Assembly (NCBI GenBank): GCA_947626365.1
Contig: CANQRW010000001.1
Span: 1 to 64,000 of the forward strand
DNA: 64,000 nucleotides
Direction of reading: 5' to 3'
From: an uncultured Lachnospiraceae bacterium
Lineage (GTDB): Bacteria > Bacillota > Clostridia > Lachnospirales > Lachnospiraceae
This document shows positions 1 to 64,000 of the stretch, one piece after another (within the stretch, counting starts at the first letter, position 1; each line of letters opens with the position of its first letter). Under the pieces are notes generated by a model. The model made no database searches. It saw only the letters and a list, made by a program, of their open reading frames with translations, and was not told where the DNA came from. The position numbers and the translations under genes were made by a program.

Positions 1-179
1 ATAAAATTTGACAAAAAGAAAGCAGGTTTTATGCGGCCTGCAGATACTTTTCTTTTTATTCAACTGTCAAACTCCCGCGTAAATATCATTATACAGAAAA
101 AAATATGCATGTCAATAGATTTTTTCGCAAGTATGTGTTATACTCTTCACAAAAGGAATTATTAAGGAGGCTTCTATAT

Positions 180-1241
180 ATGAAGGACAGATATGTGGCC
201 TATATCGGGTCATACTCCTATATTGGCAAAGCCAGAGGAATCACGATTTGTGACGTGGATGTGGAGAAAGGAATTCTCATTCCCAGAGGCGAAGTGGATG
301 TGGATAATTCCTCTTATGTGGTGTCTTCGCCGGATGGAAAGACACTGTATTCCATTGCGGACGAAGGAGTGGTCTCCTTCCGCATTATGAAGGATGGCTC
401 TCTTTCCAGAATGAATCTGGCCAATATCCGGGGGATGCGGGGCTGCCAGCTGTCTGTGGATCCGGAGGGCAAATACCTCTATGTGGCCGGCTATCATGAC
501 GGTAAAGCGACGGTTATGAACCTGAATCCGGACGGAAGCATCGGTTCCGTGGCGGCCGGCATCTATCACAAGGGCCTGGGCAGTGTGGCTGACCGGACCT
601 TCCGTCCTCATGTAAGCTGCGTCCGTATGACTCCGGACAAAAAGTATATTATGGTGGCCGATGTGGGCGTGGATCAGCTGAAGGTGTACCGGCTGAATGA
701 AGTGGACGGCACGCTGGTTCTGGTGGATACCATTCCCTGCGATCTGGAGTCGGCGCCGAGACACTTTATCTTCAGTTCCGATGGGAAATATATATATCTG
801 ATGTACGAGGTGAAGAACGTAATCGACGTCTACACCTATGAGACCGGCGACCGGGTTCCCAGGGTGGAGAAGATTCAGACCATCTCCACCACAGGGGAAG
901 AGTGCAGCCTTCAGACAGCGGCCTGCGCCATTCGGTTTTCCGAGGATGAGAAATATCTGTTCTGCAGCAATGCAGGCGATAACAGCATCAGTATTTATGA
1001 CAGGAACGCGGAGACCGGGCTGCTGACCCAGCTTTGCTGTCTTCCCGTCAGCGGAGACTATCCCAAGGACCTGATGGTTTTCCCGGATGGAAAACATGTG
1101 GCTTCCATCAACCATGAGACCGGTTCGGTTACATTTTTTACCGTGGATTATGAGAAGGGGCTGCTGGTCATGTGCGCAAGGCCGGTGCATATCGATGAGC
1201 CTAACTGCTGCGAACTGGTAAAACTGAACGGGGAGGATTGA
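180..1241 (+). CDS. lactonase family / 6-phosphogluconolactonase-like beta-propeller protein
   Basis: ATG at 180 preceded by TAAGGAGG; repeated 'SPDGKTLYS', 'DPEGKYLYVAGY', 'SSDGKYIYLMYE', 'SEDEKYLFCSN' blades typical of YbhE-type lactonases. Confidence 0.85.
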   Translation: MKDRYVAYIGSYSYIGKARGITICDVDVEKGILIPRGEVDVDNSSYVVSSPDGKTLYSIADEGVVSFRIMKDGSLSRMNLANIRGMRGCQLSVDPEGKYLYVAGYHDGKATVMNLNPDGSIGSVAAGIYHKGLGSVADRTFRPHVSCVRMTPDKKYIMVADVGVDQLKVYRLNEVDGTLVLVDTIPCDLESAPRHFIFSSDGKYIYLMYEVKNVIDVYTYETGDRVPRVEKIQTISTTGEECSLQTAACAIRFSEDEKYLFCSNAGDNSISIYDRNAETGLLTQLCCLPVSGDYPKDLMVFPDGKHVASINHETGSVTFFTVDYEKGLLVMCARPVHIDEPNCCELVKLNGED

Positions 1242-1244
1242 CAG

Positions 1245-2486
1245 ATGGCTGGATCTGCATGGGGAACCCTGCTCATCATGACGACATGGGGAGAATCCCA
1301 TGGGAAGGGTCTGGGCGTGGTGGTGGACGGCTGCCCTGCCGGCCTTAAGCTTTGTGAAGAAGACATACAGAACTATCTGGACCGGAGAAAGCCGGGACAA
1401 AGCCGGTTTGCCACCCAGAGGCGGGAGGCGGATCAGGCGGAGATCCTGTCCGGCGTGTTTGAGGGGCGCACTACGGGAACTCCGATCTTCATATTGGTGA
1501 GGAACACGGATCAGCGCTCGCATGATTACAGCCGGATTAAGGATATCTACCGGCCGGGGCATGCGGACTATACATTCGACGAGAAATACGGATTTCGGGA
1601 TTACCGGGGAGGAGGACGTTCTTCCGGCCGGGAGACCGTGGGCCGTGTGGCCGCGGGAGCCGTGGCGGCAAAGCTTCTGGAAAACCTGGGAGTTACCGTG
1701 ACGGCTTATACCAGAAGTATCGGCAGGATTGCGATTGATTATGGCCGGCTCGACCTGGCCGAGGCCGGGCGGAACCGGGTATGCATGCCTGACCGGGAGG
1801 CGGCGCTGAAAGCGGAAGCATATCTGGAAGAACTGATGGAACGAAGGGATTCCGCAGGCGGAGTGATCGAGTGCGTGGTGAACGGTCTGCCTGCCGGGAT
1901 CGGCGAGCCGGTGTTTGAGAAGCTGGACGCGAGACTGGCCCACGCCATTATGTCTATCGGCGCCGTAAAAGGCGTGGAGATCGGCGACGGGTTTCGGGCA
2001 GCGGAGAGAACCGGTTCCGAAAATAATGACGGATTCCGGGCGGCGGAGAGGACCGGTTCCGAGAATAATGACGGTTTCCGAATGTCGGAAGGCGACAGCC
2101 TTGGAAACGACGACAGTTCCTGGGGAGCAGGGGCTGCCGGTTCCGGCGCGGATACGGATAGCGGGAAGGATTCCGGCGGAGTTGTCAAGACGTCCAACCA
2201 TGCCGGCGGGATTCTGGGCGGAATCAGCGACGGCAGCCGGATTGTGCTTCGGGCGGCCTTCAAGCCGACGCCGTCCATCGGGCAGCTTCAGCAGACGGTA
2301 AACAGCAGAGGCGAGAATGTGGAGATTTCCATCGGCGGCCGCCACGATCCGATTATTGTGCCCCGCGCCGTAGTGGTAGTGGAGGCGATGGCCGCGTTTA
2401 CGGTGGCGGACATGCTTCTGACAGGAATGAGCAGCAGGCTGGACCGGGTTCAGGCGTTCTGGGGCCGGAGCGGCAGCCTGGATTAA
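1245..2486 (+). CDS. aroC: chorismate synthase with internal low-complexity insertion
   Basis: '[22 protein letters not shown]', '[39 protein letters not shown]', '[14 protein letters not shown]', 'FKPTPSI' signatures. Confidence 0.95.
1986..2081 (+). repeat. 42-bp in-frame tandem repeat (2 full copies + partial third) inside aroC
   Basis: encodes [14 protein letters not shown] | [14 protein letters not shown] | DGFR...; units 1986-2027, 2028-2069, 2070-. Confidence 0.9.
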
Positions 2487-2548
2487 TCGGAATAGGATAA
2501 GCAGATTACTGTAAAGGAAAGGACAGCGGAAGGGGAAGTTATGAATCG

Positions 2549-2989
2549 ATGAAGATTGCGATTGGAAATGACCATACGGCCGTTGAGATGAAGACGGCTG
2601 TTAAGGCCCATTTGGAAGAGAAGGGCATTCAGGTGACAGATCTGGGAACCAATGAGACGGGAAGCTGCGATTATCCGGTATATGGCGAGAAGGTAGCCCG
2701 CGCGGTGGCGGAGGGACAGGCGGATCTGGGAATCGCGATCTGCGGTACCGGTCTGGGAATTTCCCTGGCGGCCAACAAGGTGAAGGGGATCCGGGCCTGC
2801 GTCTGCAGCGAGCCTTATACGGCGAAGATGTCCCGGCTGCATAATAACTGCAATATGCTGTGCTTCGGCGCCAGAGTGGTCGGCGTTGAGATGGCGAAGA
2901 TGATTGTTGACACCTGGCTGGATACGGAGTTTGAAGGCGGCCGTCATCAGAGACGCGTGGATATGATCATGGAGATTGAAGGGAGATAA
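2549..2989 (+). CDS. rpiB: RpiB/LacA/LacB family sugar-phosphate isomerase (ribose 5-phosphate isomerase B)
   Basis: 'MKIAIGNDHTAVEMK', 'ICGTGLGISLAANKVKGIRAC', 'NNCNMLCFGARVVG'. Confidence 0.93.
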   Translation: MKIAIGNDHTAVEMKTAVKAHLEEKGIQVTDLGTNETGSCDYPVYGEKVARAVAEGQADLGIAICGTGLGISLAANKVKGIRACVCSEPYTAKMSRLHNNCNMLCFGARVVGVEMAKMIVDTWLDTEFEGGRHQRRVDMIMEIEGR

Positions 2990-2990
2990 G

Positions 2991-3956
2991 ATGAGAACGG
3001 TTCTGGTTACGATTCCTGTGAATGACCGGCATAAAGAATACCTTGAGAGTATAGGAAAGGATTGTGAATTTCATTATGTGCCTGCCGCCAGGGTGACGGA
3101 GGCAGATGTGCGGCAGGCCCAGATCATCATCGGAAATGTGCCTCCGAAGATGATTCAGGAGTCGCCTGATCTTCAGTGGATCCAGCTGAATTCCGCCGGT
3201 TCCGACGCGTACTGCAAACCGGGAGTTCTGAAGCCGGGAACCATTCTTACCAACGCCACCGGCGCTTACGGTCTCGCGATTTCGGAATACATGCTTGGCG
3301 TATCCATCATGCTTCAGAATAAGCTGTATACCTACCATAAAAACCAGCTTCAGCATGTCTGGAGAGATGAAGGGGACGTGACTTCCATCTATGGTTCTAC
3401 GGCCCTGATTATCGGTCTGGGAGATATCGGCGGCGAGTATGCAAAAAGAATGAAGGCTTTGGGTGGTTATACCATCGGCGTACGCCGGACGCAAAGCGAA
3501 AAACCGGATTATCTGGATGAAATATACACAGTTGACCGGCTGGACGAGCTTCTTCCGCGGGCGGATTTTGTGTCCCTGTCTCTGCCCAACTCACCGGCAA
3601 CCAGACATATCATGAATGAGGAACGGATGAAGAAGATGAAGCCCACAGCCTTTTTGATCAATGTAGGCCGTGGCGAGGCTATCGATACGGATGCTTTGTG
3701 CCGGGTGTTGAAAAGCGGCCATCTGGGAGGCTGCGCCCTGGATGTGACGGATCCGGAGCCCCTTCCGGAGGATCATCCTCTGTGGGACGCACCCAGGACG
3801 ATCATCACCCCTCATATCGCCGGTAAATTCCACCTGCAGGAGACCTTCGAAAGGATCGTGCGGATTGCCGGCGGCAATCTGGAGAATTTCCTGGCAGGGA
3901 AAACCGGCGAGATGAGAAATCTGGTGGATTTTGCGACCGGATACCGGAAACGCTAG
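2991..3956 (+). CDS. D-2-hydroxyacid dehydrogenase
   Basis: 'IIGLGDIGGEYAKRMKALG', 'SLPNSPATRHIMNEERMKKMKPTAFLINVGRGEAID', 'ALDVTDPEPLPEDHPLWD'; GGGAG RBS before ATG 2991. Confidence 0.9.
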   Translation: MRTVLVTIPVNDRHKEYLESIGKDCEFHYVPAARVTEADVRQAQIIIGNVPPKMIQESPDLQWIQLNSAGSDAYCKPGVLKPGTILTNATGAYGLAISEYMLGVSIMLQNKLYTYHKNQLQHVWRDEGDVTSIYGSTALIIGLGDIGGEYAKRMKALGGYTIGVRRTQSEKPDYLDEIYTVDRLDELLPRADFVSLSLPNSPATRHIMNEERMKKMKPTAFLINVGRGEAIDTDALCRVLKSGHLGGCALDVTDPEPLPEDHPLWDAPRTIITPHIAGKFHLQETFERIVRIAGGNLENFLAGKTGEMRNLVDFATGYRKR

Positions 3957-3958
3957 AA

Positions 3959-4012
3959 TGTCCGATTATCCGTCATATTCCAGATATGCTCCCTTCATGG
4001 GGCTTGCGGCGT
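3959..4012. repeat. left copy of perfect 54-bp direct repeat (candidate attL); duplicates the 3' end of the dehydratase gene
   Basis: TGTCCGATTATCCGTCATATTCCAGATATGCTCCCTTCATGGGGCTTGCGGCGT identical to 5359-5412. Confidence 0.97.
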
Positions 4013-4093
4013 ATTACGTCAGTATGCAAAAAGAGCGCCAGCGACGTTTTTTTGTATTACGTCAGTATGCGAGTAGAGCGCCAGTGACGTTTT
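4011..4093. repeat. two tandem copies of a 43-bp unit at the left inner end of the cassette
   Basis: GTATTACGTCAGTATGC(AAAAA/GAGT)AGAGCGCCAG(C/T)GACGTTTT at 4011 and 4054; each carries ACGTC...GACGT inverted half-sites. Confidence 0.85.
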
Positions 4094-4174
4094 GCGCGTA
4101 TTTGAGAATATAAGTATGTCAGATTTGCATATACTGATTATGGTTGTGATACTATGACAAAATTATTTTCTGTC

Positions 4175-4203
4175 TTGACAGGTTTTAATTGGCATAGTAA
4201 AAT
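4175..4203 (+). promoter_or_regulatory. sigma-70/A type promoter for the small RNA upstream of abi
   Basis: TTGACA (4175-4180), 17-nt spacer, TAAAAT (4198-4203). Confidence 0.75.
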
Positions 4204-4209
4204 ACAATC

Positions 4210-4274
4210 AGTGATTAGGTTTCAGATACTCGTGAGGACTGAGACCGAGGGAGGACCTGCGGGCCCTCCTTTTT
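4210..4274 (+). ncRNA. candidate AbiF-associated small structured RNA (about 65 nt, two hairpins)
   Basis: hairpin 1 GGTTTCAG (4218-4225)/CTGAGACC (4239-4246); hairpin 2 GGAGGACC-TGCG-GGCCCTCC (4250-4269) with a UNCG-type loop and T-tract; promoter at correct spacing upstream. Confidence 0.7.
4250..4274 (+). terminator. intrinsic terminator ending the small RNA just upstream of the abi start
   Basis: GGAGGACC TGCG GGCCCTCC TTTTT. Confidence 0.75.
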
Positions 4275-4305
4275 ACATATTAATTTTGCAAAGGGGAGGG
4301 ATGAA

Positions 4306-5241
4306 GTGTTCAAACCATTCCTTACATATCAGCAGCAAATACGAAAACTCGTTGATGAAAAGCACTTGATTGTTAAAGATGTTACGTTTGCCATGGAGAA
4401 ATTACAAGAATTAAGTTATTTCACCTTAATTGGCGGTTATAAAACTTTATTTCGTAATCCGATGACCAGAGTATATATAAAAAATACCACATTTGAGGAT
4501 ATTTATGCTTTATATCAATTTGACAATCAGCTTCGTGAATTGGTTTTTAAGTATATTTGTCAGGTTGAAAAGAAAATACGCAGTTTGGTTTCTTATGCAT
4601 TTTGCGAGCGATACGGTGAATCACAAAATGCTTATTTAAATTCCGCCTATTACAATTATTCAGCCAGAAACCAAAAGAATGTTGATAAATTGATTCGTAT
4701 TTTGGACAGGCTGGCAAACAGAGATTCAGACTATGAGTATCTTGTTTATCAGCGGAGAGTTTATGGAAATGTACCATTATGGGTTCTTATAAATGCGTTA
4801 ACCTTTGGTCAGTTGTCTAAAATGTATTCTTTGTTATCTTATCAAATACAGAGTGCAGTCAGCCGAAAGTTTGTCCATGTGAATGAAAAAGAATTAGAGC
4901 AATATCTGAAGGTTCTTGTTTTATATCGTAATATTTGCGCTCATAATGAACGATTATTTTCCCATAAAGTATATTCTGAAATACCCAATACAATTCTGCA
5001 TCAAAAATTAAGAATTGCTAAAAATGGTAATCAATATATTTATGGCAAAAAGGATTTATTCAGTGTTGTAATTGCATTTCGGTACTTATTACCTAAAGAG
5101 GATTTTATTATTTTTAAGAGGGAGCTTTCAAAACAGATTGGAAAGTATTTGAAGAAAAGTCAGAGGATCAAAGAGTATGATTTACTGGAAATAATGGGAT
5201 TTCCCCGCAATTGGAAAAATATTACCAGATATAAGATGTAA
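4306..5241 (+). CDS. Abi family protein (Abi_2; AbiD/AbiF-like HEPN ribonuclease)
   Basis: GTG start after AAGGGGAGGG; 'FKPFLTYQQQIRKLVDEKHLIV', 'LQELSYFTLIGGYKTLF', HEPN Rx4H motif 'YRNICAHNERLFS'. Confidence 0.88.
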   Translation: MFKPFLTYQQQIRKLVDEKHLIVKDVTFAMEKLQELSYFTLIGGYKTLFRNPMTRVYIKNTTFEDIYALYQFDNQLRELVFKYICQVEKKIRSLVSYAFCERYGESQNAYLNSAYYNYSARNQKNVDKLIRILDRLANRDSDYEYLVYQRRVYGNVPLWVLINALTFGQLSKMYSLLSYQIQSAVSRKFVHVNEKELEQYLKVLVLYRNICAHNERLFSHKVYSEIPNTILHQKLRIAKNGNQYIYGKKDLFSVVIAFRYLLPKEDFIIFKRELSKQIGKYLKKSQRIKEYDLLEIMGFPRNWKNITRYKM

Positions 5242-5270
5242 TGGGTATGCAACGTCAATTCATGTTGGAA

Positions 5271-5357
5271 CAGGGGGTAGCCGCCCGGTCAAAGTCGGAG
5301 CGACATCCCCTGCTCTGAGAAATATTCTTTATTTTTATGTGTCATTGTTTGACCGGG
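5271..5357. repeat. nested inverted repeats at the right inner end of the cassette
   Basis: CAGGGG (5271-5276)/CCCCTG (5307-5312) around GTCG-GAG-CGAC (5294-5304); CCCGGTCAAA (5284-5293)/TTTGACCGGG (5348-5357). Confidence 0.7.
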
Positions 5358-5358
5358 T

Positions 5359-5412
5359 TGTCCGATTATCCGTCATATTCCAGATATGCTCCCTTCATGG
5401 GGCTTGCGGCGT
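5359..5412. repeat. right copy of 54-bp direct repeat (candidate attR), part of the intact dehydratase 3' end
   Basis: identical to 3959-4012; encodes ...AASPMKGAYLEYDG* on the minus strand. Confidence 0.97.
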
Positions 5413-7120
5413 GCTCGGAGAATAATCTGAGTACGCCTTTTTGATAGCGGCGGGGACGGGGCGTCCAACGGGCTTTCCGTTCGGCCAGAATCCGGTCGAT
5501 CTCCTCCGGGGATTTCCGCTGACCCGCGACGCCTACGATGTTCAGCTTTCTGCCGAACACGTCGATCTCGATCAGATCCCCTTCCTCTACCAGGGCGATG
5601 GGGCCGCCGTCAGCGGCTTCCGGACTGCAGTGGCCGATAACCGGCCCGGTGGATGCGCCGGAGAAACGTCCGTCGGTGATGAGGGCGATGCTGCGTCCCA
5701 GTTCTTTATCGCTGGAAATGGCCTCGGAGGTGTAGAACATCTCCGGCATGCCGCTGCCCTTGGGACCCTCGTAGCGGATGAAGACGGCGTCCCCCTTTTC
5801 CACCTTATGGTGGAGAACCGCGTCCAGACATTCTTCTTCGCTGTCGAAGGGACGGGCCCGAAGAACCGCCTGATACATTTCTTTGGGACAGGCGGTATGT
5901 TTGATGACCGCGCCCTCGGGGGCCAGGTTGCCCCGGAGGACGGCGATGCTGCCGTCGGTTCCGATGGCTTTGTCAAAGGGGCGTATGATGTCCTCACGGG
6001 TGACGGAGCAGTGCTGTCTCCTGTTGAAGTCCTCCAGCCATTTCTCACAGCGTTCGTAGAAGCCGTTGGTTTTCAGTTCTTCCAGATTTTCTCCCAATGT
6101 CTTACCCGTGACGGTCATCACATCCAGATGAAGCAAATGTTTGATCTCTTCCATGATGGCGGGAACGCCGCCCGCGTAGTAGAAGCACTCTGCCGGCCAG
6201 CGGCCCGCGGGCCGTACATCCAGAAGGTAGTGAGCGCCCCGGTGGAGCCGATCGAAGGTATCGCCGGTAATCTCGATGCCCAGTTCATGGGCGATAGCCG
6301 GCAGATGCAGCAGGCAGTTGGTGCTGCCGGAGATAGCCGCGTGTACCAGGATCGCGTTCTCAAAACTTTCCAGGGTAACAATATCGCCGGGACGCATATG
6401 TTCCATAAACGCCAGCTTCACAGCCTGGCGTCCCGCCTCCCGGGCGTAGGTCAGAAGATCCGGGCTGGCGGCAGGCATCAGGGCGCTTCCGGGAAGAGCC
6501 AGGCCCAATGCTTCCGCCATGATCTGCATGGTGGAAGCTGTGCCGATGAAGGAACAGGCGCCGCAGCTGGGACAAGCATTCTGTTTGGCCCAGTTCAGCC
6601 GTTCTTCCTTGATCTCGCCCCGCTCAAAACCGGCGCTGTACATGCCAAGCTGCTCCAGGGTCAGCATCTCAGGACCGGCGTTCATGGTGCCGCCCGGGAC
6701 TACGACGGAAGGGATATTGACGCGCATAAGCCCCATCAGATTGCCGGGCATTCCCTTGTCGCAGCTTGCCAGAAAAACGCCTGCGTCGAAAGGCGTGGCA
6801 TTGGCCTGTATTTCAATCATGTTGGCGATGATCTCCCGGCTGACCAGGCTGAAATTGATACCGTCGGTACCCTGGCTTTCGCCGTCGCAGATGTCGGTGC
6901 AGAAATACCTGGCCCCATATCCGCCGGCTTCGGCGACGCCCTTTCGCGCTTCCTCCACCAGAAGGTTCAGGTGGCCGCTTCCCGGATGGCTGTCGCCGTA
7001 AGTACTCTCGATGAAGATCTGGGGCTTAGACAGATCCTCCGGCTTCCAGCCGGTGCCCAGCCGCAGGGGATCGAGCTCCGGGGCCAGAGTACGCATTTTT
7101 TGACTGATTAGACAACTCAT
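5366..7120 (-). CDS. IlvD/Edd family dehydratase (sugar-acid or dihydroxy-acid dehydratase)
   Basis: 'CDKGMPGNLMGLMRVNIPSVVVPGGTM', 'CPSCGACSFIGTASTMQIMAEALGLALPGSA', 'DGRFSGASTGPVIGHCSPEA'; ATG at 7120 with upstream GGAAAGG. Confidence 0.93.
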   Translation of the reverse strand: MSCLISQKMRTLAPELDPLRLGTGWKPEDLSKPQIFIESTYGDSHPGSGHLNLLVEEARKGVAEAGGYGARYFCTDICDGESQGTDGINFSLVSREIIANMIEIQANATPFDAGVFLASCDKGMPGNLMGLMRVNIPSVVVPGGTMNAGPEMLTLEQLGMYSAGFERGEIKEERLNWAKQNACPSCGACSFIGTASTMQIMAEALGLALPGSALMPAASPDLLTYAREAGRQAVKLAFMEHMRPGDIVTLESFENAILVHAAISGSTNCLLHLPAIAHELGIEITGDTFDRLHRGAHYLLDVRPAGRWPAECFYYAGGVPAIMEEIKHLLHLDVMTVTGKTLGENLEELKTNGFYERCEKWLEDFNRRQHCSVTREDIIRPFDKAIGTDGSIAVLRGNLAPEGAVIKHTACPKEMYQAVLRARPFDSEEECLDAVLHHKVEKGDAVFIRYEGPKGSGMPEMFYTSEAISSDKELGRSIALITDGRFSGASTGPVIGHCSPEAADGGPIALVEEGDLIEIDVFGRKLNIVGVAGQRKSPEEIDRILAERKARWTPRPRRYQKGVLRLFSEHAASPMKGAYLEYDG

Positions 7121-7182
7121 AGTAATGATCCTTTCCTGCAATAAATAACAGCTTGTGTATTCGAAAATCTCATTAGCAAGCA

Positions 7183-7199
7183 AATACATATGACGTATT
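7183..7199 (-). promoter_or_regulatory. candidate GntR/FCD operator at the dehydratase promoter
   Basis: minus strand AATACGTCATATGTATT; shares A(C/T)ACGTCATA(C/T)GT with 8241-8257; adjacent TATAAT (7204-7209, minus). Confidence 0.5.
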
Positions 7200-7228
7200 A
7201 CATTATATGACAATCCAATTTTCCCGTC

Positions 7229-7270
7229 TATAGTCAAAATACCCAAACTAAATTGGACATTTTGACTATA
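7229..7270. repeat. 42-bp imperfect palindrome between gntR and the dehydratase gene
   Basis: TATAGTCAAAAT (7229-7240)/ATTTTGACTATA (7259-7270), inner CCAA/TTGG. Confidence 0.8.
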
Positions 7271-7294
7271 AATGATAGACTGCGCTGCAGGAAA

Positions 7295-8002
7295 TCAGCA
7301 GGATCCGGCTGACAGAGAGTCTGTTTCGGCGGTAATGCGGTCTCGATTATGGATTAAATGCTCCCGCATGACGGCGTAAGCAGCGTTTCCGTCATGTCGC
7401 GCTATGGCATCGGCAATTTGCCTGTGAGTACGAATGGTCATTTCGAGCAGAGAAGAATTTGTTACTATAATAAATAAGGAGACACCCTGATGAATAATAG
7501 GAACAATATTGGCGACAACCTGATTGTGGCTGGCGGCTGCGATCGCTTCATGAAAGAGAATATCTTCCGTTCGATGAGAAGTACCGGCATAAATGGCCTG
7601 TTCCACAGCCTGGCAGCAGGACATAATCTTGGCAATATCCTCTTCCGTAGCCCGTTCTGCCGCGAGCGAGGCAATGTTCGGCTCCAGAAAAAGACGGATT
7701 TCACAGAGATCTTGCGCCAGTTTGCGCTTGTCTGTACAGAAAGAAAAGCCCAGAGGATCGTCCATCAGGCCGGGATGTTCCGTTACATAGGTGCCATTCC
7801 CCCTGCGAATAACCAGAATATTGCGGGAAACCAGGATTTTGACTGCTTCACGGATCGTACCGCGTCCGACATTCAATTCCTCTAAAAGCTCAAATTCTGT
7901 TGGAAGCTTCTGTCCCGGCTTCCATTCTCCGTTCATAATCTTGTTCTGCAGTTCCTCAGCTACCTGATCGGCCAGCTGCATGCGCGGGGTTCTTGCGGCC
8001 AT
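7295..8002 (-). CDS. GntR family transcriptional regulator, FadR/FCD type
   Basis: 'LADQVAEELQNKIMNGEWKPGQKLPTEFELLEELNVGRGTIREAVKILVSRNILVIRRGNGTYV' wHTH + FCD 'LFHEAIAAASHN'. Confidence 0.93.
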   Translation of the reverse strand: MAARTPRMQLADQVAEELQNKIMNGEWKPGQKLPTEFELLEELNVGRGTIREAVKILVSRNILVIRRGNGTYVTEHPGLMDDPLGFSFCTDKRKLAQDLCEIRLFLEPNIASLAAERATEEDIAKIMSCCQAVEQAIYAGTSHRTEDILFHEAIAAASHNQVVANIVPIIHQGVSLFIIVTNSSLLEMTIRTHRQIADAIARHDGNAAYAVMREHLIHNRDRITAETDSLSAGSC

Positions 8003-8033
8003 GGATGTACCCTCACTTTCCTTCAATACTTAT

Positions 8034-8047
8034 CACATCATACATAT
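8034..8047. promoter_or_regulatory. candidate GntR operator near the gntR start
   Basis: CACATCATACATAT resembles CACGTCATACGT at 8243. Confidence 0.35.
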
Positions 8048-8204
8048 TATGCCATATATAAATAAAAATAGCAACTGATATGTAAGAGTTCCAAATCTAT
8101 GGGCCGGAATAATGTCAGCAGGCCAAATGGAAGGGAAATATCGTCTTTTTGCATAAAAGAAAGGTGCAAAAATTATGCAAAAAAGAGAAAGTTGTTTCAT
8201 GTAC

Positions 8205-8232
8205 TTGACAATCCGGATAAATCTTATATAAT
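8205..8232 (+). promoter_or_regulatory. promoter of gntP-type permease operon
   Basis: TTGACA (8205-8210), 16-nt spacer, TATAAT (8227-8232). Confidence 0.75.
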
Positions 8233-8234
8233 CA

Positions 8235-8263
8235 AGACATAACACGTCATACGTTATATGTCT
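8235..8263. promoter_or_regulatory. candidate GntR/FCD operator downstream of the gntP promoter
   Basis: AGACATAACACGTCATACGTTATATGTCT; ATAAC-N9-GTTAT symmetry. Confidence 0.5.
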
Positions 8264-8316
8264 CATTATATCACCAGACAAAATCTGGTAGACTGAAGAA
8301 AAGAGAGGTAAGAATC

Positions 8317-9726
8317 ATGTTACAATTCCTGCTTGTTACGCTGTTAGCCGTTGCAGTGCTGATCTTCTCCATCGTTGTACTGAAGATGCACCCTGTTCTG
8401 GCAATCTTTCTGGCAGCCCTCATTACCGGTATTGGTTATGGGTACGGTATACCGGAAACCATCTCCGCAATCACCGGCGGATTCGGAAGCACGCTCACCG
8501 GTACCGGTGTATGTATCATCTTTGGCGCTATCATAGCCATGGGCGTTCGGGATACCGGCGCGGTGAAATCTATGGTCAACGCCTGTGTTACCGGATTCAA
8601 GGGCAAGAACATGGAACTGGCCACCGGCCTTGCCAGTTTCCTGATGTCTATTCCGGTATTTGGTGACATTGTGGGAGTGCTGATGACGCCCATCGTCTCT
8701 ATTCTGGGCAAACGCTCCAAGACTTCTATGTCTACCATGTCCGGATTCAGCGCTCTGGGCGCGAATCTGACTCACTGCATGGTTCCGCCGACTCCCGGCG
8801 CATTGGCCATGGTGCTGCTGCTGGGTGCTGACATGGGTATGACCATCCTGTGGGGCACGGTCATCTGTCTGGCAGCTTATCTCATCACCTGGGTGATCTG
8901 CCATGGCTGGGTGAGCAAAGAGTATATTGAACCCCGGGCAGAATTTGTCGGCAGCATTCAGCCGGTAGAGACCGGCGACTATCGGGAGATGCTCATCAAA
9001 GAGAAAGGCCTGCCGAATCTGTTCCTGGCTCTTATCCCTATTTTTGTTCCGGTTCTCCTTATCGCCGGTTCCTCCTTCGCGGGTCTGGTGATGGACACGG
9101 AGTCTGCTGTCTATAAAGTGCTGGCCGTTTTGGGAGGCCGTGAAATGGCAATGCTGATTGGCGTTATCCTCATGTTTCTGCTGGCCTTCAAATATAAAGA
9201 TGCCGTTACTGCCAATCATAAGATCAATACCGGAAAGTCTACCGAAAACCTGAAGGAGATTATCCTGGGCGACTGGGTAGTCGAGGCGCTTCAAGCCGCG
9301 TTGATGCCTCTGATGATTACCGCCATGGGAGGCGCTTTCAGCGCCATCATCAAAGCGAATCCCGCTATCAACGAATTGGGCAATGCCATTGCGGCGGTTA
9401 ATTTCCCCAGTGTGTTCTTCCCGTTCATGATTGCTGCTCTGCTGATGGCCGCTGTAGGTTCCCGTACCACGGCCGGCATGACTGCCGCCGCCATCTGCAT
9501 GCCTATGATGGCCCAGCTGGGATTGACTCCTCTGGCTACTTTCCTGCTGTGCGGCGCGGGAACTATGTGCTTCTCCCACGTCAACGACAGCGGATTCTGG
9601 ATTGGCGTATCTTTCTACAATATCAGTGTGAAGCAGAATTTCAAGTATTGCACATTGTTAGGCACTATTGCGGGCGTAGTCTTGTTTGTCCTTATATCCA
9701 CCCTGGCTGTGGTTCATATTATTTAG
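8317..9726 (+). CDS. GntP family permease (gluconate/sugar acid:H+ symporter)
   Basis: 'MHPVLAIFLAALITGIGYG', 'GFSALGANLTHCMVPPTPGALAMV', 'HVNDSGFWIGVSFYNISVKQ'. Confidence 0.92.
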   Translation: MLQFLLVTLLAVAVLIFSIVVLKMHPVLAIFLAALITGIGYGYGIPETISAITGGFGSTLTGTGVCIIFGAIIAMGVRDTGAVKSMVNACVTGFKGKNMELATGLASFLMSIPVFGDIVGVLMTPIVSILGKRSKTSMSTMSGFSALGANLTHCMVPPTPGALAMVLLLGADMGMTILWGTVICLAAYLITWVICHGWVSKEYIEPRAEFVGSIQPVETGDYREMLIKEKGLPNLFLALIPIFVPVLLIAGSSFAGLVMDTESAVYKVLAVLGGREMAMLIGVILMFLLAFKYKDAVTANHKINTGKSTENLKEIILGDWVVEALQAALMPLMITAMGGAFSAIIKANPAINELGNAIAAVNFPSVFFPFMIAALLMAAVGSRTTAGMTAAAICMPMMAQLGLTPLATFLLCGAGTMCFSHVNDSGFWIGVSFYNISVKQNFKYCTLLGTIAGVVLFVLISTLAVVHII

Positions 9727-9744
9727 GAAAGGGGGAAGTCCGCT

Positions 9745-10548
9745 ATGGCCGTTGTTAACCTGGATTTCTATTCCTATGAGCTGGCTATGAATACCCAGGC
9801 CGTTATCCTTTTGCCTGAGCGCAGGGGTATTCCTCATGCCTCTCACGATGAGCCCTATCCGGTACTTTACCTTCTGCATGGTCATGGTCAGGACCATACC
9901 AGTTGGCTGCGGCTGTCCCGCATTGAGTTCTATCTGCAAAATACCGATGTCATTGTGGTAATGCCAAATGCCTGCCGCAGCAGCTATGTGGATGGGGTAA
10001 ACACCCACCGGTACGGCAGTTTCCTGACCCGGGAGCTGCCCCGGATCATAAAAAACTGGTTTAATATCACGACTGACCGGGAGAACACATTTATTGCGGG
10101 AATGTCCATGGGAGGTTATGGCGCTTTACACGCTGCTCTGAGCTGCCCTGAGCAGTACGGTGCGGTCTGCGCCCTGTCTCCGGGAATCCGTATGGGATCT
10201 CTGGATCTGCATGGCAAGGCGGATAAGGGCCTGACCATTCCTGCAGTCCCGGAGATTGACAGGAATTTTCGCAATACTTTCGGACCCGCCGAAAATTACC
10301 CGGGTTCAGAGTATGATTTGAAACATCTGGCCCGGCAATTAAACGCGGGAAGCGGTCATAAACCGCGCATTCTCCATCTTTGCGGTACCGAGGATCCCCT
10401 TCACGCTGACAGCGAAGATTTTGCGCGGTTTATGAGTACAGAGTGTTCTGGTCTGGACTACACATGGCAGGATAGCCCCGGTATCCATGACTTCAACTAC
10501 TGGGATCGCGAGTCCATCACTATGCTGCGCTTTTTCGGACTGCTTTGA
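9745..10548 (+). CDS. alpha/beta hydrolase, esterase D / tributyrin-esterase-like (copy 1)
   Basis: 'YPVLYLLHGHGQDHTSWLR', nucleophile elbow 'GMSMGGYGAL', 'GIHDFNYWD'. Confidence 0.9.
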   Translation: MAVVNLDFYSYELAMNTQAVILLPERRGIPHASHDEPYPVLYLLHGHGQDHTSWLRLSRIEFYLQNTDVIVVMPNACRSSYVDGVNTHRYGSFLTRELPRIIKNWFNITTDRENTFIAGMSMGGYGALHAALSCPEQYGAVCALSPGIRMGSLDLHGKADKGLTIPAVPEIDRNFRNTFGPAENYPGSEYDLKHLARQLNAGSGHKPRILHLCGTEDPLHADSEDFARFMSTECSGLDYTWQDSPGIHDFNYWDRESITMLRFFGLL

Positions 10549-10594
10549 TATTAACCGTATTTGATTGCTGTTATATCTGGAAAGGAGTTTTTCT

Positions 10595-11407
10595 ATGGCA
10601 TTGGTCAATATGGATTTTTTCTCTTATTATCTGGGGATGGATACCCCTATGACTGTACTTCTTCCGGAGCGCCGGGGTTTTGAGCCAAAGCCGGAACCTG
10701 ATAAAAAATATCCCGTATTATACCTGCTTCACGGTCATGCGGATGACAATACCGCATGGATACGAAAGAGTAACATTGAAATGCTGGTCCGGGATTTCGG
10801 TATTATTGTTGTTATGCCCACAGCTCATCGCAGTTTCTATACGAACAGCAGGCACGGCCATGCATACTCGGATTACCTGACGAAAGAACTGCCTGTCGTG
10901 GCAGCCAACTTATTCCACGCGTCTATGCGGCGGGAAGACACATATATTGCCGGACTTTCCATGGGCGGCTATGGCGCGATAAAGCTGGCGATGGCACACC
11001 CGGAAATCTATGGCCACGCGGCCAGCATGTCTGGCGCTTCCGATGCTTACGGGGCGCTTAACGGAGCGAAAGGAATGTTTTCCGTCCCTGATTTTATTGC
11101 AAATCTGGATAATGTATTCGGGAGTAAGGAAGAGTTCTACGGCTCTGAAAATGATTTGAAATATCTGTCGAAAACGCTGGAAGCGCGTACCGATGTACCG
11201 GCGCCTCAGATGTATATGTGCTGCGGGACGGAGGATCCTCTGTATCCGGTTTACTTTGATATTCGTAACTATCTGGAACGGGAGACGAATCTTGCGGTAC
11301 GGTTCGACGAGCGGAGGGGCAGTCATAACTGGGATTTCTGGAATGAAGAGCTGCCTCTGATTCTTCAGTATTTCGGGCTGATTCCGGGGCAAACTTCGGG
11401 CCTGTAA
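10595..11407 (+). CDS. alpha/beta hydrolase, esterase D / tributyrin-esterase-like (copy 2)
   Basis: 'YPVLYLLHGHADDNTAWIRKSNIE', 'GLSMGGYGAIKLA', 'GSHNWDFWNE'; paralogous to 9745-10548. Confidence 0.9.
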   Translation: MALVNMDFFSYYLGMDTPMTVLLPERRGFEPKPEPDKKYPVLYLLHGHADDNTAWIRKSNIEMLVRDFGIIVVMPTAHRSFYTNSRHGHAYSDYLTKELPVVAANLFHASMRREDTYIAGLSMGGYGAIKLAMAHPEIYGHAASMSGASDAYGALNGAKGMFSVPDFIANLDNVFGSKEEFYGSENDLKYLSKTLEARTDVPAPQMYMCCGTEDPLYPVYFDIRNYLERETNLAVRFDERRGSHNWDFWNEELPLILQYFGLIPGQTSGL

Positions 11408-11583
11408 CCGTTTGCGAAAGAGATGCGGAAAGTCCTGCGGCAAAATCTGCTTGTCGCGGGACTTTTGCCGTTGGACTGAGATATGCGTTTGAAAAGGCTT
11501 CCGAAATGAGAAAAATCCTTGACAGCGCCGGATTTTTCTGCTTTCATGAGATAGAAAAGTAAGTTTGAGAGGAAAGAGGCATC

Positions 11584-12408
11584 TTGTTTAAGACAGTCCG
11601 ATATGAAATTGCCAGTTCCCGGCTGCCGGAGGAGTTCGATGGGTTTCGCATTGTCCACCTGTCCGATCTTCACGGGAAACGTTACGGAAAACGAAATGAG
11701 ATACTGATCGAGGCTATCGATAGAGAAAATCCGGATCTGATCGCGATGACCGGCGATATGGCGGACACATCCCGGGGAGCGGTCTCCCGTCTTCTGGAAT
11801 TGTGCCGGAACCTGAGACGGCGGTATCCGGTCTATGCTGTCATGGGGAATCATGAACAGGCCCTGAAATGGCCCGTTCAGTCCGGCCTGCGGAAGCGTCT
11901 GGAGAAAATGGGCGTGGTCCTGCTGGACAATACATGCCGACAGCTGCGGTGGGGTCAGGGTTGTATAAATCTCTATGGGTTGGCGACGCCCATGGTTTAT
12001 TATAAGGAACTGCTGGGAGAATATGAGCGGGGAGCTCATTTCTCGGTAAATGACGCAAAGAAGCTTCTGGGAGAGATGGACAGCGCCCATTTTGCGGTTC
12101 TTCTGGCCCATAATCCCCTTTATTATCCCTCTTATCGGGACTGGGGCGCCGATCTGACATTGTCCGGCCACATTCACGGAGGTATAATCAGGATTCCCGG
12201 AAAGGGCGGTCTGCTGTCGCCGGACCTTACCTTTTTTCCAAAGTATGACGGAGGATTATTTGCGGAAAAGGGAAAGTATCTGGTGGTCAGCCGGGGGTTG
12301 GGCAATCATTTTCTCCTGCGGATACGGAATCCGGAGGAATTGGTGGTGGTGACGCTGCGGAGGCAGGTTACGGGTCCATCAGAAAATCCAGGATGTTTTT
12401 GTGGATGA
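11584..12408 (+). CDS. calcineurin-like metallophosphoesterase (YkuE-like)
   Basis: TTG start; 'FRIVHLSDLHGKRYG', 'DLIAMTGDMAD', 'YAVMGNHEQA', 'LAHNP', 'LTLSGHIHGG'. Confidence 0.9.
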   Translation: MFKTVRYEIASSRLPEEFDGFRIVHLSDLHGKRYGKRNEILIEAIDRENPDLIAMTGDMADTSRGAVSRLLELCRNLRRRYPVYAVMGNHEQALKWPVQSGLRKRLEKMGVVLLDNTCRQLRWGQGCINLYGLATPMVYYKELLGEYERGAHFSVNDAKKLLGEMDSAHFAVLLAHNPLYYPSYRDWGADLTLSGHIHGGIIRIPGKGGLLSPDLTFFPKYDGGLFAEKGKYLVVSRGLGNHFLLRIRNPEELVVVTLRRQVTGPSENPGCFCG

Positions 12409-13618
12409 TACCGTCCCTGGAGAAGTCGAAATGATCCATAGACAGCACGTATTTAGGGTAGTTATCGGCAATGCGTTCGTATGCGCCGAACTCCCGCTCG
12501 ATAACGTCGTCGGAAGCCAGCAAATACGTGACCTGATAGTATTCTTTTTGGCCATTTTTCAGGGCAACGAAATCAATCTCGCCGCGCTGTAGTTTTCCTG
12601 TGTATATTTCATATCCGCGGGCCAGAAGCTCATTGTAAACCACATTTTCCAGCATGGCGCCTAATTCCGGTTTAAAGCCTGTTGATTTGATGGTTCCGAG
12701 CCCCATATCAGTCAGGTAGAATTTATCCATGCGGGTCAGTATCTGTTTGCCGCGAATATCGTACCGTCGGACGCGGTTCATGATCATGGCGTTTTCTATG
12801 CTGTCGATATAGTTATATAATGTTTCTGTTGATAATTTTCGATCTATGCTTTCGAAGTATCTGGATATGGATGCAGCGGAGAAAGTCTGGGCGGTATTAG
12901 CGGCCATGTACTCGATCAGACGGCTCAGGCTTTCAATATCTTTGGTTCTGCTGCGCTGAATAATATCCCGAAGAATGATGGAATTAAACAAATCAGTCAG
13001 GTAAACTCTGGTCTCGGATTCCGTCTGGAACTGGAATCGCTGAGGCATGCCGCCCCATTTCATATATTCTAAAATGTGCTGATCAGTCAGAGTATTTCTG
13101 GAAAGGCCCTTTAGCTGGCAGACTTCCCAGAAGCGGAAAGGAAAAATCCGGAAACTCACATAGCGGCCGGAGAGCAGAGTGGACAGTTCTCCCGACAGGA
13201 GTCTGCTGTTGGAGCCGGTGATAAAAATGCTGACATTCATCGCCGCCCGGAAGGAGTTGACCGCTTTCTCGAAATCACGGACATTCTGAATCTCATCAAA
13301 CAAAAGATAGTATTTTTGATTATCCTGAATCAGGTCCCGGACATAAGCATGTAATGCCATGGCGTCTGTCAGGCGGCTGTATTCCAGATCTTCAAAGTTA
13401 AGAAACAGAATGTGTGACGGGGAAATATCCATTTCCAGCAGTTCTTCTTCTATCTGCCTGAGCAGGACTGATTTCCCGCAGCGCCGAATTCCGATGATGG
13501 CCTTGACTAAATCCGAGTGATAAAATGGAAAAAACAGCGGCCGCTGCAGAATATCATAGTGAAATTGGCGTATAACGGATACCAAACATTCACTACGGCA
13601 ATTCTGCAGCGGCCGCAT
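12368..13618 (-). CDS. ATP-binding protein, AAA_14/DUF4143 family (start uncertain)
   Basis: Walker A 'GIRRCGKSVLLRQI', 'YYLLFDEIQNVRDFEKAVNSF', 'ITGSNSRLLSGELSTLLSGRYV'; C-term 'IDFVALKNGQKEYYQVTYLLAS'. Confidence 0.85.
   Translation of the reverse strand: MRPLQNCRSECLVSVIRQFHYDILQRPLFFPFYHSDLVKAIIGIRRCGKSVLLRQIEEELLEMDISPSHILFLNFEDLEYSRLTDAMALHAYVRDLIQDNQKYYLLFDEIQNVRDFEKAVNSFRAAMNVSIFITGSNSRLLSGELSTLLSGRYVSFRIFPFRFWEVCQLKGLSRNTLTDQHILEYMKWGGMPQRFQFQTESETRVYLTDLFNSIILRDIIQRSRTKDIESLSRLIEYMAANTAQTFSAASISRYFESIDRKLSTETLYNYIDSIENAMIMNRVRRYDIRGKQILTRMDKFYLTDMGLGTIKSTGFKPELGAMLENVVYNELLARGYEIYTGKLQRGEIDFVALKNGQKEYYQVTYLLASDDVIEREFGAYERIADNYPKYVLSMDHFDFSRDGIIHKNILDFLMDP
13537..13616. repeat. 16-bp perfect inverted repeat at the 5' end of the DUF4143 gene
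   Basis: GCGGCCGCTGCAGAAT (13537-13552) / ATTCTGCAGCGGCCGC (13601-13616), inner TAGTGAA (13557-13563)/TTCACTA (13589-13595). Confidence 0.9.
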
Positions 13619-13639
13619 AAATCCGGATACTATGATCAA

Positions 13640-16192
13640 TTACTCTGCCATCAGTTTCTGATAGGTCATGTGCTGTTCCAAAGCCATGGTCATCTTAGCC
13701 ATCTCGGACAGGTCTCCCAGAAGGATCACGCCGCACAGGCGGTTGTTCAGGAAGAAATACTTCTTGTACTGTCCCTTGCCCATATCCCGGAACTCTACGG
13801 TCTTGTACAGCAGGTTGGGGTTCTTGCCGTTGTCCCCGGCGGCAAAGAGGGCGGTGTTCATACCGTGGAAGGTGAGGGCGGCGGAAACAGGCGTATATTC
13901 CGCTTCGTCCCCGGCGGCGTTGGCTCCGGCCACTTTGCCCTGTTCGGCGGCTTCCGGCCAGATGGCCAGGTTCAGGCCCTCGTACTCGGCGCAGTCGCCG
14001 CAGGCGTAGATGCCGGGAACGCTGGTTTCCATATGCTGGTTTACCTTGACGGCCCGGCCAATCTCCAGGTTCATGGCGGAAGCGACCGCCGTATTAGCCC
14101 GGACGCCGGTGGAGATAATAACCATATCGGCCTCAAACAGCTGGCCGTCTGCCAGGCGGACGCCAGTTACGTGGACAGCGGTTCCATCCGATGTCCCTTC
14201 GATTTCCTGAATGTTGGCGCCGGTGAGGATCTGAATGCCCTGTTTGGCTGCAAGGCCCTGCAGGATCTCGGCGGAGCCGGCGTCCAGCTGACGGCCCATG
14301 AGAACCGGGGCAGCCTCCAGAACGGTGACATTCAGGCCGGCTTTTTTAAGCTCCCAGGCGGCTTCCAGGCCCAGTACGCCGCCGCCGATAACCACGGCGG
14401 ATTTGGACTGCTTCATCAGTCCTTCCACCTTGCGGACGTCGTCCAGACGGCGAATGACGGCAACCTGAGGAAGATCGGAGCCCTTGATGGGCGGCACGAA
14501 GCATTCGCTGCCCATAGCGTAGATCAGTTTTGTATAATGAATCTTCGCTCCGTCGTCCAGGCATACTTCTCTGGCGTCGGTATCCACGGAGACCACCTGT
14601 TTTCCAAGCATCTGGTAAATGTTATTTTTCTCATACCATTCGGCGGTCTCAATGGCGATCTGGTCTGCTTCCAGGCCGGCTACCAGGGCCTTGGTCAGCA
14701 TGGGCCGGTTGTAGGCGGCGTAGTTCTCGTTGGAGATCATGATGACGGTGCCGGTCTTATCCCGCTCCCGTACAGCCCTGGCCGCGTTGAATCCGGCGGC
14801 TCCGTTGCCCAGGATCACATAGAAGTTCTCCGTGTTGTTGGAGAAATCGGATTCCTCCACATCTACGGGCACAAAATTCTCCTTGCCGACGCCGCAGACC
14901 GGGCAGACCTCGATGGAGGAATCGAAGATCTCGCCGCAGACCAGGCATTTCACCAGCTGGCGGGCGCCCTTCTTCTTCGGCAGAGTCACTTCCTTATTCT
15001 GTACCTTGCAGCCGAACTGATATCCGAATTCATAGGCGGTTACCAGGTCTGCCTCGCTGGGCTTGAAGCGAATCTTCAGGCCGTCGGTGACCTTCATCTT
15101 CAGCTGTCTCAGCCGGTCGATGATGTTGGGAACGCCCTCGCCGCTCCAGCCGTAGCTGCCGAAGGCGCTGGCGTGCTTGCCGCCGTGGGTGCCTGGGAAC
15201 ATGGAGATGACCAGATCCCAGATGGGCTGCAGGGCGTCGCCTACGATGGTGGGAGTGCCGAACAGCAGGCCGTCCGCAAACAGCATTTCTTCATTCACTT
15301 TTGCCTTGTCAGCGGTTACCATATCGTAGATTCTCACATCCACATCGCCGCTGTCCTTTACGCCCTCGGCAATCTTCTCCGCCAGCATGCCGGTGTAGCC
15401 GTAGGCGCTGACATAGGGGATGACCACAGTCTTTTTGGTATTGGGGTTCACCACTGTGGACCATTCCCGATAGGTCTTCATCACCTGAGGGATGCGGTCG
15501 CCTACCAGCACGGGGCCGTGGCCGGTGGCGATCATGGAGATATCCATCTTCTCCACCCGGTTCAGTGCCTTCAGCATAAAGGGTTTGAAGGGGCCGATGA
15601 TACAGTCGTAATAATATCGAAGGGCGCTTTGGTAATCTTCTTCATTCTTGATGGCGGTGGAGACCACCTCCGGCAGGCAGTAGTGGGAGCCGAAGGAGTC
15701 GCAGGTTACCAGAATCTGCTCTTCCTCGATAAAGGTATACATGGTGTCCGGCCAGTGAAGATTGGGCACTACCATAAAGTTCAGGGTCCGGTTGCCGATG
15801 GTCATCTTCTGGTTGTCCTTTACAGTCAGGCTTACGAAGTCCCGGTTGACGATCTCTTTCAGGAAGCTGATGGCCGTGGCGGTGGCGATGATCTTCATCT
15901 GGGGGCTGTAGTCCAGAAGCTTTTCCACGCTGCCTGCGTGGTCCGGCTCCGTGTGATCCACAACCAGGTAGTCGATTTTGGTTACGTCGATAACCTCCTG
16001 CAGTTTTGACAGGTACTCGTCAAAGAATTTGGCCTTGGCCGTCTCAAACAGGACGATCTTGTCGTCTGCCTTGAGAACATAGGAGTTGTAAGTGGTTCCG
16101 AACTCTGTGTACATGATGATGTCGAAGACTCTCAGCTGATCGTCGATGATGCCGGTCCAGTAAAAGTCATCTCTCAGTTTGATGGATTTCAT
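13640..16192 (-). CDS. flavodiiron protein-rubredoxin-NAD(P)H:rubredoxin oxidoreductase fusion (class-F-like FDP)
   Basis: 'VVDHTEPDHAGS' diiron motif, flavodoxin domain, rubredoxin 'CLVCGEIFDSSIEVCPVCGVG', C-terminal FAD/NAD oxidoreductase 'AVVIGGGVLGLEAAWELKKAG'. Confidence 0.92.
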   Translation of the reverse strand: MKSIKLRDDFYWTGIIDDQLRVFDIIMYTEFGTTYNSYVLKADDKIVLFETAKAKFFDEYLSKLQEVIDVTKIDYLVVDHTEPDHAGSVEKLLDYSPQMKIIATATAISFLKEIVNRDFVSLTVKDNQKMTIGNRTLNFMVVPNLHWPDTMYTFIEEEQILVTCDSFGSHYCLPEVVSTAIKNEEDYQSALRYYYDCIIGPFKPFMLKALNRVEKMDISMIATGHGPVLVGDRIPQVMKTYREWSTVVNPNTKKTVVIPYVSAYGYTGMLAEKIAEGVKDSGDVDVRIYDMVTADKAKVNEEMLFADGLLFGTPTIVGDALQPIWDLVISMFPGTHGGKHASAFGSYGWSGEGVPNIIDRLRQLKMKVTDGLKIRFKPSEADLVTAYEFGYQFGCKVQNKEVTLPKKKGARQLVKCLVCGEIFDSSIEVCPVCGVGKENFVPVDVEESDFSNNTENFYVILGNGAAGFNAARAVRERDKTGTVIMISNENYAAYNRPMLTKALVAGLEADQIAIETAEWYEKNNIYQMLGKQVVSVDTDAREVCLDDGAKIHYTKLIYAMGSECFVPPIKGSDLPQVAVIRRLDDVRKVEGLMKQSKSAVVIGGGVLGLEAAWELKKAGLNVTVLEAAPVLMGRQLDAGSAEILQGLAAKQGIQILTGANIQEIEGTSDGTAVHVTGVRLADGQLFEADMVIISTGVRANTAVASAMNLEIGRAVKVNQHMETSVPGIYACGDCAEYEGLNLAIWPEAAEQGKVAGANAAGDEAEYTPVSAALTFHGMNTALFAAGDNGKNPNLLYKTVEFRDMGKGQYKKYFFLNNRLCGVILLGDLSEMAKMTMALEQHMTYQKLMAE

Positions 16193-16317
16193 ATGAAAAG
16201 TCCCCTTTCTTGGAATTGGGAGGCTCCGGCATCGTAAAATACCGGAGCCTGTATTATGACTCATTATAGCCTAAAAGAAGATTTGTTACAACTGGTTTTG
16301 CGATTATATCCTCTCGT

Positions 16318-17667
16318 TTATATCATATTTTTAAAGAAGCTGTAGATCAGAGGCGCGGTAATGATTCCGGACAGAATATCGGCGGCAGCCTGGGCCATCT
16401 GAATGCCGAAAAGGCCGAACAGCCGGCTTGTGACCAGCAGGATCGGAATAAACAGCAGCCCGCTTCGGATGCTGGAAAGGAAAATGGCCTGGGCGCTTTT
16501 GCCGATGCTTTGGAACAGCATGTTGCCGCTGAGGCAGAGAGGCATGAAAAGCAGCGCCGCGCACTGCATCCGCAAAGCCGGAATTCCGGCGGCGATCACC
16601 TGCGGGTCGTCGCGGAAGATGGAGATGATCGGCGCTGAGAACGTGAACCCGATCACAGCCATGACCGCCATGAACCCGGTGCTGAACAGCCAGGTGAACC
16701 GCCAGGCCTCTTTGACCCGCGCGTATTTGCCGGCGCCGTAGTTGAAGGCGCTGACCGGCTGGAAGCCCTGACCGATACCGATGCCTACGCAGAACAGGAA
16801 ATTCATGACCCGGGACACGATGCTCATGGCGGCAATGACAGCGTCTCCGTAGACGGCGGCGCACTGGTTCAGCACCATAACGGATATGCTGGTCAGTCCC
16901 TGGCGCATCAGGCTGGGGAATCCCACCATGATGATGTTCCTGGTGTATTCCAGGTTATGCGAGAAATATTTCGGATGGAAACGGCTCTGGACCTTTTCTC
17001 TCAGGAACGGGGCCAGCAGAATGGCGGCGCCGATATACTGTGAGACGGCTGTAGAAAGTCCGGCTCCCGCGATTCCCATATGGAAATGCTGAATCAGGAT
17101 ATAATCCCCGAAGATGTTCAGGATGCCTCCAGAGCCGAGGCCGAACATGGCGAAAATGGCCTTGCCTTCATAGCGGAGAATATTGTTCATGACGCAGCTT
17201 GAGGCCATGGCAGGCGCGGCGATCAGGATGTAGGTGCTGTAGGTTCTGGCGTAAGGCAGGATGGAATCGGTGCTGCCCAGAAGCCTCATGAGAGGCGTCA
17301 GAAAGATCAGCCCCAGAACCGTGATGGCGAGACCGCACAAAAGGGACAGAAAGAAGCTGGTGGAAGCATAGGTTCTGGCTTCTTCCACATGCTTTTTGCC
17401 CAACTGGCGGCTTAAGCAGCTTCCGGCCCCCTGGCCGAACATGAAGCCGAAGGCCTGAATAATGGCCATCAGAGCAAATACGATCCCGACAGCCCCGCTG
17501 GCGCTGGTGCCCAGGGTGCTGACAAAATAGGTATCAGCCATGTTGTAGACATTAGTCACCAGCATGCTGATGGTAGTGGGAAGTCCAAGCGTCAGGATCA
17601 ATTTATGTACAGGCGTGAGAGTCATTCTGTCGTACTGACGGTCCGAGATATTCTGAGAAGAACTCAT
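16318..17667 (-). CDS. MATE family efflux transporter
   Basis: 'LILTLGLPTTISMLVTNVYNMADTYFVSTLG', 'GQGFQPVSAFNYGAGKYARV'; AAGGAG upstream of ATG 17667. Confidence 0.92.
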   Translation of the reverse strand: MSSSQNISDRQYDRMTLTPVHKLILTLGLPTTISMLVTNVYNMADTYFVSTLGTSASGAVGIVFALMAIIQAFGFMFGQGAGSCLSRQLGKKHVEEARTYASTSFFLSLLCGLAITVLGLIFLTPLMRLLGSTDSILPYARTYSTYILIAAPAMASSCVMNNILRYEGKAIFAMFGLGSGGILNIFGDYILIQHFHMGIAGAGLSTAVSQYIGAAILLAPFLREKVQSRFHPKYFSHNLEYTRNIIMVGFPSLMRQGLTSISVMVLNQCAAVYGDAVIAAMSIVSRVMNFLFCVGIGIGQGFQPVSAFNYGAGKYARVKEAWRFTWLFSTGFMAVMAVIGFTFSAPIISIFRDDPQVIAAGIPALRMQCAALLFMPLCLSGNMLFQSIGKSAQAIFLSSIRSGLLFIPILLVTSRLFGLFGIQMAQAAADILSGIITAPLIYSFFKNMI

Positions 17668-17977
17668 GAAACGATCAACTCCTTGAAAAGATATCTGTGC
17701 GTTCCCCAATGGGTTATAGAAAAGAATAAAATCCGCGGTATGACGCAGTCAGTTTAATTATCGTAGCATATCCGGCCGGAGATTGCAATGAGAAAAAAGT
17801 AATATTTTACCTGGATTTAACCGTCCAGCTCTTCTGTATTTTACATTGGAATCCTACAATGTCCATGAACCGAAGAGGTTCTGAAAGATCGATATAAACG
17901 CCGGTCCTGCCGAGTCCGGAGAACATGGAGAATGAACGGGCGGACGGGGAAACCGGCGGGAAAAGGAGTGTAATACG

Positions 17978-18973
17978 ATGAAGAAGATAACAGCAGTAAT
18001 TCTGGCAATGGGGCTTGCGGCGGCAGGTCTGACCGGCTGCGGCGGAAGCGGTTCCGCGGAGGCAGCAGCGAAACAGGAGACGGCGGCTGAACAGGAGACA
18101 GCGGCGAAACAGGAGGCAGAAGCGGAGCAGGGGACAGCGGCGAAACAGGAGGCAGAAACGGAGCAGGGGGCAGCGGCGGAAAATACCGCCCTGGAGGGAG
18201 AAATCGCGGTGATTTCCCGTGAGGACGGTTCCGGAACCAGAGGCGCTTTTATTGAGCTGCTCGGTGTGGAGCAGCAGAATGAAGCCGGCGAGAAGGTGGA
18301 TATGACTACTCCGGATGCGGAGGTGACCAACAGCACCAGCGTCATGATGACTACCGTGGCAGGCAATGCCAGGGCCATCGGATATATATCGCTGGGTTCG
18401 CTGAATGACACGGTGAAAGCCCTGTCCATCGACGGTGTGGAGGCTACCGTGGACAATATCAAAGCCGGAGATTACAAGATCGCAAGACCCTTCAATATTG
18501 CGGTGAAGGAAGGACTCAGCGACGCGGCGCAGGATTTCATCGCGTTTATCATGAGTGAACAGGGCCAGGCCGTGGTGGAAGAAAACGGATACATCAGCCA
18601 GGGGAACGAAGGCGCCTATGAGGCATCCGGCGTCAGCGGCAAGATTGTTGTAGCCGGTTCTTCCTCGGTCACTCCGGTTATGGAGAAGCTGAGTGAAGCT
18701 TACGAGGAACTGAATCCCGATGTGACCATTGAAGTTCAGCAGAGCGATTCCACTACTGGGATGACTTCCGCCATCGAGGGAGTCTGTGATATCGGTATGG
18801 CTTCCAGAGAGCTGAAGGACAGTGAGCTGGAGCAGGGACTGATTCCAACGGTGATCGCCATAGACGGTATCGCAGTGATCGTAAACAGGGAACTGCCTGT
18901 TGATGAACTTTCCAGCGAGACCGTGAGGGACATCTACACCGGAGATATCACCGACTGGTCGAATGTGCGGTAA
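17978..18973 (+). CDS. pstS: phosphate ABC transporter substrate-binding lipoprotein, PstS-like with permuted lobe order
   Basis: lipobox 'LTGCGG'; 'SREDGSGTRGAF' and 'NSTSVMMTTVAGNARAIGYISLGSLNDTVKALSIDG' precede 'KIVVAGSSSVTPVMEKLSEAYEE ... DIGMASRELKDSE ... IYTGDITDWSNV'. Confidence 0.9.
   Translation: MKKITAVILAMGLAAAGLTGCGGSGSAEAAAKQETAAEQETAAKQEAEAEQGTAAKQEAETEQGAAAENTALEGEIAVISREDGSGTRGAFIELLGVEQQNEAGEKVDMTTPDAEVTNSTSVMMTTVAGNARAIGYISLGSLNDTVKALSIDGVEATVDNIKAGDYKIARPFNIAVKEGLSDAAQDFIAFIMSEQGQAVVEENGYISQGNEGAYEASGVSGKIVVAGSSSVTPVMEKLSEAYEELNPDVTIEVQQSDSTTGMTSAIEGVCDIGMASRELKDSELEQGLIPTVIAIDGIAVIVNRELPVDELSSETVRDIYTGDITDWSNVR
18098..18169 (+). repeat. 36-bp tandem repeat (2 copies, 1 mismatch) in the PstS lipoprotein linker
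   Basis: ACAGCGGCGAAACAGGAGGCAGAA(G/A)CGGAGCAGGGG at 18098 and 18134. Confidence 0.9.
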
Positions 18974-19030
18974 GGCAGTCCGGGGACAAGGCGAAATGCA
19001 CGGAAACGCGCGCGCCGGAATGGAGATTTT

Positions 19031-19882
19031 ATGAAAAAGATAGAAGAGATTCTGGCGGAGGGAGTCTTTCTCCTCTCCGCCCTCATGTCCATCTTTGCCG
19101 TAGCCATGATCTGTTTTTTTCTCTTTGTGAACGGGATTCCGGCGATGGCAAAGATCGGGCTTTTTGATTTTCTGACGGGGACCCAGTGGCGGCCCAACAA
19201 TAACATGTACGGCATCCTTCCGATGATACTGGGCAGTATCTATGTGACGGCAGGAGCCATAGTGGTGGGTGTGCCTATCGGAGTTTTGACGGCGGTGTTT
19301 CTGTCCAGATTCTGCCCGAAAGGATTGTACCGGATCATCAAGCCTGCCATCGATCTGCTGGCAGGGATTCCCTCGGTGGTCTACGGTTTTTTCGGACTGG
19401 TGGTGATCGTTCCTGTGATGGAGCGGCTGTTTGGCGGCGGCAAAAGCATCGCCACGGCGTCATTACTTTTGGGCATCATGATCCTGCCTACGATTATCGG
19501 AGTAGCGGAATCGGCTATTAACGCGGTGCCGGAAAGCTACTATGAGGGTGCCCTGGCACTGGGAGCCAGCCATGAGCGGAGCGTATTCTTCGCGCTGCTT
19601 CCGGCAGCCGGTTCCGGTATTCTGGCCGGAGTGATCCTGGGTGTGGGACGCGCTATCGGCGAGACTATGGCAGTCATTATGATTGCGGGCAACCAGCCCC
19701 GTATGCCGAAGGGACTGTTTGAGGGAGTCCGCACCATGACAGCGAATATTGTAATGGAGATGGGATATGCTACGGACCTGCACAGGGAAGCCCTGATTGC
19801 CACCGGGGTGGTTCTGTTCGTGTTTATTCTGATCATCAATCTGTCGTTTTCAGCACTGAAAAGGAGGTCGGCTGAGATATGA
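19031..19882 (+). CDS. pstC: phosphate ABC transporter permease PstC
   Basis: position in pst operon; 'AGIPSVVYGFFGLVVIVP', 'GVGRAIGETMAVIMIAGN'. Confidence 0.93.
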   Translation: MKKIEEILAEGVFLLSALMSIFAVAMICFFLFVNGIPAMAKIGLFDFLTGTQWRPNNNMYGILPMILGSIYVTAGAIVVGVPIGVLTAVFLSRFCPKGLYRIIKPAIDLLAGIPSVVYGFFGLVVIVPVMERLFGGGKSIATASLLLGIMILPTIIGVAESAINAVPESYYEGALALGASHERSVFFALLPAAGSGILAGVILGVGRAIGETMAVIMIAGNQPRMPKGLFEGVRTMTANIVMEMGYATDLHREALIATGVVLFVFILIINLSFSALKRRSAEI

Positions 19883-20847
19883 GCGGATATGCGGCGGCAG
19901 GCAGCATGACTGCCGGGAAATCGGCCAGCGGGGCCGACGGAAGAAAACGCCCGGAAGAGAAGGCAGCCGGGAAAGACCGGATCCAGGCCATCAACCGGCA
20001 GACTCCGGCACAGAAGGCCAGGGCTTATCTGAGAAGCCCCATGTCATTGTTTCTTCTGACACTGGTATTCCTGTCGGCCCTCGTCACAGTATCGGTGCTG
20101 GTTTTTCTGATAATCTATATCCTGGCCAAAGGGGTGCCTTATCTGACGCCGGACCTTTTCGCATGGGAGTATAACAGTGATAATGTATCGCTGATGCCGG
20201 CTGTGGTGAACACGGTATCCATGACGGTCCTGTCTCTTCTGATTGCGGTTCCGCTGGGGATTTTCGCGGCCGTCTATCTGGTGGAGTATGCCAGGAGAGG
20301 AAATAAGTTGGTCGCGCTCGTGCGGATTACCTCGGAGACGCTGACGGGAATCCCGTCTATCGTCTATGGCCTGTTCGGTTTTCTCCTTTTTGCCGTGACC
20401 CTGGGCTGGGGGTATTCCATGCTGGGCGGCGTGCTGACCCTGTCTATTATGATCCTGCCTACGATTATGCGGACTACGGAGGAAGCGCTGAAAAGCGTGC
20501 CGGATTCTTATCGGGAAGGAAGCTTCGGCCTGGGAGCGGGAAGGCTTCGGACCGTCTTTACCATCGTGCTTCCGTCGGCGGTACCCGGCATTCTGGCAGG
20601 TATTATACTGGGGGTCGGACGGATCGTCGGGGAGACGGCGGCCCTGATGTATACGGCAGGCACTGTAGCCGGAATCCCCGGCAGTGTGATGGGATCCGCC
20701 AGAACCCTTTCTGTCCACATGTATGTGCTGACCAGCGAGGGGCTTCATATCAATCAGGCCTATGCCACAGCGGTAGTGCTGCTGGTAATTGTGGCGTTAA
20801 TCAATGGGGTATCAGGCTTTATCGCCGGGAAGGTGGCCAGAGGATAA
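19879..20847 (+). CDS. pstA: phosphate ABC transporter permease PstA
   Basis: '[19 protein letters not shown]', '[18 protein letters not shown]'; ATGA overlap with pstC. Confidence 0.93.
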
Positions 20848-21596
20848 TGGATAAGTTTACGATTGAGAACCTGAATTTGTATTATAATGATTTTCATGCC
20901 CTGAAGGATATCAGCCTTCATATCAGGCCCAACGAGATTACCGCTTTTATCGGGCCTTCCGGCTGCGGAAAATCCACTCTTATAAAATCCTTAAACCGTA
21001 TGAACGATCTGGTGGAAGGGTGCAGGATTACGGGGACGGCCCTGCTGGATGGCGAGGACATTTACGGAGGTATGGATATCAATCTTCTCAGAAAGCGTGT
21101 GGGAATGGTGTTCCAGAAACCGAACCCCTTTCCCATGAGCGTCTATGACAATATCGCCTTCGGGCCCCGAACTCATGGGATCCGGTCGAAGGTGAAGCTG
21201 GACGATATTGTGGAGAAATCCCTTCGGGATGCGGCTATCTGGGATGAGCTGAAGGACCGGCTGAAAAAAAGCGCACTGGGACTGTCCGGCGGCCAGCAGC
21301 AGAGGCTGTGTATCGCGAGGGCCCTGGCGGTTCAGCCGGAAGTGCTGCTGATGGATGAACCTACGTCGGCCCTGGATCCCATCTCCACTTCCCGGATAGA
21401 AGACCTTGCCGTGGAACTGAAAAAGGATTATACTATTGTCATGGTGACTCACAATATGCAGCAGGCGGCCAGAATCTCTGACAGGACGGTGTTCTTCCTT
21501 CTGGGCGAGGTGATCGAGTATGGGGATACGGAGGAGATCTTCTCCATGCCCCGGGATAAGCGGACAGAGGATTATATCACAGGGAGGTTTGGCTGA
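20847..21596 (+). CDS. pstB: phosphate ABC transporter ATP-binding protein PstB
   Basis: '[28 protein letters not shown]', '[35 protein letters not shown]'. Confidence 0.96.
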
Positions 21597-21597
21597 T

Positions 21598-22245
21598 ATG
21601 AGAAATCATTTTGACGAACAGCTGGAGCTTCTGAACGCGGAACTGATTCGTATGGGGGCGCTCTGTGAGGATGCCATCGCCGGAGCGGCCAGAACCCTGC
21701 GGGGAGCAAAAAATGATGAGATTCAGGTGAGGCAGGCGGAGCAGGAGATCGACCAGAAGGAGCGGGAGATTGAGAACCTGTGCCTGAGGCTGCTTCTGAA
21801 GCAGCAGCCGGTGGCCGGAGACCTGCGGCAGGTTTCGTCTGCCCTGAAGATGATTTCCGACATGGAGCGGATCGGGGATCAGGCCGCGGATATCGCCGAG
21901 ACGGCCCGATATATGAAGCCGGCTGCCGCGGAAAGCCACATACACATCAATGATATGGCGGAAGCTACCAGTCGGATGGTGACGGACAGTATCGACTCTT
22001 TTGTCAGGAAGGATCTGCATCTGGCCCGGAAGGTGATGAAAGAAGATGATGTGGTGGACGGGCTGTTTGACCGGGTGAAGCAGGAAATTGTCGGCTTTAT
22101 CGCTCAGGACGGTGAGAACGGCAGTCTAGGCATCGATCTTCTCATGATCGCCAAGTATTTTGAACGGATCGGGGATCATGCGGTCAACATCGCCGAATGG
22201 GTGGAATATTCCATTACCGGGACTCATGCGGAACAGGATTATTAA
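21598..22245 (+). CDS. phoU: phosphate signalling complex protein PhoU
   Basis: 'MRNHFDEQLELLNAELIRMGALCEDAI', 'KMISDMERIGDQAADIAE', 'YFERIGDHAVNIAEWVEY'. Confidence 0.95.
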   Translation: MRNHFDEQLELLNAELIRMGALCEDAIAGAARTLRGAKNDEIQVRQAEQEIDQKEREIENLCLRLLLKQQPVAGDLRQVSSALKMISDMERIGDQAADIAETARYMKPAAAESHIHINDMAEATSRMVTDSIDSFVRKDLHLARKVMKEDDVVDGLFDRVKQEIVGFIAQDGENGSLGIDLLMIAKYFERIGDHAVNIAEWVEYSITGTHAEQDY

Positions 22246-22267
22246 GGAAAACAGGGAGACAGGGCAC

Positions 22268-22960
22268 ATGATCTATTTGGTAGAGGATGACGACAGTATC
22301 AGGGAGCTGGTGGTTTACACCCTGCAAAGCACGGGATTTGCGGCCAGAGGATTCGGCAGGGCAGAGGATTTCTGGGAAGCCATGAATACGGAGACACCGG
22401 AGATGGTCCTTCTGGATATTATGCTGCCGGATGAAGACGGTCTGGAGATTCTTAAAAAACTGCGCGCCTGCCCGGCCACGGAGAGGCTTCCGGTGATGAT
22501 GCTGACCGCCAAAGGGACGGAGTATGACAAGGTGATCGGTCTGGACAGCGGCGCCGACGATTATCTGCCCAAGCCCTTCGGTATGATGGAGATGGTGTCC
22601 CGGGTAAAGGCGGTCCTGCGCCGGTCCAATCCGGAAAAGTCCGGGAAAGACAGGGATAAGGAGACGTCTGTTTACCGGATAGGTCCGATTACGGCGGATA
22701 TTCCCCGGCATCAGGTGCTTGTGGAAGGCATGCCGGTGACGCTGACCTTCAAGGAGTTTGAGCTTTTGTGCTGCCTTATGGAGCATGAGGGCATTGTTCT
22801 GACCAGGGACCAGCTGCTTACCAGAATCTGGGGATATGATTTTGACGGCGAGACCAGGACGGTGGATGTCCATATCCGCGCCCTGCGTCAGAAGCTGGGA
22901 CCGGGCGGCAGTTGTATCGAGACGGTCCGTGGCGTAGGTTATAAGATGGAAGAGATATGA
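22268..22960 (+). CDS. phoB: response regulator, PhoB/OmpR family
   Basis: 'MIYLVEDDDSIRELV', 'LLDIMLPDEDGLEIL', 'LTFKEFELLCCLMEHEGIVLTRDQLLTRIWGYDFDGETRTVDVHIRALRQKLG'. Confidence 0.93.
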   Translation: MIYLVEDDDSIRELVVYTLQSTGFAARGFGRAEDFWEAMNTETPEMVLLDIMLPDEDGLEILKKLRACPATERLPVMMLTAKGTEYDKVIGLDSGADDYLPKPFGMMEMVSRVKAVLRRSNPEKSGKDRDKETSVYRIGPITADIPRHQVLVEGMPVTLTFKEFELLCCLMEHEGIVLTRDQLLTRIWGYDFDGETRTVDVHIRALRQKLGPGGSCIETVRGVGYKMEEI

Positions 22961-23030
22961 GGCGGATGGGGCCGAGGGGAGAGACCGGCCGCTCTATCCG
23001 GCCGGAAGAAAGCCGGCAGAGGGAGCTCGC

Positions 23031-24713
23031 ATGAAGAAACGGATATACAGAAACATGTGTCTGGTGGTACTGCTGGCCGTGGTCCTGGCCACGGCAGTGA
23101 CCACCTTTGTTTATTATGAGAATCTGAAGGGGCGGATCGGCCGCGAACTGACGTCGGAAGCCCGGTACCTGGAGACCGGCCTTGCCTTATCCGGGGAGGA
23201 CTATCTGGAGGAACTTGCCGGGAAAATCCGGGAGACCGACAAAAACCGCGTGACGCTGATCGACCGTGACGGAACGGTGCTGTACGATAATTACGCGGAG
23301 CCGGAGACCATGGAAAACCACGGAAACAGGCAGGAGGTGCGCGGCGCTCTGGAAACAGGAGAGGGCACCGCTTCCCGGATGTCAGATACCTTGTCTATGG
23401 AGACCTTCTATTATGCCCGCAGACTGGAGGACGGGAGGGTGATCCGCCTGGCTGCCGCTACCGGAAGCGTTTTTTCAAACATTGTCCGTATGCTCCCGGT
23501 TCTGTGTGGAGCCGCCGCGGTAATCTGCCTTTTCTGCATTCTTTTGTCAGACAGGCTTACCGAAGCCATTGTGAAGCCGGTCAATGACCTGGATCTGGAC
23601 CATCCGGGAGACGCGAAGGTGTATGATGAGCTGGCGCCTCTTCTGGGACGGATTGAGCGGCAGCAGGAGACCATCAAAAATCAGATGGAGCTTCTGATTG
23701 CCCGGCAGAAAGAATTTACGGCCATTACCGAGAATATGAGCGAAGGGTTTATTATTATCGGAAAGAAAGGGGAGGCGGTCTCCTATAATTCCAGCGCTCT
23801 GCGGATTTTGGGGGCGGAGCAGGTATGTTCAGACGGGAACGGAAGAGTCAATGTACTGAGCCTGAACCGAAGCCGGGTATTCCAGAAGTCGGTGGATGAG
23901 GCGCTGGCCGGAAGACACAGCCAGCAGTACATGGAGATGAGCGGCCGGGTTTATCAGATCATTGCCAATCCGGTTCAGGAGGGACGGGAGATTACGGGAG
24001 CTATCATGGTGATTCTGGATGTGACGGAAGCCAGGGAGAGGGAATCCCTGCGCCGGGAGTTTACGGCTAACGTGTCCCATGAACTGAAAACGCCTCTGAC
24101 TTCGATTTCCGGATATGCGGAGATTATGAAGAACGGCCTGGTGCGCCAGGAGGATATGAAAAGATTTTCCCAAAATATATATGATGAAGCTCAGAGAATG
24201 ATAGCTCTTGTGGGAGATATACTCAGATTATCCCAACTGGATGAGGAAAAAGTGGATGAACATAGAGAAAATGCGGATCTGTATTCCATAGCGGAATCCG
24301 TTGCCGGACGGCTGAAGGACCGGGCTCGGCAGGCGAAGGTGGAGCTGCGGCTGGAGGGAACGGCTGTTACGGTGCGGGGCAGCCGTCAGATTCTGGATGA
24401 GATGATTTTCAATCTGTGCGATAATGCCATTAAGTACAATAATCCCGGCGGCCATGTGACGGTTACTGTATCCCGGGAGAACGGACTCCCGCAGGTGATT
24501 GTCGCGGACGATGGCATCGGCATTCCCGAAGAGGATCAGAGCCGGGTATTTGAGCGGTTTTACCGGGTAGATAAAAGCCGGTCCCGCCAGATTGGCGGAA
24601 CCGGCCTGGGGCTTTCCATCGTTAAGCACGGCGCCCTCTACCACAATGCCCGGGTGGAACTGGAGAGCAGGGTGGGAGAGGGAACGAAGATAACGGTTCG
24701 TTTCGGCCAATGA
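23031..24713 (+). CDS. phoR: sensor histidine kinase, PhoR-like
   Basis: 'FTANVSHELKTPLTSISGYAEIMKNGL' H-box, 'IFNLCDNAIKYN', 'GTGLGLSIVKHGALYHNA'. Confidence 0.92.
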   Translation: MKKRIYRNMCLVVLLAVVLATAVTTFVYYENLKGRIGRELTSEARYLETGLALSGEDYLEELAGKIRETDKNRVTLIDRDGTVLYDNYAEPETMENHGNRQEVRGALETGEGTASRMSDTLSMETFYYARRLEDGRVIRLAAATGSVFSNIVRMLPVLCGAAAVICLFCILLSDRLTEAIVKPVNDLDLDHPGDAKVYDELAPLLGRIERQQETIKNQMELLIARQKEFTAITENMSEGFIIIGKKGEAVSYNSSALRILGAEQVCSDGNGRVNVLSLNRSRVFQKSVDEALAGRHSQQYMEMSGRVYQIIANPVQEGREITGAIMVILDVTEARERESLRREFTANVSHELKTPLTSISGYAEIMKNGLVRQEDMKRFSQNIYDEAQRMIALVGDILRLSQLDEEKVDEHRENADLYSIAESVAGRLKDRARQAKVELRLEGTAVTVRGSRQILDEMIFNLCDNAIKYNNPGGHVTVTVSRENGLPQVIVADDGIGIPEEDQSRVFERFYRVDKSRSRQIGGTGLGLSIVKHGALYHNARVELESRVGEGTKITVRFGQ

Positions 24714-24764
24714 GAGCAGCAGACCTGCTCTGTCCCGCGCATGACGGGAAATGACAGCAGACGG

Positions 24765-25634
24765 CTACTGCCGGCCGGACAGAATACCTGCCAGTTCGCT
24801 GTCCGATCCCAGAATCACCGTTTTGTTTTCTCCCTTCAGGGAGGCCTTCAGAGCGTCCAGGGAGCGGACAAAATTGTAGAAATCCGCTTTGTCTTCGTCA
24901 TTGTAAGCGTCGCTTAAGATCTGCATATACTGGGCTTCCGCATCTGCCCGAATTTTCTCAGCCTGTGCCTGTGCTTTGGCTACAGTCTCCCTTGCGGTAC
25001 GGTCCGTCTGGTTCCGGATGAGAGACGACTGATATTCGCCGTCCGCCATATATTGAGCGGCGATATTGTTGCGTTCGGATATCATGCGCTCGTAGACGGC
25101 CTGTTTGTTGGAGTTGGGCAGATCCAGCTTTTTGGTTTCTGTGGCAATCACGCGGATGCCATAGGAATCCTCAAGGGAGGAACCGATGCTGCTTAAGATA
25201 TCCGCGGCCAGCTGGCCGTCCCGGTTGGCGATGATTTCCTCCTGGGTCATGGAGGACATAACATTTTTTGTGGCGTTATATACGGCGTTCTCAATCCTGA
25301 CGGTGGCGGTGGCCTCGCTGGCGCCTACGGTGGAAAGATATCTCAGCGGATCGGATACTTCCCAGATGACGAAGGAATCTACGTTGAGAACTTTTTTGTC
25401 TTTGGTGGTCACGTCGCTTGGGGCGATATCGTAGATCATCTTATGCTTGGGTATGGACTGTGTGGTCTGGATAAAAGGAATCTTAAAGGATGGACCTGCC
25501 TCCGAGGTCACTTTTACAACTCTGCCGAACTGTTTGACCAGGACGTATTCATCCGGATTGGTAATCACCAGTGATGATGTGATAAGAATCAGAGCAATGA
25601 TAATGATCGGAATAATTCCCAATAATCTTTTCAT
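24765..25634 (-). CDS. hflC: SPFH/band 7 protein, HflC
   Basis: N-terminal TM, 'VLVKQFGRVVKVTSEAGPSFKIPFIQ', 'RMISERNNIAAQYMADGE'. Confidence 0.88.
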   Translation of the reverse strand: MKRLLGIIPIIIIALILITSSLVITNPDEYVLVKQFGRVVKVTSEAGPSFKIPFIQTTQSIPKHKMIYDIAPSDVTTKDKKVLNVDSFVIWEVSDPLRYLSTVGASEATATVRIENAVYNATKNVMSSMTQEEIIANRDGQLAADILSSIGSSLEDSYGIRVIATETKKLDLPNSNKQAVYERMISERNNIAAQYMADGEYQSSLIRNQTDRTARETVAKAQAQAEKIRADAEAQYMQILSDAYNDEDKADFYNFVRSLDALKASLKGENKTVILGSDSELAGILSGRQ

Positions 25635-25648
25635 GACGGCGTCCCTCC

Positions 25649-26644
25649 TTATTCTGACAGATTTGACGCGGATTCGGAAGTTTCAGGTTCCGCCTGCACG
25701 GCAAACGGTTCCAGAGGCAGCATGGTCTGCGTCCCGCCTTCGCCGGAGTCGTCGATATATACCTTCAGCGACGGAAGAACTTCTTCCAGCGCTTCGTAAT
25801 ACATCCGCTTTTTGGTGATCAGCGGGTATTTGACATATTCTTCATACAGTTCGTTGAAACGGGCGGCCTGCCCCTCCGCTTCGCTTATCCGCTCCTGACG
25901 GTACGCCTCGGCTTCCTGTATGATCTTGTCCGCTCTGGCGTTAGCATTGGGGATTTCCGTAGATTCGTATTTTTTCGCCTCGTTAATTTTGGTGTCCATG
26001 CCCTGTTTGGCATCCTCTACGGCTTCGAAAGCCTTGGAGATTTCCTCTGTAGGCGGCTCTGAATCCTGGATTGTCACATTCACGATGCCAAGGCCTACAT
26101 CCTCTGTCAGCATCCGTTCGGAAAGCTGGGTCTTGATCCGGGACTGAATCTCGGATTTTCCGGTAGTGAGGACCTCATCGATCCCGTAAACGCCGACGGT
26201 ATCCCTGATGTAGGATTGGGCCAGGTTCCGGAGGATCGTTTCCGCGGTTCCCCGGTTAATGTATGCCTGAAGGGGATCGGTTACCTGATATTCTACCCAG
26301 AAATCCACGTTGACGAAGTTAGCGTCCACAGTAATCATTTCGGATTCTGACGGAACGGACTGTTCCGCGTCATCGTAGCCGATCCGCATGCCAAGAATCT
26401 CCCGGGACATTTTGTGGACGTTCTGAATAAAAGGAATCTTGAAATGAATTCCGGCATCGGTGACGCTTTCCGGCCTTCCCAGAGTCCTGAGGACCGCGAC
26501 TTCATTCTCCTTTAATGTGTAAAAACTGTTCATAGCCAGGATTGCCAGAAATCCGATGGTAATCACAAGAATCGGGATAGACCCGATGATACGTGCCAGT
26601 CTCTTCAGACCGCTGTAACGATCATTTGTCGGTTGTTCATTCAT
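25649..26644 (-). CDS. hflK: SPFH/band 7 protein, HflK
   Basis: 'NEVAVLRTLGRPESVTDAGIHFKIPFIQNVHKM', 'INEAKKYESTEIPNANARADKIIQEAEAYRQERISEAEGQAARF'. Confidence 0.88.
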   Translation of the reverse strand: MNEQPTNDRYSGLKRLARIIGSIPILVITIGFLAILAMNSFYTLKENEVAVLRTLGRPESVTDAGIHFKIPFIQNVHKMSREILGMRIGYDDAEQSVPSESEMITVDANFVNVDFWVEYQVTDPLQAYINRGTAETILRNLAQSYIRDTVGVYGIDEVLTTGKSEIQSRIKTQLSERMLTEDVGLGIVNVTIQDSEPPTEEISKAFEAVEDAKQGMDTKINEAKKYESTEIPNANARADKIIQEAEAYRQERISEAEGQAARFNELYEEYVKYPLITKKRMYYEALEEVLPSLKVYIDDSGEGGTQTMLPLEPFAVQAEPETSESASNLSE

Positions 26645-26704
26645 AAATCAGATCTGCCTTCCTTAAAAATTGGCTGCCGCCATTTTTTATTATACCTGAA
26701 AAGA

Positions 26705-26733
26705 GGGACAAAATCAATCTGTCCCCGTTTTTT
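26705..26733 (+). terminator. hairpin with T-tract between divergent hflK and exoIII genes
   Basis: GGGACA-AAATCAATC-TGTCCCCG-TTTTTT. Confidence 0.5.
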
Positions 26734-26859
26734 GATTCAGACAATATTTGTAATTTCATCTTAAAATCTGCAGGAAATCAGAACTAGACAGAATTTACTT
26801 GATTGAAATATATCATTATGATATAATTTTGTCACATTGATTGAAAAGGAGCTGGGAAC

Positions 26860-27615
26860 ATGATGAGGTTGATTTCCTGGAATGTAAATGGTCTGCGGGC
26901 CTGCGTCGGCAAGGGATTTCTGGAGTATTTTAAGAGGGCGGACGCAGATGTGTTCTGCATTCAGGAGAGCAAACTGCAGGAGGGGCAGATCGATCTGCCT
27001 CTGGAGGGATACCATCAGTACTGGAACTATGCGGAGAAGAAAGGGTATTCCGGCACTGCCATGTTCACCCGGCAGGAACCGATTTCTGTATCATATGGTA
27101 TCGGCGTGGAGGAGCATGATCATGAGGGCCGTGTGATCACGGCTGAATTTGAGGATTATTATGTGATAACCTGCTACACGCCCAATTCTCAGGACGGACT
27201 GGCCAGACTTCCTTACCGGATGACCTGGGAGGATGCGTTTCTGGCTTACTTAAAAGGGCTTGAACAGAAAAAGCCTGTGATTTTCTGCGGAGATCTGAAT
27301 GTGGCTCATCAGGAGATTGATTTAAAGAATCCCAAGACCAATCGAAACAATGCCGGTTTTACTGACCAGGAAAGGGAGAAATTTACCAATCTTTTAAATG
27401 CCGGTTTTATTGACACCTTCCGGTATTTCTATCCGGATCAGGCGGGAATCTACTCCTGGTGGTCCTACCGATTCAGGGCCAGAGAGAAGAACGCGGGGTG
27501 GCGTATCGACTATTTTTGTGTATCTGAAAGCCTGAAGGACCGCCTGATAAGCGCGGCGATTCACACGGAAGTGACAGGCTCGGATCATTGTCCGGTAGAA
27601 CTGGTAATATCGTGA
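26860..27615 (+). CDS. xth: exodeoxyribonuclease III
   Basis: '[23 protein letters not shown]', '[11 protein letters not shown]', '[29 protein letters not shown]', '[10 protein letters not shown]', 'GSDHCPVEL'. Confidence 0.95.
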
Positions 27616-27686
27616 GAAACTTTGTAAACAGCATGCAGCGGGCTGAGGCGGCAAAGGCCGTCCGGCGTAATAAAGGAGTTGGAAAC

Positions 27687-29672
27687 GTGAAGCAGCTGAA
27701 AAAGCTGGCAGGCGAGTGCGGATATTATCCCATGGGACTGACTGTGGCGAAGAACAGGCTCCACGCTTCGGTAGTATCGGCGGGAGAAACCTGTAGCCTG
27801 GTAATTTTTGAGAAAGGAAAGGATGAGCCGGCGGCGGTGTTTGCCATGGATCCGGCACAGCGTCAGGGCAATGTGTGGAACCTGACTCTGGAAGTGAACG
27901 GAAGACTTCCGAAGAACCTGGAATACTGTTTTGAGACAGACGGAAAGCTGACAGCGGACCCTTATGGAAAAGCTATGACCGGTTGGGAAGAATGGGGGCA
28001 GCTTAAGAATGCGGAAATAAGTCTGCGCTCCCCTCTTGTACAGGCGGATTTTGACTGGGGAGACGATGTACGCCCCCGGATTGCCCGGGAGAACCGCGTT
28101 ATCTACCGAGCTCATGTCAGAGGCCTGACCGGCCACCGCACGTCAGGCGTCCGGGATAAGGGAACCTTTAAGGGAATTATCGGAAAGATTCCATATATGA
28201 AGGAACTGGGGATCACGACAGTAGAGCTTATGCCGGTGTCGGAGTTTCAGGAGGTCATGGTTCAGGACAGCCAGGGACCCTATGCCAGAACCGCGGTAAC
28301 CGGAAAGATCAATTACTGGGGCTACGGGGGAGGATACGGCTTTGCCCCTAAGGCGTCCTATGCCTCTGGAAAGACGAAGAATCCTGTAAGGGAGTTTAAA
28401 ACCCTTGTGAAGGAACTTCACAAAGCAGGTATGGAACTGGTAATAGAACTGTTTTTTACGGGGAAGGAGCCGCCGGCTCAGGCGGCGGATATGGCCCGGT
28501 TCTGGGCGCAGGAATACCATGTGGACGGCCTCCATCTGGTGGGTCACGCGCCGGTGCAGCTGATCGGCAGGGATCCCTATCTGGCGGATGTGACTCTGTA
28601 CGCAGCCGACTGGCAGGTGATTGACGGAAAAAATCTGGTTCTCTGCCGTGATGATTTTCAGAATGATATGCGGCGGTTTTTGAAGGGCGATGAGGAGATG
28701 CTCCGGCAGGCCCTTGACCGGATTGTGGATAATCCCGCAGGGATTGGTATTGTCAATTACATGGCCAATACCAACGGTTTTACACTGATGGATACGGTCT
28801 CTTATGACAGGAAGCACAACGAGGCCAACGGTGAGAACAACCGGGACGGCAGCGACCGGAATTTCAGCTGGAACTGCGGTGAAGAGGGCCCCACCAGGAA
28901 GAGAAAGGTGGCCGACCTGCGGAAGAAACAGATCCGCAACGCCCTTTTGTTCCTGTTCCTGAGCCAGGGAACTCCTCTTCTCATGGCCGGAGATGAGTTC
29001 GGCAATTCCCAGTCCGGCAATAATAACGCCTACTGTCAGGACAATGAGATTTCCTGGCTGAACTGGAATAATCTGCGGAGCAGCAGAGATATCTATGAGT
29101 TTGCGAAGCATGTCATTGCCTTTCGGAAAGCCCATCCCATATTCCATATGAGGCAGGCTCCGAAGATGATGGACTATCTGTCCTGCGGATACCCGGACGT
29201 GTCCTTCCACGGAGTGAACGCCTGGTATCCGGAATACGAAAATTTCCGCCGGCAGGCAGGGATCCTGTACTGCGGCCGTTACGGAAAGAAGGCTGACGGG
29301 CAGGCCGATGATTTCTTCTTTGTCATTTACAATATGCACTGGGAAAGCTATGATTTTGCCCTGCCTACGCTGCCGAAAGGGTTTAAATGGCATGTGGCTA
29401 TGGACACAGACCGTAAGGATATCAATGGTTTCTGGGAGGAAGGCCGCGAGCCGCTTTTGGAGGATCAGAGGCGGTATGCGGCGGCAGGCAGAACGGTGGC
29501 CGTGCTGGCGGGAAAGCCAGTGCCTGAAGAGAAAAAAGCTGAAAAGCCGGTGAAAAAAGACTCATCCGTAAGGAAGGTGAAACCGGGCAAAGCAGGGAAG
29601 GCGGATAAAGCAGGAAAGCCGGAAACCGGAAAGAAGACAGAAAAGGAAGAAGACCAGCATGAAAACATATGA
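27687..29672 (+). CDS. GH13 isoamylase/pullulanase-like protein, predicted catalytically inactive
   Basis: GTG start after AAAGGAG; CBM48-like N-terminus, 'YDRKHNEANGENNRDGSDRNFSWNCGEEGPTRKRKV', 'GTPLLMAGDEFGNSQSGNNNAYCQDNEISWLNW'; Lys-rich C-terminal tail. Confidence 0.82.
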   Translation: MKQLKKLAGECGYYPMGLTVAKNRLHASVVSAGETCSLVIFEKGKDEPAAVFAMDPAQRQGNVWNLTLEVNGRLPKNLEYCFETDGKLTADPYGKAMTGWEEWGQLKNAEISLRSPLVQADFDWGDDVRPRIARENRVIYRAHVRGLTGHRTSGVRDKGTFKGIIGKIPYMKELGITTVELMPVSEFQEVMVQDSQGPYARTAVTGKINYWGYGGGYGFAPKASYASGKTKNPVREFKTLVKELHKAGMELVIELFFTGKEPPAQAADMARFWAQEYHVDGLHLVGHAPVQLIGRDPYLADVTLYAADWQVIDGKNLVLCRDDFQNDMRRFLKGDEEMLRQALDRIVDNPAGIGIVNYMANTNGFTLMDTVSYDRKHNEANGENNRDGSDRNFSWNCGEEGPTRKRKVADLRKKQIRNALLFLFLSQGTPLLMAGDEFGNSQSGNNNAYCQDNEISWLNWNNLRSSRDIYEFAKHVIAFRKAHPIFHMRQAPKMMDYLSCGYPDVSFHGVNAWYPEYENFRRQAGILYCGRYGKKADGQADDFFFVIYNMHWESYDFALPTLPKGFKWHVAMDTDRKDINGFWEEGREPLLEDQRRYAAAGRTVAVLAGKPVPEEKKAEKPVKKDSSVRKVKPGKAGKADKAGKPETGKKTEKEEDQHENI

Positions 29673-30762
29673 TTATGTTATTGTAGGAGGCGGTTTGTTT
29701 GCCGGGGTATGGGCCTATCTGGCCGGGAAAGCGGGAAAGACCTGCCTGGTGGTGGAGAAGAGGGAGCATCTGGGCGGAAATATCTACTGCGAGGACGTGG
29801 AAGGGATTCATGTTCACAGATACGGCGCCCACATTTTCCATACCAGCAACCGGAAGGTGTGGGACTTTGTCAACAGCCTGGCGGAATTTAACCGTTATAC
29901 CAACAGTCCGGTGGCCAATTACAAGGGCGAGATGTACAATATGCCTTTTAATATGAATACTTTCAGCAAGATGTGGGGTATTTCCACGCCGCAGCAGGCG
30001 AAGGCCATTATCGACAAACAGAAAGGCAGCGTAACCGGAGAACCGAAGAACCTGGAAGAGCAGGCCATCAGCCTGGTGGGCCGTGATATCTACGAGAAGC
30101 TGGTGAAGGGCTATACGGAGAAGCAGTGGGGCCGGGACTGCCGGGAACTGCCGGCCTTTATCATCAAACGGCTGCCGGTCCGCTACACCTATGACAACAA
30201 TTATTTTAACGACCTGTATCAGGGGATTCCCATCGGCGGCTATAACGTGCTGACGGATAAGCTGTTTGAGGGCTGCGATGTGGAACTGGGCGTGGATTAT
30301 CTGGAGAACCGGGAGAAATATGACGCTATGGGAGAGACGGTGGTCTACACGGGAACCATCGATTCCTATTATGATTACCGGTTCGGAAGGCTGGAATACC
30401 GAAGCCTGCGCTTTGAGTCGGAACTTCTGGATACGGATAACTTCCAGGGCGTGGCCGTGGTCAATTATACGGACCGGGAGACGCCCTACACCCGGATCAT
30501 CGAGCACAAGCATTTTGAGTTCGGCACCCAGCCGAAGACCGTGATCACCCGGGAGTATCCGGCCGCATGGCAGGAGGGCATGGAGCCCTATTATCCGGTC
30601 AACGATGAGCGGAACCAGGGCCTGTACGCCAAATACGCGGAGCTGGCGGCGAAGGAGAAGAATGTGATCTTCGGCGGCCGGCTGGCGGAGTACAAATATT
30701 ATGATATGGACAAGGTGATTGAGTCCGCCATGCAGAGGGCGGAGGAGTACGGATTAGCGTGA
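29659..30762 (+). CDS. glf: UDP-galactopyranose mutase
   Basis: 'YDYVIVGGGLFAGVWAYLAGKAGKTCLVVEKREHLGGNIYCE', 'HRYGAHIFHTSNRKVWDFV', 'YTEKQWGRDCRELP'. Confidence 0.95.
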   Translation: MKTYDYVIVGGGLFAGVWAYLAGKAGKTCLVVEKREHLGGNIYCEDVEGIHVHRYGAHIFHTSNRKVWDFVNSLAEFNRYTNSPVANYKGEMYNMPFNMNTFSKMWGISTPQQAKAIIDKQKGSVTGEPKNLEEQAISLVGRDIYEKLVKGYTEKQWGRDCRELPAFIIKRLPVRYTYDNNYFNDLYQGIPIGGYNVLTDKLFEGCDVELGVDYLENREKYDAMGETVVYTGTIDSYYDYRFGRLEYRSLRFESELLDTDNFQGVAVVNYTDRETPYTRIIEHKHFEFGTQPKTVITREYPAAWQEGMEPYYPVNDERNQGLYAKYAELAAKEKNVIFGGRLAEYKYYDMDKVIESAMQRAEEYGLA

Positions 30763-30799
30763 AGAGAACGGAAAAATAGATTAGCGTGAAAAGGCGAAG

Positions 30800-30832
30800 A
30801 CTGTCCCGAAGAAAGATTTCGGGGCAGTTTTT
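30800..30832 (+). terminator. intrinsic terminator downstream of glf
   Basis: ACTGTCCCGAA GAAAGAT TTCGGGGCAGT TTTTA. Confidence 0.85.
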
Positions 30833-31154
30833 ATATGTGAAAAAATAATTGCGGAAATCGTTGCATTCGGCCGCAAAATTATCTGATCATTGCGGGACAA
30901 TATTGCAAAATATAAAACATGAAATATGATTGAAATAATTTGATTCACAAAATGAAAGATTGTTGGAATGCCAAAAAATAGACCTGCCGATTTATACATT
31001 CAGTCAATAGCATTTTTGTTTTCATTTTTATACAATATTCTTAACAAAACAGGAAGCTGTTCCGGGCGGAGGCGGCCGCGCCGTGATTGGAAGAACCGAA
31101 AGAGCCGGAAGAGCCGGGAAAATCAATCCTGCAGAGAATAAGGAGGCGTTTGTC

Positions 31155-32300
31155 ATGAAAGTAACAGTAGCAATTGATTCATTGAAAGGAAGTTTAACAT
31201 CCATGGAAGCCGGAGCGGCCATTGCCGAGGGCGTGAAGCGGGTGTATCCGGACGCGGAGGTCTGCGTGCGGCCCCTGGCGGACGGAGGCGAGGGAACCGT
31301 GGAGGCTCTGACCTTTGGGATGGGCGGCGAACTGCAGTGGGTGGAAGTGACCGGGCCGTTGGGCGAGACGGTGGTCTGTCAATACGGAATCGTGGAAGGG
31401 ACGACGGCTGTTATCGAGATGTCCGGGGCGGCCGGTATCACTCAGGTGCCTGATGAGCTGCGCAATCCCATGAATACCACGACCTTTGGCGTGGGAGAGG
31501 TGATCTGCGATGCTATCAGGAAAGGCTGCCGCAAATTCATCGTGGGAATCGGCGGAAGCGCCACCAACGACGGAGGTATCGGTATGCTGCAGGCTTTGGG
31601 CTACGGAATTCTGGATAAAGATGGCAATCAGGTTTCCTGCTTTGGGAAAGGTCTTGCGGATGTGGCCCGGATTACAGACGAGGATGTGATTCCGGAACTG
31701 AAGGACTGCTCCTTTAAGATCGCCTGCGACGTGACCAATCCGCTCTGCGGGGAGAAGGGCTGCAGCGCCATCTACGGACCGCAGAAGGGCGCCACTCCGG
31801 AGATGATCCAAACCATGGACGGATGGCTGCGCCGTTACGCGGAAGTGGCGAAGGAAAAATATCCGGACGCCGATCCGGAGTATCCTGGGACCGGCGCGGC
31901 AGGCGGCCTGGGATTTGCTTTCCGGACATTTACCAATGCGGTTCTGGAATCAGGCATTAAAATTGTTCTGGAGGAGACGAAGCTGGCGGACTATGTGAAG
32001 GACGCGGACATCGTGGTGACAGGGGAAGGCCGTCTGGATGGACAGACCGTCATGGGCAAAGCTCCCATCGGCGTGGCAAAAACGGCCAAACAGTTCGGCA
32101 AGCCGGTCCTGGGATTTTCCGGATGCGTGACCAGGGACGCGGTGGCCTGCAACAAAGAGGGAATCGACGCGTTCTTCCCGATTCTTCAGACCGTAGTGAC
32201 GCTGGCGGAGGCGATGGACAGTGAAAACGCGAAATATAATATGGCTGCAACAGTGGAACAGGCGTTCCGGGTGGTGAAGACATTCAGCCCGATTCATTAG
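31155..32300 (+). CDS. glycerate kinase
   Basis: 'MKVTVAIDSLKGSLTSMEAGAAIAEGVKRVYPDAEV', 'PLADGGEGTVEAL', 'GIGGSATNDGGIGMLQALG', 'TGEGRLDGQTVMGKAPIGVA'. Confidence 0.95.
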   Translation: MKVTVAIDSLKGSLTSMEAGAAIAEGVKRVYPDAEVCVRPLADGGEGTVEALTFGMGGELQWVEVTGPLGETVVCQYGIVEGTTAVIEMSGAAGITQVPDELRNPMNTTTFGVGEVICDAIRKGCRKFIVGIGGSATNDGGIGMLQALGYGILDKDGNQVSCFGKGLADVARITDEDVIPELKDCSFKIACDVTNPLCGEKGCSAIYGPQKGATPEMIQTMDGWLRRYAEVAKEKYPDADPEYPGTGAAGGLGFAFRTFTNAVLESGIKIVLEETKLADYVKDADIVVTGEGRLDGQTVMGKAPIGVAKTAKQFGKPVLGFSGCVTRDAVACNKEGIDAFFPILQTVVTLAEAMDSENAKYNMAATVEQAFRVVKTFSPIH

Positions 32301-32352
32301 CAGGCGAACGCGGGACAAGATTCTCGTTCTGCGGCAAAGACGGAGGCGGATA

Positions 32353-32509
32353 TGGTTAAGATAGCGCTTTTGGTTCCCAACGAAGACATGCTTGAGACTG
32401 CGCGCAAGGTGGTAAAAGAACAGAACATCGAAGTGGATTACATGAAGGCGATTCAGACTGTGAACACGGTCAATGAGGCCCGTATGGCAGTGGAAGCCGG
32501 CGCCCACTA
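32353..32509 (+). pseudogene. truncated PrpR_N-type regulator fragment
   Basis: MVKIALLVPNEDMLETARKVVKEQNIEVDYMKAIQTVNTVNEARMAVEAGAH*; only the start of a PrpR N-terminal domain. Confidence 0.6.
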
Positions 32510-32713
32510 ACGGCATTCGCAGAACCGGAGCCTTTGTCCGCCCGGATCATGGAATGAACGGCAGTTTTTACGCTGATGTCCCTGATCATAGTGTCGCGGT
32601 TGTCATCCAGGATACGAAGGACAAAACCGAGGTTATGGAAGGCCTGACGGCAAATCAGGATATTCCCAGGCCCATATTTAATCCGGCACCGATTACTTGA
32701 TCTGAGAGGGGCC

Positions 32714-33088
32714 GAATGGTCTGCCTGGATAAAAACGCATATGAGTCCAACGGCATGGATGTGATCAATCAGAATATTCCCACCATGGCAAAGATAGTGC
32801 TTGAAAAAGCGCCGATATTGTTTGCGATTCCCTGTATTCCAAACTGATCATAGGTGAAGGAGATGTCCTGGTTGTAGACGAGATAGGCAAAAATTACAGC
32901 GGTACTGGCGTAGATCTGAACATAACCGGCACCTTTTCAACTCCTCATGTCACCGGCGGCGTACAGGTGCTGAGAACCTGTTTTCTGAATCTGAGTGAGG
33001 CTTCTCGCGGTAATGCGCTTGGGGTCGGTCTGGCCAGTGCCATTGCCGACAAGATTTTCCGGGAAAACAATCTGCTGACAAAGATCTG
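32714..33088 (+). pseudogene. decayed lactate-racemase (LarA)-like gene fragment, frameshifted
   Basis: reading across a frameshift: 'MVCLDKNAYESNGMDVINQNIPTMAKIVLEKAPI' then 'DSLYSKLIIGEGDVLVVDEIGKNYSGTGVDLNITGTFSTPHVTGGVQVLRTCFLNLSEASRGNALGVGLASAIADKIFREN'. Confidence 0.45.
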
Positions 33089-33238
33089 AATCCGAGATGC
33101 CAAAATCGGTAATTCAGCGGACCTTTTTTCTGAACAACTTATTGAATGAAAACAAGAATCATGGTAAAACTAAATTATGTTTTTGTTTATGCGTATGGAT
33201 TCTGCAGGAGATAAGGATTAGGAAGTGGGGGAGGAAGA

Positions 33239-34561
33239 ATGAGAGAGACGGATGTAGTGATTGTTGGCGGCGGTCCGGCCGGTCTGGCGGCGGCGGTCCG
33301 GCTGTGGGAGAGAGGCGTCCGGAACATTTTGATTCTGGAGAGAGAACATCGTCTGGGAGGGATCCTGAGGCAGTGCATCCATGACGGATTCGGTCTTACC
33401 CGGTTTGGCGAGACGCTGAGCGGACCGGAGTATGCCCAGCGGTTTATCGATAAAGTGGAGGAAAAGAAAATCCCCTATGTGACGGATACGACGGTGATCG
33501 ACATTACGTATGAGAAACCGGCAGCGGAGACGGAGGACATGCCGGAATCGGCTGGCGGATCATGCGGGGAAGGGAAAGCGGATTCTCGGAATCGCCCCCA
33601 CAGGATTGTGACGGCGTCTTCCCGGAGCGGGCTGATTCAGATACGAACCAGAGTGGTGATTCTGACCATGGGCTGCAGAGAGCGTACCAGGGGAGCGATC
33701 AGCATTCCCGGGAGCCGTCCCGCAGGCGTGTTTACCGCAGGAGTCGCCCAGAGTTATATTAACCTTCAGAATAAGATGGTGGGAAAAGAGATTGTCATTC
33801 TGGGCTCCGGCGATATCGGCATGATCATGGCCCGGCGGCTGACTCTGGAAGGAACTCATGTACAGGCGGTTTTCGAGGTTCAGCCTTATGCCAGCGGACT
33901 CCCCCGCAACGTTGAACAGTGTTTAAACGATTATGGGATTCCTTTGTATCTGAGCCACACGGTGACAGAGATTAAGGGAACGGATCGGCTTGAGGCAGTG
34001 GTTGTGTCTGAGGTGGACGATTATATGCATCCCATCCCCGGAACGGAGCGGGAGTATCCCTGTGACACGCTGATTCTCTCGGTAGGACTGATTCCTGAGA
34101 ATGAACTGTCTCTGGCGGCAGGCGTGGTACTGGATGACCGCAGCAGGGGAGCAGTGGTGGATGAGTACCATCAGACTTCGGTTCCAGGAATCTTTGCGGC
34201 GGGGAACGTCCTCCAGGTTCATGATCTGGTGGATTTTGTGTCCATGGAAGCGGAAGAGCTGGCCGACTCCGCGTATCAGTATCTGAAAGACGGAAGCCTT
34301 CCCCGGTGTGAACTTGAAGTGGTTACCGACGGCAATGTGACCCATACCATTCCGCAGCGGATCAGCGGAAGAAATGATTTTAAGATTTCTCTGCGTGTGA
34401 GAAGGCCGGTGAAAAACTGTGTGATCCGGCTGTCGCAGAACGGGAATATAGTGGCTGAGAAGAAGATGAGAAAGGCCCTTCCGGCTGAGATGATCCAGAT
34501 GCCGGTTCAGGCGGCCAGACTGGAAGACCACGGGAATCTGGAGGTAAGCGTGTTATGGTAA
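33239..34561 (+). CDS. NAD(P)/FAD-dependent oxidoreductase
   Basis: 'DVVIVGGGPAGLAAAVRLWERG', 'REHRLGGILRQCIHDGFGL', 'ILGSGDIGMIMARRLTLEG', 'PGIFAAGNVLQVHDLVDFV'. Confidence 0.88.
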   Translation: MRETDVVIVGGGPAGLAAAVRLWERGVRNILILEREHRLGGILRQCIHDGFGLTRFGETLSGPEYAQRFIDKVEEKKIPYVTDTTVIDITYEKPAAETEDMPESAGGSCGEGKADSRNRPHRIVTASSRSGLIQIRTRVVILTMGCRERTRGAISIPGSRPAGVFTAGVAQSYINLQNKMVGKEIVILGSGDIGMIMARRLTLEGTHVQAVFEVQPYASGLPRNVEQCLNDYGIPLYLSHTVTEIKGTDRLEAVVVSEVDDYMHPIPGTEREYPCDTLILSVGLIPENELSLAAGVVLDDRSRGAVVDEYHQTSVPGIFAAGNVLQVHDLVDFVSMEAEELADSAYQYLKDGSLPRCELEVVTDGNVTHTIPQRISGRNDFKISLRVRRPVKNCVIRLSQNGNIVAEKKMRKALPAEMIQMPVQAARLEDHGNLEVSVLW

Positions 34562-34632
34562 GGAATCTGACCTGTATCATGTGCCCCCTGGGCCGTGAGC
34601 TGGTGGCAAGGACTAATGTAGAAAAGAGATAG
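34555..34632 (+). pseudogene. truncated DUF1667-like fragment
   Basis: MVRNLTCIMCPLGRELVARTNVEKR*; resembles the N-terminus of DUF1667 proteins that usually follow this oxidoreductase. Confidence 0.5.
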
Positions 34633-34639
34633 GTTATTT

Positions 34640-34846
34640 ATGGCGTTACATATTATTGGTGAAGCGAACCGCTGCTTAAACTGCAAAAAACCCATGTGTC
34701 AGCGGGGCTGTCCGGTATCGACGACAATTCCGGGGGTCTTTGCCGCCGGAGATGTGGTGCATGGTCCCAAAACTGTGGTACACGCGGTGGCTGAGGCCAA
34801 AAGGGCCGCGAAAGCCATGATGGAGTATATGGAGAGGAATAACTGA
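34640..34846 (+). pseudogene. glutamate synthase small subunit-like gene with large internal in-frame deletion
   Basis: MALHIIGEANRCLNCKKPMCQRGCPVSTTIP (N-terminus) joined directly to GVFAAGDVVHGPKTVVHAVAEAKRAAKAMMEYM (C-terminus). Confidence 0.75.
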
Positions 34847-34902
34847 ACAGAATCCGGCAGGACCGTAAGACGGCCTGCCTGCACTGTGAAAGGAGAGATT
34901 AT

Positions 34903-35322
34903 ATGGAATACCGGCGTTTTCACGATACGATCATACTGAGAGCAGATCCGGATGAGGAAATCTGCGAGAAGCTGCTTGCGGTGGCGGAGGCGGAGCAGAT
35001 CGCGCTGGCGGAGATCAGCGGCCTGGGAGCCATAAAAGAGTTTACCACCGGCGTATTTGATACAGCGGAAAAGAAATATTATTCCAACGATTTTTCAGGG
35101 CTTTACGAGATCACATCCCTTGTGGGGACGCTTACCAGAAAAGACGGACAGCCTTATCTCCATGTTCATATGAGCGCAGGAGACAGGAAGGGAAATGTTG
35201 TGGGCGGCCATCTGAACCGGGCGGTGGTAAGCGCCACGGCTGAGATCGTGATCCGCGTCATAGACGGAGCGGTGGAGAGAAAATTCAGTGAAGAGATCGG
35301 ACTGAATCTGTATCGGTTTTAA
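34903..35322 (+). CDS. PPC/DUF296 domain protein
   Basis: 'ALAEISGLGAIKEFTTGVFD', 'EITSLVGTLTRKDGQPYLHVHMSAGDRKGNVVGGHL'. Confidence 0.88.
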   Translation: MEYRRFHDTIILRADPDEEICEKLLAVAEAEQIALAEISGLGAIKEFTTGVFDTAEKKYYSNDFSGLYEITSLVGTLTRKDGQPYLHVHMSAGDRKGNVVGGHLNRAVVSATAEIVIRVIDGAVERKFSEEIGLNLYRF

Positions 35323-35405
35323 AAACTGTGCGGATTGAAACAGGAAACAGACTGAGAAGAAAAAGGGGCGGATTTCCGGCGGGAGATTCGCTCTTTTGAA
35401 ATCTG

Positions 35406-35520
35406 TCGGATTGAAAATATAGAATTAATCGGGATGAAAATTAAAAATCAATCGGGATGAATTTTTGAAATTAATCGGATTGAACTTGTAAAATCTGTCG
35501 GGTTGGTATATAATAAGCCC
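35406..35520. repeat. five tandem degenerate repeats with exact 23-bp period upstream of a DUF4143 gene
   Basis: TCGG(A/G)(T/A)TGA / TCGGGTTGG starts at 35406, 35429, 35452, 35475, 35498. Confidence 0.9.
35486..35514 (+). promoter_or_regulatory. putative promoter embedded in the 23-bp repeat array
   Basis: TTGTAA (35486-35491), 17-nt spacer, TATAAT (35509-35514). Confidence 0.55.
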
Positions 35521-35545
35521 AGAGGTGAAGGGCAAAGTGAGAGGA

Positions 35546-36814
35546 ATGAATTATATACCACGTATTATTGACCGGAAGCTGGAGGAATATTTATCCGTGT
35601 TTGGCGCGGTCTGTGTAGAAGGTCCCAAATGGTGCGGAAAGACCTGGACTTCCGCTTATCACAGCAAAAGCGAGATATTCATTGGGGATCCGGCCGGGAA
35701 TTTTCAGAACCGGCAGCTGGCGGAGCTGTCTCCGGAGCTGATCCTGGAGGGGGAGACGCCGCGGCTGATCGACGAGTGGCAGGAGGTTCCGCCTATCTGG
35801 GACGCGGTCCGCTACCGGGTAGACCAGACGGCGCGGAAGGGACAGTTCATACTGACCGGCTCCGCCACGCCGAACCACAAGGGAATCCTGCACAGCGGGG
35901 CGGGAAGGATCGGCCGGCTGCGGATGCGGCCCATGTCCCTGTATGAATCCGGAGATTCTTCCGGCCAGGTGTCTTTGGAGGCGCTGTGCCGCGGCGAGAT
36001 GACGCCCGCGATGACGGAGGACGCGGATCTGAAGAAGCTGATCGCGCTGATCATCCGGGGCGGCTGGCCGGGAAGCATCGGGATGCCGGCGGATCAGGCG
36101 GCGCTTCTGCCGGAGGAATATCTGAACGCGGTCATCGATGATGATGTGTACCGCATGGACGGAATTAAGCGCAATACCATGAAGATGCGCCTGCTGCTTC
36201 GGTCTCTGGCCAGGAATGAGAGTACCACCGCCACCAATAAGAAGCTGAAGAATGACATCTCTGAGATTGACGACGAGGATATTGATGTGGAGACGGTAAA
36301 GGAGTATCTGGACATTTTTGAACGGCTGTTCCTTACGGATAATCAGCTTCCCTTTTCTACCGGCGTCCGCTCCTCCGTCAGAGTGAAGCAGGCCGTGAAG
36401 CGGCATTTCGCGGATCCGTCCCTGGCCTGCGCCCTTTTGAAGGTATCCCCGCAGGGGCTTTTGGGAGATTTGAAAACCCTGGGATTCCTCTTTGAGGCGC
36501 TGTGCGAACGGGATCTGAAGATATACGCGGAATCCTTCGGCGGTGCCCTCTATCATTATCAGGACTATCAGGGTCGGGAGATCGACGCGGTGATCGAACT
36601 GACAGACGGGCGGTGGTGCGCCTTTGAGATTAAGCTGGGAGCGAATCAGATTGACACCGCGGCGGAAAGTCTTGTAAAATTAAAGAAGGAATTTGAGGAA
36701 GACCCGAAAGGGAAACCGCCGGCGGTGCTGGGGGTGATCTGCGGTATGACGAAGGCGGCCTACCGGCGGCCGGACGGTGTGTTTGTCGTCCCGATCACAG
36801 CCCTGAAGGACTGA
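35546..36814 (+). CDS. DUF4143/AAA_14 family ATPase
   Basis: 'YIPRIIDRKLEEYLSVFGAVCVEGPKWCGKTWTS', 'PRLIDEWQEVPPIWDAVRYRVD', 'FILTGSATP', 'REIDAVIELTDGRWCAFEIKLG'. Confidence 0.92.
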   Translation: MNYIPRIIDRKLEEYLSVFGAVCVEGPKWCGKTWTSAYHSKSEIFIGDPAGNFQNRQLAELSPELILEGETPRLIDEWQEVPPIWDAVRYRVDQTARKGQFILTGSATPNHKGILHSGAGRIGRLRMRPMSLYESGDSSGQVSLEALCRGEMTPAMTEDADLKKLIALIIRGGWPGSIGMPADQAALLPEEYLNAVIDDDVYRMDGIKRNTMKMRLLLRSLARNESTTATNKKLKNDISEIDDEDIDVETVKEYLDIFERLFLTDNQLPFSTGVRSSVRVKQAVKRHFADPSLACALLKVSPQGLLGDLKTLGFLFEALCERDLKIYAESFGGALYHYQDYQGREIDAVIELTDGRWCAFEIKLGANQIDTAAESLVKLKKEFEEDPKGKPPAVLGVICGMTKAAYRRPDGVFVVPITALKD

Positions 36815-36937
36815 TACCTTTTCCGAGGCCATTCCGGCCGGGATGATTCAGATACCGGTCAGGACGGGCCGTTTGGGCGGTCATGGAAATCTGATGGGGA
36901 GTGCGGAACAGAACCCATATATAGGAGAAAAACGGAT

Positions 36938-38197
36938 ATGATAAAAAAAGCAGCCTTCGCCGTGAGCGTTTTTCTTGCGACCATTATAATATACGTTTTT
37001 ACGGAGCTCATTCACTGGGAGGGCAGGCTTTCACTGAGCATTCGAAATTATCTGATGGTTGCGCTGGTAGTGACAGCCAGCGCGGTCATCCATTTATACC
37101 GGAGAAGACATACGGCCGGCAGCTATGGGAGGGAACTGCTTATGGGATACGGCGGCGGCCGTCAGAGAATCGCGTATTTTGATTATCTGCGGGTGTTTGC
37201 CATGATCCTTGTGATTACGCTTCATACGCTTCAGGGTTCCCTGGCCGGTCTTGAGGGAGATGCCGCTGTTTGTCTGTGGAACATCCTGATAGGCCTTTGT
37301 TTTGTCTGCAATCCGCTTTTTGTCATGGTAAGCGGCGCCCTGCTTTTGAACGGCAGGGAGGAACCGCTCCATATATTTTACCGGAAACGGGTTATGCGGG
37401 TACTGGTTCCGATGATCGGTTACTATCTGTTCTACAGTTTTTGGGCAGATGGGCTTTCGGTATTCTATCCTTCAGGGTGGATGAAGCTGATTCAGGAGTT
37501 TACGGCGAATACCAACGTCTTCACGCCGCACTTCTGGCTTGCGTTTGTGATACTGATGTTTTATATCAGCGCTCCGTTTCTGCGGGTGATGGTAAAGAAT
37601 ATGGATGATGCCATGCTTTCCGGTATGGTATTGGTTATTTTTCTGGTGCATGGGATTTTCCTTTATCTGCCCCTGTGGGGAATCAATTTCGCCGGAACCA
37701 CGTGGCTTCTTGGATGGGAATCCGTGGGTCTTGTGGGATACTTCTGCACGACAAAGGCCGCGGAAAGGTACCGCCGGGTGTTCTGGGCAGGAGGAGGCAT
37801 CGCGCTGCTTTCCATGATCTATGTGACAGTTCGAATGGAAGAATACAGCAGTCTGTTTTACAATACATCGCCGGCCGCCATGATACTTGCCTGCGTCTGC
37901 TTTCTGTTTTTCCGGTTCCATGGAAGCGGGCTGTTCGCGAAGGCCCCTGCGCTGCTTATGGTTTTGAGCAAGTACAGTTTTTCCATCCTGCTGATACATT
38001 GGCTTGTTCTGAATTATATCGTCAAACAGGCACTGGGAATTACGTTTGTGCCCCTGGCGGTGTTTTGCACGCTGGCAGTCAGCCTGGCGGCGGCATTTTT
38101 CTATGACAATCTGGTGATCGTGTGCCTGGAGTGGCTTTTTGCGCAGATATTTGATCTGCCCGGGAGAGTGAGAAGGAATGCGCCGGCCGGAAGATAA
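36938..38197 (+). CDS. acyltransferase family (acyltransferase 3) membrane protein
   Basis: 'IAYFDYLRVFAMILVITLHTLQ', multiple TM segments, 'FSILLIHWLVLNYIV'. Confidence 0.85.
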   Translation: MIKKAAFAVSVFLATIIIYVFTELIHWEGRLSLSIRNYLMVALVVTASAVIHLYRRRHTAGSYGRELLMGYGGGRQRIAYFDYLRVFAMILVITLHTLQGSLAGLEGDAAVCLWNILIGLCFVCNPLFVMVSGALLLNGREEPLHIFYRKRVMRVLVPMIGYYLFYSFWADGLSVFYPSGWMKLIQEFTANTNVFTPHFWLAFVILMFYISAPFLRVMVKNMDDAMLSGMVLVIFLVHGIFLYLPLWGINFAGTTWLLGWESVGLVGYFCTTKAAERYRRVFWAGGGIALLSMIYVTVRMEEYSSLFYNTSPAAMILACVCFLFFRFHGSGLFAKAPALLMVLSKYSFSILLIHWLVLNYIVKQALGITFVPLAVFCTLAVSLAAAFFYDNLVIVCLEWLFAQIFDLPGRVRRNAPAGR

Positions 38198-38298
38198 TTT
38201 ACGGGATTGAAAATAGGAACAAAGTGGAATATACTAATCAACAGGAAGAATCTGCGTCCCGAAGCGGAAGATCGGGAGAACACGGAAGGAAAAGACGT

Positions 38299-39309
38299 AT
38301 GAATATTCTCTATGCATGTAAGGACAATTATGCCAGACACCTTGCGGTATCCATGACCTCTCTGTTTGACCGGAACCGGAGGGTAAAAAAGCTTACGGTT
38401 TATGTGATATCCATGGGGATCAGCCGGGAGAGTCAGGAGAAGCTGCATGCCATTGCGGCGCAGTATGGCAGAGAGCTTGTTTTTATTGAGCTTCCGGATG
38501 TGACCCGGTATCTGAGCCATACTGCCGAGGGCGGTTTTGATATCAGCGTGACAGGATGGCTGTTTGCCGGCCGCCTGCTTCCGAAAGAAATAGGCCGTAT
38601 CCTGTATATCGACTGCGACACGGTTATTGCCCAGTCCCTGATGGAATTGTGGAGGACGAATCTGGATGGATACGTGCTGGCTGCGGTTATGGAACCGACG
38701 ATCTATACTGAGGTTAAGAAGAATCTGGGGCTTACCGGACAGGATATCTATATCGACGCGGGTGTTTTGCTGATCGATCTGAAACGCTGGAGGGAGACGG
38801 ATGCCGAAGGGCGTCTTCTGGATTTTTATGAGAAAAAGGAAGGAAAGCTTTTTGCCTGCGATCAGGATATGGTGAACGGAACGCTTCAAAAGGAGATAAA
38901 GACCCTGCCGCCGAAGTACAATTTCTTCCCTAATTATCGTTATTTTTCCTATAAAGATCTGGTTCGCCATATGCCTTCCTATGCCAGAGTGACAGAAGCG
39001 GAATTTAAGGAGGCAAAGCATCATCCGGTTATCATTCACTATGCAGGAGATGAGCGGCCCTGGATTGCAGGCAATATGAACCATTACCGCAAGGCTTATG
39101 AGAAATATCTGGCTATGACCCCGTGGGCCGGTACGCCGAAAGAGAAGGGAAAAGAATTTTACATGATGGCATATCATTTGATGGATTATGCCACGGCAGT
39201 CTGCCCCCCGATCCGGTGGTTTATCAGCGAACATCTGGCCATGCGGATTGTGGCGGCGAGGAACAGGAAGAGATCACATGCAGACAAATCAGAAAAAACC
39301 GCGGATTAA
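38299..39309 (+). CDS. glycosyltransferase family 8 protein
   Basis: 'MNILYACKDNYARHLAVSMTSLFD', 'ILYIDCDTVIAQSLMELW', 'YIDAGVLLIDLKRWRE', 'IHYAGDERPW'. Confidence 0.92.
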   Translation: MNILYACKDNYARHLAVSMTSLFDRNRRVKKLTVYVISMGISRESQEKLHAIAAQYGRELVFIELPDVTRYLSHTAEGGFDISVTGWLFAGRLLPKEIGRILYIDCDTVIAQSLMELWRTNLDGYVLAAVMEPTIYTEVKKNLGLTGQDIYIDAGVLLIDLKRWRETDAEGRLLDFYEKKEGKLFACDQDMVNGTLQKEIKTLPPKYNFFPNYRYFSYKDLVRHMPSYARVTEAEFKEAKHHPVIIHYAGDERPWIAGNMNHYRKAYEKYLAMTPWAGTPKEKGKEFYMMAYHLMDYATAVCPPIRWFISEHLAMRIVAARNRKRSHADKSEKTAD

Positions 39310-40270
39310 GGTATTGCTGGCTGCTTACAATGGCGCGGATTATATTGCGGAGCAGCTGGATTCCATTCTGTCCCAGACGGTACCCGATATAGAGATTCTC
39401 GCATCGGATGACGGCTCGACAGACGGCACCAGAGAAATCCTTCAGAAATATAAGGAAAGATATCCGGAGCGGATCCTGCTGAGACACCATTCCGGGGCGG
39501 CCGGCGGAGAAGGCATGCCGGCGCCGGCCCGGAATTTTTTCTGGCTGCTTTCCCAGGCCGGGGATGCGGATTATCTGATGCTCAGCGATCAGGATGATGT
39601 GTGGCACAGGAGGAAGACAGAGGTTCTCCTTGCGCAGTTTCAAAAGGCGGAGGCGGCACAGCCGATGGTCGTCTTCTCGGATATGGAGGTCGTCGATGCC
39701 GGACTCCATCGGATCGCTCCGAGTTTTCTGGCGTACAGCCGCTGTAATCCGGACAGAACATCCTTCGCCGAAGTCCTTGTGGAGAACCCGGTGACCGGGG
39801 GCGCGCTGATGATGAACCGCAGCATGGCGCGGCTTCTGATTCCGGCACCCGCCGTCTGCTTTATGCATGACTGGTGGATCGCGCTTTGCGCCGCCTGCTT
39901 CGGAAAGATCCTATGTGTGCGGAAACCGCTGTATAAATACCGCCAGCATGAGAGCAATGTGCTGGGAGCGCAGGCGACGGGAAGCCTGGAGGATATGAAG
40001 AAACGGCTGACGCGAGGGGAGCAGGTGGAAGAAAATTACAGAAGAATGTTCGCCCAGGCAGCCGAATTCGGCAGAATCTACGGCAGACAGATGAGCCCAT
40101 ATCAGAGAGGGGTCCTGCGGGCCTTTCTGGCGCTTCCGTTCCAGTCGCCGGCGGGACGGTTCCGCAATATTATGCGGACCCATTTTTATAAAAGCTCCAG
40201 GCTGCAGACACTGGCGCAATGCGTTACGATTCCGTCTGCCGGAGAGTGGGAGAAGGAAAGAAACGTATGA
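39278..40270 (+). CDS. glycosyltransferase family 2 protein
   Basis: 'IKVLLAAYNGADYIAEQLDSILSQTVPDIEILASDDGSTDGT', 'LSDQDDVWHRRKTEV', 'MHDWWIALCAA'. Confidence 0.92.
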   Translation: MQTNQKKPRIKVLLAAYNGADYIAEQLDSILSQTVPDIEILASDDGSTDGTREILQKYKERYPERILLRHHSGAAGGEGMPAPARNFFWLLSQAGDADYLMLSDQDDVWHRRKTEVLLAQFQKAEAAQPMVVFSDMEVVDAGLHRIAPSFLAYSRCNPDRTSFAEVLVENPVTGGALMMNRSMARLLIPAPAVCFMHDWWIALCAACFGKILCVRKPLYKYRQHESNVLGAQATGSLEDMKKRLTRGEQVEENYRRMFAQAAEFGRIYGRQMSPYQRGVLRAFLALPFQSPAGRFRNIMRTHFYKSSRLQTLAQCVTIPSAGEWEKERNV

Positions 40271-41154
40271 ATATTGTCTGTTTGATCTTGAATTATAATG
40301 ACGCGGAGACGACTGCCAAGCTGGTGCGTTCTATTCGAGGGTACCGTTGTTTTAAGCATATTCTTCTGGCGGATAACGCCTCGATGGATGATTCCTTTGA
40401 GATTCTGGGACGGTTGGCAGATGAGAAGGTGACTGTGATCCGCGCGAAAAATAACGGCGGCTACGGGGCCGGGAATAATTTTGGCATCCGCTGGGCCGCG
40501 GAGAGACTGGGAGCGACCCATGTGCTGATTGCCAATCCGGATGTGGAATTTTCTGAGGACTGCGTGAACCGGCTGGCCCAGATATTTCAGTGCCATCCGG
40601 AGGTGGGAGCTGCGGCGCCCCGCATGGAACAGGAGGGCCTTGGAAAGTATGAAAGCGCCTGGCCGCTTCACGGCGTTTGGCGGGAACTGCTGTATATGGG
40701 CCCCGTAAGCCGCCGCCTTTTCCGGAATCAGGTATATTATCCGGTTTCCTATTTTAAAGACAAAAAAGCGGTGAAAGTGGATGTGGTTCATGGTTCCCTG
40801 CTGATGGTAGATACCGCTGCCTTCGCGGCCTGCGGCGGTTACGATGAGAATGTGTTTCTGTACCAGGAAGAGATGATTCTGGGCCGGCGGATGAAGAAGG
40901 CCGGATTTGCCACCGTGCTGCTTCTGACTCAGAGTTATCAGCACCATCATTCTGTTTCCATCAGCAAATCGTTTGCTGCGGAACTGGACCGGCAGCGGCT
41001 GCGGGAAAGAAGCGTGTACTACTATCTGAAGCATTATTTGTCCGCAAAGCCAGGACAGCTGCTTGCGGCGCGTATCTGGTTTTGGGCAATCCGGATGGAG
41101 GTCCGGGTGTTTCGGGCGCTTACGTCCAGGCGATCACAGAGGAGGACCGCATGA
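40267..41154 (+). CDS. glycosyltransferase family 2 protein
   Basis: 'NIVCLILNYNDAETTAKLVRSIRGYRCFKHILLADNASMDDS', 'ANPDVEFSEDCVNRL', 'ENVFLYQEEMILGRRMKKAGF'. Confidence 0.92.
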   Translation: MNIVCLILNYNDAETTAKLVRSIRGYRCFKHILLADNASMDDSFEILGRLADEKVTVIRAKNNGGYGAGNNFGIRWAAERLGATHVLIANPDVEFSEDCVNRLAQIFQCHPEVGAAAPRMEQEGLGKYESAWPLHGVWRELLYMGPVSRRLFRNQVYYPVSYFKDKKAVKVDVVHGSLLMVDTAAFAACGGYDENVFLYQEEMILGRRMKKAGFATVLLLTQSYQHHHSVSISKSFAAELDRQRLRERSVYYYLKHYLSAKPGQLLAARIWFWAIRMEVRVFRALTSRRSQRRTA

Positions 41155-42542
41155 AGAAATATATCCAAAGGATTCTTGAGTCATGGCGCTGCGCGGAGGG
41201 CGGACTTTACTCGACAGAAGAACTTCTCAGCTGGATTCAGGAGCTTAACCGGACAACGACGGTACAAATTAAAGAATGCAGCCTGAATGACAGTTCTTTT
41301 TGGTTTTTTGACGATTACAACGGCGAGGTTCTGAACCGGAAGAGAAGCTTTTTCTCCATTAAGGGGATTCGGCAGTTTGAAGGGGATGAGTTTGTACGGG
41401 AACAGCCGATCATTGTACAGCCGGAGATTGGATATTTGGGGATTCTGTGCAGGGAGATCGGAGGCGTTCTTCATTTCCTGATGCAGGCGAAGACGGAGCC
41501 GGGAAATGTAAACTGTATCCAGATATCGCCCACGCTTCAGGCCACGAAGAGCAATTTCACCCGGGCCCATGGCGGAAAGTTTCCCGCGTATATTGAGTAT
41601 TTTGAGAACGCGTCCAGATACCGGGTGATTTATGATCAGATTCAGTCGGAGCAGGCGGCGCGTTTTTATAAGAAGCGCAACCGGAATATCCTGATCGAGG
41701 TGGATGAGGAGATCGAAGTGCTTCCCAACTATCGGTGGATGACGCTGGGGCAGCTGAAAGAGATGATGCGGATTGACAACCTGGTCAATATGGATACGAG
41801 AACGGTTCTGTCAGGACTGCCTCTGGCTACGTCTGACCTGACAGAGACGGAGAAGGAAGAGCTGGGAGATCTTTTTAGCGACAGGGCGCTTTTCCGCTCT
41901 ATGTTTGAGACCGACATATCGGAGACCCTTCCCGCTATCTGGCAGAGCATCAATAACTGCAAAATGTATCGGGATATCAAGACGGTGATGGTTCCTTTGA
42001 ACCAGCTGGTGGACTGGGAGAATGACGAATGGGGGATCACCTGCAGAAAGCCGGCGGATTTCTCTATCCGCTATTATGATATAGCGATTTCAGGCCGGGA
42101 GGTACAGCACTGGTCGCAGCCTTTGTTCCGGGCGGCCGGGCAGGCGGTGTTGGGATTAATAACCGCGGATATCGGCGGCGCTGCCAGATTTCTGGTAAAG
42201 CCGCGGGTGGAGATCGGATCTTTTGACAAGATAGAGCTGGGGCCAGGCATCCAGCTGGAGCCCAGCCACGGCAGAAGAACGGAGGATTCGGCAGAAGCGC
42301 TCTTCTGGGAGAAGCTGGATGCCGGAAAGGGCGTCCTCTTCGACCATCTGCTGTCGGAGGAAGGCGGCAGATTCTATCATGAGCAGAACCGGAATGTGAT
42401 TCTGAAGATCGACGCCCGGGAACTGAATCCGCTGCCGGAAGGATATTTCTGGGCGGATTACAGAACGCTGAATCATATGATCCAGTCCAATAACTGTGTG
42501 AATATTCAGCTCAGAAATCTGTTGTCATTGCTGGGAATATGA
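41151..42542 (+). CDS. NDP-hexose 2,3-dehydratase family protein (duplicated-domain)
   Basis: two homologous halves: 'QPEIGYLGILCREIGGVLHFLMQAKTEPGNVNCIQISPTLQATKSNF' and 'AVLGLITADIGGAARFLVKPRVEIGSFDKIELGPGIQLEPS'; 'YRWMTLGQLKEMMRIDNLVNMDTRTVLS' / 'YFWADYRTLNHMIQSNNCVNIQLRNLLS'. Confidence 0.88.
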   Translation: MKKYIQRILESWRCAEGGLYSTEELLSWIQELNRTTTVQIKECSLNDSSFWFFDDYNGEVLNRKRSFFSIKGIRQFEGDEFVREQPIIVQPEIGYLGILCREIGGVLHFLMQAKTEPGNVNCIQISPTLQATKSNFTRAHGGKFPAYIEYFENASRYRVIYDQIQSEQAARFYKKRNRNILIEVDEEIEVLPNYRWMTLGQLKEMMRIDNLVNMDTRTVLSGLPLATSDLTETEKEELGDLFSDRALFRSMFETDISETLPAIWQSINNCKMYRDIKTVMVPLNQLVDWENDEWGITCRKPADFSIRYYDIAISGREVQHWSQPLFRAAGQAVLGLITADIGGAARFLVKPRVEIGSFDKIELGPGIQLEPSHGRRTEDSAEALFWEKLDAGKGVLFDHLLSEEGGRFYHEQNRNVILKIDARELNPLPEGYFWADYRTLNHMIQSNNCVNIQLRNLLSLLGI

Positions 42543-42568
42543 ATGGAATAGACGGAAGGGGAAACGTG

Positions 42569-43606
42569 ATGATCAGACTGGGAGTGATATGCCCGTCAGA
42601 GATTGCCTTTCGGCGGTTTATGCCGGCGCTGGCCGGGCTCAGGGAATTCCGGTTTGTGGGAGTGGGCGTCAGCAGCCCCATGGAACGGTTCCATGGGCCG
42701 GCCGCTGATCTGACGGAGCGGCAGAAGGAAGTCCTCGCGGAAGACATGGCCAAGGCAGAGGCGTTTGTGCGTCAGTACGGAGGGAAGGTGTTTGGAAGTT
42801 ACGCTGAGATTGTGGATTCTCCGGATATCGATGCCATTTATATACCGCTTCCGCCGGCGCTGCACTATATGTGGGCGATGCGGGCCATGGAAAAGGGGAA
42901 ACATGTACTGGCGGAAAAACCGGCTGTGCTCACGGGAGATGATGCCGGAAGGCTGATCGAGAAGGCAGGGAAAAACCACCTGGCGCTCCACGAAAACTAT
43001 ATGTTCGTGTTTCATAACCAGCTTGCCGCGATTCACGATTATATAGAGTCCGGACGGCTGGGCGAGGTACGGCTGTATCGGATCGCTTTCGGGTTCCCCA
43101 TGCGCGCGAAGAACGATTTCCGCTACGATCCGGCATTGGGAGGCGGCGCGCTGATCGACTGCGGCGGGTACACGGTGCGGTATGCGTCCATGCTTCTGGG
43201 GGACACGGCGCGTCTGGTGCAGGCGGCGCGAAATCGAATCGATGGGTTTGATGTGGATATGTATGGCTCGGCGGTCATGATGAACGACAGGGGCGTTACC
43301 GCCCATCTGGCCTTTGGTATGGACAACGACTATAAATGCGAGCTGGAGGTCTGGGGAAGCAGGGGAACGCTCCGGACGAACCGGGTTCTCACAGCCCCTG
43401 CCGGCTACGTGCCTCAGATGAGCGTTAGCTTCAACGGCACGGAGGAAAAAATTGAACTGCCCGCCGACGATGCCTTCCGAAAATCGCTGGAGTATTTTCT
43501 GCGATGCATCGGCGATGAGAACGTGAGAGAAGAAGCCTACGGAAGGATTCAGCGTCAGGCGGATTATATCGATGAGTTCTGCCGGCTGTCAGGGACGGCG
43601 CGGTGA
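42569..43606 (+). CDS. Gfo/Idh/MocA family oxidoreductase
   Basis: 'DSPDIDAIYIPLPPALHYMWAMRAMEKGKHVLAEKPAV', 'GGGALIDCGGYTVRYASMLLG'. Confidence 0.9.
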   Translation: MIRLGVICPSEIAFRRFMPALAGLREFRFVGVGVSSPMERFHGPAADLTERQKEVLAEDMAKAEAFVRQYGGKVFGSYAEIVDSPDIDAIYIPLPPALHYMWAMRAMEKGKHVLAEKPAVLTGDDAGRLIEKAGKNHLALHENYMFVFHNQLAAIHDYIESGRLGEVRLYRIAFGFPMRAKNDFRYDPALGGGALIDCGGYTVRYASMLLGDTARLVQAARNRIDGFDVDMYGSAVMMNDRGVTAHLAFGMDNDYKCELEVWGSRGTLRTNRVLTAPAGYVPQMSVSFNGTEEKIELPADDAFRKSLEYFLRCIGDENVREEAYGRIQRQADYIDEFCRLSGTAR

Positions 43607-43651
43607 AAAGGTCCGGCCGGGAAAAGGCCGGGCGCGGGAGGAGGCGCGGAT

Positions 43652-44569
43652 ATGCCCAGAAAACGAATCGCCGTTGTGGGGGCCAACAGTTACATTGCCA
43701 GAAATTTGATTCATCTGCTGCGGCGGCAGCCGGAAACGTACGAGCTTTTTCTGTATGATCTGGGGGAGACGCAGGCGGACGGCTTCGGCCCCTATGTCCG
43801 GACCGATATCCTGCAGGAGGAGTCAGTCAGAAAAATCAATTTCGATTGCGATATCCTCTACCTTTTTGCCGGAAAAACCGGAAGCGCAGACGGATTTCAG
43901 GATTTTGACACATTTTTGAAGGTCAATGAATACGGCCTTTTAAATCTTTTGCGGGAATATGTGAACCGGAAATCCCGGGCGAAGATCGTATTTCCGTCTA
44001 CCCGCCTGGTATATAAGGGGCGGCCCGGGAAGCTGGGTGAGGATGCCGGGAAGGAATTTAAGACAATCTACGCCATGAATAAATTCGCCTGTGAGAACTA
44101 TCTTCAGATGTATCACCGGGTATTTGGCGTACAATACTGTATCTTTCGGATCTGCGTGCCTTACGGAACGCTGACGGCGGGAGCATCCTCCTACGGGACC
44201 GCGGGTTTTATGCTGGGCAGGGCCCGAAAGGGAGAAGCGATATCTCTTTACGGCCGCGGCGAGATGCGCAGGACGCTTACTTATATTGGAGATTTGTGCC
44301 GTTACCTGACGGAAGGCGCGCTCTCAGAACGCTGCAGCAATGACGTCTTCAATATCGGAGGGGAAGATTACAGCCTGAGGGAGATGGCGGAAGCGATTGC
44401 CCGGCAGTTTGGCGTGGGAATTGAGTACCGGGAGTGGCCGGACATCAGTTATCGGATCGAGTCGGGAGATACGGTCTTTGACGCGTCAAAACTGGAAGGA
44501 ATCCTGGGAAAGCGGTATCAGATGACATTTCAGCAGTGGTGCGAGAGTCAGGGGAAAGGCAGCGTCTGA
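43652..44569 (+). CDS. NAD-dependent epimerase/dehydratase
   Basis: 'RIAVVGANSYIARNLIHLL', 'YAMNKFACENYLQMYHRVFGVQYCIFRICVPYG', 'RRTLTYIGDLCRYLTE', 'FNIGGEDYSLREMAEAIA'. Confidence 0.88.
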   Translation: MPRKRIAVVGANSYIARNLIHLLRRQPETYELFLYDLGETQADGFGPYVRTDILQEESVRKINFDCDILYLFAGKTGSADGFQDFDTFLKVNEYGLLNLLREYVNRKSRAKIVFPSTRLVYKGRPGKLGEDAGKEFKTIYAMNKFACENYLQMYHRVFGVQYCIFRICVPYGTLTAGASSYGTAGFMLGRARKGEAISLYGRGEMRRTLTYIGDLCRYLTEGALSERCSNDVFNIGGEDYSLREMAEAIARQFGVGIEYREWPDISYRIESGDTVFDASKLEGILGKRYQMTFQQWCESQGKGSV

Positions 44570-44631
44570 GAAGAACTGCGCATGGAAATCAGAGCGAACA
44601 CGAGGTGACGGAAGTGCCGGCGGACAAAGAG

Positions 44632-46059
44632 ATGAAAAATAAGATCATCAAAGGTCTTTTCTGGAAGATCCTGGAGAACGGAGGAGCCCAGGGTCTTCAG
44701 TTTGTGGTTGCCGTGATTCTGGCCCGGCTTTTGAGCCCGGCGGAGTATGGGCAGGTGGGGATCATTATGATTTTCATCACCATATCCAATGTGATCGTTC
44801 AGAACGGTTTCAGTGTCGCTTTGGTTCAGAAGAAGGATTCTGACGAGACGGATTTTTCATCTGTATTTTATTTCAGCCTGGCTGCGGCCGCAGTTATCTA
44901 TGGGCTTCTCTATCTGGCTGCGCCGGCAATCGGACGGTTCTACGGCAATCCTCTTCTGGGGCAGATTGTCCGGGTGCTGGGGCTGGTGCTGTTTCCGGGC
45001 GCTGTGATTTCCGTCCAGACAGCTTATGTATCCAGAAGGATGGAGTTCCGGGGACTGTTTCTGGCGACGATCTCGGCGGCGGCTGTTTCCGGCATTGTGA
45101 GTATTGCCATGGCGTACACCGGATACGGGGTCTGGGCCATGGTAGGCCAGCAGATGGTCTATTATGGGGCTTTGATGGTCAGTCTGTTTATCCATGTGAG
45201 GTGGAGGCCCCGGCAGGTGTTTTCCCTGAGCAGAGTACAGGGGATGCTGTCATTTGGCTGGAAACTTTTGCTGGCTTCCCTGATCGACACGATTTTTACC
45301 AATCTGTACGGGCTGATCATGGGAAAGATTTACAATGATGCGATGCTGGGGGCGTACAACCGGGGCGAGCAGTTTCCCAGACTGATTACGACCAATTTAA
45401 GCGCGGCGATCCAGGCGGTGCTTCTTCCGGCTTTTTCCTCCCAGCAGGAGGACATAGGCATGGTGAGGAGCATGACAAGCCGGGCAATCCGTACCAGTTC
45501 GTTTCTGGTGCTTCCTATGCTGTTCGGCCTGATTGCGGTGGCGGACACCATGGTGCTGGCGCTTCTCGGGGAAAAATGGCTGATCTGTGTTCCTTATCTG
45601 CGGATCATGTGCGTGGCCTATGCGTTCTATCCGATTCACATCACCAATCTTCAGGCCATTAATGCCGTAGGCCGCAGCGATATTTTCCTCAGACTGGAGA
45701 TAATCAAGAAAATGGTAGGAATCGTCGGCCTGGTCATCGGAATCCGGTACAGTCCGGTTATCCTTGTATCGATCAAAGCTTCCGTCGATTTCCTGTGCGT
45801 GTTTATCAACGCCTGGCCCAATAAGAAGCTTCTTGGATACAGCGTAGGCCGGCAGCTTAGGGATATCGCTTCTTCCATTCTGCTTTCGGCATTTATGTGC
45901 CTGTGTGTATATGGGCTGCAGTTTGTGCTTCCCGGCGGCGTGTGGCTGAAGCTGGGGATTCAGATTCTGGCAGGCGCGGTCATCTATATGGGCCTGGCCT
46001 GGATGTTTAGGATGGAAAGCTTCCGGTATCTGTTGGAGACAATAAGAAACAGAAGATAA
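44632..46059 (+). CDS. lipopolysaccharide biosynthesis protein / Wzx-type flippase (start approximate)
   Basis: 'KGLFWKILENGGAQGLQFVVAVILARLLSPAEYGQVGIIMIFITISNVIVQNGFSVALVQKKD'. Confidence 0.88.
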   Translation: MKNKIIKGLFWKILENGGAQGLQFVVAVILARLLSPAEYGQVGIIMIFITISNVIVQNGFSVALVQKKDSDETDFSSVFYFSLAAAAVIYGLLYLAAPAIGRFYGNPLLGQIVRVLGLVLFPGAVISVQTAYVSRRMEFRGLFLATISAAAVSGIVSIAMAYTGYGVWAMVGQQMVYYGALMVSLFIHVRWRPRQVFSLSRVQGMLSFGWKLLLASLIDTIFTNLYGLIMGKIYNDAMLGAYNRGEQFPRLITTNLSAAIQAVLLPAFSSQQEDIGMVRSMTSRAIRTSSFLVLPMLFGLIAVADTMVLALLGEKWLICVPYLRIMCVAYAFYPIHITNLQAINAVGRSDIFLRLEIIKKMVGIVGLVIGIRYSPVILVSIKASVDFLCVFINAWPNKKLLGYSVGRQLRDIASSILLSAFMCLCVYGLQFVLPGGVWLKLGIQILAGAVIYMGLAWMFRMESFRYLLETIRNRR

Positions 46060-46081
46060 TATAAGACAGAAAACAATAAAA

Positions 46082-46111
46082 CAGGCGCCTGCCCCGTAGG
46101 GTAAGCGCCTG
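46082..46111 (-). terminator. intrinsic terminator between convergent flippase and L,D-transpeptidase genes
   Basis: CAGGCGC (46082-46088)/GCGCCTG (46105-46111), followed on minus strand by T-rich tract. Confidence 0.7.
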
Positions 46112-46131
46112 CTGCTTTACGGCCTGGCAGA

Positions 46132-47616
46132 TCAGGCAGACCAGAATTCGGAATCGGTTTCAACGCTGGCATTGTCTTTGAGAGCTGCTTCCGCGGCTGC
46201 GGCAGCGGCTGCTGCTGCGGCCTCCGCCTCGGCCTGAGCCGCGGCCTGACTGATTGCGATTCCCTCCGGATCCGTGGGATCCCAGGTCTGTGTCAGAGAA
46301 ATCAGTTCCGGCACGCAGGGTCTCTCATAGGGACCGGGAATTGCGGAATTATAAACCTGGATCGTGGTGCCCAGTGGGCAATTGTCATAAATCCATTTGC
46401 AGTCCTTGACCATGAAGCGGATACAGCCGGCAGAACGGGCGATTCCCATGTAATTGTAGGTATCGGTCTGCAGGGCGTTGTAGTTGGGCGCGTCATAGAC
46501 CGGGGAATGCAGCAGGATATGCAGGCCGGAACCCAGGCGGGTCAGGTACTGGCAGTACACGTCATGGATCATCAGGTGCCACCGATATTTCTCCGGAGTA
46601 TGGAAGGTTCCGATGGGCGTGTCGTCGCCGGTAGAACACAGGAAGCTCTTCAGCGGGATGATAAATCCGTTGCCGCCGTCCTGGACATATACCGTAGCGC
46701 AGTTCATCTGCTTGTTGATCTTGATCATATAGGGACCGCCGGAACCTATGATTGGCTCCAGATCCGTCACCAGCTTGCCGCTTTCATCGAAATAATATTT
46801 GTAACCGTCGATATACTGCCAGCCGGTGACCGCATTGTTGTCTGTGAAATAGTAGCGGTCGTTGCCGTCCCAGGCCCAGCCGGTAAAGGCTTCGCCGGTA
46901 CCGCTCACATAGGTAGGAAGTCCTTCGCCAAACTGGATGCCGTCAAAGGATGTGACGGACGAAACACGGTCGTTGTTTTTGTTGGCAGTATAGACACCCT
47001 TCCGTGTCAGATAGAACTGAAGGCCGGTAATGTATTTGCCTGCGCCCATGGTGCCGTTGGTATCGCCGTTGTAGGACCATCCGCAGGAAGTGCCGTCCGA
47101 CAGAGTAGCCGCGTAGCTGATATCATAGTAATCATTAACTACACCGTTCAGGCGGATCTGAATGGCTTCGATCAGAGCGCCGCTGTCCCAGGGGCTGCGC
47201 TCTCCGTTCATGAACCATCTGGACCAGCCGGTGGCTGAGGTGTAGACACGATAGAGGACATCGCCGGGCAGTATGCCGTTGAATATACATATGGATACGA
47301 AGCCCTGATCGACAGAGACGGAGGCCCCCTCCGGCCCTACGTACACGGCATCGGTTAATGTAAGGTCCGGCCGTAGCAGAGTAAGGGAAAGCTTTGTGGA
47401 ATTGATCCTCTCCAACACGTCAGGAGCTACATTTATGGGGGGCGGCTCGACAGGATTCTCAGTCATGGTTTCCTGTGAGGTCGGAGTATTCGGCTGGGAA
47501 AACATACCAGGACCGCCGGAGTAATCCGGTTCGGTCGCCCAAACCGCTGCTGCCTGACTTACTGCTACTGCAGCTGTAAGCGCTGCGGCTAATACGGTCT
47601 TAAATTTCTTATGCAT
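46132..47616 (-). CDS. secreted L,D-transpeptidase with cell-wall-binding-like repeats and Ala/Glu-rich C-terminal tail
   Basis: signal peptide; 'GWAWDGNDRYYFTDNNAVTGWQYIDGYKYYFDESGKLVTD'; catalytic 'GIARSAGCIRF'. Confidence 0.9.
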   Translation of the reverse strand: MHKKFKTVLAAALTAAVAVSQAAAVWATEPDYSGGPGMFSQPNTPTSQETMTENPVEPPPINVAPDVLERINSTKLSLTLLRPDLTLTDAVYVGPEGASVSVDQGFVSICIFNGILPGDVLYRVYTSATGWSRWFMNGERSPWDSGALIEAIQIRLNGVVNDYYDISYAATLSDGTSCGWSYNGDTNGTMGAGKYITGLQFYLTRKGVYTANKNNDRVSSVTSFDGIQFGEGLPTYVSGTGEAFTGWAWDGNDRYYFTDNNAVTGWQYIDGYKYYFDESGKLVTDLEPIIGSGGPYMIKINKQMNCATVYVQDGGNGFIIPLKSFLCSTGDDTPIGTFHTPEKYRWHLMIHDVYCQYLTRLGSGLHILLHSPVYDAPNYNALQTDTYNYMGIARSAGCIRFMVKDCKWIYDNCPLGTTIQVYNSAIPGPYERPCVPELISLTQTWDPTDPEGIAISQAAAQAEAEAAAAAAAAAAEAALKDNASVETDSEFWSA

Positions 47617-47787
47617 AGAAAAATCCTCCTCTTCTGGTATACAGTCTTTAATTTACCACATTTGTAGAGAAAATACCATATACAATTTACTTTTTTCCCC
47701 CCTCATGGTAAAATTGTAAGCAAAATGAAAAAATATAGAACAAAGAATGTAAGGAATTCATGTAATAATAGGAAGGAGAGGAAATCT

Positions 47788-48774
47788 ATGGCATCCGTCA
47801 GCCGCGGGCCGGTCATGGTCAGCATCTGCTGCATTACCTACAATCAGGAACCGTATATCCGGGCGGCTCTCGACGGTTTTATGAGCCAGAAGACGTCCTT
47901 TGCCTATGAAGTGCTGATTCATGACGATGCGTCCACAGACAGGACGGCGGATATTATCCGCGAGTATGCGGCCCGGTATCCGGATGTGATCAAGCCGATT
48001 CTCCAGTCGGAAAATCAATATTCCCGGGGATTTACGAATATCAGCGGAACCTATAATTTCCCCAGGGCCGCGGGACGCTACATTGCCATGTGCGAGGGGG
48101 ACGATTATTGGACAGATTCCCGGAAACTGCAGAAGCAGGTAGATTTCATGGAAGCTCATCCGGACTGTTCCATGGTATTTCACAGCGCGAAGATCAGGAC
48201 GGAGGGAAGAGCGTTTACGGAGCATCGGATGCGGCCCTACCGGAGAAGCCGGAAGATTTCTCCGGAAGAGATCATTGATAAAACTTCGGGTTATCCCACG
48301 GCATCACTGATGTTTCGGACCGACATGGTGAGGGAACTGCCGGATTTTTACGTGAAAGCGCCAATCGCGGATATTCCCCTGCAGCTTATGGCGGCGGCGC
48401 GGGGCTGGGCCTATTACATGGACAGGCCCATGTGCGTCTACAGGCTGGGAGGTTCTTATTCCTGGACAGAGCTGCAGAAGCAGGGGAATCGTGAGGAGAA
48501 ATCCAGGAAGTATTATCTTCAGATGAAGGAGATGTACCGGGGATTTGATGAGACGACAGGAAGAAGATTTCATAAGGTTATTCGAAGAGCTGTCCGGCGG
48601 ATTTATTTTCTGACGAAAGTCAATAACAGAGACTACAGAGTGGTCTTATCCGGAGAATACAGGGAATTCTACCGGGAACTGAGTCTCAGGAACAGATTTT
48701 TTATCCGTCTGGAGACGGGAATGCCGGGGCTTTACAGGTTCCTGTTCCGGCTGTATCATATGGGACAGAGGTAA
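47788..48774 (+). CDS. glycosyltransferase family 2 protein
   Basis: 'VSICCITYNQEPYIRAALDGFMSQKTSFAYEVLIHDDASTDRT', 'CEGDDYWTDSRKLQKQVDFME'. Confidence 0.92.
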   Translation: MASVSRGPVMVSICCITYNQEPYIRAALDGFMSQKTSFAYEVLIHDDASTDRTADIIREYAARYPDVIKPILQSENQYSRGFTNISGTYNFPRAAGRYIAMCEGDDYWTDSRKLQKQVDFMEAHPDCSMVFHSAKIRTEGRAFTEHRMRPYRRSRKISPEEIIDKTSGYPTASLMFRTDMVRELPDFYVKAPIADIPLQLMAAARGWAYYMDRPMCVYRLGGSYSWTELQKQGNREEKSRKYYLQMKEMYRGFDETTGRRFHKVIRRAVRRIYFLTKVNNRDYRVVLSGEYREFYRELSLRNRFFIRLETGMPGLYRFLFRLYHMGQR

Positions 48775-48801
48775 AAAGAGGGCTGGAGGACATCCATTAT
48801 C

Positions 48802-49800
48802 ATGAAGAAGACAGTGCTGGTAACTGCCGTCGGTTCGTTCTCGGCGGAGGCGGTTATCCGAAGATATAAAGAGATGGGATATTGCGTGTTGGGCTGCGAC
48901 ATCTATCCCGCGGAGTGGATCGCGGCATCCATGGAGGTAGAGCGATTCTTTCAGGCGCCCCTTGCAGCGGATGAGGAAGCGTATCTGGCTTTTTTGGAAA
49001 AGATATGCAGGGAGAATCAGGTGACGTATCTGGTCCCTCTAACGGATGTGGAGATTGATGTGATCAATGGCTGGCGCGGCAGGGCGGCCCGTGATATGGG
49101 ACTGACGGTCTGTCTGTCTCCGGAACGCGCCGTCAGCCTGTGCAGAGACAAAGGGATGCTGACGGAATTTCTGGAAAGCAGGGGAATCTGTGAGACAATT
49201 CCGGTCAGGTGGCTTACGGAAGTGATCCGCAGCGAGGCTGACACCGGTTATGAGCTGCTTTTCTATCCGCTGGTGCTGAAGCCTGTCAATGGGCGCAGCA
49301 GCCAGGGGCTTGTCGTGATAGAGGATGCGGATCAGATGCGGGCCGCTGCGGAGCGGATGCGGATCACAGCGGATTTTTATCTGGTTCAGCCTAAGATTCC
49401 GGGCTGCGTGATTACGGTGGATGTGGTGAGAAATCCGCGGACGGGCCAGGTGGTCAGCCTTCCCAGGAGGGAACTTCTCAGGACGCCTAACGGCGCGGGG
49501 ACTTCGGTCTATGTATTCCGGAATAAAGAACTGGAGGCAGTATGCAGATTCATAGCGAACAGTCTGGATATCTGCGGATGCGTTAATTTTGAGTTTATAG
49601 AGGAGAGGGAAGGCAGCTGGTATTTTCTGGAATGCAATCCCAGGTTTTCCGGCGGAGTGGCATTTTCCTGTATGGCCGGCTACGATATGGTTGGCAACCA
49701 TATGCGGTGTTTTGCGGGAGAACGCCTGGATGAGCCGGGCAGGATAAAGAATCAGTATCTGGTCAAGCGGTACACGGAATACCGCACCAGGACGGAATAG
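48802..49800 (+). CDS. ATP-grasp domain protein
   Basis: 'LVTAVGSFSAEAVIRRYKEMGYCVLGCDIYP', 'LVLKPVNGRSSQGLVVIEDADQM', 'FEFIEEREGSWYFLECNPRFSGGVAFSCMAGYD'. Confidence 0.87.
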   Translation: MKKTVLVTAVGSFSAEAVIRRYKEMGYCVLGCDIYPAEWIAASMEVERFFQAPLAADEEAYLAFLEKICRENQVTYLVPLTDVEIDVINGWRGRAARDMGLTVCLSPERAVSLCRDKGMLTEFLESRGICETIPVRWLTEVIRSEADTGYELLFYPLVLKPVNGRSSQGLVVIEDADQMRAAAERMRITADFYLVQPKIPGCVITVDVVRNPRTGQVVSLPRRELLRTPNGAGTSVYVFRNKELEAVCRFIANSLDICGCVNFEFIEEREGSWYFLECNPRFSGGVAFSCMAGYDMVGNHMRCFAGERLDEPGRIKNQYLVKRYTEYRTRTE

Positions 49801-49819
49801 AAAGTCAGGAGGCAGCCGT

Positions 49820-50926
49820 ATGAAGAGAGAAAAACCGGACCATCCGGTATTGGTGACCAGGTCGTCTCTGCCGCCTCTTGAGGAGTATGTGGAGATGCTG
49901 AAGCCGCTGTGGGACAGCGCCTGGCTCACTAATATGGGGCAGTATCATAAAGAATTTGCGGCGCAGCTGAAAGAATATCTGGGGGTACCGAATCTGGAGC
50001 TGTTTGTCAATGGCCATACAGCGCTGGAACTGACGCTTCAGGCCATGAATCTCAGCGGCGAGGTAATTACTACCCCGTTTACTTTCGCTTCGACTGCCCA
50101 TGCCATCGTTCGCAACGGGCTGACTCCTGTATTCTGCGATATTAATCCTGAGGATTATACGTTGGATGCAGACAGGCTGGAGGCCCTGATCACAGACAGG
50201 ACAACCGCCGTCGTGCCGGTCCATGTGTATGGAAATATCTGCGATGTGGAGCGGATCGGGGAGATTGCCCGGCGCCATGATCTGAAGGTGATCTATGACG
50301 CGGCCCATACCTTCGGGGAGACTTTGGACGGACAGGGAGTCGGAACTTTTGGAGATGCATCCATGTTCAGTTTCCATGCCACCAAAGTATTTCACAGTAT
50401 TGAAGGCGGCGCTGTGGCGTTCCGGGATCCGGCCCTCGCGTCCGTTTTGTATGAGCTTAAGAATTTCGGAATAACGGATTACGAGAAGGTAGACTCTGTC
50501 GGCGCCAACGGCAAAATGAATGAATTTCAGGCGGCTATGGGAATCTGTAATCTGAGGTATGTGGACGGCGAGATTGAGAAGCGGAGGGCCCTGGCCATGC
50601 GGTACCGTCAGAGGCTGGAGGGCGTGAAGGGAATCCGGCTGTGCCGGGAGAATCCCCGGATCCGTTATAATTATGCTTATATGCCGGTGGTTTTTGACGG
50701 TTACAGGAAGGACCGGGATCAGGTATTTGCGGATCTGGCTGCCCATGATATTCATGCCAGAAAATATTTTTATCCGTGTGTCAACAATTATGACTGCTAT
50801 CGGGACCGCTTCAGCGAGGCGGATACGCCGGTGGCGGCCCGGATATCCCGCCAGGTTCTGACGCTGCCGCTTTATGCGGACCTGGAACCGGAGATCGTAG
50901 ATATGATCTGCGACATCATATTATAA
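49820..50926 (+). CDS. DegT/DnrJ/EryC1/StrS family aminotransferase
   Basis: 'ITTPFTFASTAHAIVRNGLTPVFCDINPEDYTLD', 'AVVPVHVYGNICDVERI', 'YDAAHTFG', 'FSFHATKVFHSIEGGAV'. Confidence 0.93.
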   Translation: MKREKPDHPVLVTRSSLPPLEEYVEMLKPLWDSAWLTNMGQYHKEFAAQLKEYLGVPNLELFVNGHTALELTLQAMNLSGEVITTPFTFASTAHAIVRNGLTPVFCDINPEDYTLDADRLEALITDRTTAVVPVHVYGNICDVERIGEIARRHDLKVIYDAAHTFGETLDGQGVGTFGDASMFSFHATKVFHSIEGGAVAFRDPALASVLYELKNFGITDYEKVDSVGANGKMNEFQAAMGICNLRYVDGEIEKRRALAMRYRQRLEGVKGIRLCRENPRIRYNYAYMPVVFDGYRKDRDQVFADLAAHDIHARKYFYPCVNNYDCYRDRFSEADTPVAARISRQVLTLPLYADLEPEIVDMICDIIL

Positions 50927-50996
50927 AGGCCGGGAGGAAGCCCTGGAGATTTGGCGGGCGTTCGTCCGCGGCGATGACAAAGGAACAGGAGAAACG

Positions 50997-51692
50997 ATGG
51001 CTCAGCTTAAGAGGGTACTGGTGATCATACCGGCATTTAATGAGGAAGCGAATATTGAGACGGCGGTGGACGAACTGGTAAAAGTCTGCCCGCAGTTTGA
51101 TTATATTGTGGTCAATGACGGTTCTACAGACCGTACAGCCGCAATCTGCAGGGAAAGGGGCTATAACCTTCTGAATCTTCCGGTGAATCTCGGCCTGGCA
51201 GGCTGCTTTCAGGCAGGGATGAAATACGCGTATCGAAAGGGATATGACTGCGCGATTCAGTTTGACGGCGACGGACAGCACAGGCCGGAATTTATCGAGC
51301 CTATGAGGAAGAAGATGGAAGAGGGCTACGACATTGTTATTGGAAGCCGCTTTGTGGAGGGACATAAAGATGCTTCCATGCGTATGATCGGCAGCCGGCT
51401 TCTCTCGGCGGCAATCCGGATGACAACAGGAGTGAAGGTGGCGGATCCCACCTCCGGTATGCGGATGTTTAACCGGGACATGATCAGGGAGTTTGCCCTG
51501 AGGCTGAATTACGGGCCGGAGCCGGACACCGTATCTTATCTGCTGAAGCAGGGAGCTAAGGTGGCGGAGATTCCGGTGGTTATCGCTCCGCGCCTCGGAG
51601 GGGAGAGCTATCTGAAACCGGCGGTGGCGGTCAATTATATGATGCGGATGCTGCTATCCATCTTTCTGATACAGAATTTCCGGAAACGGTAG
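50997..51692 (+). CDS. glycosyltransferase family 2 protein (DPM1-like)
   Basis: 'VLVIIPAFNEEANIETAVDELVKVCPQFDYIVVNDGSTDRTAAICRERG', 'QFDGDGQHRPEFIEPM', 'DPTSGMRMFNRDMI'. Confidence 0.93.
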   Translation: MAQLKRVLVIIPAFNEEANIETAVDELVKVCPQFDYIVVNDGSTDRTAAICRERGYNLLNLPVNLGLAGCFQAGMKYAYRKGYDCAIQFDGDGQHRPEFIEPMRKKMEEGYDIVIGSRFVEGHKDASMRMIGSRLLSAAIRMTTGVKVADPTSGMRMFNRDMIREFALRLNYGPEPDTVSYLLKQGAKVAEIPVVIAPRLGGESYLKPAVAVNYMMRMLLSIFLIQNFRKR

Positions 51693-51714
51693 AGGGAAGG
51701 GAGATTTTCGGCCT

Positions 51715-53010
51715 ATGAGCCTGGCTGACCGGTGGGCAGGTCTTCTCATGAAGACAGGTCCCAATAAGGAAAAGCAGAATATTGTCTGGAATATGGTCGG
51801 CAGCTTCTGTTATGCGTTTGCCAGCATGGTGCTGGCTTTTCTGGTTATGAGGATTGTCGGCGAGGATGAAGGCGGAATTTTTGCTTTCGGCTACAGCACC
51901 TTCGGTCAGCAGATGTTTATCGTGGCGTATTTCGGGCTCCGGCCTTTTCAGATTACAGACGGCGCCCGGGAGTATCGTTTTGGCGATTACCTGCGGCATC
52001 GGTATCTGACCTGCGGGCTGGCTGTGATGGCGGGGCTTCTGTATCTTTTGTTCAGCGGATATACGGCAAAGAAAGCCCTGGCCGTATTCCTGCTGGTGTG
52101 CTATAAGGTTATCGACGGATTCGCGGACGTGTATGAGTCGGAGTTTCAGCGAAGCGGCAACCTTCATCTGACCGGCAAATCCAATACATTTCGGACGATT
52201 CTGTCGGTAACCGTGTTTCTGGCTGTCCTCGCGGCAGGGCGAAGCCTGATACCGGCCTGCGGGGCGGCGGTGGCCGCGCAGATTGCCGGAGTGTTCATAT
52301 TTGACGTGGCGGTGCTAAACAGGCTGCCTGCGGCGGATACCAGAGGAGATTTCAGACGGATGGTTCCGCTGACAAAGGCGGCGGTTCTGCTGTTTCTGTC
52401 AGTGTTTTTGGATTTTTATATATTTTCGGCGGCAAAATATGCCATAGACGCCCATATGGATGACGCAGCTTCCGGGTATTTTAATGTAATCTTTATGCCT
52501 ACGTCGGTCATCAATCTGGCAGCGGGCTTTGTCATACGTCCGGTACTGACGTACCTGACAGATTACTGGAACGGGAAAGATTACCGGTCTTTCTACCGAA
52601 TGCTCGGACAGATCTCGGCGCTGATCGCGGCATTGAGCGTGCTGGCGGTGGCCCTGGCAGCAGTTTTGGGCAGGCCGGTACTGGCGATTATGGAAGGAAT
52701 CTTAGGCTCCGCATACGAGGGCAGCCTGGTCCGGTATCATCCGGAGTTTGTGATTGTGGTTCTGGGCGGCGGGTTCTATGCGATTCTGAATCTGTATTAC
52801 TATGTGCTTGTGATTCTCCGCAGGCAGGGGATCATATTCTGCATTTACGCGGCGCTCACAGCGGCGGCAGCGGTGATTGCCCCCATGATGGTTATAAGAG
52901 ACGGGATCCGAGGCGCTGCCTGCGCCTATCTGCTTTTGATGACGTGTATGGCGGCGGGATTTGCGGCCGGCGGGCTGTGGGCCTGCAGGAAGGGAAAAGA
53001 GAATGGATAA
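51715..53010 (+). CDS. polysaccharide flippase-like membrane protein (second Wzx-like)
   Basis: 'KQNIVWNMVGSFCYAFASMVLAFLVMRIVGEDEGGIFAFGYSTFGQQMFIVAYFGLRPFQITD', many TM segments. Confidence 0.8.
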   Translation: MSLADRWAGLLMKTGPNKEKQNIVWNMVGSFCYAFASMVLAFLVMRIVGEDEGGIFAFGYSTFGQQMFIVAYFGLRPFQITDGAREYRFGDYLRHRYLTCGLAVMAGLLYLLFSGYTAKKALAVFLLVCYKVIDGFADVYESEFQRSGNLHLTGKSNTFRTILSVTVFLAVLAAGRSLIPACGAAVAAQIAGVFIFDVAVLNRLPAADTRGDFRRMVPLTKAAVLLFLSVFLDFYIFSAAKYAIDAHMDDAASGYFNVIFMPTSVINLAAGFVIRPVLTYLTDYWNGKDYRSFYRMLGQISALIAALSVLAVALAAVLGRPVLAIMEGILGSAYEGSLVRYHPEFVIVVLGGGFYAILNLYYYVLVILRRQGIIFCIYAALTAAAAVIAPMMVIRDGIRGAACAYLLLMTCMAAGFAAGGLWACRKGKENG

Positions 53011-53956
53011 CAGGTTCAGTGTGGATGTGATCATACCGGTATTCCAGCCGGACAGGAGATTTGCCCGGCTGCTTATGATGCTGGAGAAGCAGACGTATCC
53101 GGTGAACCGTATTATCGCGGTCAATACGGAAAAACGATATTGGAACGACGCGGGCTATCAGGGAATCGACAACCTGTCGGTCCATCATGTGACGAAAGAG
53201 CAGTTTGACCACGGGGCTTCCAGAAATCTCGGGGCAGGTTTTTCCAAAGCGGATATTATGATTTTCATGACGGATGACGCAGTCCCCCAGGATACCCGCC
53301 TGGTGGAACGGCTGGCGGCGGCCCTGAATCAGAAGGGACCGGAGGGAGAACGGACGGCGATGGCCTACGCCAGGCAGATTCCGGCCAAAGACTGCAGGAC
53401 CATTGAGAGATATACGAGGGATTTTAATTATCCGGCGGAGAGCCGGATTAAGACGAAGGCAGATCTGCCGAAACTGGGGATCAAGACGTATTTTGCGTCC
53501 AATGTATGCTGCGGATACTGGAGAGACATCTTCGAGCAGCAGGGAGGATTTATCAGCCGGACTATTTTCAATGAGGATATGATTTATGCGGCCGGAGTGA
53601 TCCAGAAGGGATACGCCGTCGCCTATGCGGCTGATGCGAGAGTGGTACATTCCCATAATCTGACATTCATGCAGCAGTTTCGGAGAAATTTTGACCTGGC
53701 AGTGTCCCAGGCTGATCATCCGGAGGTGTTTGAGGGACTTCCCGCAGAGGGAGAGGGGATCCGCCTGGTGAAGCGTACGGCCGGCCATCTTCTTCGGAAC
53801 GGCCGGTTCTGGCTGCTGCCATCGCTGATAATCGGAAGCGGCTGCAAATACGCAGGCTATCGCCTGGGCAAGATGTACCGTATGCTGCCCCCGGCAGTAA
53901 TAAGTTTCTGCACGGCGAATCCTGCGTACTGGGAGAAAAGGAGGAACCATTTATGA
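53003..53956 (+). CDS. glycosyltransferase family 2 protein (rhamnosyltransferase-like)
   Basis: 'VDVIIPVFQPDRRFARLLMMLEKQTYPVNRIIAVNTE', 'FDHGASRNLGAGFSKADIMIFMTDDAVPQD', 'ASNVCCGYWRDIF'. Confidence 0.9.
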   Translation: MDNRFSVDVIIPVFQPDRRFARLLMMLEKQTYPVNRIIAVNTEKRYWNDAGYQGIDNLSVHHVTKEQFDHGASRNLGAGFSKADIMIFMTDDAVPQDTRLVERLAAALNQKGPEGERTAMAYARQIPAKDCRTIERYTRDFNYPAESRIKTKADLPKLGIKTYFASNVCCGYWRDIFEQQGGFISRTIFNEDMIYAAGVIQKGYAVAYAADARVVHSHNLTFMQQFRRNFDLAVSQADHPEVFEGLPAEGEGIRLVKRTAGHLLRNGRFWLLPSLIIGSGCKYAGYRLGKMYRMLPPAVISFCTANPAYWEKRRNHL

Positions 53957-54396
53957 TGACCACGACCCTGAGGGTTCTTCTGATCCTGGTGTCGGTGACG
54001 ACGATGTTTCTGATGATGCGCAGGATTCGTCAGTCCAAGGTGCAGATTGAAAGCGCCATCTTCTGGATTGTCCTGGCGCTTGTGCTGGTAGTATTCAGTA
54101 TCTTCCCGGGAGTGGCGGATTTCGCCGCCCATTGTCTGGGAATCTATTCCACTGCCAACTTTCTGTTCCTGTTTGCGATTTTTGTGCTGATCGTGAAGGT
54201 GTTTTACATGACGATTCACATTTCTCAGCTGGAAACCAGGATCAAAGAGCTGGTGCAGCAGATGGCCATTGAGGAGAAGCTGAGTGAAGAAAAACTGTCG
54301 GAAGACGCTGCTTCTTCAGGAAAAACGGCAGCAGAGGCAGGAACAAAGGAGAGAACGCGGCAAGGCGCGGATTTTCGCAGGGAGGATGCCCGATGA
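53953..54396 (+). CDS. DUF2304-like small membrane protein
   Basis: 'RRIRQSKVQIESAIFWIVLALVLVVFSIFPGVADFAAHCLGIYSTANFLFLFAIFVLIVKVF'; ATGA overlap with upstream GT2. Confidence 0.8.
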   Translation: MMTTTLRVLLILVSVTTMFLMMRRIRQSKVQIESAIFWIVLALVLVVFSIFPGVADFAAHCLGIYSTANFLFLFAIFVLIVKVFYMTIHISQLETRIKELVQQMAIEEKLSEEKLSEDAASSGKTAAEAGTKERTRQGADFRREDAR

Positions 54397-56108
54397 AGGG
54401 ACAGAAAAGACTTTGGATAGCCGGGATTCCTGTGATAGGGGTTCTGGGCCTGTGGCACCTGGTCATGGTTCAGGCCGGAGCAGTCGGAAGCGGAGACGGA
54501 TGGCTGTGCGGCATGTACGGGAAGCTTCTGATTCTGGGATTGGTGAGCGCCGCGGCAGCAGGAGTTCTTTTTTTCGAGAAATATAAAGGACGCCAGTGGA
54601 AGCTGGAGCAGATTTATCCGGCGGCAGGCCTTCTTCTGGGACTGATGTATATGGTGATTTTGCCGCCTCTGTCAGCGCCGGATGAGGTCAGCCATTATAT
54701 CAGCGCTTATCAGTTGTCCAGCCGTCTGTTGGGACAGCCGTCCGGCAGCGAGGATGGACATGTGCTGGTCCGCGCCCAGGATTGGATAATTGAAGATGTG
54801 AAGGGGGAATATGCGGTTAAGCATACAGGACTCTATCCGGAGAAAGACGGCGGATCGGAGGAGAAGGACCGGGCCGGTCTGCTTCTGGGGCAGGTACTGG
54901 CGGAAGATACCTACCGTTTCATTTATGGACAGGATTTCGGGATATTTTCGGCTTCCTGGATGGAGGGATTGAGAGCAAGGATCAGCAGGGCCGATGAAAA
55001 TCAAGGCCGTCCGGAACAGGAGACGGTTTCGGATTATGTGGTGTCTCCCTATCCGCCGATCGTGACTACGCCGGCGGCTTATGTCCCCCAGATCCTGGGA
55101 ATTTCCCTGGCCAGGCTTCTGAATCTGAACAGCCTGTGGCTTTTGTATCTGGGAAGACTGTTTAACCTGCTGTTTTTTGTTCTCATGACCTGGCTTGCCA
55201 TGAGAAGGCTTCCTTTTGGGAAGGAAGTGCTTTTCGGCGTGGCGATGCTGCCTATGACCCTTCATCTGTCGGCATCTTTTTCCTATGATGTGATGATCCT
55301 GGCCTGTATGTTCCTGTTCACTGCCGTATGTCTGGATCTGGCGTACCGAAAAGAAAAGGTAAGTATCAGCGATATTCTGATTCTGGCTGTCCTTATGGGG
55401 GCGGCGGGCCCCTGCAAGATGGTCTATGGAGCCATGATGGGGCTGTGTCTTTTGATTCCCGTGAAGAAATTCGGCGGCTGGGGGCGGTGGCTGGTATCCG
55501 CCGTTGTCGTAGCCGGAGCCTGGATGACGGTCATGGTGTTGGTAAACGGCCAGGTGGTGGCAGGATACGCGGCGGCGACGGAGTCTCTTGTATCCGGAAC
55601 GGAGGAGGCAGGCTTCAGCCTGAAACTGCTTTTCCATCATCCGATGCTCCTGATTCAGATGTTTTATAATACGGTCATGCATCAGATCGATGAGTACCAT
55701 TTGACGATGATCGGCTCCAGCCTGGGCAATCTGGATCCGGTGCTTAATGTGCCGTATCCCCTTATCCTGCTGTTTACGTCGGGACTTCTGCTTCTGGCCT
55801 TTCGCAAGCCCGGTGAGTCCATCCGGATCACAGGCGGCCGGCGAATCTGGGTGTTTGCAGTCTGCGCCGTCTGTATGGGAGCGCTGATGCTGTCTATGCT
55901 GATTGCCTGCACGCCGCGGACGTCCACAGTCATCGAGGGGGTCCAGGGCCGGTATTTCCTGCCGTTTCTGCCGGTTCTTCTCATGGCCTGCAAAAATGAC
56001 CGGTTGGTTTTGACAAAGGATGGAAACCGTAGTATATTGTATGTGATGTACTGCGCGAACCTATATGTAGTGCTGAGACTGTTCAGCGTAGTTTGTACCA
56101 GATTGTGA
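54393..56108 (+). CDS. DUF2142-like polytopic membrane protein
   Basis: 'PPLSAPDEVSHYISAYQLSSRLLG', 'YPPIVTTPAAYVPQILGISLARLL', 'GVQGRYFLPFLPVLL'. Confidence 0.8.
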   Translation: MKGQKRLWIAGIPVIGVLGLWHLVMVQAGAVGSGDGWLCGMYGKLLILGLVSAAAAGVLFFEKYKGRQWKLEQIYPAAGLLLGLMYMVILPPLSAPDEVSHYISAYQLSSRLLGQPSGSEDGHVLVRAQDWIIEDVKGEYAVKHTGLYPEKDGGSEEKDRAGLLLGQVLAEDTYRFIYGQDFGIFSASWMEGLRARISRADENQGRPEQETVSDYVVSPYPPIVTTPAAYVPQILGISLARLLNLNSLWLLYLGRLFNLLFFVLMTWLAMRRLPFGKEVLFGVAMLPMTLHLSASFSYDVMILACMFLFTAVCLDLAYRKEKVSISDILILAVLMGAAGPCKMVYGAMMGLCLLIPVKKFGGWGRWLVSAVVVAGAWMTVMVLVNGQVVAGYAAATESLVSGTEEAGFSLKLLFHHPMLLIQMFYNTVMHQIDEYHLTMIGSSLGNLDPVLNVPYPLILLFTSGLLLLAFRKPGESIRITGGRRIWVFAVCAVCMGALMLSMLIACTPRTSTVIEGVQGRYFLPFLPVLLMACKNDRLVLTKDGNRSILYVMYCANLYVVLRLFSVVCTRL

Positions 56109-56125
56109 GAAAGGAATATCCGTTT

Positions 56126-56680
56126 ATGGGAAAGATAAAGGTGACGCCCTGTGAGATCGAGGGGCTTTATGTGATTGAGCCGACGGTGTTCAAAGATGAG
56201 AGAGGATATTTTGTAGAGACCTACAACCAGAGGGATTTTGAGGAAGCAGGTCTTGATATGATTTTTGTTCAGGACAACCAGTCTATGTCGGTGAAGGGCG
56301 TGCTCCGGGGTCTCCATTATCAGAAGCAGTTCCCCCAGGGAAAGCTGGTCCGGGTACTTCGGGGCCGGGTGTTCGATGTGGCGGTGGATCTGCGGACCCG
56401 GTCCAAAACCTATGGAAAATGGTTCGGCGTGGAGCTGACGGCGGAGAATAAGAAGCAGTTTTATATCTCCGAAGGCTTTGCCCACGGCTTTTTGGTGCTG
56501 TCTGATGAGGCGGAATTTGCCTATAAGGTGACGGATTTCTACCATCCCGGAGACGAGGGGGGCCTGGCCTACGACGATCCGGATATCGGCGTGAAATGGC
56601 CCATTCCGGAGGGCATGGAACTGATCCTGTCTGAGAAGGATAAGAAATGGGGCGGCCTTGCGGACACCTTTAAATTCTGA
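56126..56680 (+). CDS. rfbC: dTDP-4-dehydrorhamnose 3,5-epimerase
   Basis: 'IEPTVFKDERGYFVETYNQRDFEEAG', 'FVQDNQSMSVKGVLRGLHYQKQFPQGKLVRVLRGRVFDVAVDLR', 'FYISEGFAHGFLVLSDEAEFAYKVTDFYHPGDEGGLAYDDPDIGVKWP'. Confidence 0.96.
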   Translation: MGKIKVTPCEIEGLYVIEPTVFKDERGYFVETYNQRDFEEAGLDMIFVQDNQSMSVKGVLRGLHYQKQFPQGKLVRVLRGRVFDVAVDLRTRSKTYGKWFGVELTAENKKQFYISEGFAHGFLVLSDEAEFAYKVTDFYHPGDEGGLAYDDPDIGVKWPIPEGMELILSEKDKKWGGLADTFKF

Positions 56681-56733
56681 GAAAGAACCGTGCTGCCGGT
56701 ATCGTGGCCGCGCGGACATACGGGAATGACATT

Positions 56734-57546
56734 ATGAACTACCTGCTGTCTCTGTCAAAGGAGATTATCAAAAAGAGAAAACTGATCTGGGACCTGTCGA
56801 AGGCGGATTTTCGGAAACGGTTTGTAGGTTCCTATTTCGGCGTGGTGTGGATGTTCGTCCAGCCGGTGGTCACGGTGCTCATCTATTTCTTCGTGTTCCA
56901 GATGGGCTTTAAAAGCGCGCCGCCGGTGCCCGGCTTCCCCTACGTGCTGTGGCTGATTCCCGGCATCGTGCCCTGGTTTTACGTGAGCGAGACGCTGAAC
57001 GCGGGAACCGGCTGCCTGCAGGAATACAATTATCTGGTGAAAAAGGTGGTTTTCCAGGTGGAGATCCTGCCGATCATCAAGATGATCTCCTGCCTGCTGG
57101 TTCACGGAATCTTTGTCGTTATCATGGCGGTGGTGTTTTTGCTGTACGGCCGCCTGCCCAGGTTCAGCTGGATCCAGGTGGCTTACTACAGCCTGGCGGC
57201 CAGCGTGTTCTCCCTGGGAGTGACTTATTTTACCAGCGCCGTCAACGTGTTTTTCAAGGACATGGCCCAGATCGTGAACATCTGTCTTCAGTTCGGCATG
57301 TGGCTGACTCCCATTATGTGGGATCCGGCTATGTTCCCCAGCCGTCCGGCCTGGCTGGACCAGGTATTGAAAATCAATCCGGTGTACTATATTTCCACCG
57401 GGTACCGGGACAGTATGCTGACCGGCAGCGGCTTTTGGGAGAGACCTCTGAACACGCTGTACTTCTGGGCGGTGACGGCTGTGCTTTTCCTGGCGGGGCT
57501 TAAAGTCTTTAAGCGGCTGCGGCCTCATTTTTCCGACGTACTGTAG
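56734..57546 (+). CDS. polysaccharide ABC transporter permease (Wzm-like)
   Basis: 'DLSKADFRKRFVGSYFGVVWMFVQPVVTVLIYFFVFQMGFKS', 'GMWLTPIMWDPAMFP', 'INPVYYISTGYRDSML'. Confidence 0.92.
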   Translation: MNYLLSLSKEIIKKRKLIWDLSKADFRKRFVGSYFGVVWMFVQPVVTVLIYFFVFQMGFKSAPPVPGFPYVLWLIPGIVPWFYVSETLNAGTGCLQEYNYLVKKVVFQVEILPIIKMISCLLVHGIFVVIMAVVFLLYGRLPRFSWIQVAYYSLAASVFSLGVTYFTSAVNVFFKDMAQIVNICLQFGMWLTPIMWDPAMFPSRPAWLDQVLKINPVYYISTGYRDSMLTGSGFWERPLNTLYFWAVTAVLFLAGLKVFKRLRPHFSDVL

Positions 57547-57560
57547 GAGGAAGAATCAGA

Positions 57561-58931
57561 ATGGATCATGCCATCATCGTAAAAGATGTGACAAAAGTAT
57601 ATAAATTGTACGATAAGCCCATTGACCGGCTGAAGGAATCCCTCAGCCCGTTTCACAAGGAGTATCATAAGAAGTTCTATGCTCTCAACGGGCTTTCCTT
57701 CTCAGTGGAGAAGGGACAGACGGTGGGCATCATCGGCACCAACGGTTCCGGCAAATCTACGATTTTGAAGATCATCACCGGCGTGCTGTCCCCTACGACG
57801 GGAGAAGTGAAGGTGGATGGGACCGTGTCGGCCCTTCTGGAACTGGGGGCCGGATTCAATATGGATTATACCGGCATAGAGAATATCTACATGAACGGCA
57901 GCATGATGGGATTTTCCCGTAAGGAGATGGACGCCAAGCTTCAGGATATCCTGGAGTTCGCGGACATCGGCGATTTTGTGTATCAGCCGGTGAAGACCTA
58001 TTCCAGCGGTATGTTCGTCCGCCTGGCCTTTGCCCTGGCCATCAATGTGGAGCCGGAGATCCTGATCGTGGACGAGGCCCTGTCCGTAGGCGACGTGTTC
58101 TTCCAGGCCAAGTGCTACCGACGCATGGAGGAGATCCGTGAGCGGGGGACTACCATTCTCATGGTGACCCACGATATGGGCAGCATCCTCAAATACTGCG
58201 ATAAGGTGATCCTTCTGAACAGAGGCAATTTTGTGGCGGAAGGGACCGCCGGACATATGGTGGACTTGTACAAGAAGATATTGGCTAACCAGATGGATTC
58301 TCTGGCGGAGGAGCTGGAGGAGGAGCGCAGGCAGAAGGAAGGCGCCGCAGGGGAAGGACAGCCCCGGGAAACGGAGGAAGCCGGCGGCGGGAAGGAGAGC
58401 TCCGAGGGAACGGCCGGCGGCTCCGGAAAATCCCGCGGCGGCCTTATGAAGGACAAGCTGACCATCAATCCCAACCGCACCGAGTACGGCGACGGGAGGG
58501 CTGAGATTTACGATATGGGACTTTTTGACGAGCGGGGGAATCTGACCAATCTTCTTCTGAAGGGCGAGCGGTTTACCATCAGGGAGAAGATACGCTTCCA
58601 CGCCCCCATACAGACGCCCATTTTCACATATACCATTAAGGATAAGAAGGGTACGGACCTGTCGGGGACCAACACCATGTATGAGGGAACCGACATTAAG
58701 CCGGTAGGAAACGGAGACGAGTACGAAGTGTCCTTTACCCAGAAGATGACGCTCCAGGGCGGCGAGTATCTGCTGTCCATGAGCTGTACCGGCTTTGAGC
58801 TGGGGGAGCATGTGGTATACCACCGGCTGTACGATATTCTGAACCTGACAGTCATTTCCAACAAGAACACCGTAGGCGTCTACGATATGGAATCGGAAGT
58901 GGAGGCAGCTCTTGTGAGGACGAAAGGATAA
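57561..58931 (+). CDS. polysaccharide ABC transporter ATP-binding protein with C-terminal Wzt-type carbohydrate-binding domain
   Basis: 'GIIGTNGSGKSTILKIITGVLSPTTGEVKVDGTVSALLELGAGFNMDYTGIENIYMNG', 'KTYSSGMFVRLAFALAINVEPEILIVDEALSVGD'; low-complexity linker then 'AEIYDMGLFDERGNLTNLLLKGERFTIREKIRFH' domain. Confidence 0.92.
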   Translation: MDHAIIVKDVTKVYKLYDKPIDRLKESLSPFHKEYHKKFYALNGLSFSVEKGQTVGIIGTNGSGKSTILKIITGVLSPTTGEVKVDGTVSALLELGAGFNMDYTGIENIYMNGSMMGFSRKEMDAKLQDILEFADIGDFVYQPVKTYSSGMFVRLAFALAINVEPEILIVDEALSVGDVFFQAKCYRRMEEIRERGTTILMVTHDMGSILKYCDKVILLNRGNFVAEGTAGHMVDLYKKILANQMDSLAEELEEERRQKEGAAGEGQPRETEEAGGGKESSEGTAGGSGKSRGGLMKDKLTINPNRTEYGDGRAEIYDMGLFDERGNLTNLLLKGERFTIREKIRFHAPIQTPIFTYTIKDKKGTDLSGTNTMYEGTDIKPVGNGDEYEVSFTQKMTLQGGEYLLSMSCTGFELGEHVVYHRLYDILNLTVISNKNTVGVYDMESEVEAALVRTKG

Positions 58932-58972
58932 TGTCTGAATGACGCGGAAGGCGCGTCAGGAAAGAGGAAACC

Positions 58973-61900
58973 ATGAGATCAGAAAAAGAGAGAACAGAAC
59001 TGGAACGAAAAGTGCTGGGCATAGTAAAGACTTACGGAGGGGACGATCGGGCAGCCCTCAGCACTAACGTGAGTCTTGATTATCTGTATGCCCTGTCTCC
59101 TATGAGGGAAAACCTGCTGGAGTGGTATCCGTTCCGGGCGGAGGGAACGCTTCTGCAGATTGGCTCGGATTTCGGCGCTCTGACCGGCCTCTACAGCCGC
59201 AGGGTGTCCAAAGTGGATGTGATCGATTCTTCCTGGGTCAATCTGGAGATCAACCGGCTCCGCCATGTGGAGACGGGAGAGTGCGCCAATGTAAATTATG
59301 TTCAGGGAAGTCTGGAGGAGTATCTGGCCCAGACGGAGGAACGTTATGACTATGTGGTATTGATCGGAACGCTGGAGGAGGACTGCAGGGAACAGATCCG
59401 CCTGGCGAAGAAGTTCCTGAAAGCTGACGGGCAGCTTCTGGCGGCGGCGGCCAATCCCTTCGGCCTGAAGTACTGGGCCGGAGCGGAGAAGGACGACTGC
59501 TGCTTCTCCAAAAAAACGCTGACAAAAATGATGACGGATGGCGGAACGGAAGAAGAACTGGAGTTTTATTATCCCATGCCGGATTACAAACTGCCCATCT
59601 CTATTTTCTCCGATGCTTATCTGCCTAAAGAGGGGGACCTGACGGATACCATTACCGCCTATGATTTTCCTCAGTACAGTTTTCTGGATCTGGCTTCTTC
59701 CTACGATGCAGTCTGTAAAGACGGTCAGTTTGAGCAATATGCCAACGGCTATCTGGTCATATGGAGGAAAAACGGAGGCGGGAAGCTTCAGGAGGACGGT
59801 CCCCAGTATCTGAAGTATAACCGCACCAGGGAGGAGGAGTTCCAGCTTAAGACTGTCATCTACGGAAGCAGCAAGGGCCGTTTCGTGGAGAAATCCGCGC
59901 TGGGACCGGCCGGAGAGCCCCATATCCAGGCATTTGCCGCCAACTGCGAAGCCCTGACCAATCAGCATGAGATGCTGAAATATCTTCGGCCTCAGGAGGG
60001 ACTGGACAGAAGCAGCTGCCGTTTCCCTTATCTGAAAGGCCGTTCCCTGTCGGGCCGCCTGGATGAAGAGATCCATGACGGTCAGGAACCAGCGGAATTG
60101 ATGCGTCAGACCATAGATATTCTTCTTGCGGTGGAAGAAGCTGCTGTGGTCCCCTTTGCGGCCAGCGAGGCTTTTGCTTTGGTTTTTGGCGAAGAGTCCA
60201 TGAAAGCGCTTTTGGAGAAGGAGGAGAAGGATGGAGAGCAGATGGCATGCTTCCGGGTCTCCAACATCGACCTGCTGTTTGAGAATATTCTGCTGACAGA
60301 CGACGGAATGTACTGTCTGGATTATGAGTGGGTGTTCTCCTTCCCCATCCCGGTGGAATTTATCCGCTACCGGATCCTCTACTATGCCTACCGCCAGTTT
60401 AAGAGCCTGCTTGCCGGATATGACAGCGTAAGCCAGTGGCTGGACAGCTTTCATATCGGCCGGGAGGCTCAGGCAATCTATGAGGAGATGGAGAGGTCTT
60501 TCCAGTATTACGTTCACGGCGAAAACCAGAGGATTTATCTGGAGAATTACCTGGTAAATGCCAGAATGTTCTCTGATTATGACCAGATGGAGAGTGAATA
60601 CAGCCGCATGTCCGGAGAACTGACCCAGGCCAGGGAACAGGCGGAGCGGCTCAGGCTTCAGGTTCGCGACCAGAATACTGCCATGCGCAAAATGACGGAA
60701 GTAAAGCGGCTTACGGATAACCATGTCGCCAATCTGGAGGTAATGATCCGGGACCTGCGCCACGAGATTGATGAGATGGCCAAGACCATGGCCTATCTCA
60801 ACAGTCATGAAGCGATCATATTTAAGATTCGCAGAAAGCTTGGAGAGAAGTTTAACGCCAGATATCCCAAGGGCACCGTTGAGCGGAAACGCCTTCATTA
60901 CAGAAAGGAATATCTGCTTCATCCAATTCGATCTTACAGGTATTATAAGACGGAAGAGGGACGCAATCTGAGAGACGGAGATTTTGAGATTGGCGATGTG
61001 TACCGGGAGCATGGGAGACTGGTATTCCCCTATGCGGAGAATCCGGAGGTATCCATTATCATTCCGGCTTACAATCAGGTACAGTATACCTATCTGTGTC
61101 TGGTATCGATTCTGGCGCATACCTCTGATGTGTCTTATGAGGTCATTATCGCGGATGACGTGTCCACGGATGCTACGGAGCACCTGGACCGGTACGCTCA
61201 GGGAATCGCGCTCTGCCGCAATAAGACCAATCAGGGATTTTTAAAGAACTGCAATCATGGGGCGGAGAAGGCCAGAGGCCGCTATCTCATGTTCCTGAAC
61301 AACGATACCCAGGTGACGGAAGGATGGCTTTCTTCTCTGGTAAAGCTGATGGAATCCGATGAATCCATCGGTATGACCGGTTCCAAGCTGGTCTATCCGG
61401 ACGGCAGGCTTCAGGAGGCCGGCGGAATCATCTGGAGCGACGGCTCCGGCTGGAATTACGGCCGCGCGGACAATCCGGATAAGCCGGAGTACAATTATGT
61501 GAAGGACGTAGATTATATCTCCGGCGCGGCGATCCTTATACGAAGCAATCTGTGGAAGCAGATCGGCGGTTTTGACGAGCGGTACGCGCCGGCTTACTGT
61601 GAGGATTCGGACCTGGCTTTTGAGGTGAGAAAGGCCGGATACCGGGTGGTGTACCAGCCACTCTCAAAGGTGGTCCATTACGAAGGCGTCTCCAACGGCA
61701 CCGACGTGCAGGGGACGGGGCTGAAACGGTATCAGGTGGAAAATTCGGAGAAGCTGCGGGAAAAATGGGCCGCGGAACTGGCGAATCAATGTGAGAACAC
61801 CGGCAATCCGGATCCCTTCCGCGCCAGAGAGCGAAGCATGGGCAAAAAGATCATCCTTGTGGTGGATCACTATGTGCCCACCTACGACAAGGACGCCGGT

Positions 61901-62974
61901 TCCAAGACTACCTTCCAGTATCTGAAGATGTTTGTGAACAAGGGATATGTGGTCAAGTTCCTGGGCGATAATTTCGCTCATGAGGAACCTTACTCTACGA
62001 CACTGGAACAGATGGGAATCGAGATCTTATCCGGCGCCGATTATGAGGCGGGCATCTGGAACTGGCTGAGGGATCACGGAAAGGATATTGCCATCGCTTA
62101 CCTGAACCGGCCCCATATTGCCATTAAGTATGTAGATTTCCTGAAAGAAAATACCAGCTGCAGGATTATCTATTATGGCCATGACCTGCATTATCTGAGG
62201 GAAGGCAGAGAGTATATGCTGACAAAGGATGAGGAGCGTCTGAAATCGGCTGAGTACTGGAAGGCGATTGAGATGTCCCTGTTCTACAAGGCGGATATGT
62301 CCTATTATCCCTCCTATGTAGAGCGGGAAGCCGTGAAATCAGAGGATGAGAACATCCCGGTGAAGGATATTGTAGCCTATGTTTACGATCAGTTCCGTGA
62401 TGATATTCCGGAGGATTTTGAGAAGCGGGAAGGCCTGTTGTTTGTAGGAGGCTTTGCCCATCCGCCTAATGGAGACGCGGTTGTCTGGTTTGCCCGCGAG
62501 GTGTATCCGCTGATCCGCGGAAATATGGAAGCGGCAGGTCAGACGCCGCCGGACTTCTATGTGGTCGGTTCCCGGGTGACGGAGGAGATCAAAGCCCTGG
62601 AACAGCCGGGCAGCGGCATCGTCATCAAAGGCTTTGTCAGCGAGGAAGAGCTGACAGAACTGTATGACAGGACCCGGATGGTGGTGGTTCCTCTTCGCTA
62701 CGGCGCCGGGGTGAAGGGCAAGGTGGTGGAGGCCCTCTATCACGGAGCGGCGGTTGTGACTACTACTGTGGGAGCCGAGGGAATTCCTCAGGCGGAGGAG
62801 GTCATGGCAATCGCCGATCAGCCCGAGGCGTTCGCCCAGGCGGTCTGCGCGCTGTATACCAGTCCGGAGGCATGTCAGGCTTTAAGCCGCCGGGCCCAGG
62901 AATATATACGTGAAAAATACAGTATGGAGGCGGCCTGGAAAGTGATTGAGGAAGATTTCGAAATCCAGGCGTAG
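58973..62974 (+). CDS. multidomain protein: methyltransferase + kinase-like domain + coiled coil + GT2 + GT4
   Basis: 'LLQIGSDFGALTGLYSRRVSKVDVIDSS' (SAM MTase); 'VSNIDLLFENILLTDDGMYCLDYEWVF' (APH-like kinase); 'MESEYSRMSGELTQAREQAERLRLQVRDQNTAMRKM' (coiled coil); 'VSIIIPAYNQVQYTYLCLVSILAHTSDVSYEVIIADDVSTDAT' (GT2); 'VVPLRYGAGVKGKVVEALYHGAAVVTTTVGAEGI' (GT4). Confidence 0.9.
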   Translation: MRSEKERTELERKVLGIVKTYGGDDRAALSTNVSLDYLYALSPMRENLLEWYPFRAEGTLLQIGSDFGALTGLYSRRVSKVDVIDSSWVNLEINRLRHVETGECANVNYVQGSLEEYLAQTEERYDYVVLIGTLEEDCREQIRLAKKFLKADGQLLAAAANPFGLKYWAGAEKDDCCFSKKTLTKMMTDGGTEEELEFYYPMPDYKLPISIFSDAYLPKEGDLTDTITAYDFPQYSFLDLASSYDAVCKDGQFEQYANGYLVIWRKNGGGKLQEDGPQYLKYNRTREEEFQLKTVIYGSSKGRFVEKSALGPAGEPHIQAFAANCEALTNQHEMLKYLRPQEGLDRSSCRFPYLKGRSLSGRLDEEIHDGQEPAELMRQTIDILLAVEEAAVVPFAASEAFALVFGEESMKALLEKEEKDGEQMACFRVSNIDLLFENILLTDDGMYCLDYEWVFSFPIPVEFIRYRILYYAYRQFKSLLAGYDSVSQWLDSFHIGREAQAIYEEMERSFQYYVHGENQRIYLENYLVNARMFSDYDQMESEYSRMSGELTQAREQAERLRLQVRDQNTAMRKMTEVKRLTDNHVANLEVMIRDLRHEIDEMAKTMAYLNSHEAIIFKIRRKLGEKFNARYPKGTVERKRLHYRKEYLLHPIRSYRYYKTEEGRNLRDGDFEIGDVYREHGRLVFPYAENPEVSIIIPAYNQVQYTYLCLVSILAHTSDVSYEVIIADDVSTDATEHLDRYAQGIALCRNKTNQGFLKNCNHGAEKARGRYLMFLNNDTQVTEGWLSSLVKLMESDESIGMTGSKLVYPDGRLQEAGGIIWSDGSGWNYGRADNPDKPEYNYVKDVDYISGAAILIRSNLWKQIGGFDERYAPAYCEDSDLAFEVRKAGYRVVYQPLSKVVHYEGVSNGTDVQGTGLKRYQVENSEKLREKWAAELANQCENTGNPDPFRARERSMGKKIILVVDHYVPTYDKDAGSKTTFQYLKMFVNKGYVVKFLGDNFAHEEPYSTTLEQMGIEILSGADYEAGIWNWLRDHGKDIAIAYLNRPHIAIKYVDFLKENTSCRIIYYGHDLHYLREGREYMLTKDEERLKSAEYWKAIEMSLFYKADMSYYPSYVEREAVKSEDENIPVKDIVAYVYDQFRDDIPEDFEKREGLLFVGGFAHPPNGDAVVWFAREVYPLIRGNMEAAGQTPPDFYVVGSRVTEEIKALEQPGSGIVIKGFVSEEELTELYDRTRMVVVPLRYGAGVKGKVVEALYHGAAVVTTTVGAEGIPQAEEVMAIADQPEAFAQAVCALYTSPEACQALSRRAQEYIREKYSMEAAWKVIEEDFEIQA

Positions 62975-63000
62975 ACGGAAATATCGGAGGTTTTACAGGA

Positions 63001-64000
63001 TGAGATTTTGTAATGGAAAGAAAAAGGCGGCCCTGGTATTGGGACTGATTATAGCTATGTTGGCTGCGATAGATGCAGCCGCGGATACAGGGATGGACTC
63101 AGCGGGAGAAGTCGTTGTCTCTGTTCCGCCCGGCAGCAGCGGCCCCGTATCGGGACAGGGCCCTTCCATAAGCGACGGCCCCGGCGCTTTCCAGATGGCT
63201 GGCGGGAAGACGGGCCCCGGGGCAGGACCTTCCGCCGGGAATGGCGCGACAACGAATTCGGATGTGATGTTTGGCGGAGGTCAGCTGGCAATGCTGACCA
63301 GCCAGAGCGGCGCTCAGATGTTAAGCTGCCTGCTCCAGTCCAGGGAGGGCGGACTGATTGTGGTTGACGGAGGATGGGAAGCGGATGCGGATTATCTTCT
63401 TCAGGCTATTATTGCCAGGGGAGGTCATGTAAACGCGTGGCTTTTGACCCACCCGGATACGGATCACGCGGGAGCGCTGTATAATCTTATGACCCGGGCC
63501 AATCTGGGAGGGATTGCCGTAGATCATGTGTACTGTACGTTCGGCCCCCAGGAGTGGTATGATGCCCACACGCCGGATAATGCGGCGTTTGTTGCGGAAC
63601 TGAGAAACCGGCTGAGCCAGTGCCTGCCTCAGGGCGTTTTAGTCGATCCGGTAACGGCGGGGATGGAGATTCCGGCAGCCGGTATACGGACGGTGGTTGT
63701 AAACAACGCGGTATTCGGCGAGTCTCATACGGCAAACAGTACGGGAATCGTGTACCGCTGCGAGATGAACGGCGTGCGGATCATGTTCCTGGGAGATCTG
63801 GATTTTTCATCCGGCGAGCTGCTTCTTCAGAGGACGGCGCCGGAGGAACTGAAAGCAGATATTGTTCAGATGGCTCATCACGGACAGAGCGGAGTAGGCG
63901 AAGATGTCTATCGGGCGATCGGAGCGAAAATCTGCCTGTGGCCTACGCCTCAGTGGCTCTGGGATAATGACAATGGAGGCGGAGTGAACAGCGGTCCCTG
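63001..64000 (+). CDS. MBL-fold metallohydrolase (ComEC-like), secreted; truncated by window end
   Basis: signal-like N-terminus; 'WLLTHPDTDHAGALYNLM', 'GVRIMFLGDLDFSSGELLL', 'DIVQMAHHGQSG'; open to end of window. Confidence 0.82.

Follow-up and report, generated by a model that had tools for sequence, protein, structure and literature searches.

How does a small gene cassette come to lie between two intact housekeeping genes when no recombinase is found close by? The question is posed by a locus near the left end of the stretch of DNA analysed here, 64,000 nucleotides from an uncultured Lachnospiraceae bacterium (the window). A gene of the Abi_2 family and a small RNA are located there between a 2-hydroxyacid dehydrogenase gene and an ilvD-type dehydratase gene, with the same 54 bp at either end. 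In this study, we examine the layout of the cassette, its absence from sister species, the flanks of related Abi loci, and the routes by which it may have been inserted.

Results

Layout of the locus

The two copies of the 54-nt direct repeat, which a repeat search of the window placed at a spacing of 1400, enclose an interval of 1346 bp (Table 1). The right copy consists of the last codons of ilvD, the stop codon of this minus-strand gene (5366-5368) and 7 nt beyond it. Between the copies the GC content is 31-38%, as compared to 51-62% outside. The insert runs, from left to right, through two hairpin-repeat units, a probable promoter, the small RNA, the Abi_2 gene and a 117-nt right-end piece, for which a convincing homologue was absent among 397 family genomes. 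A domain search of ten neighbouring genes found no recombinase within 12 kb of the cassette, and PF00589 had no match on the 185-kb contig. The original prediction had described perfect 54-bp direct repeats around an AT-rich interval that carries one Abi_2/HEPN reading frame and a small RNA, with neither integrase nor transposase, and this description is borne out in each of its parts. Elsewhere in the window, at about 2020-2210, the chorismate synthase gene contains an internal repetitive insertion of ~55 residues that the Pfam model lacks.

Table 1. Features of the cassette and its neighbours (positions in the window)
Feature	Position	Strand	Evidence
2-hydroxyacid dehydrogenase gene, intact left neighbour	2994..3956	+	PF02826 E=1e-54; convergent with ilvD, uninterrupted in G011 and G018
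Left copy of the 54-bp duplication (ilvD 3' end, stop, 7 nt)	3959..4012	+	100% identical to 5359-5412; single copy in G011 and G018
Two units of the dispersed ~43-nt hairpin repeat of the genus	4013..4104	+	>40 places in own genome, 79-95% identity
Probable small-RNA promoter TTGACA-17-TAAAAT	4175..4203	+	11/12 consensus match
Small RNA: covarying 7-bp helix and terminator hairpin; probable Abi_2 antitoxin	4209..4275	+	81.3 bits (E=3.7e-23) with a covariance model whose 22 training rows include the window
Abi_2 (AbiD/F group) gene, 311 aa, GTG start	4306..5241	+	PF07751 E=3.7e-46
Right-end segment, possible hairpin CCCGGTCAAA/TTTGACCGGG	5242..5358	+	Fold z=-1.83, weak
Right copy of the 54-bp duplication, continuous with intact ilvD	5359..5412	+	100% identical to 3959-4012
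ilvD-type dehydratase gene, intact right neighbour	5366..7126	-	PF00920 E=2.3e-109, PF24877 E=2.4e-59

The Abi_2 gene and its small RNA

The insert has a single Abi_2 reading frame, whose PF07751 match scores 158 bits against a cut-off of 25.6. Its best name in PADLOC is AbiD (E=1e-63), the structure of a relative has been solved (PDB 8vz6, named 'Abi family protein'; E=1.6e-17), and the HEPN motif R-x4-H is intact in the translation as RNICAH. The gene itself was found in none of the viral contigs or plasmids searched; a relative of 67% identity is present in the phage contig MT838012.1.

The small RNA is genuine, strongly covarying, of antitoxin type, and conserved upstream of this Abi_2 gene family. 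Its 7-bp helix is paired in 100% of cells in an alignment of 22 relatives, with 5 of the 7 pairs changed on both sides, and pairing drops to 25-45% in controls in which the position of the helix was slid. A terminator-like hairpin follows the helix. The covariance model had no match elsewhere in the organism's own genome, and Rfam gave none up to E=5, including the abiF motif RF03085, which is an RNA motif and not the Abi_2 protein family. The promoter is a consensus match only, in a region where the total of such matches is at chance level; in the relatives it is found at the same position relative to the small RNA. By analogy to AbiFCd/RCd22 of Clostridioides difficile, in which an RNA neutralises the toxin and the arrangement is promoter, RNA, terminator and gene (PMC12373285), the small RNA is probably the antitoxin of an Abi_2 toxin. 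The same analogy would make the protein toxic, neutralised by its RNA, and active in phage defence.

The cassette is an insertion relative to two sister species

The junction between the dehydrogenase gene and ilvD was compared in 26 genomes of the genus. In the two that are closest by locus, G011 (87-88% identity) and G018, the genes converge with only a single repeat copy and no insert between them, and no congener carries an Abi cassette at this site. These empty sites are those of other species and not of strains of the same species. Both copies of the repeat in the window are identical to each other, while the sister species differ from them at 9-10 of 54 positions (G011 at 9), and the duplicate was therefore made from the ilvD end of the cassette's own lineage. 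The cassette is thus an insertion relative to two sister species, and the 54 bp are a duplication derived from the target. On this point the expectation of a minimal defence cassette inserted at the 54-bp core, with empty sites to be found in related genomes, is supported.

Duplicated targets at other Abi loci

Flanks of 1.5 kb at 73 Abi loci, and at 373 control windows taken from the same kind of genomes, were surveyed on both sides for repeats. Repeats of up to 45 nt also occurred in controls and were left out of the count. Repeats of 50 nt or more that derive from the target flanked 3 of the 73 Abi loci and 0 of the 373 control windows (Fisher p=0.004), a comparison in which only three loci are clear, the third of them is decayed, and the loci were chosen for having repeats. 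Since the controls contain no flanking repeat of 50 nt, the 54 nt in the window are beyond chance. The majority of Abi loci have no long flanking repeat.

Besides the window, the three comprise L015 and L121, both of them relatives in other genomes. At L015, whose protein is 53% identical, the cassette is flanked by a 173-bp repeat of 98% identity that corresponds to the 5' end of a gene which, judged by its sequence and not by a domain scan, is 3-methyladenine DNA glycosylase-like, and the locus is uninterrupted, with one copy of the repeat, in the related genome G424. At L121 (41% identical), the gene and promoter region to the left of the cassette recurs after it as a decayed copy (114 bp at 88.6% and 23 bp at 100% identity), and the locus is uninterrupted in G397. 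The three repeats have neither sequence nor length nor position in common: a 3' gene end was duplicated in the window, a 5' gene end at L015, and the interior of a gene plus its promoter at L121.

Several other candidates were not retained. L059 (29 bp, 93%) and L119 (25 bp, 88%) were dropped as not beyond the controls. L180 (73 bp, 100%) was set aside because its right copy ends 3 bp from a contig end, as was L012 (42 bp, 93%), where another gene lies between the copies and the repeat itself includes a palindrome close to a gene end. At L085, on contig C26 of the organism's own genome and the site of its second Abi_2 gene, an 88%-identical 52-nt repeat stands before and after the gene; it was rejected as a target duplication, being located at the small-RNA position on both sides, where the model found no match. 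The flanking repeat of L068 was also rejected, since it is the small RNA itself in duplicate: the covarying RNA is present at 1396-1463 and at 2462-2529, one copy on either side of the Abi_2 gene.

Ends of the cassettes

Inside the left copy, with no gap at the junction, the first ~92 nt of the insert belong to a dispersed 43-nt hairpin repeat, which the original prediction had missed. The family (TTACGTCAGTATGC...GCGCCAGTGACGC...GTATT) usually occurs as 1-3 tandem units and is scattered through the organism's own genome and, in many copies, through those of congeners (L002-L008, L096-L115). Long direct repeats were absent from the flanks of all 27 other copies compared; the dispersed repeats by themselves are therefore not the cause of the duplication.

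Cassettes of 92-95% identity at unrelated sites share only a part from about -180 to +55 around the gene and have no common termini. L011 carries at its right end the opening codons of a phage tape-measure-like gene, which marks an arbitrary breakpoint. At L015 the left end of the insert is an 82%-identical copy of a segment 2.8 kb distant in that genome, upstream of the neighbouring transporter-like gene, the two being located at 4704-4774 and 7468-7538. A phage tape-measure-like gene directly follows the Abi_2 cassette at L011, L013, L016 and L017; of this gene, L011 retains only the first codons after relocation.

Recombination routes

The original prediction had taken the 3' end of ilvD as the attB of a site-specific element mobilised by a recombinase in trans. 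A tyrosine or serine recombinase would then join attP to the ilvD end, the 54 bp would be the att core, and the element's copy would restore the gene. The position of the insert at the 3' end of a conserved gene that has been restored fits this reading, as do the existence of empty sites and the 15 phage-integrase domain matches in the genome. Yet the core had only chance matches at ten of these 15 integrase-domain loci, in a search that covered phage-integrase domains and not serine recombinases, and 29 nt of it had no exact match in 2.9 million viral contigs. The ilvD end occurs once in each family genome where it is recognisable, and neither a second copy nor another cargo was present there in congeners or in any family genome matched. 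A shared att core among related cassettes was rejected as well, the repeats being unrelated and the ends not shared; L015 in particular has its 173-bp repeat at the 5' end of a different gene. In the loci and genomes searched, no recombinase with this core, no other cargo and no further insertion at the same core came to light. A site-specific integrative element is not supported, and we regard a recombinase in trans as unlikely.

More improbable still is homologous integration of the Campbell type, by which a circular DNA, for example phage or transduced DNA, already held a fragment of the host's ilvD end. Direct repeats of variable length around the insert would be expected from it too, and related Abi genes do occur in phage contigs and beside phage tape-measure-like genes. 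However, the donor would have to carry at one end a stretch of the target that comes from the same lineage and is exactly 54 bp long, which is short for RecA, and the viral contigs lack the core as an exact 29-mer. That the cassette is ancestral and was cleanly deleted between its repeats in the sister species, an event that would leave one copy, is scarcely credible in view of the identity of the two copies against their divergence from the sister species, the AT-rich foreign composition, the lack of an Abi cassette at the site in any other congener, and the movement of cassettes between unrelated sites.

Discussion

The reading that we consider probable, on the strength of the sequence comparisons, is that an RNA-antitoxin/HEPN-toxin cassette was inserted between two convergent genes by a repair-type event with no fixed ends or target, a process described as 'insertion with long target duplication'. 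The cassette, made up of promoter, ~67-nt RNA and Abi_2 gene, would have entered between the convergent genes and, by duplicating 54 bp of the target, left both of them intact. Joining may have occurred as a staggered break was filled in during the capture of foreign DNA, or by template switching in replication, and the cassette could then have been retained because its toxin is addictive or protects against phage. A repair-type event is favoured because the inserts are composite, with a host repeat at the left junction in the window and a diverged copy of local sequence at the left end of L015. In the window, the host repeat together with the right-end piece suggests break repair or template switching. 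This best explanation does not account for the fact that the left junction falls precisely where the dispersed repeat begins. Prophages are the likely source of the cassettes, given that related genes adjoin tape-measure-like genes and occur in phage contigs.

Because a different target was duplicated at L015, such cassettes seem to move by the route of long target duplication and not by a dedicated integrase. RNA-antitoxin HEPN cassettes are relatives of the ancestors of Cas13. They could conceivably be units of mobility in themselves, with a dedicated process, common to them and to restriction-modification genes, that inserts 1.2-kb cassettes at intergenic sites with long, variable duplications and leaves the neighbours intact; from the loci compared here, we think this doubtful. 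The combination of a cassette, a variable target duplication and an empty site provides a simple signature by which the transposon-free spread of single-gene defence systems can be measured.

Three known systems invite comparison. Integrative elements at protein-coding 3' ends, such as SGI1 at trmE (PMC8409611), resemble the locus in their 3'-end insertion, direct repeats and restored gene. In contrast to these, the cassette has no integrase, related cassettes have unrelated repeats, and no other cargo occupies the site.

AbiFCd/RCd22 (PMC12373285) likewise has its small RNA just upstream of Abi_2, with its own promoter, a terminator between RNA and gene, and the HEPN motif in the protein, and occurrence in prophages is a feature of the AbiD/F family described there. 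The present RNA differs in comprising one motif and not two and in its lack of an Rfam match at E<5, and the PADLOC name of the present gene is AbiD. The gene is also chromosomal, between housekeeping genes, and is not part of a lysis module.

The closest parallel is 'insertion with long target duplication' itself, which was described for restriction-modification genes (Nobusato et al. 2000, Gene 259:99, as cited in PMC1643837 and PMC3031569 and reviewed in PMC3874152). In these accounts, as here, a small defence or addiction module without a recombinase is inserted with its targets intact at a site that is empty in a relative, and the duplicated target is variable and long, with lengths in the order of 100 bp. 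The Abi loci agree with this in their single-copy empty sites (G011 and G018 for the window, G424 for L015, G397 for L121), in duplications of 54 bp, 173 bp and 114+23 bp with unrelated sequences, and in inserts that lack both a recombinase and conserved termini. The type of insertion proposed here is already known, and what is new is its occurrence around a probable RNA-antitoxin HEPN system. The cases in those accounts concern restriction-modification genes, mostly in Helicobacter, whereas the present system is of a HEPN RNase type with a putative RNA antitoxin, in a Lachnospiraceae-like genome, and is not known to cut DNA itself. With restriction-modification genes, it might be supposed that the cutting of DNA brings the insertions about. 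The same scar around an RNase-type system that is apparently neutralised by RNA suggests a general route for addictive defence modules, one that needs no DNA-cutting cargo.
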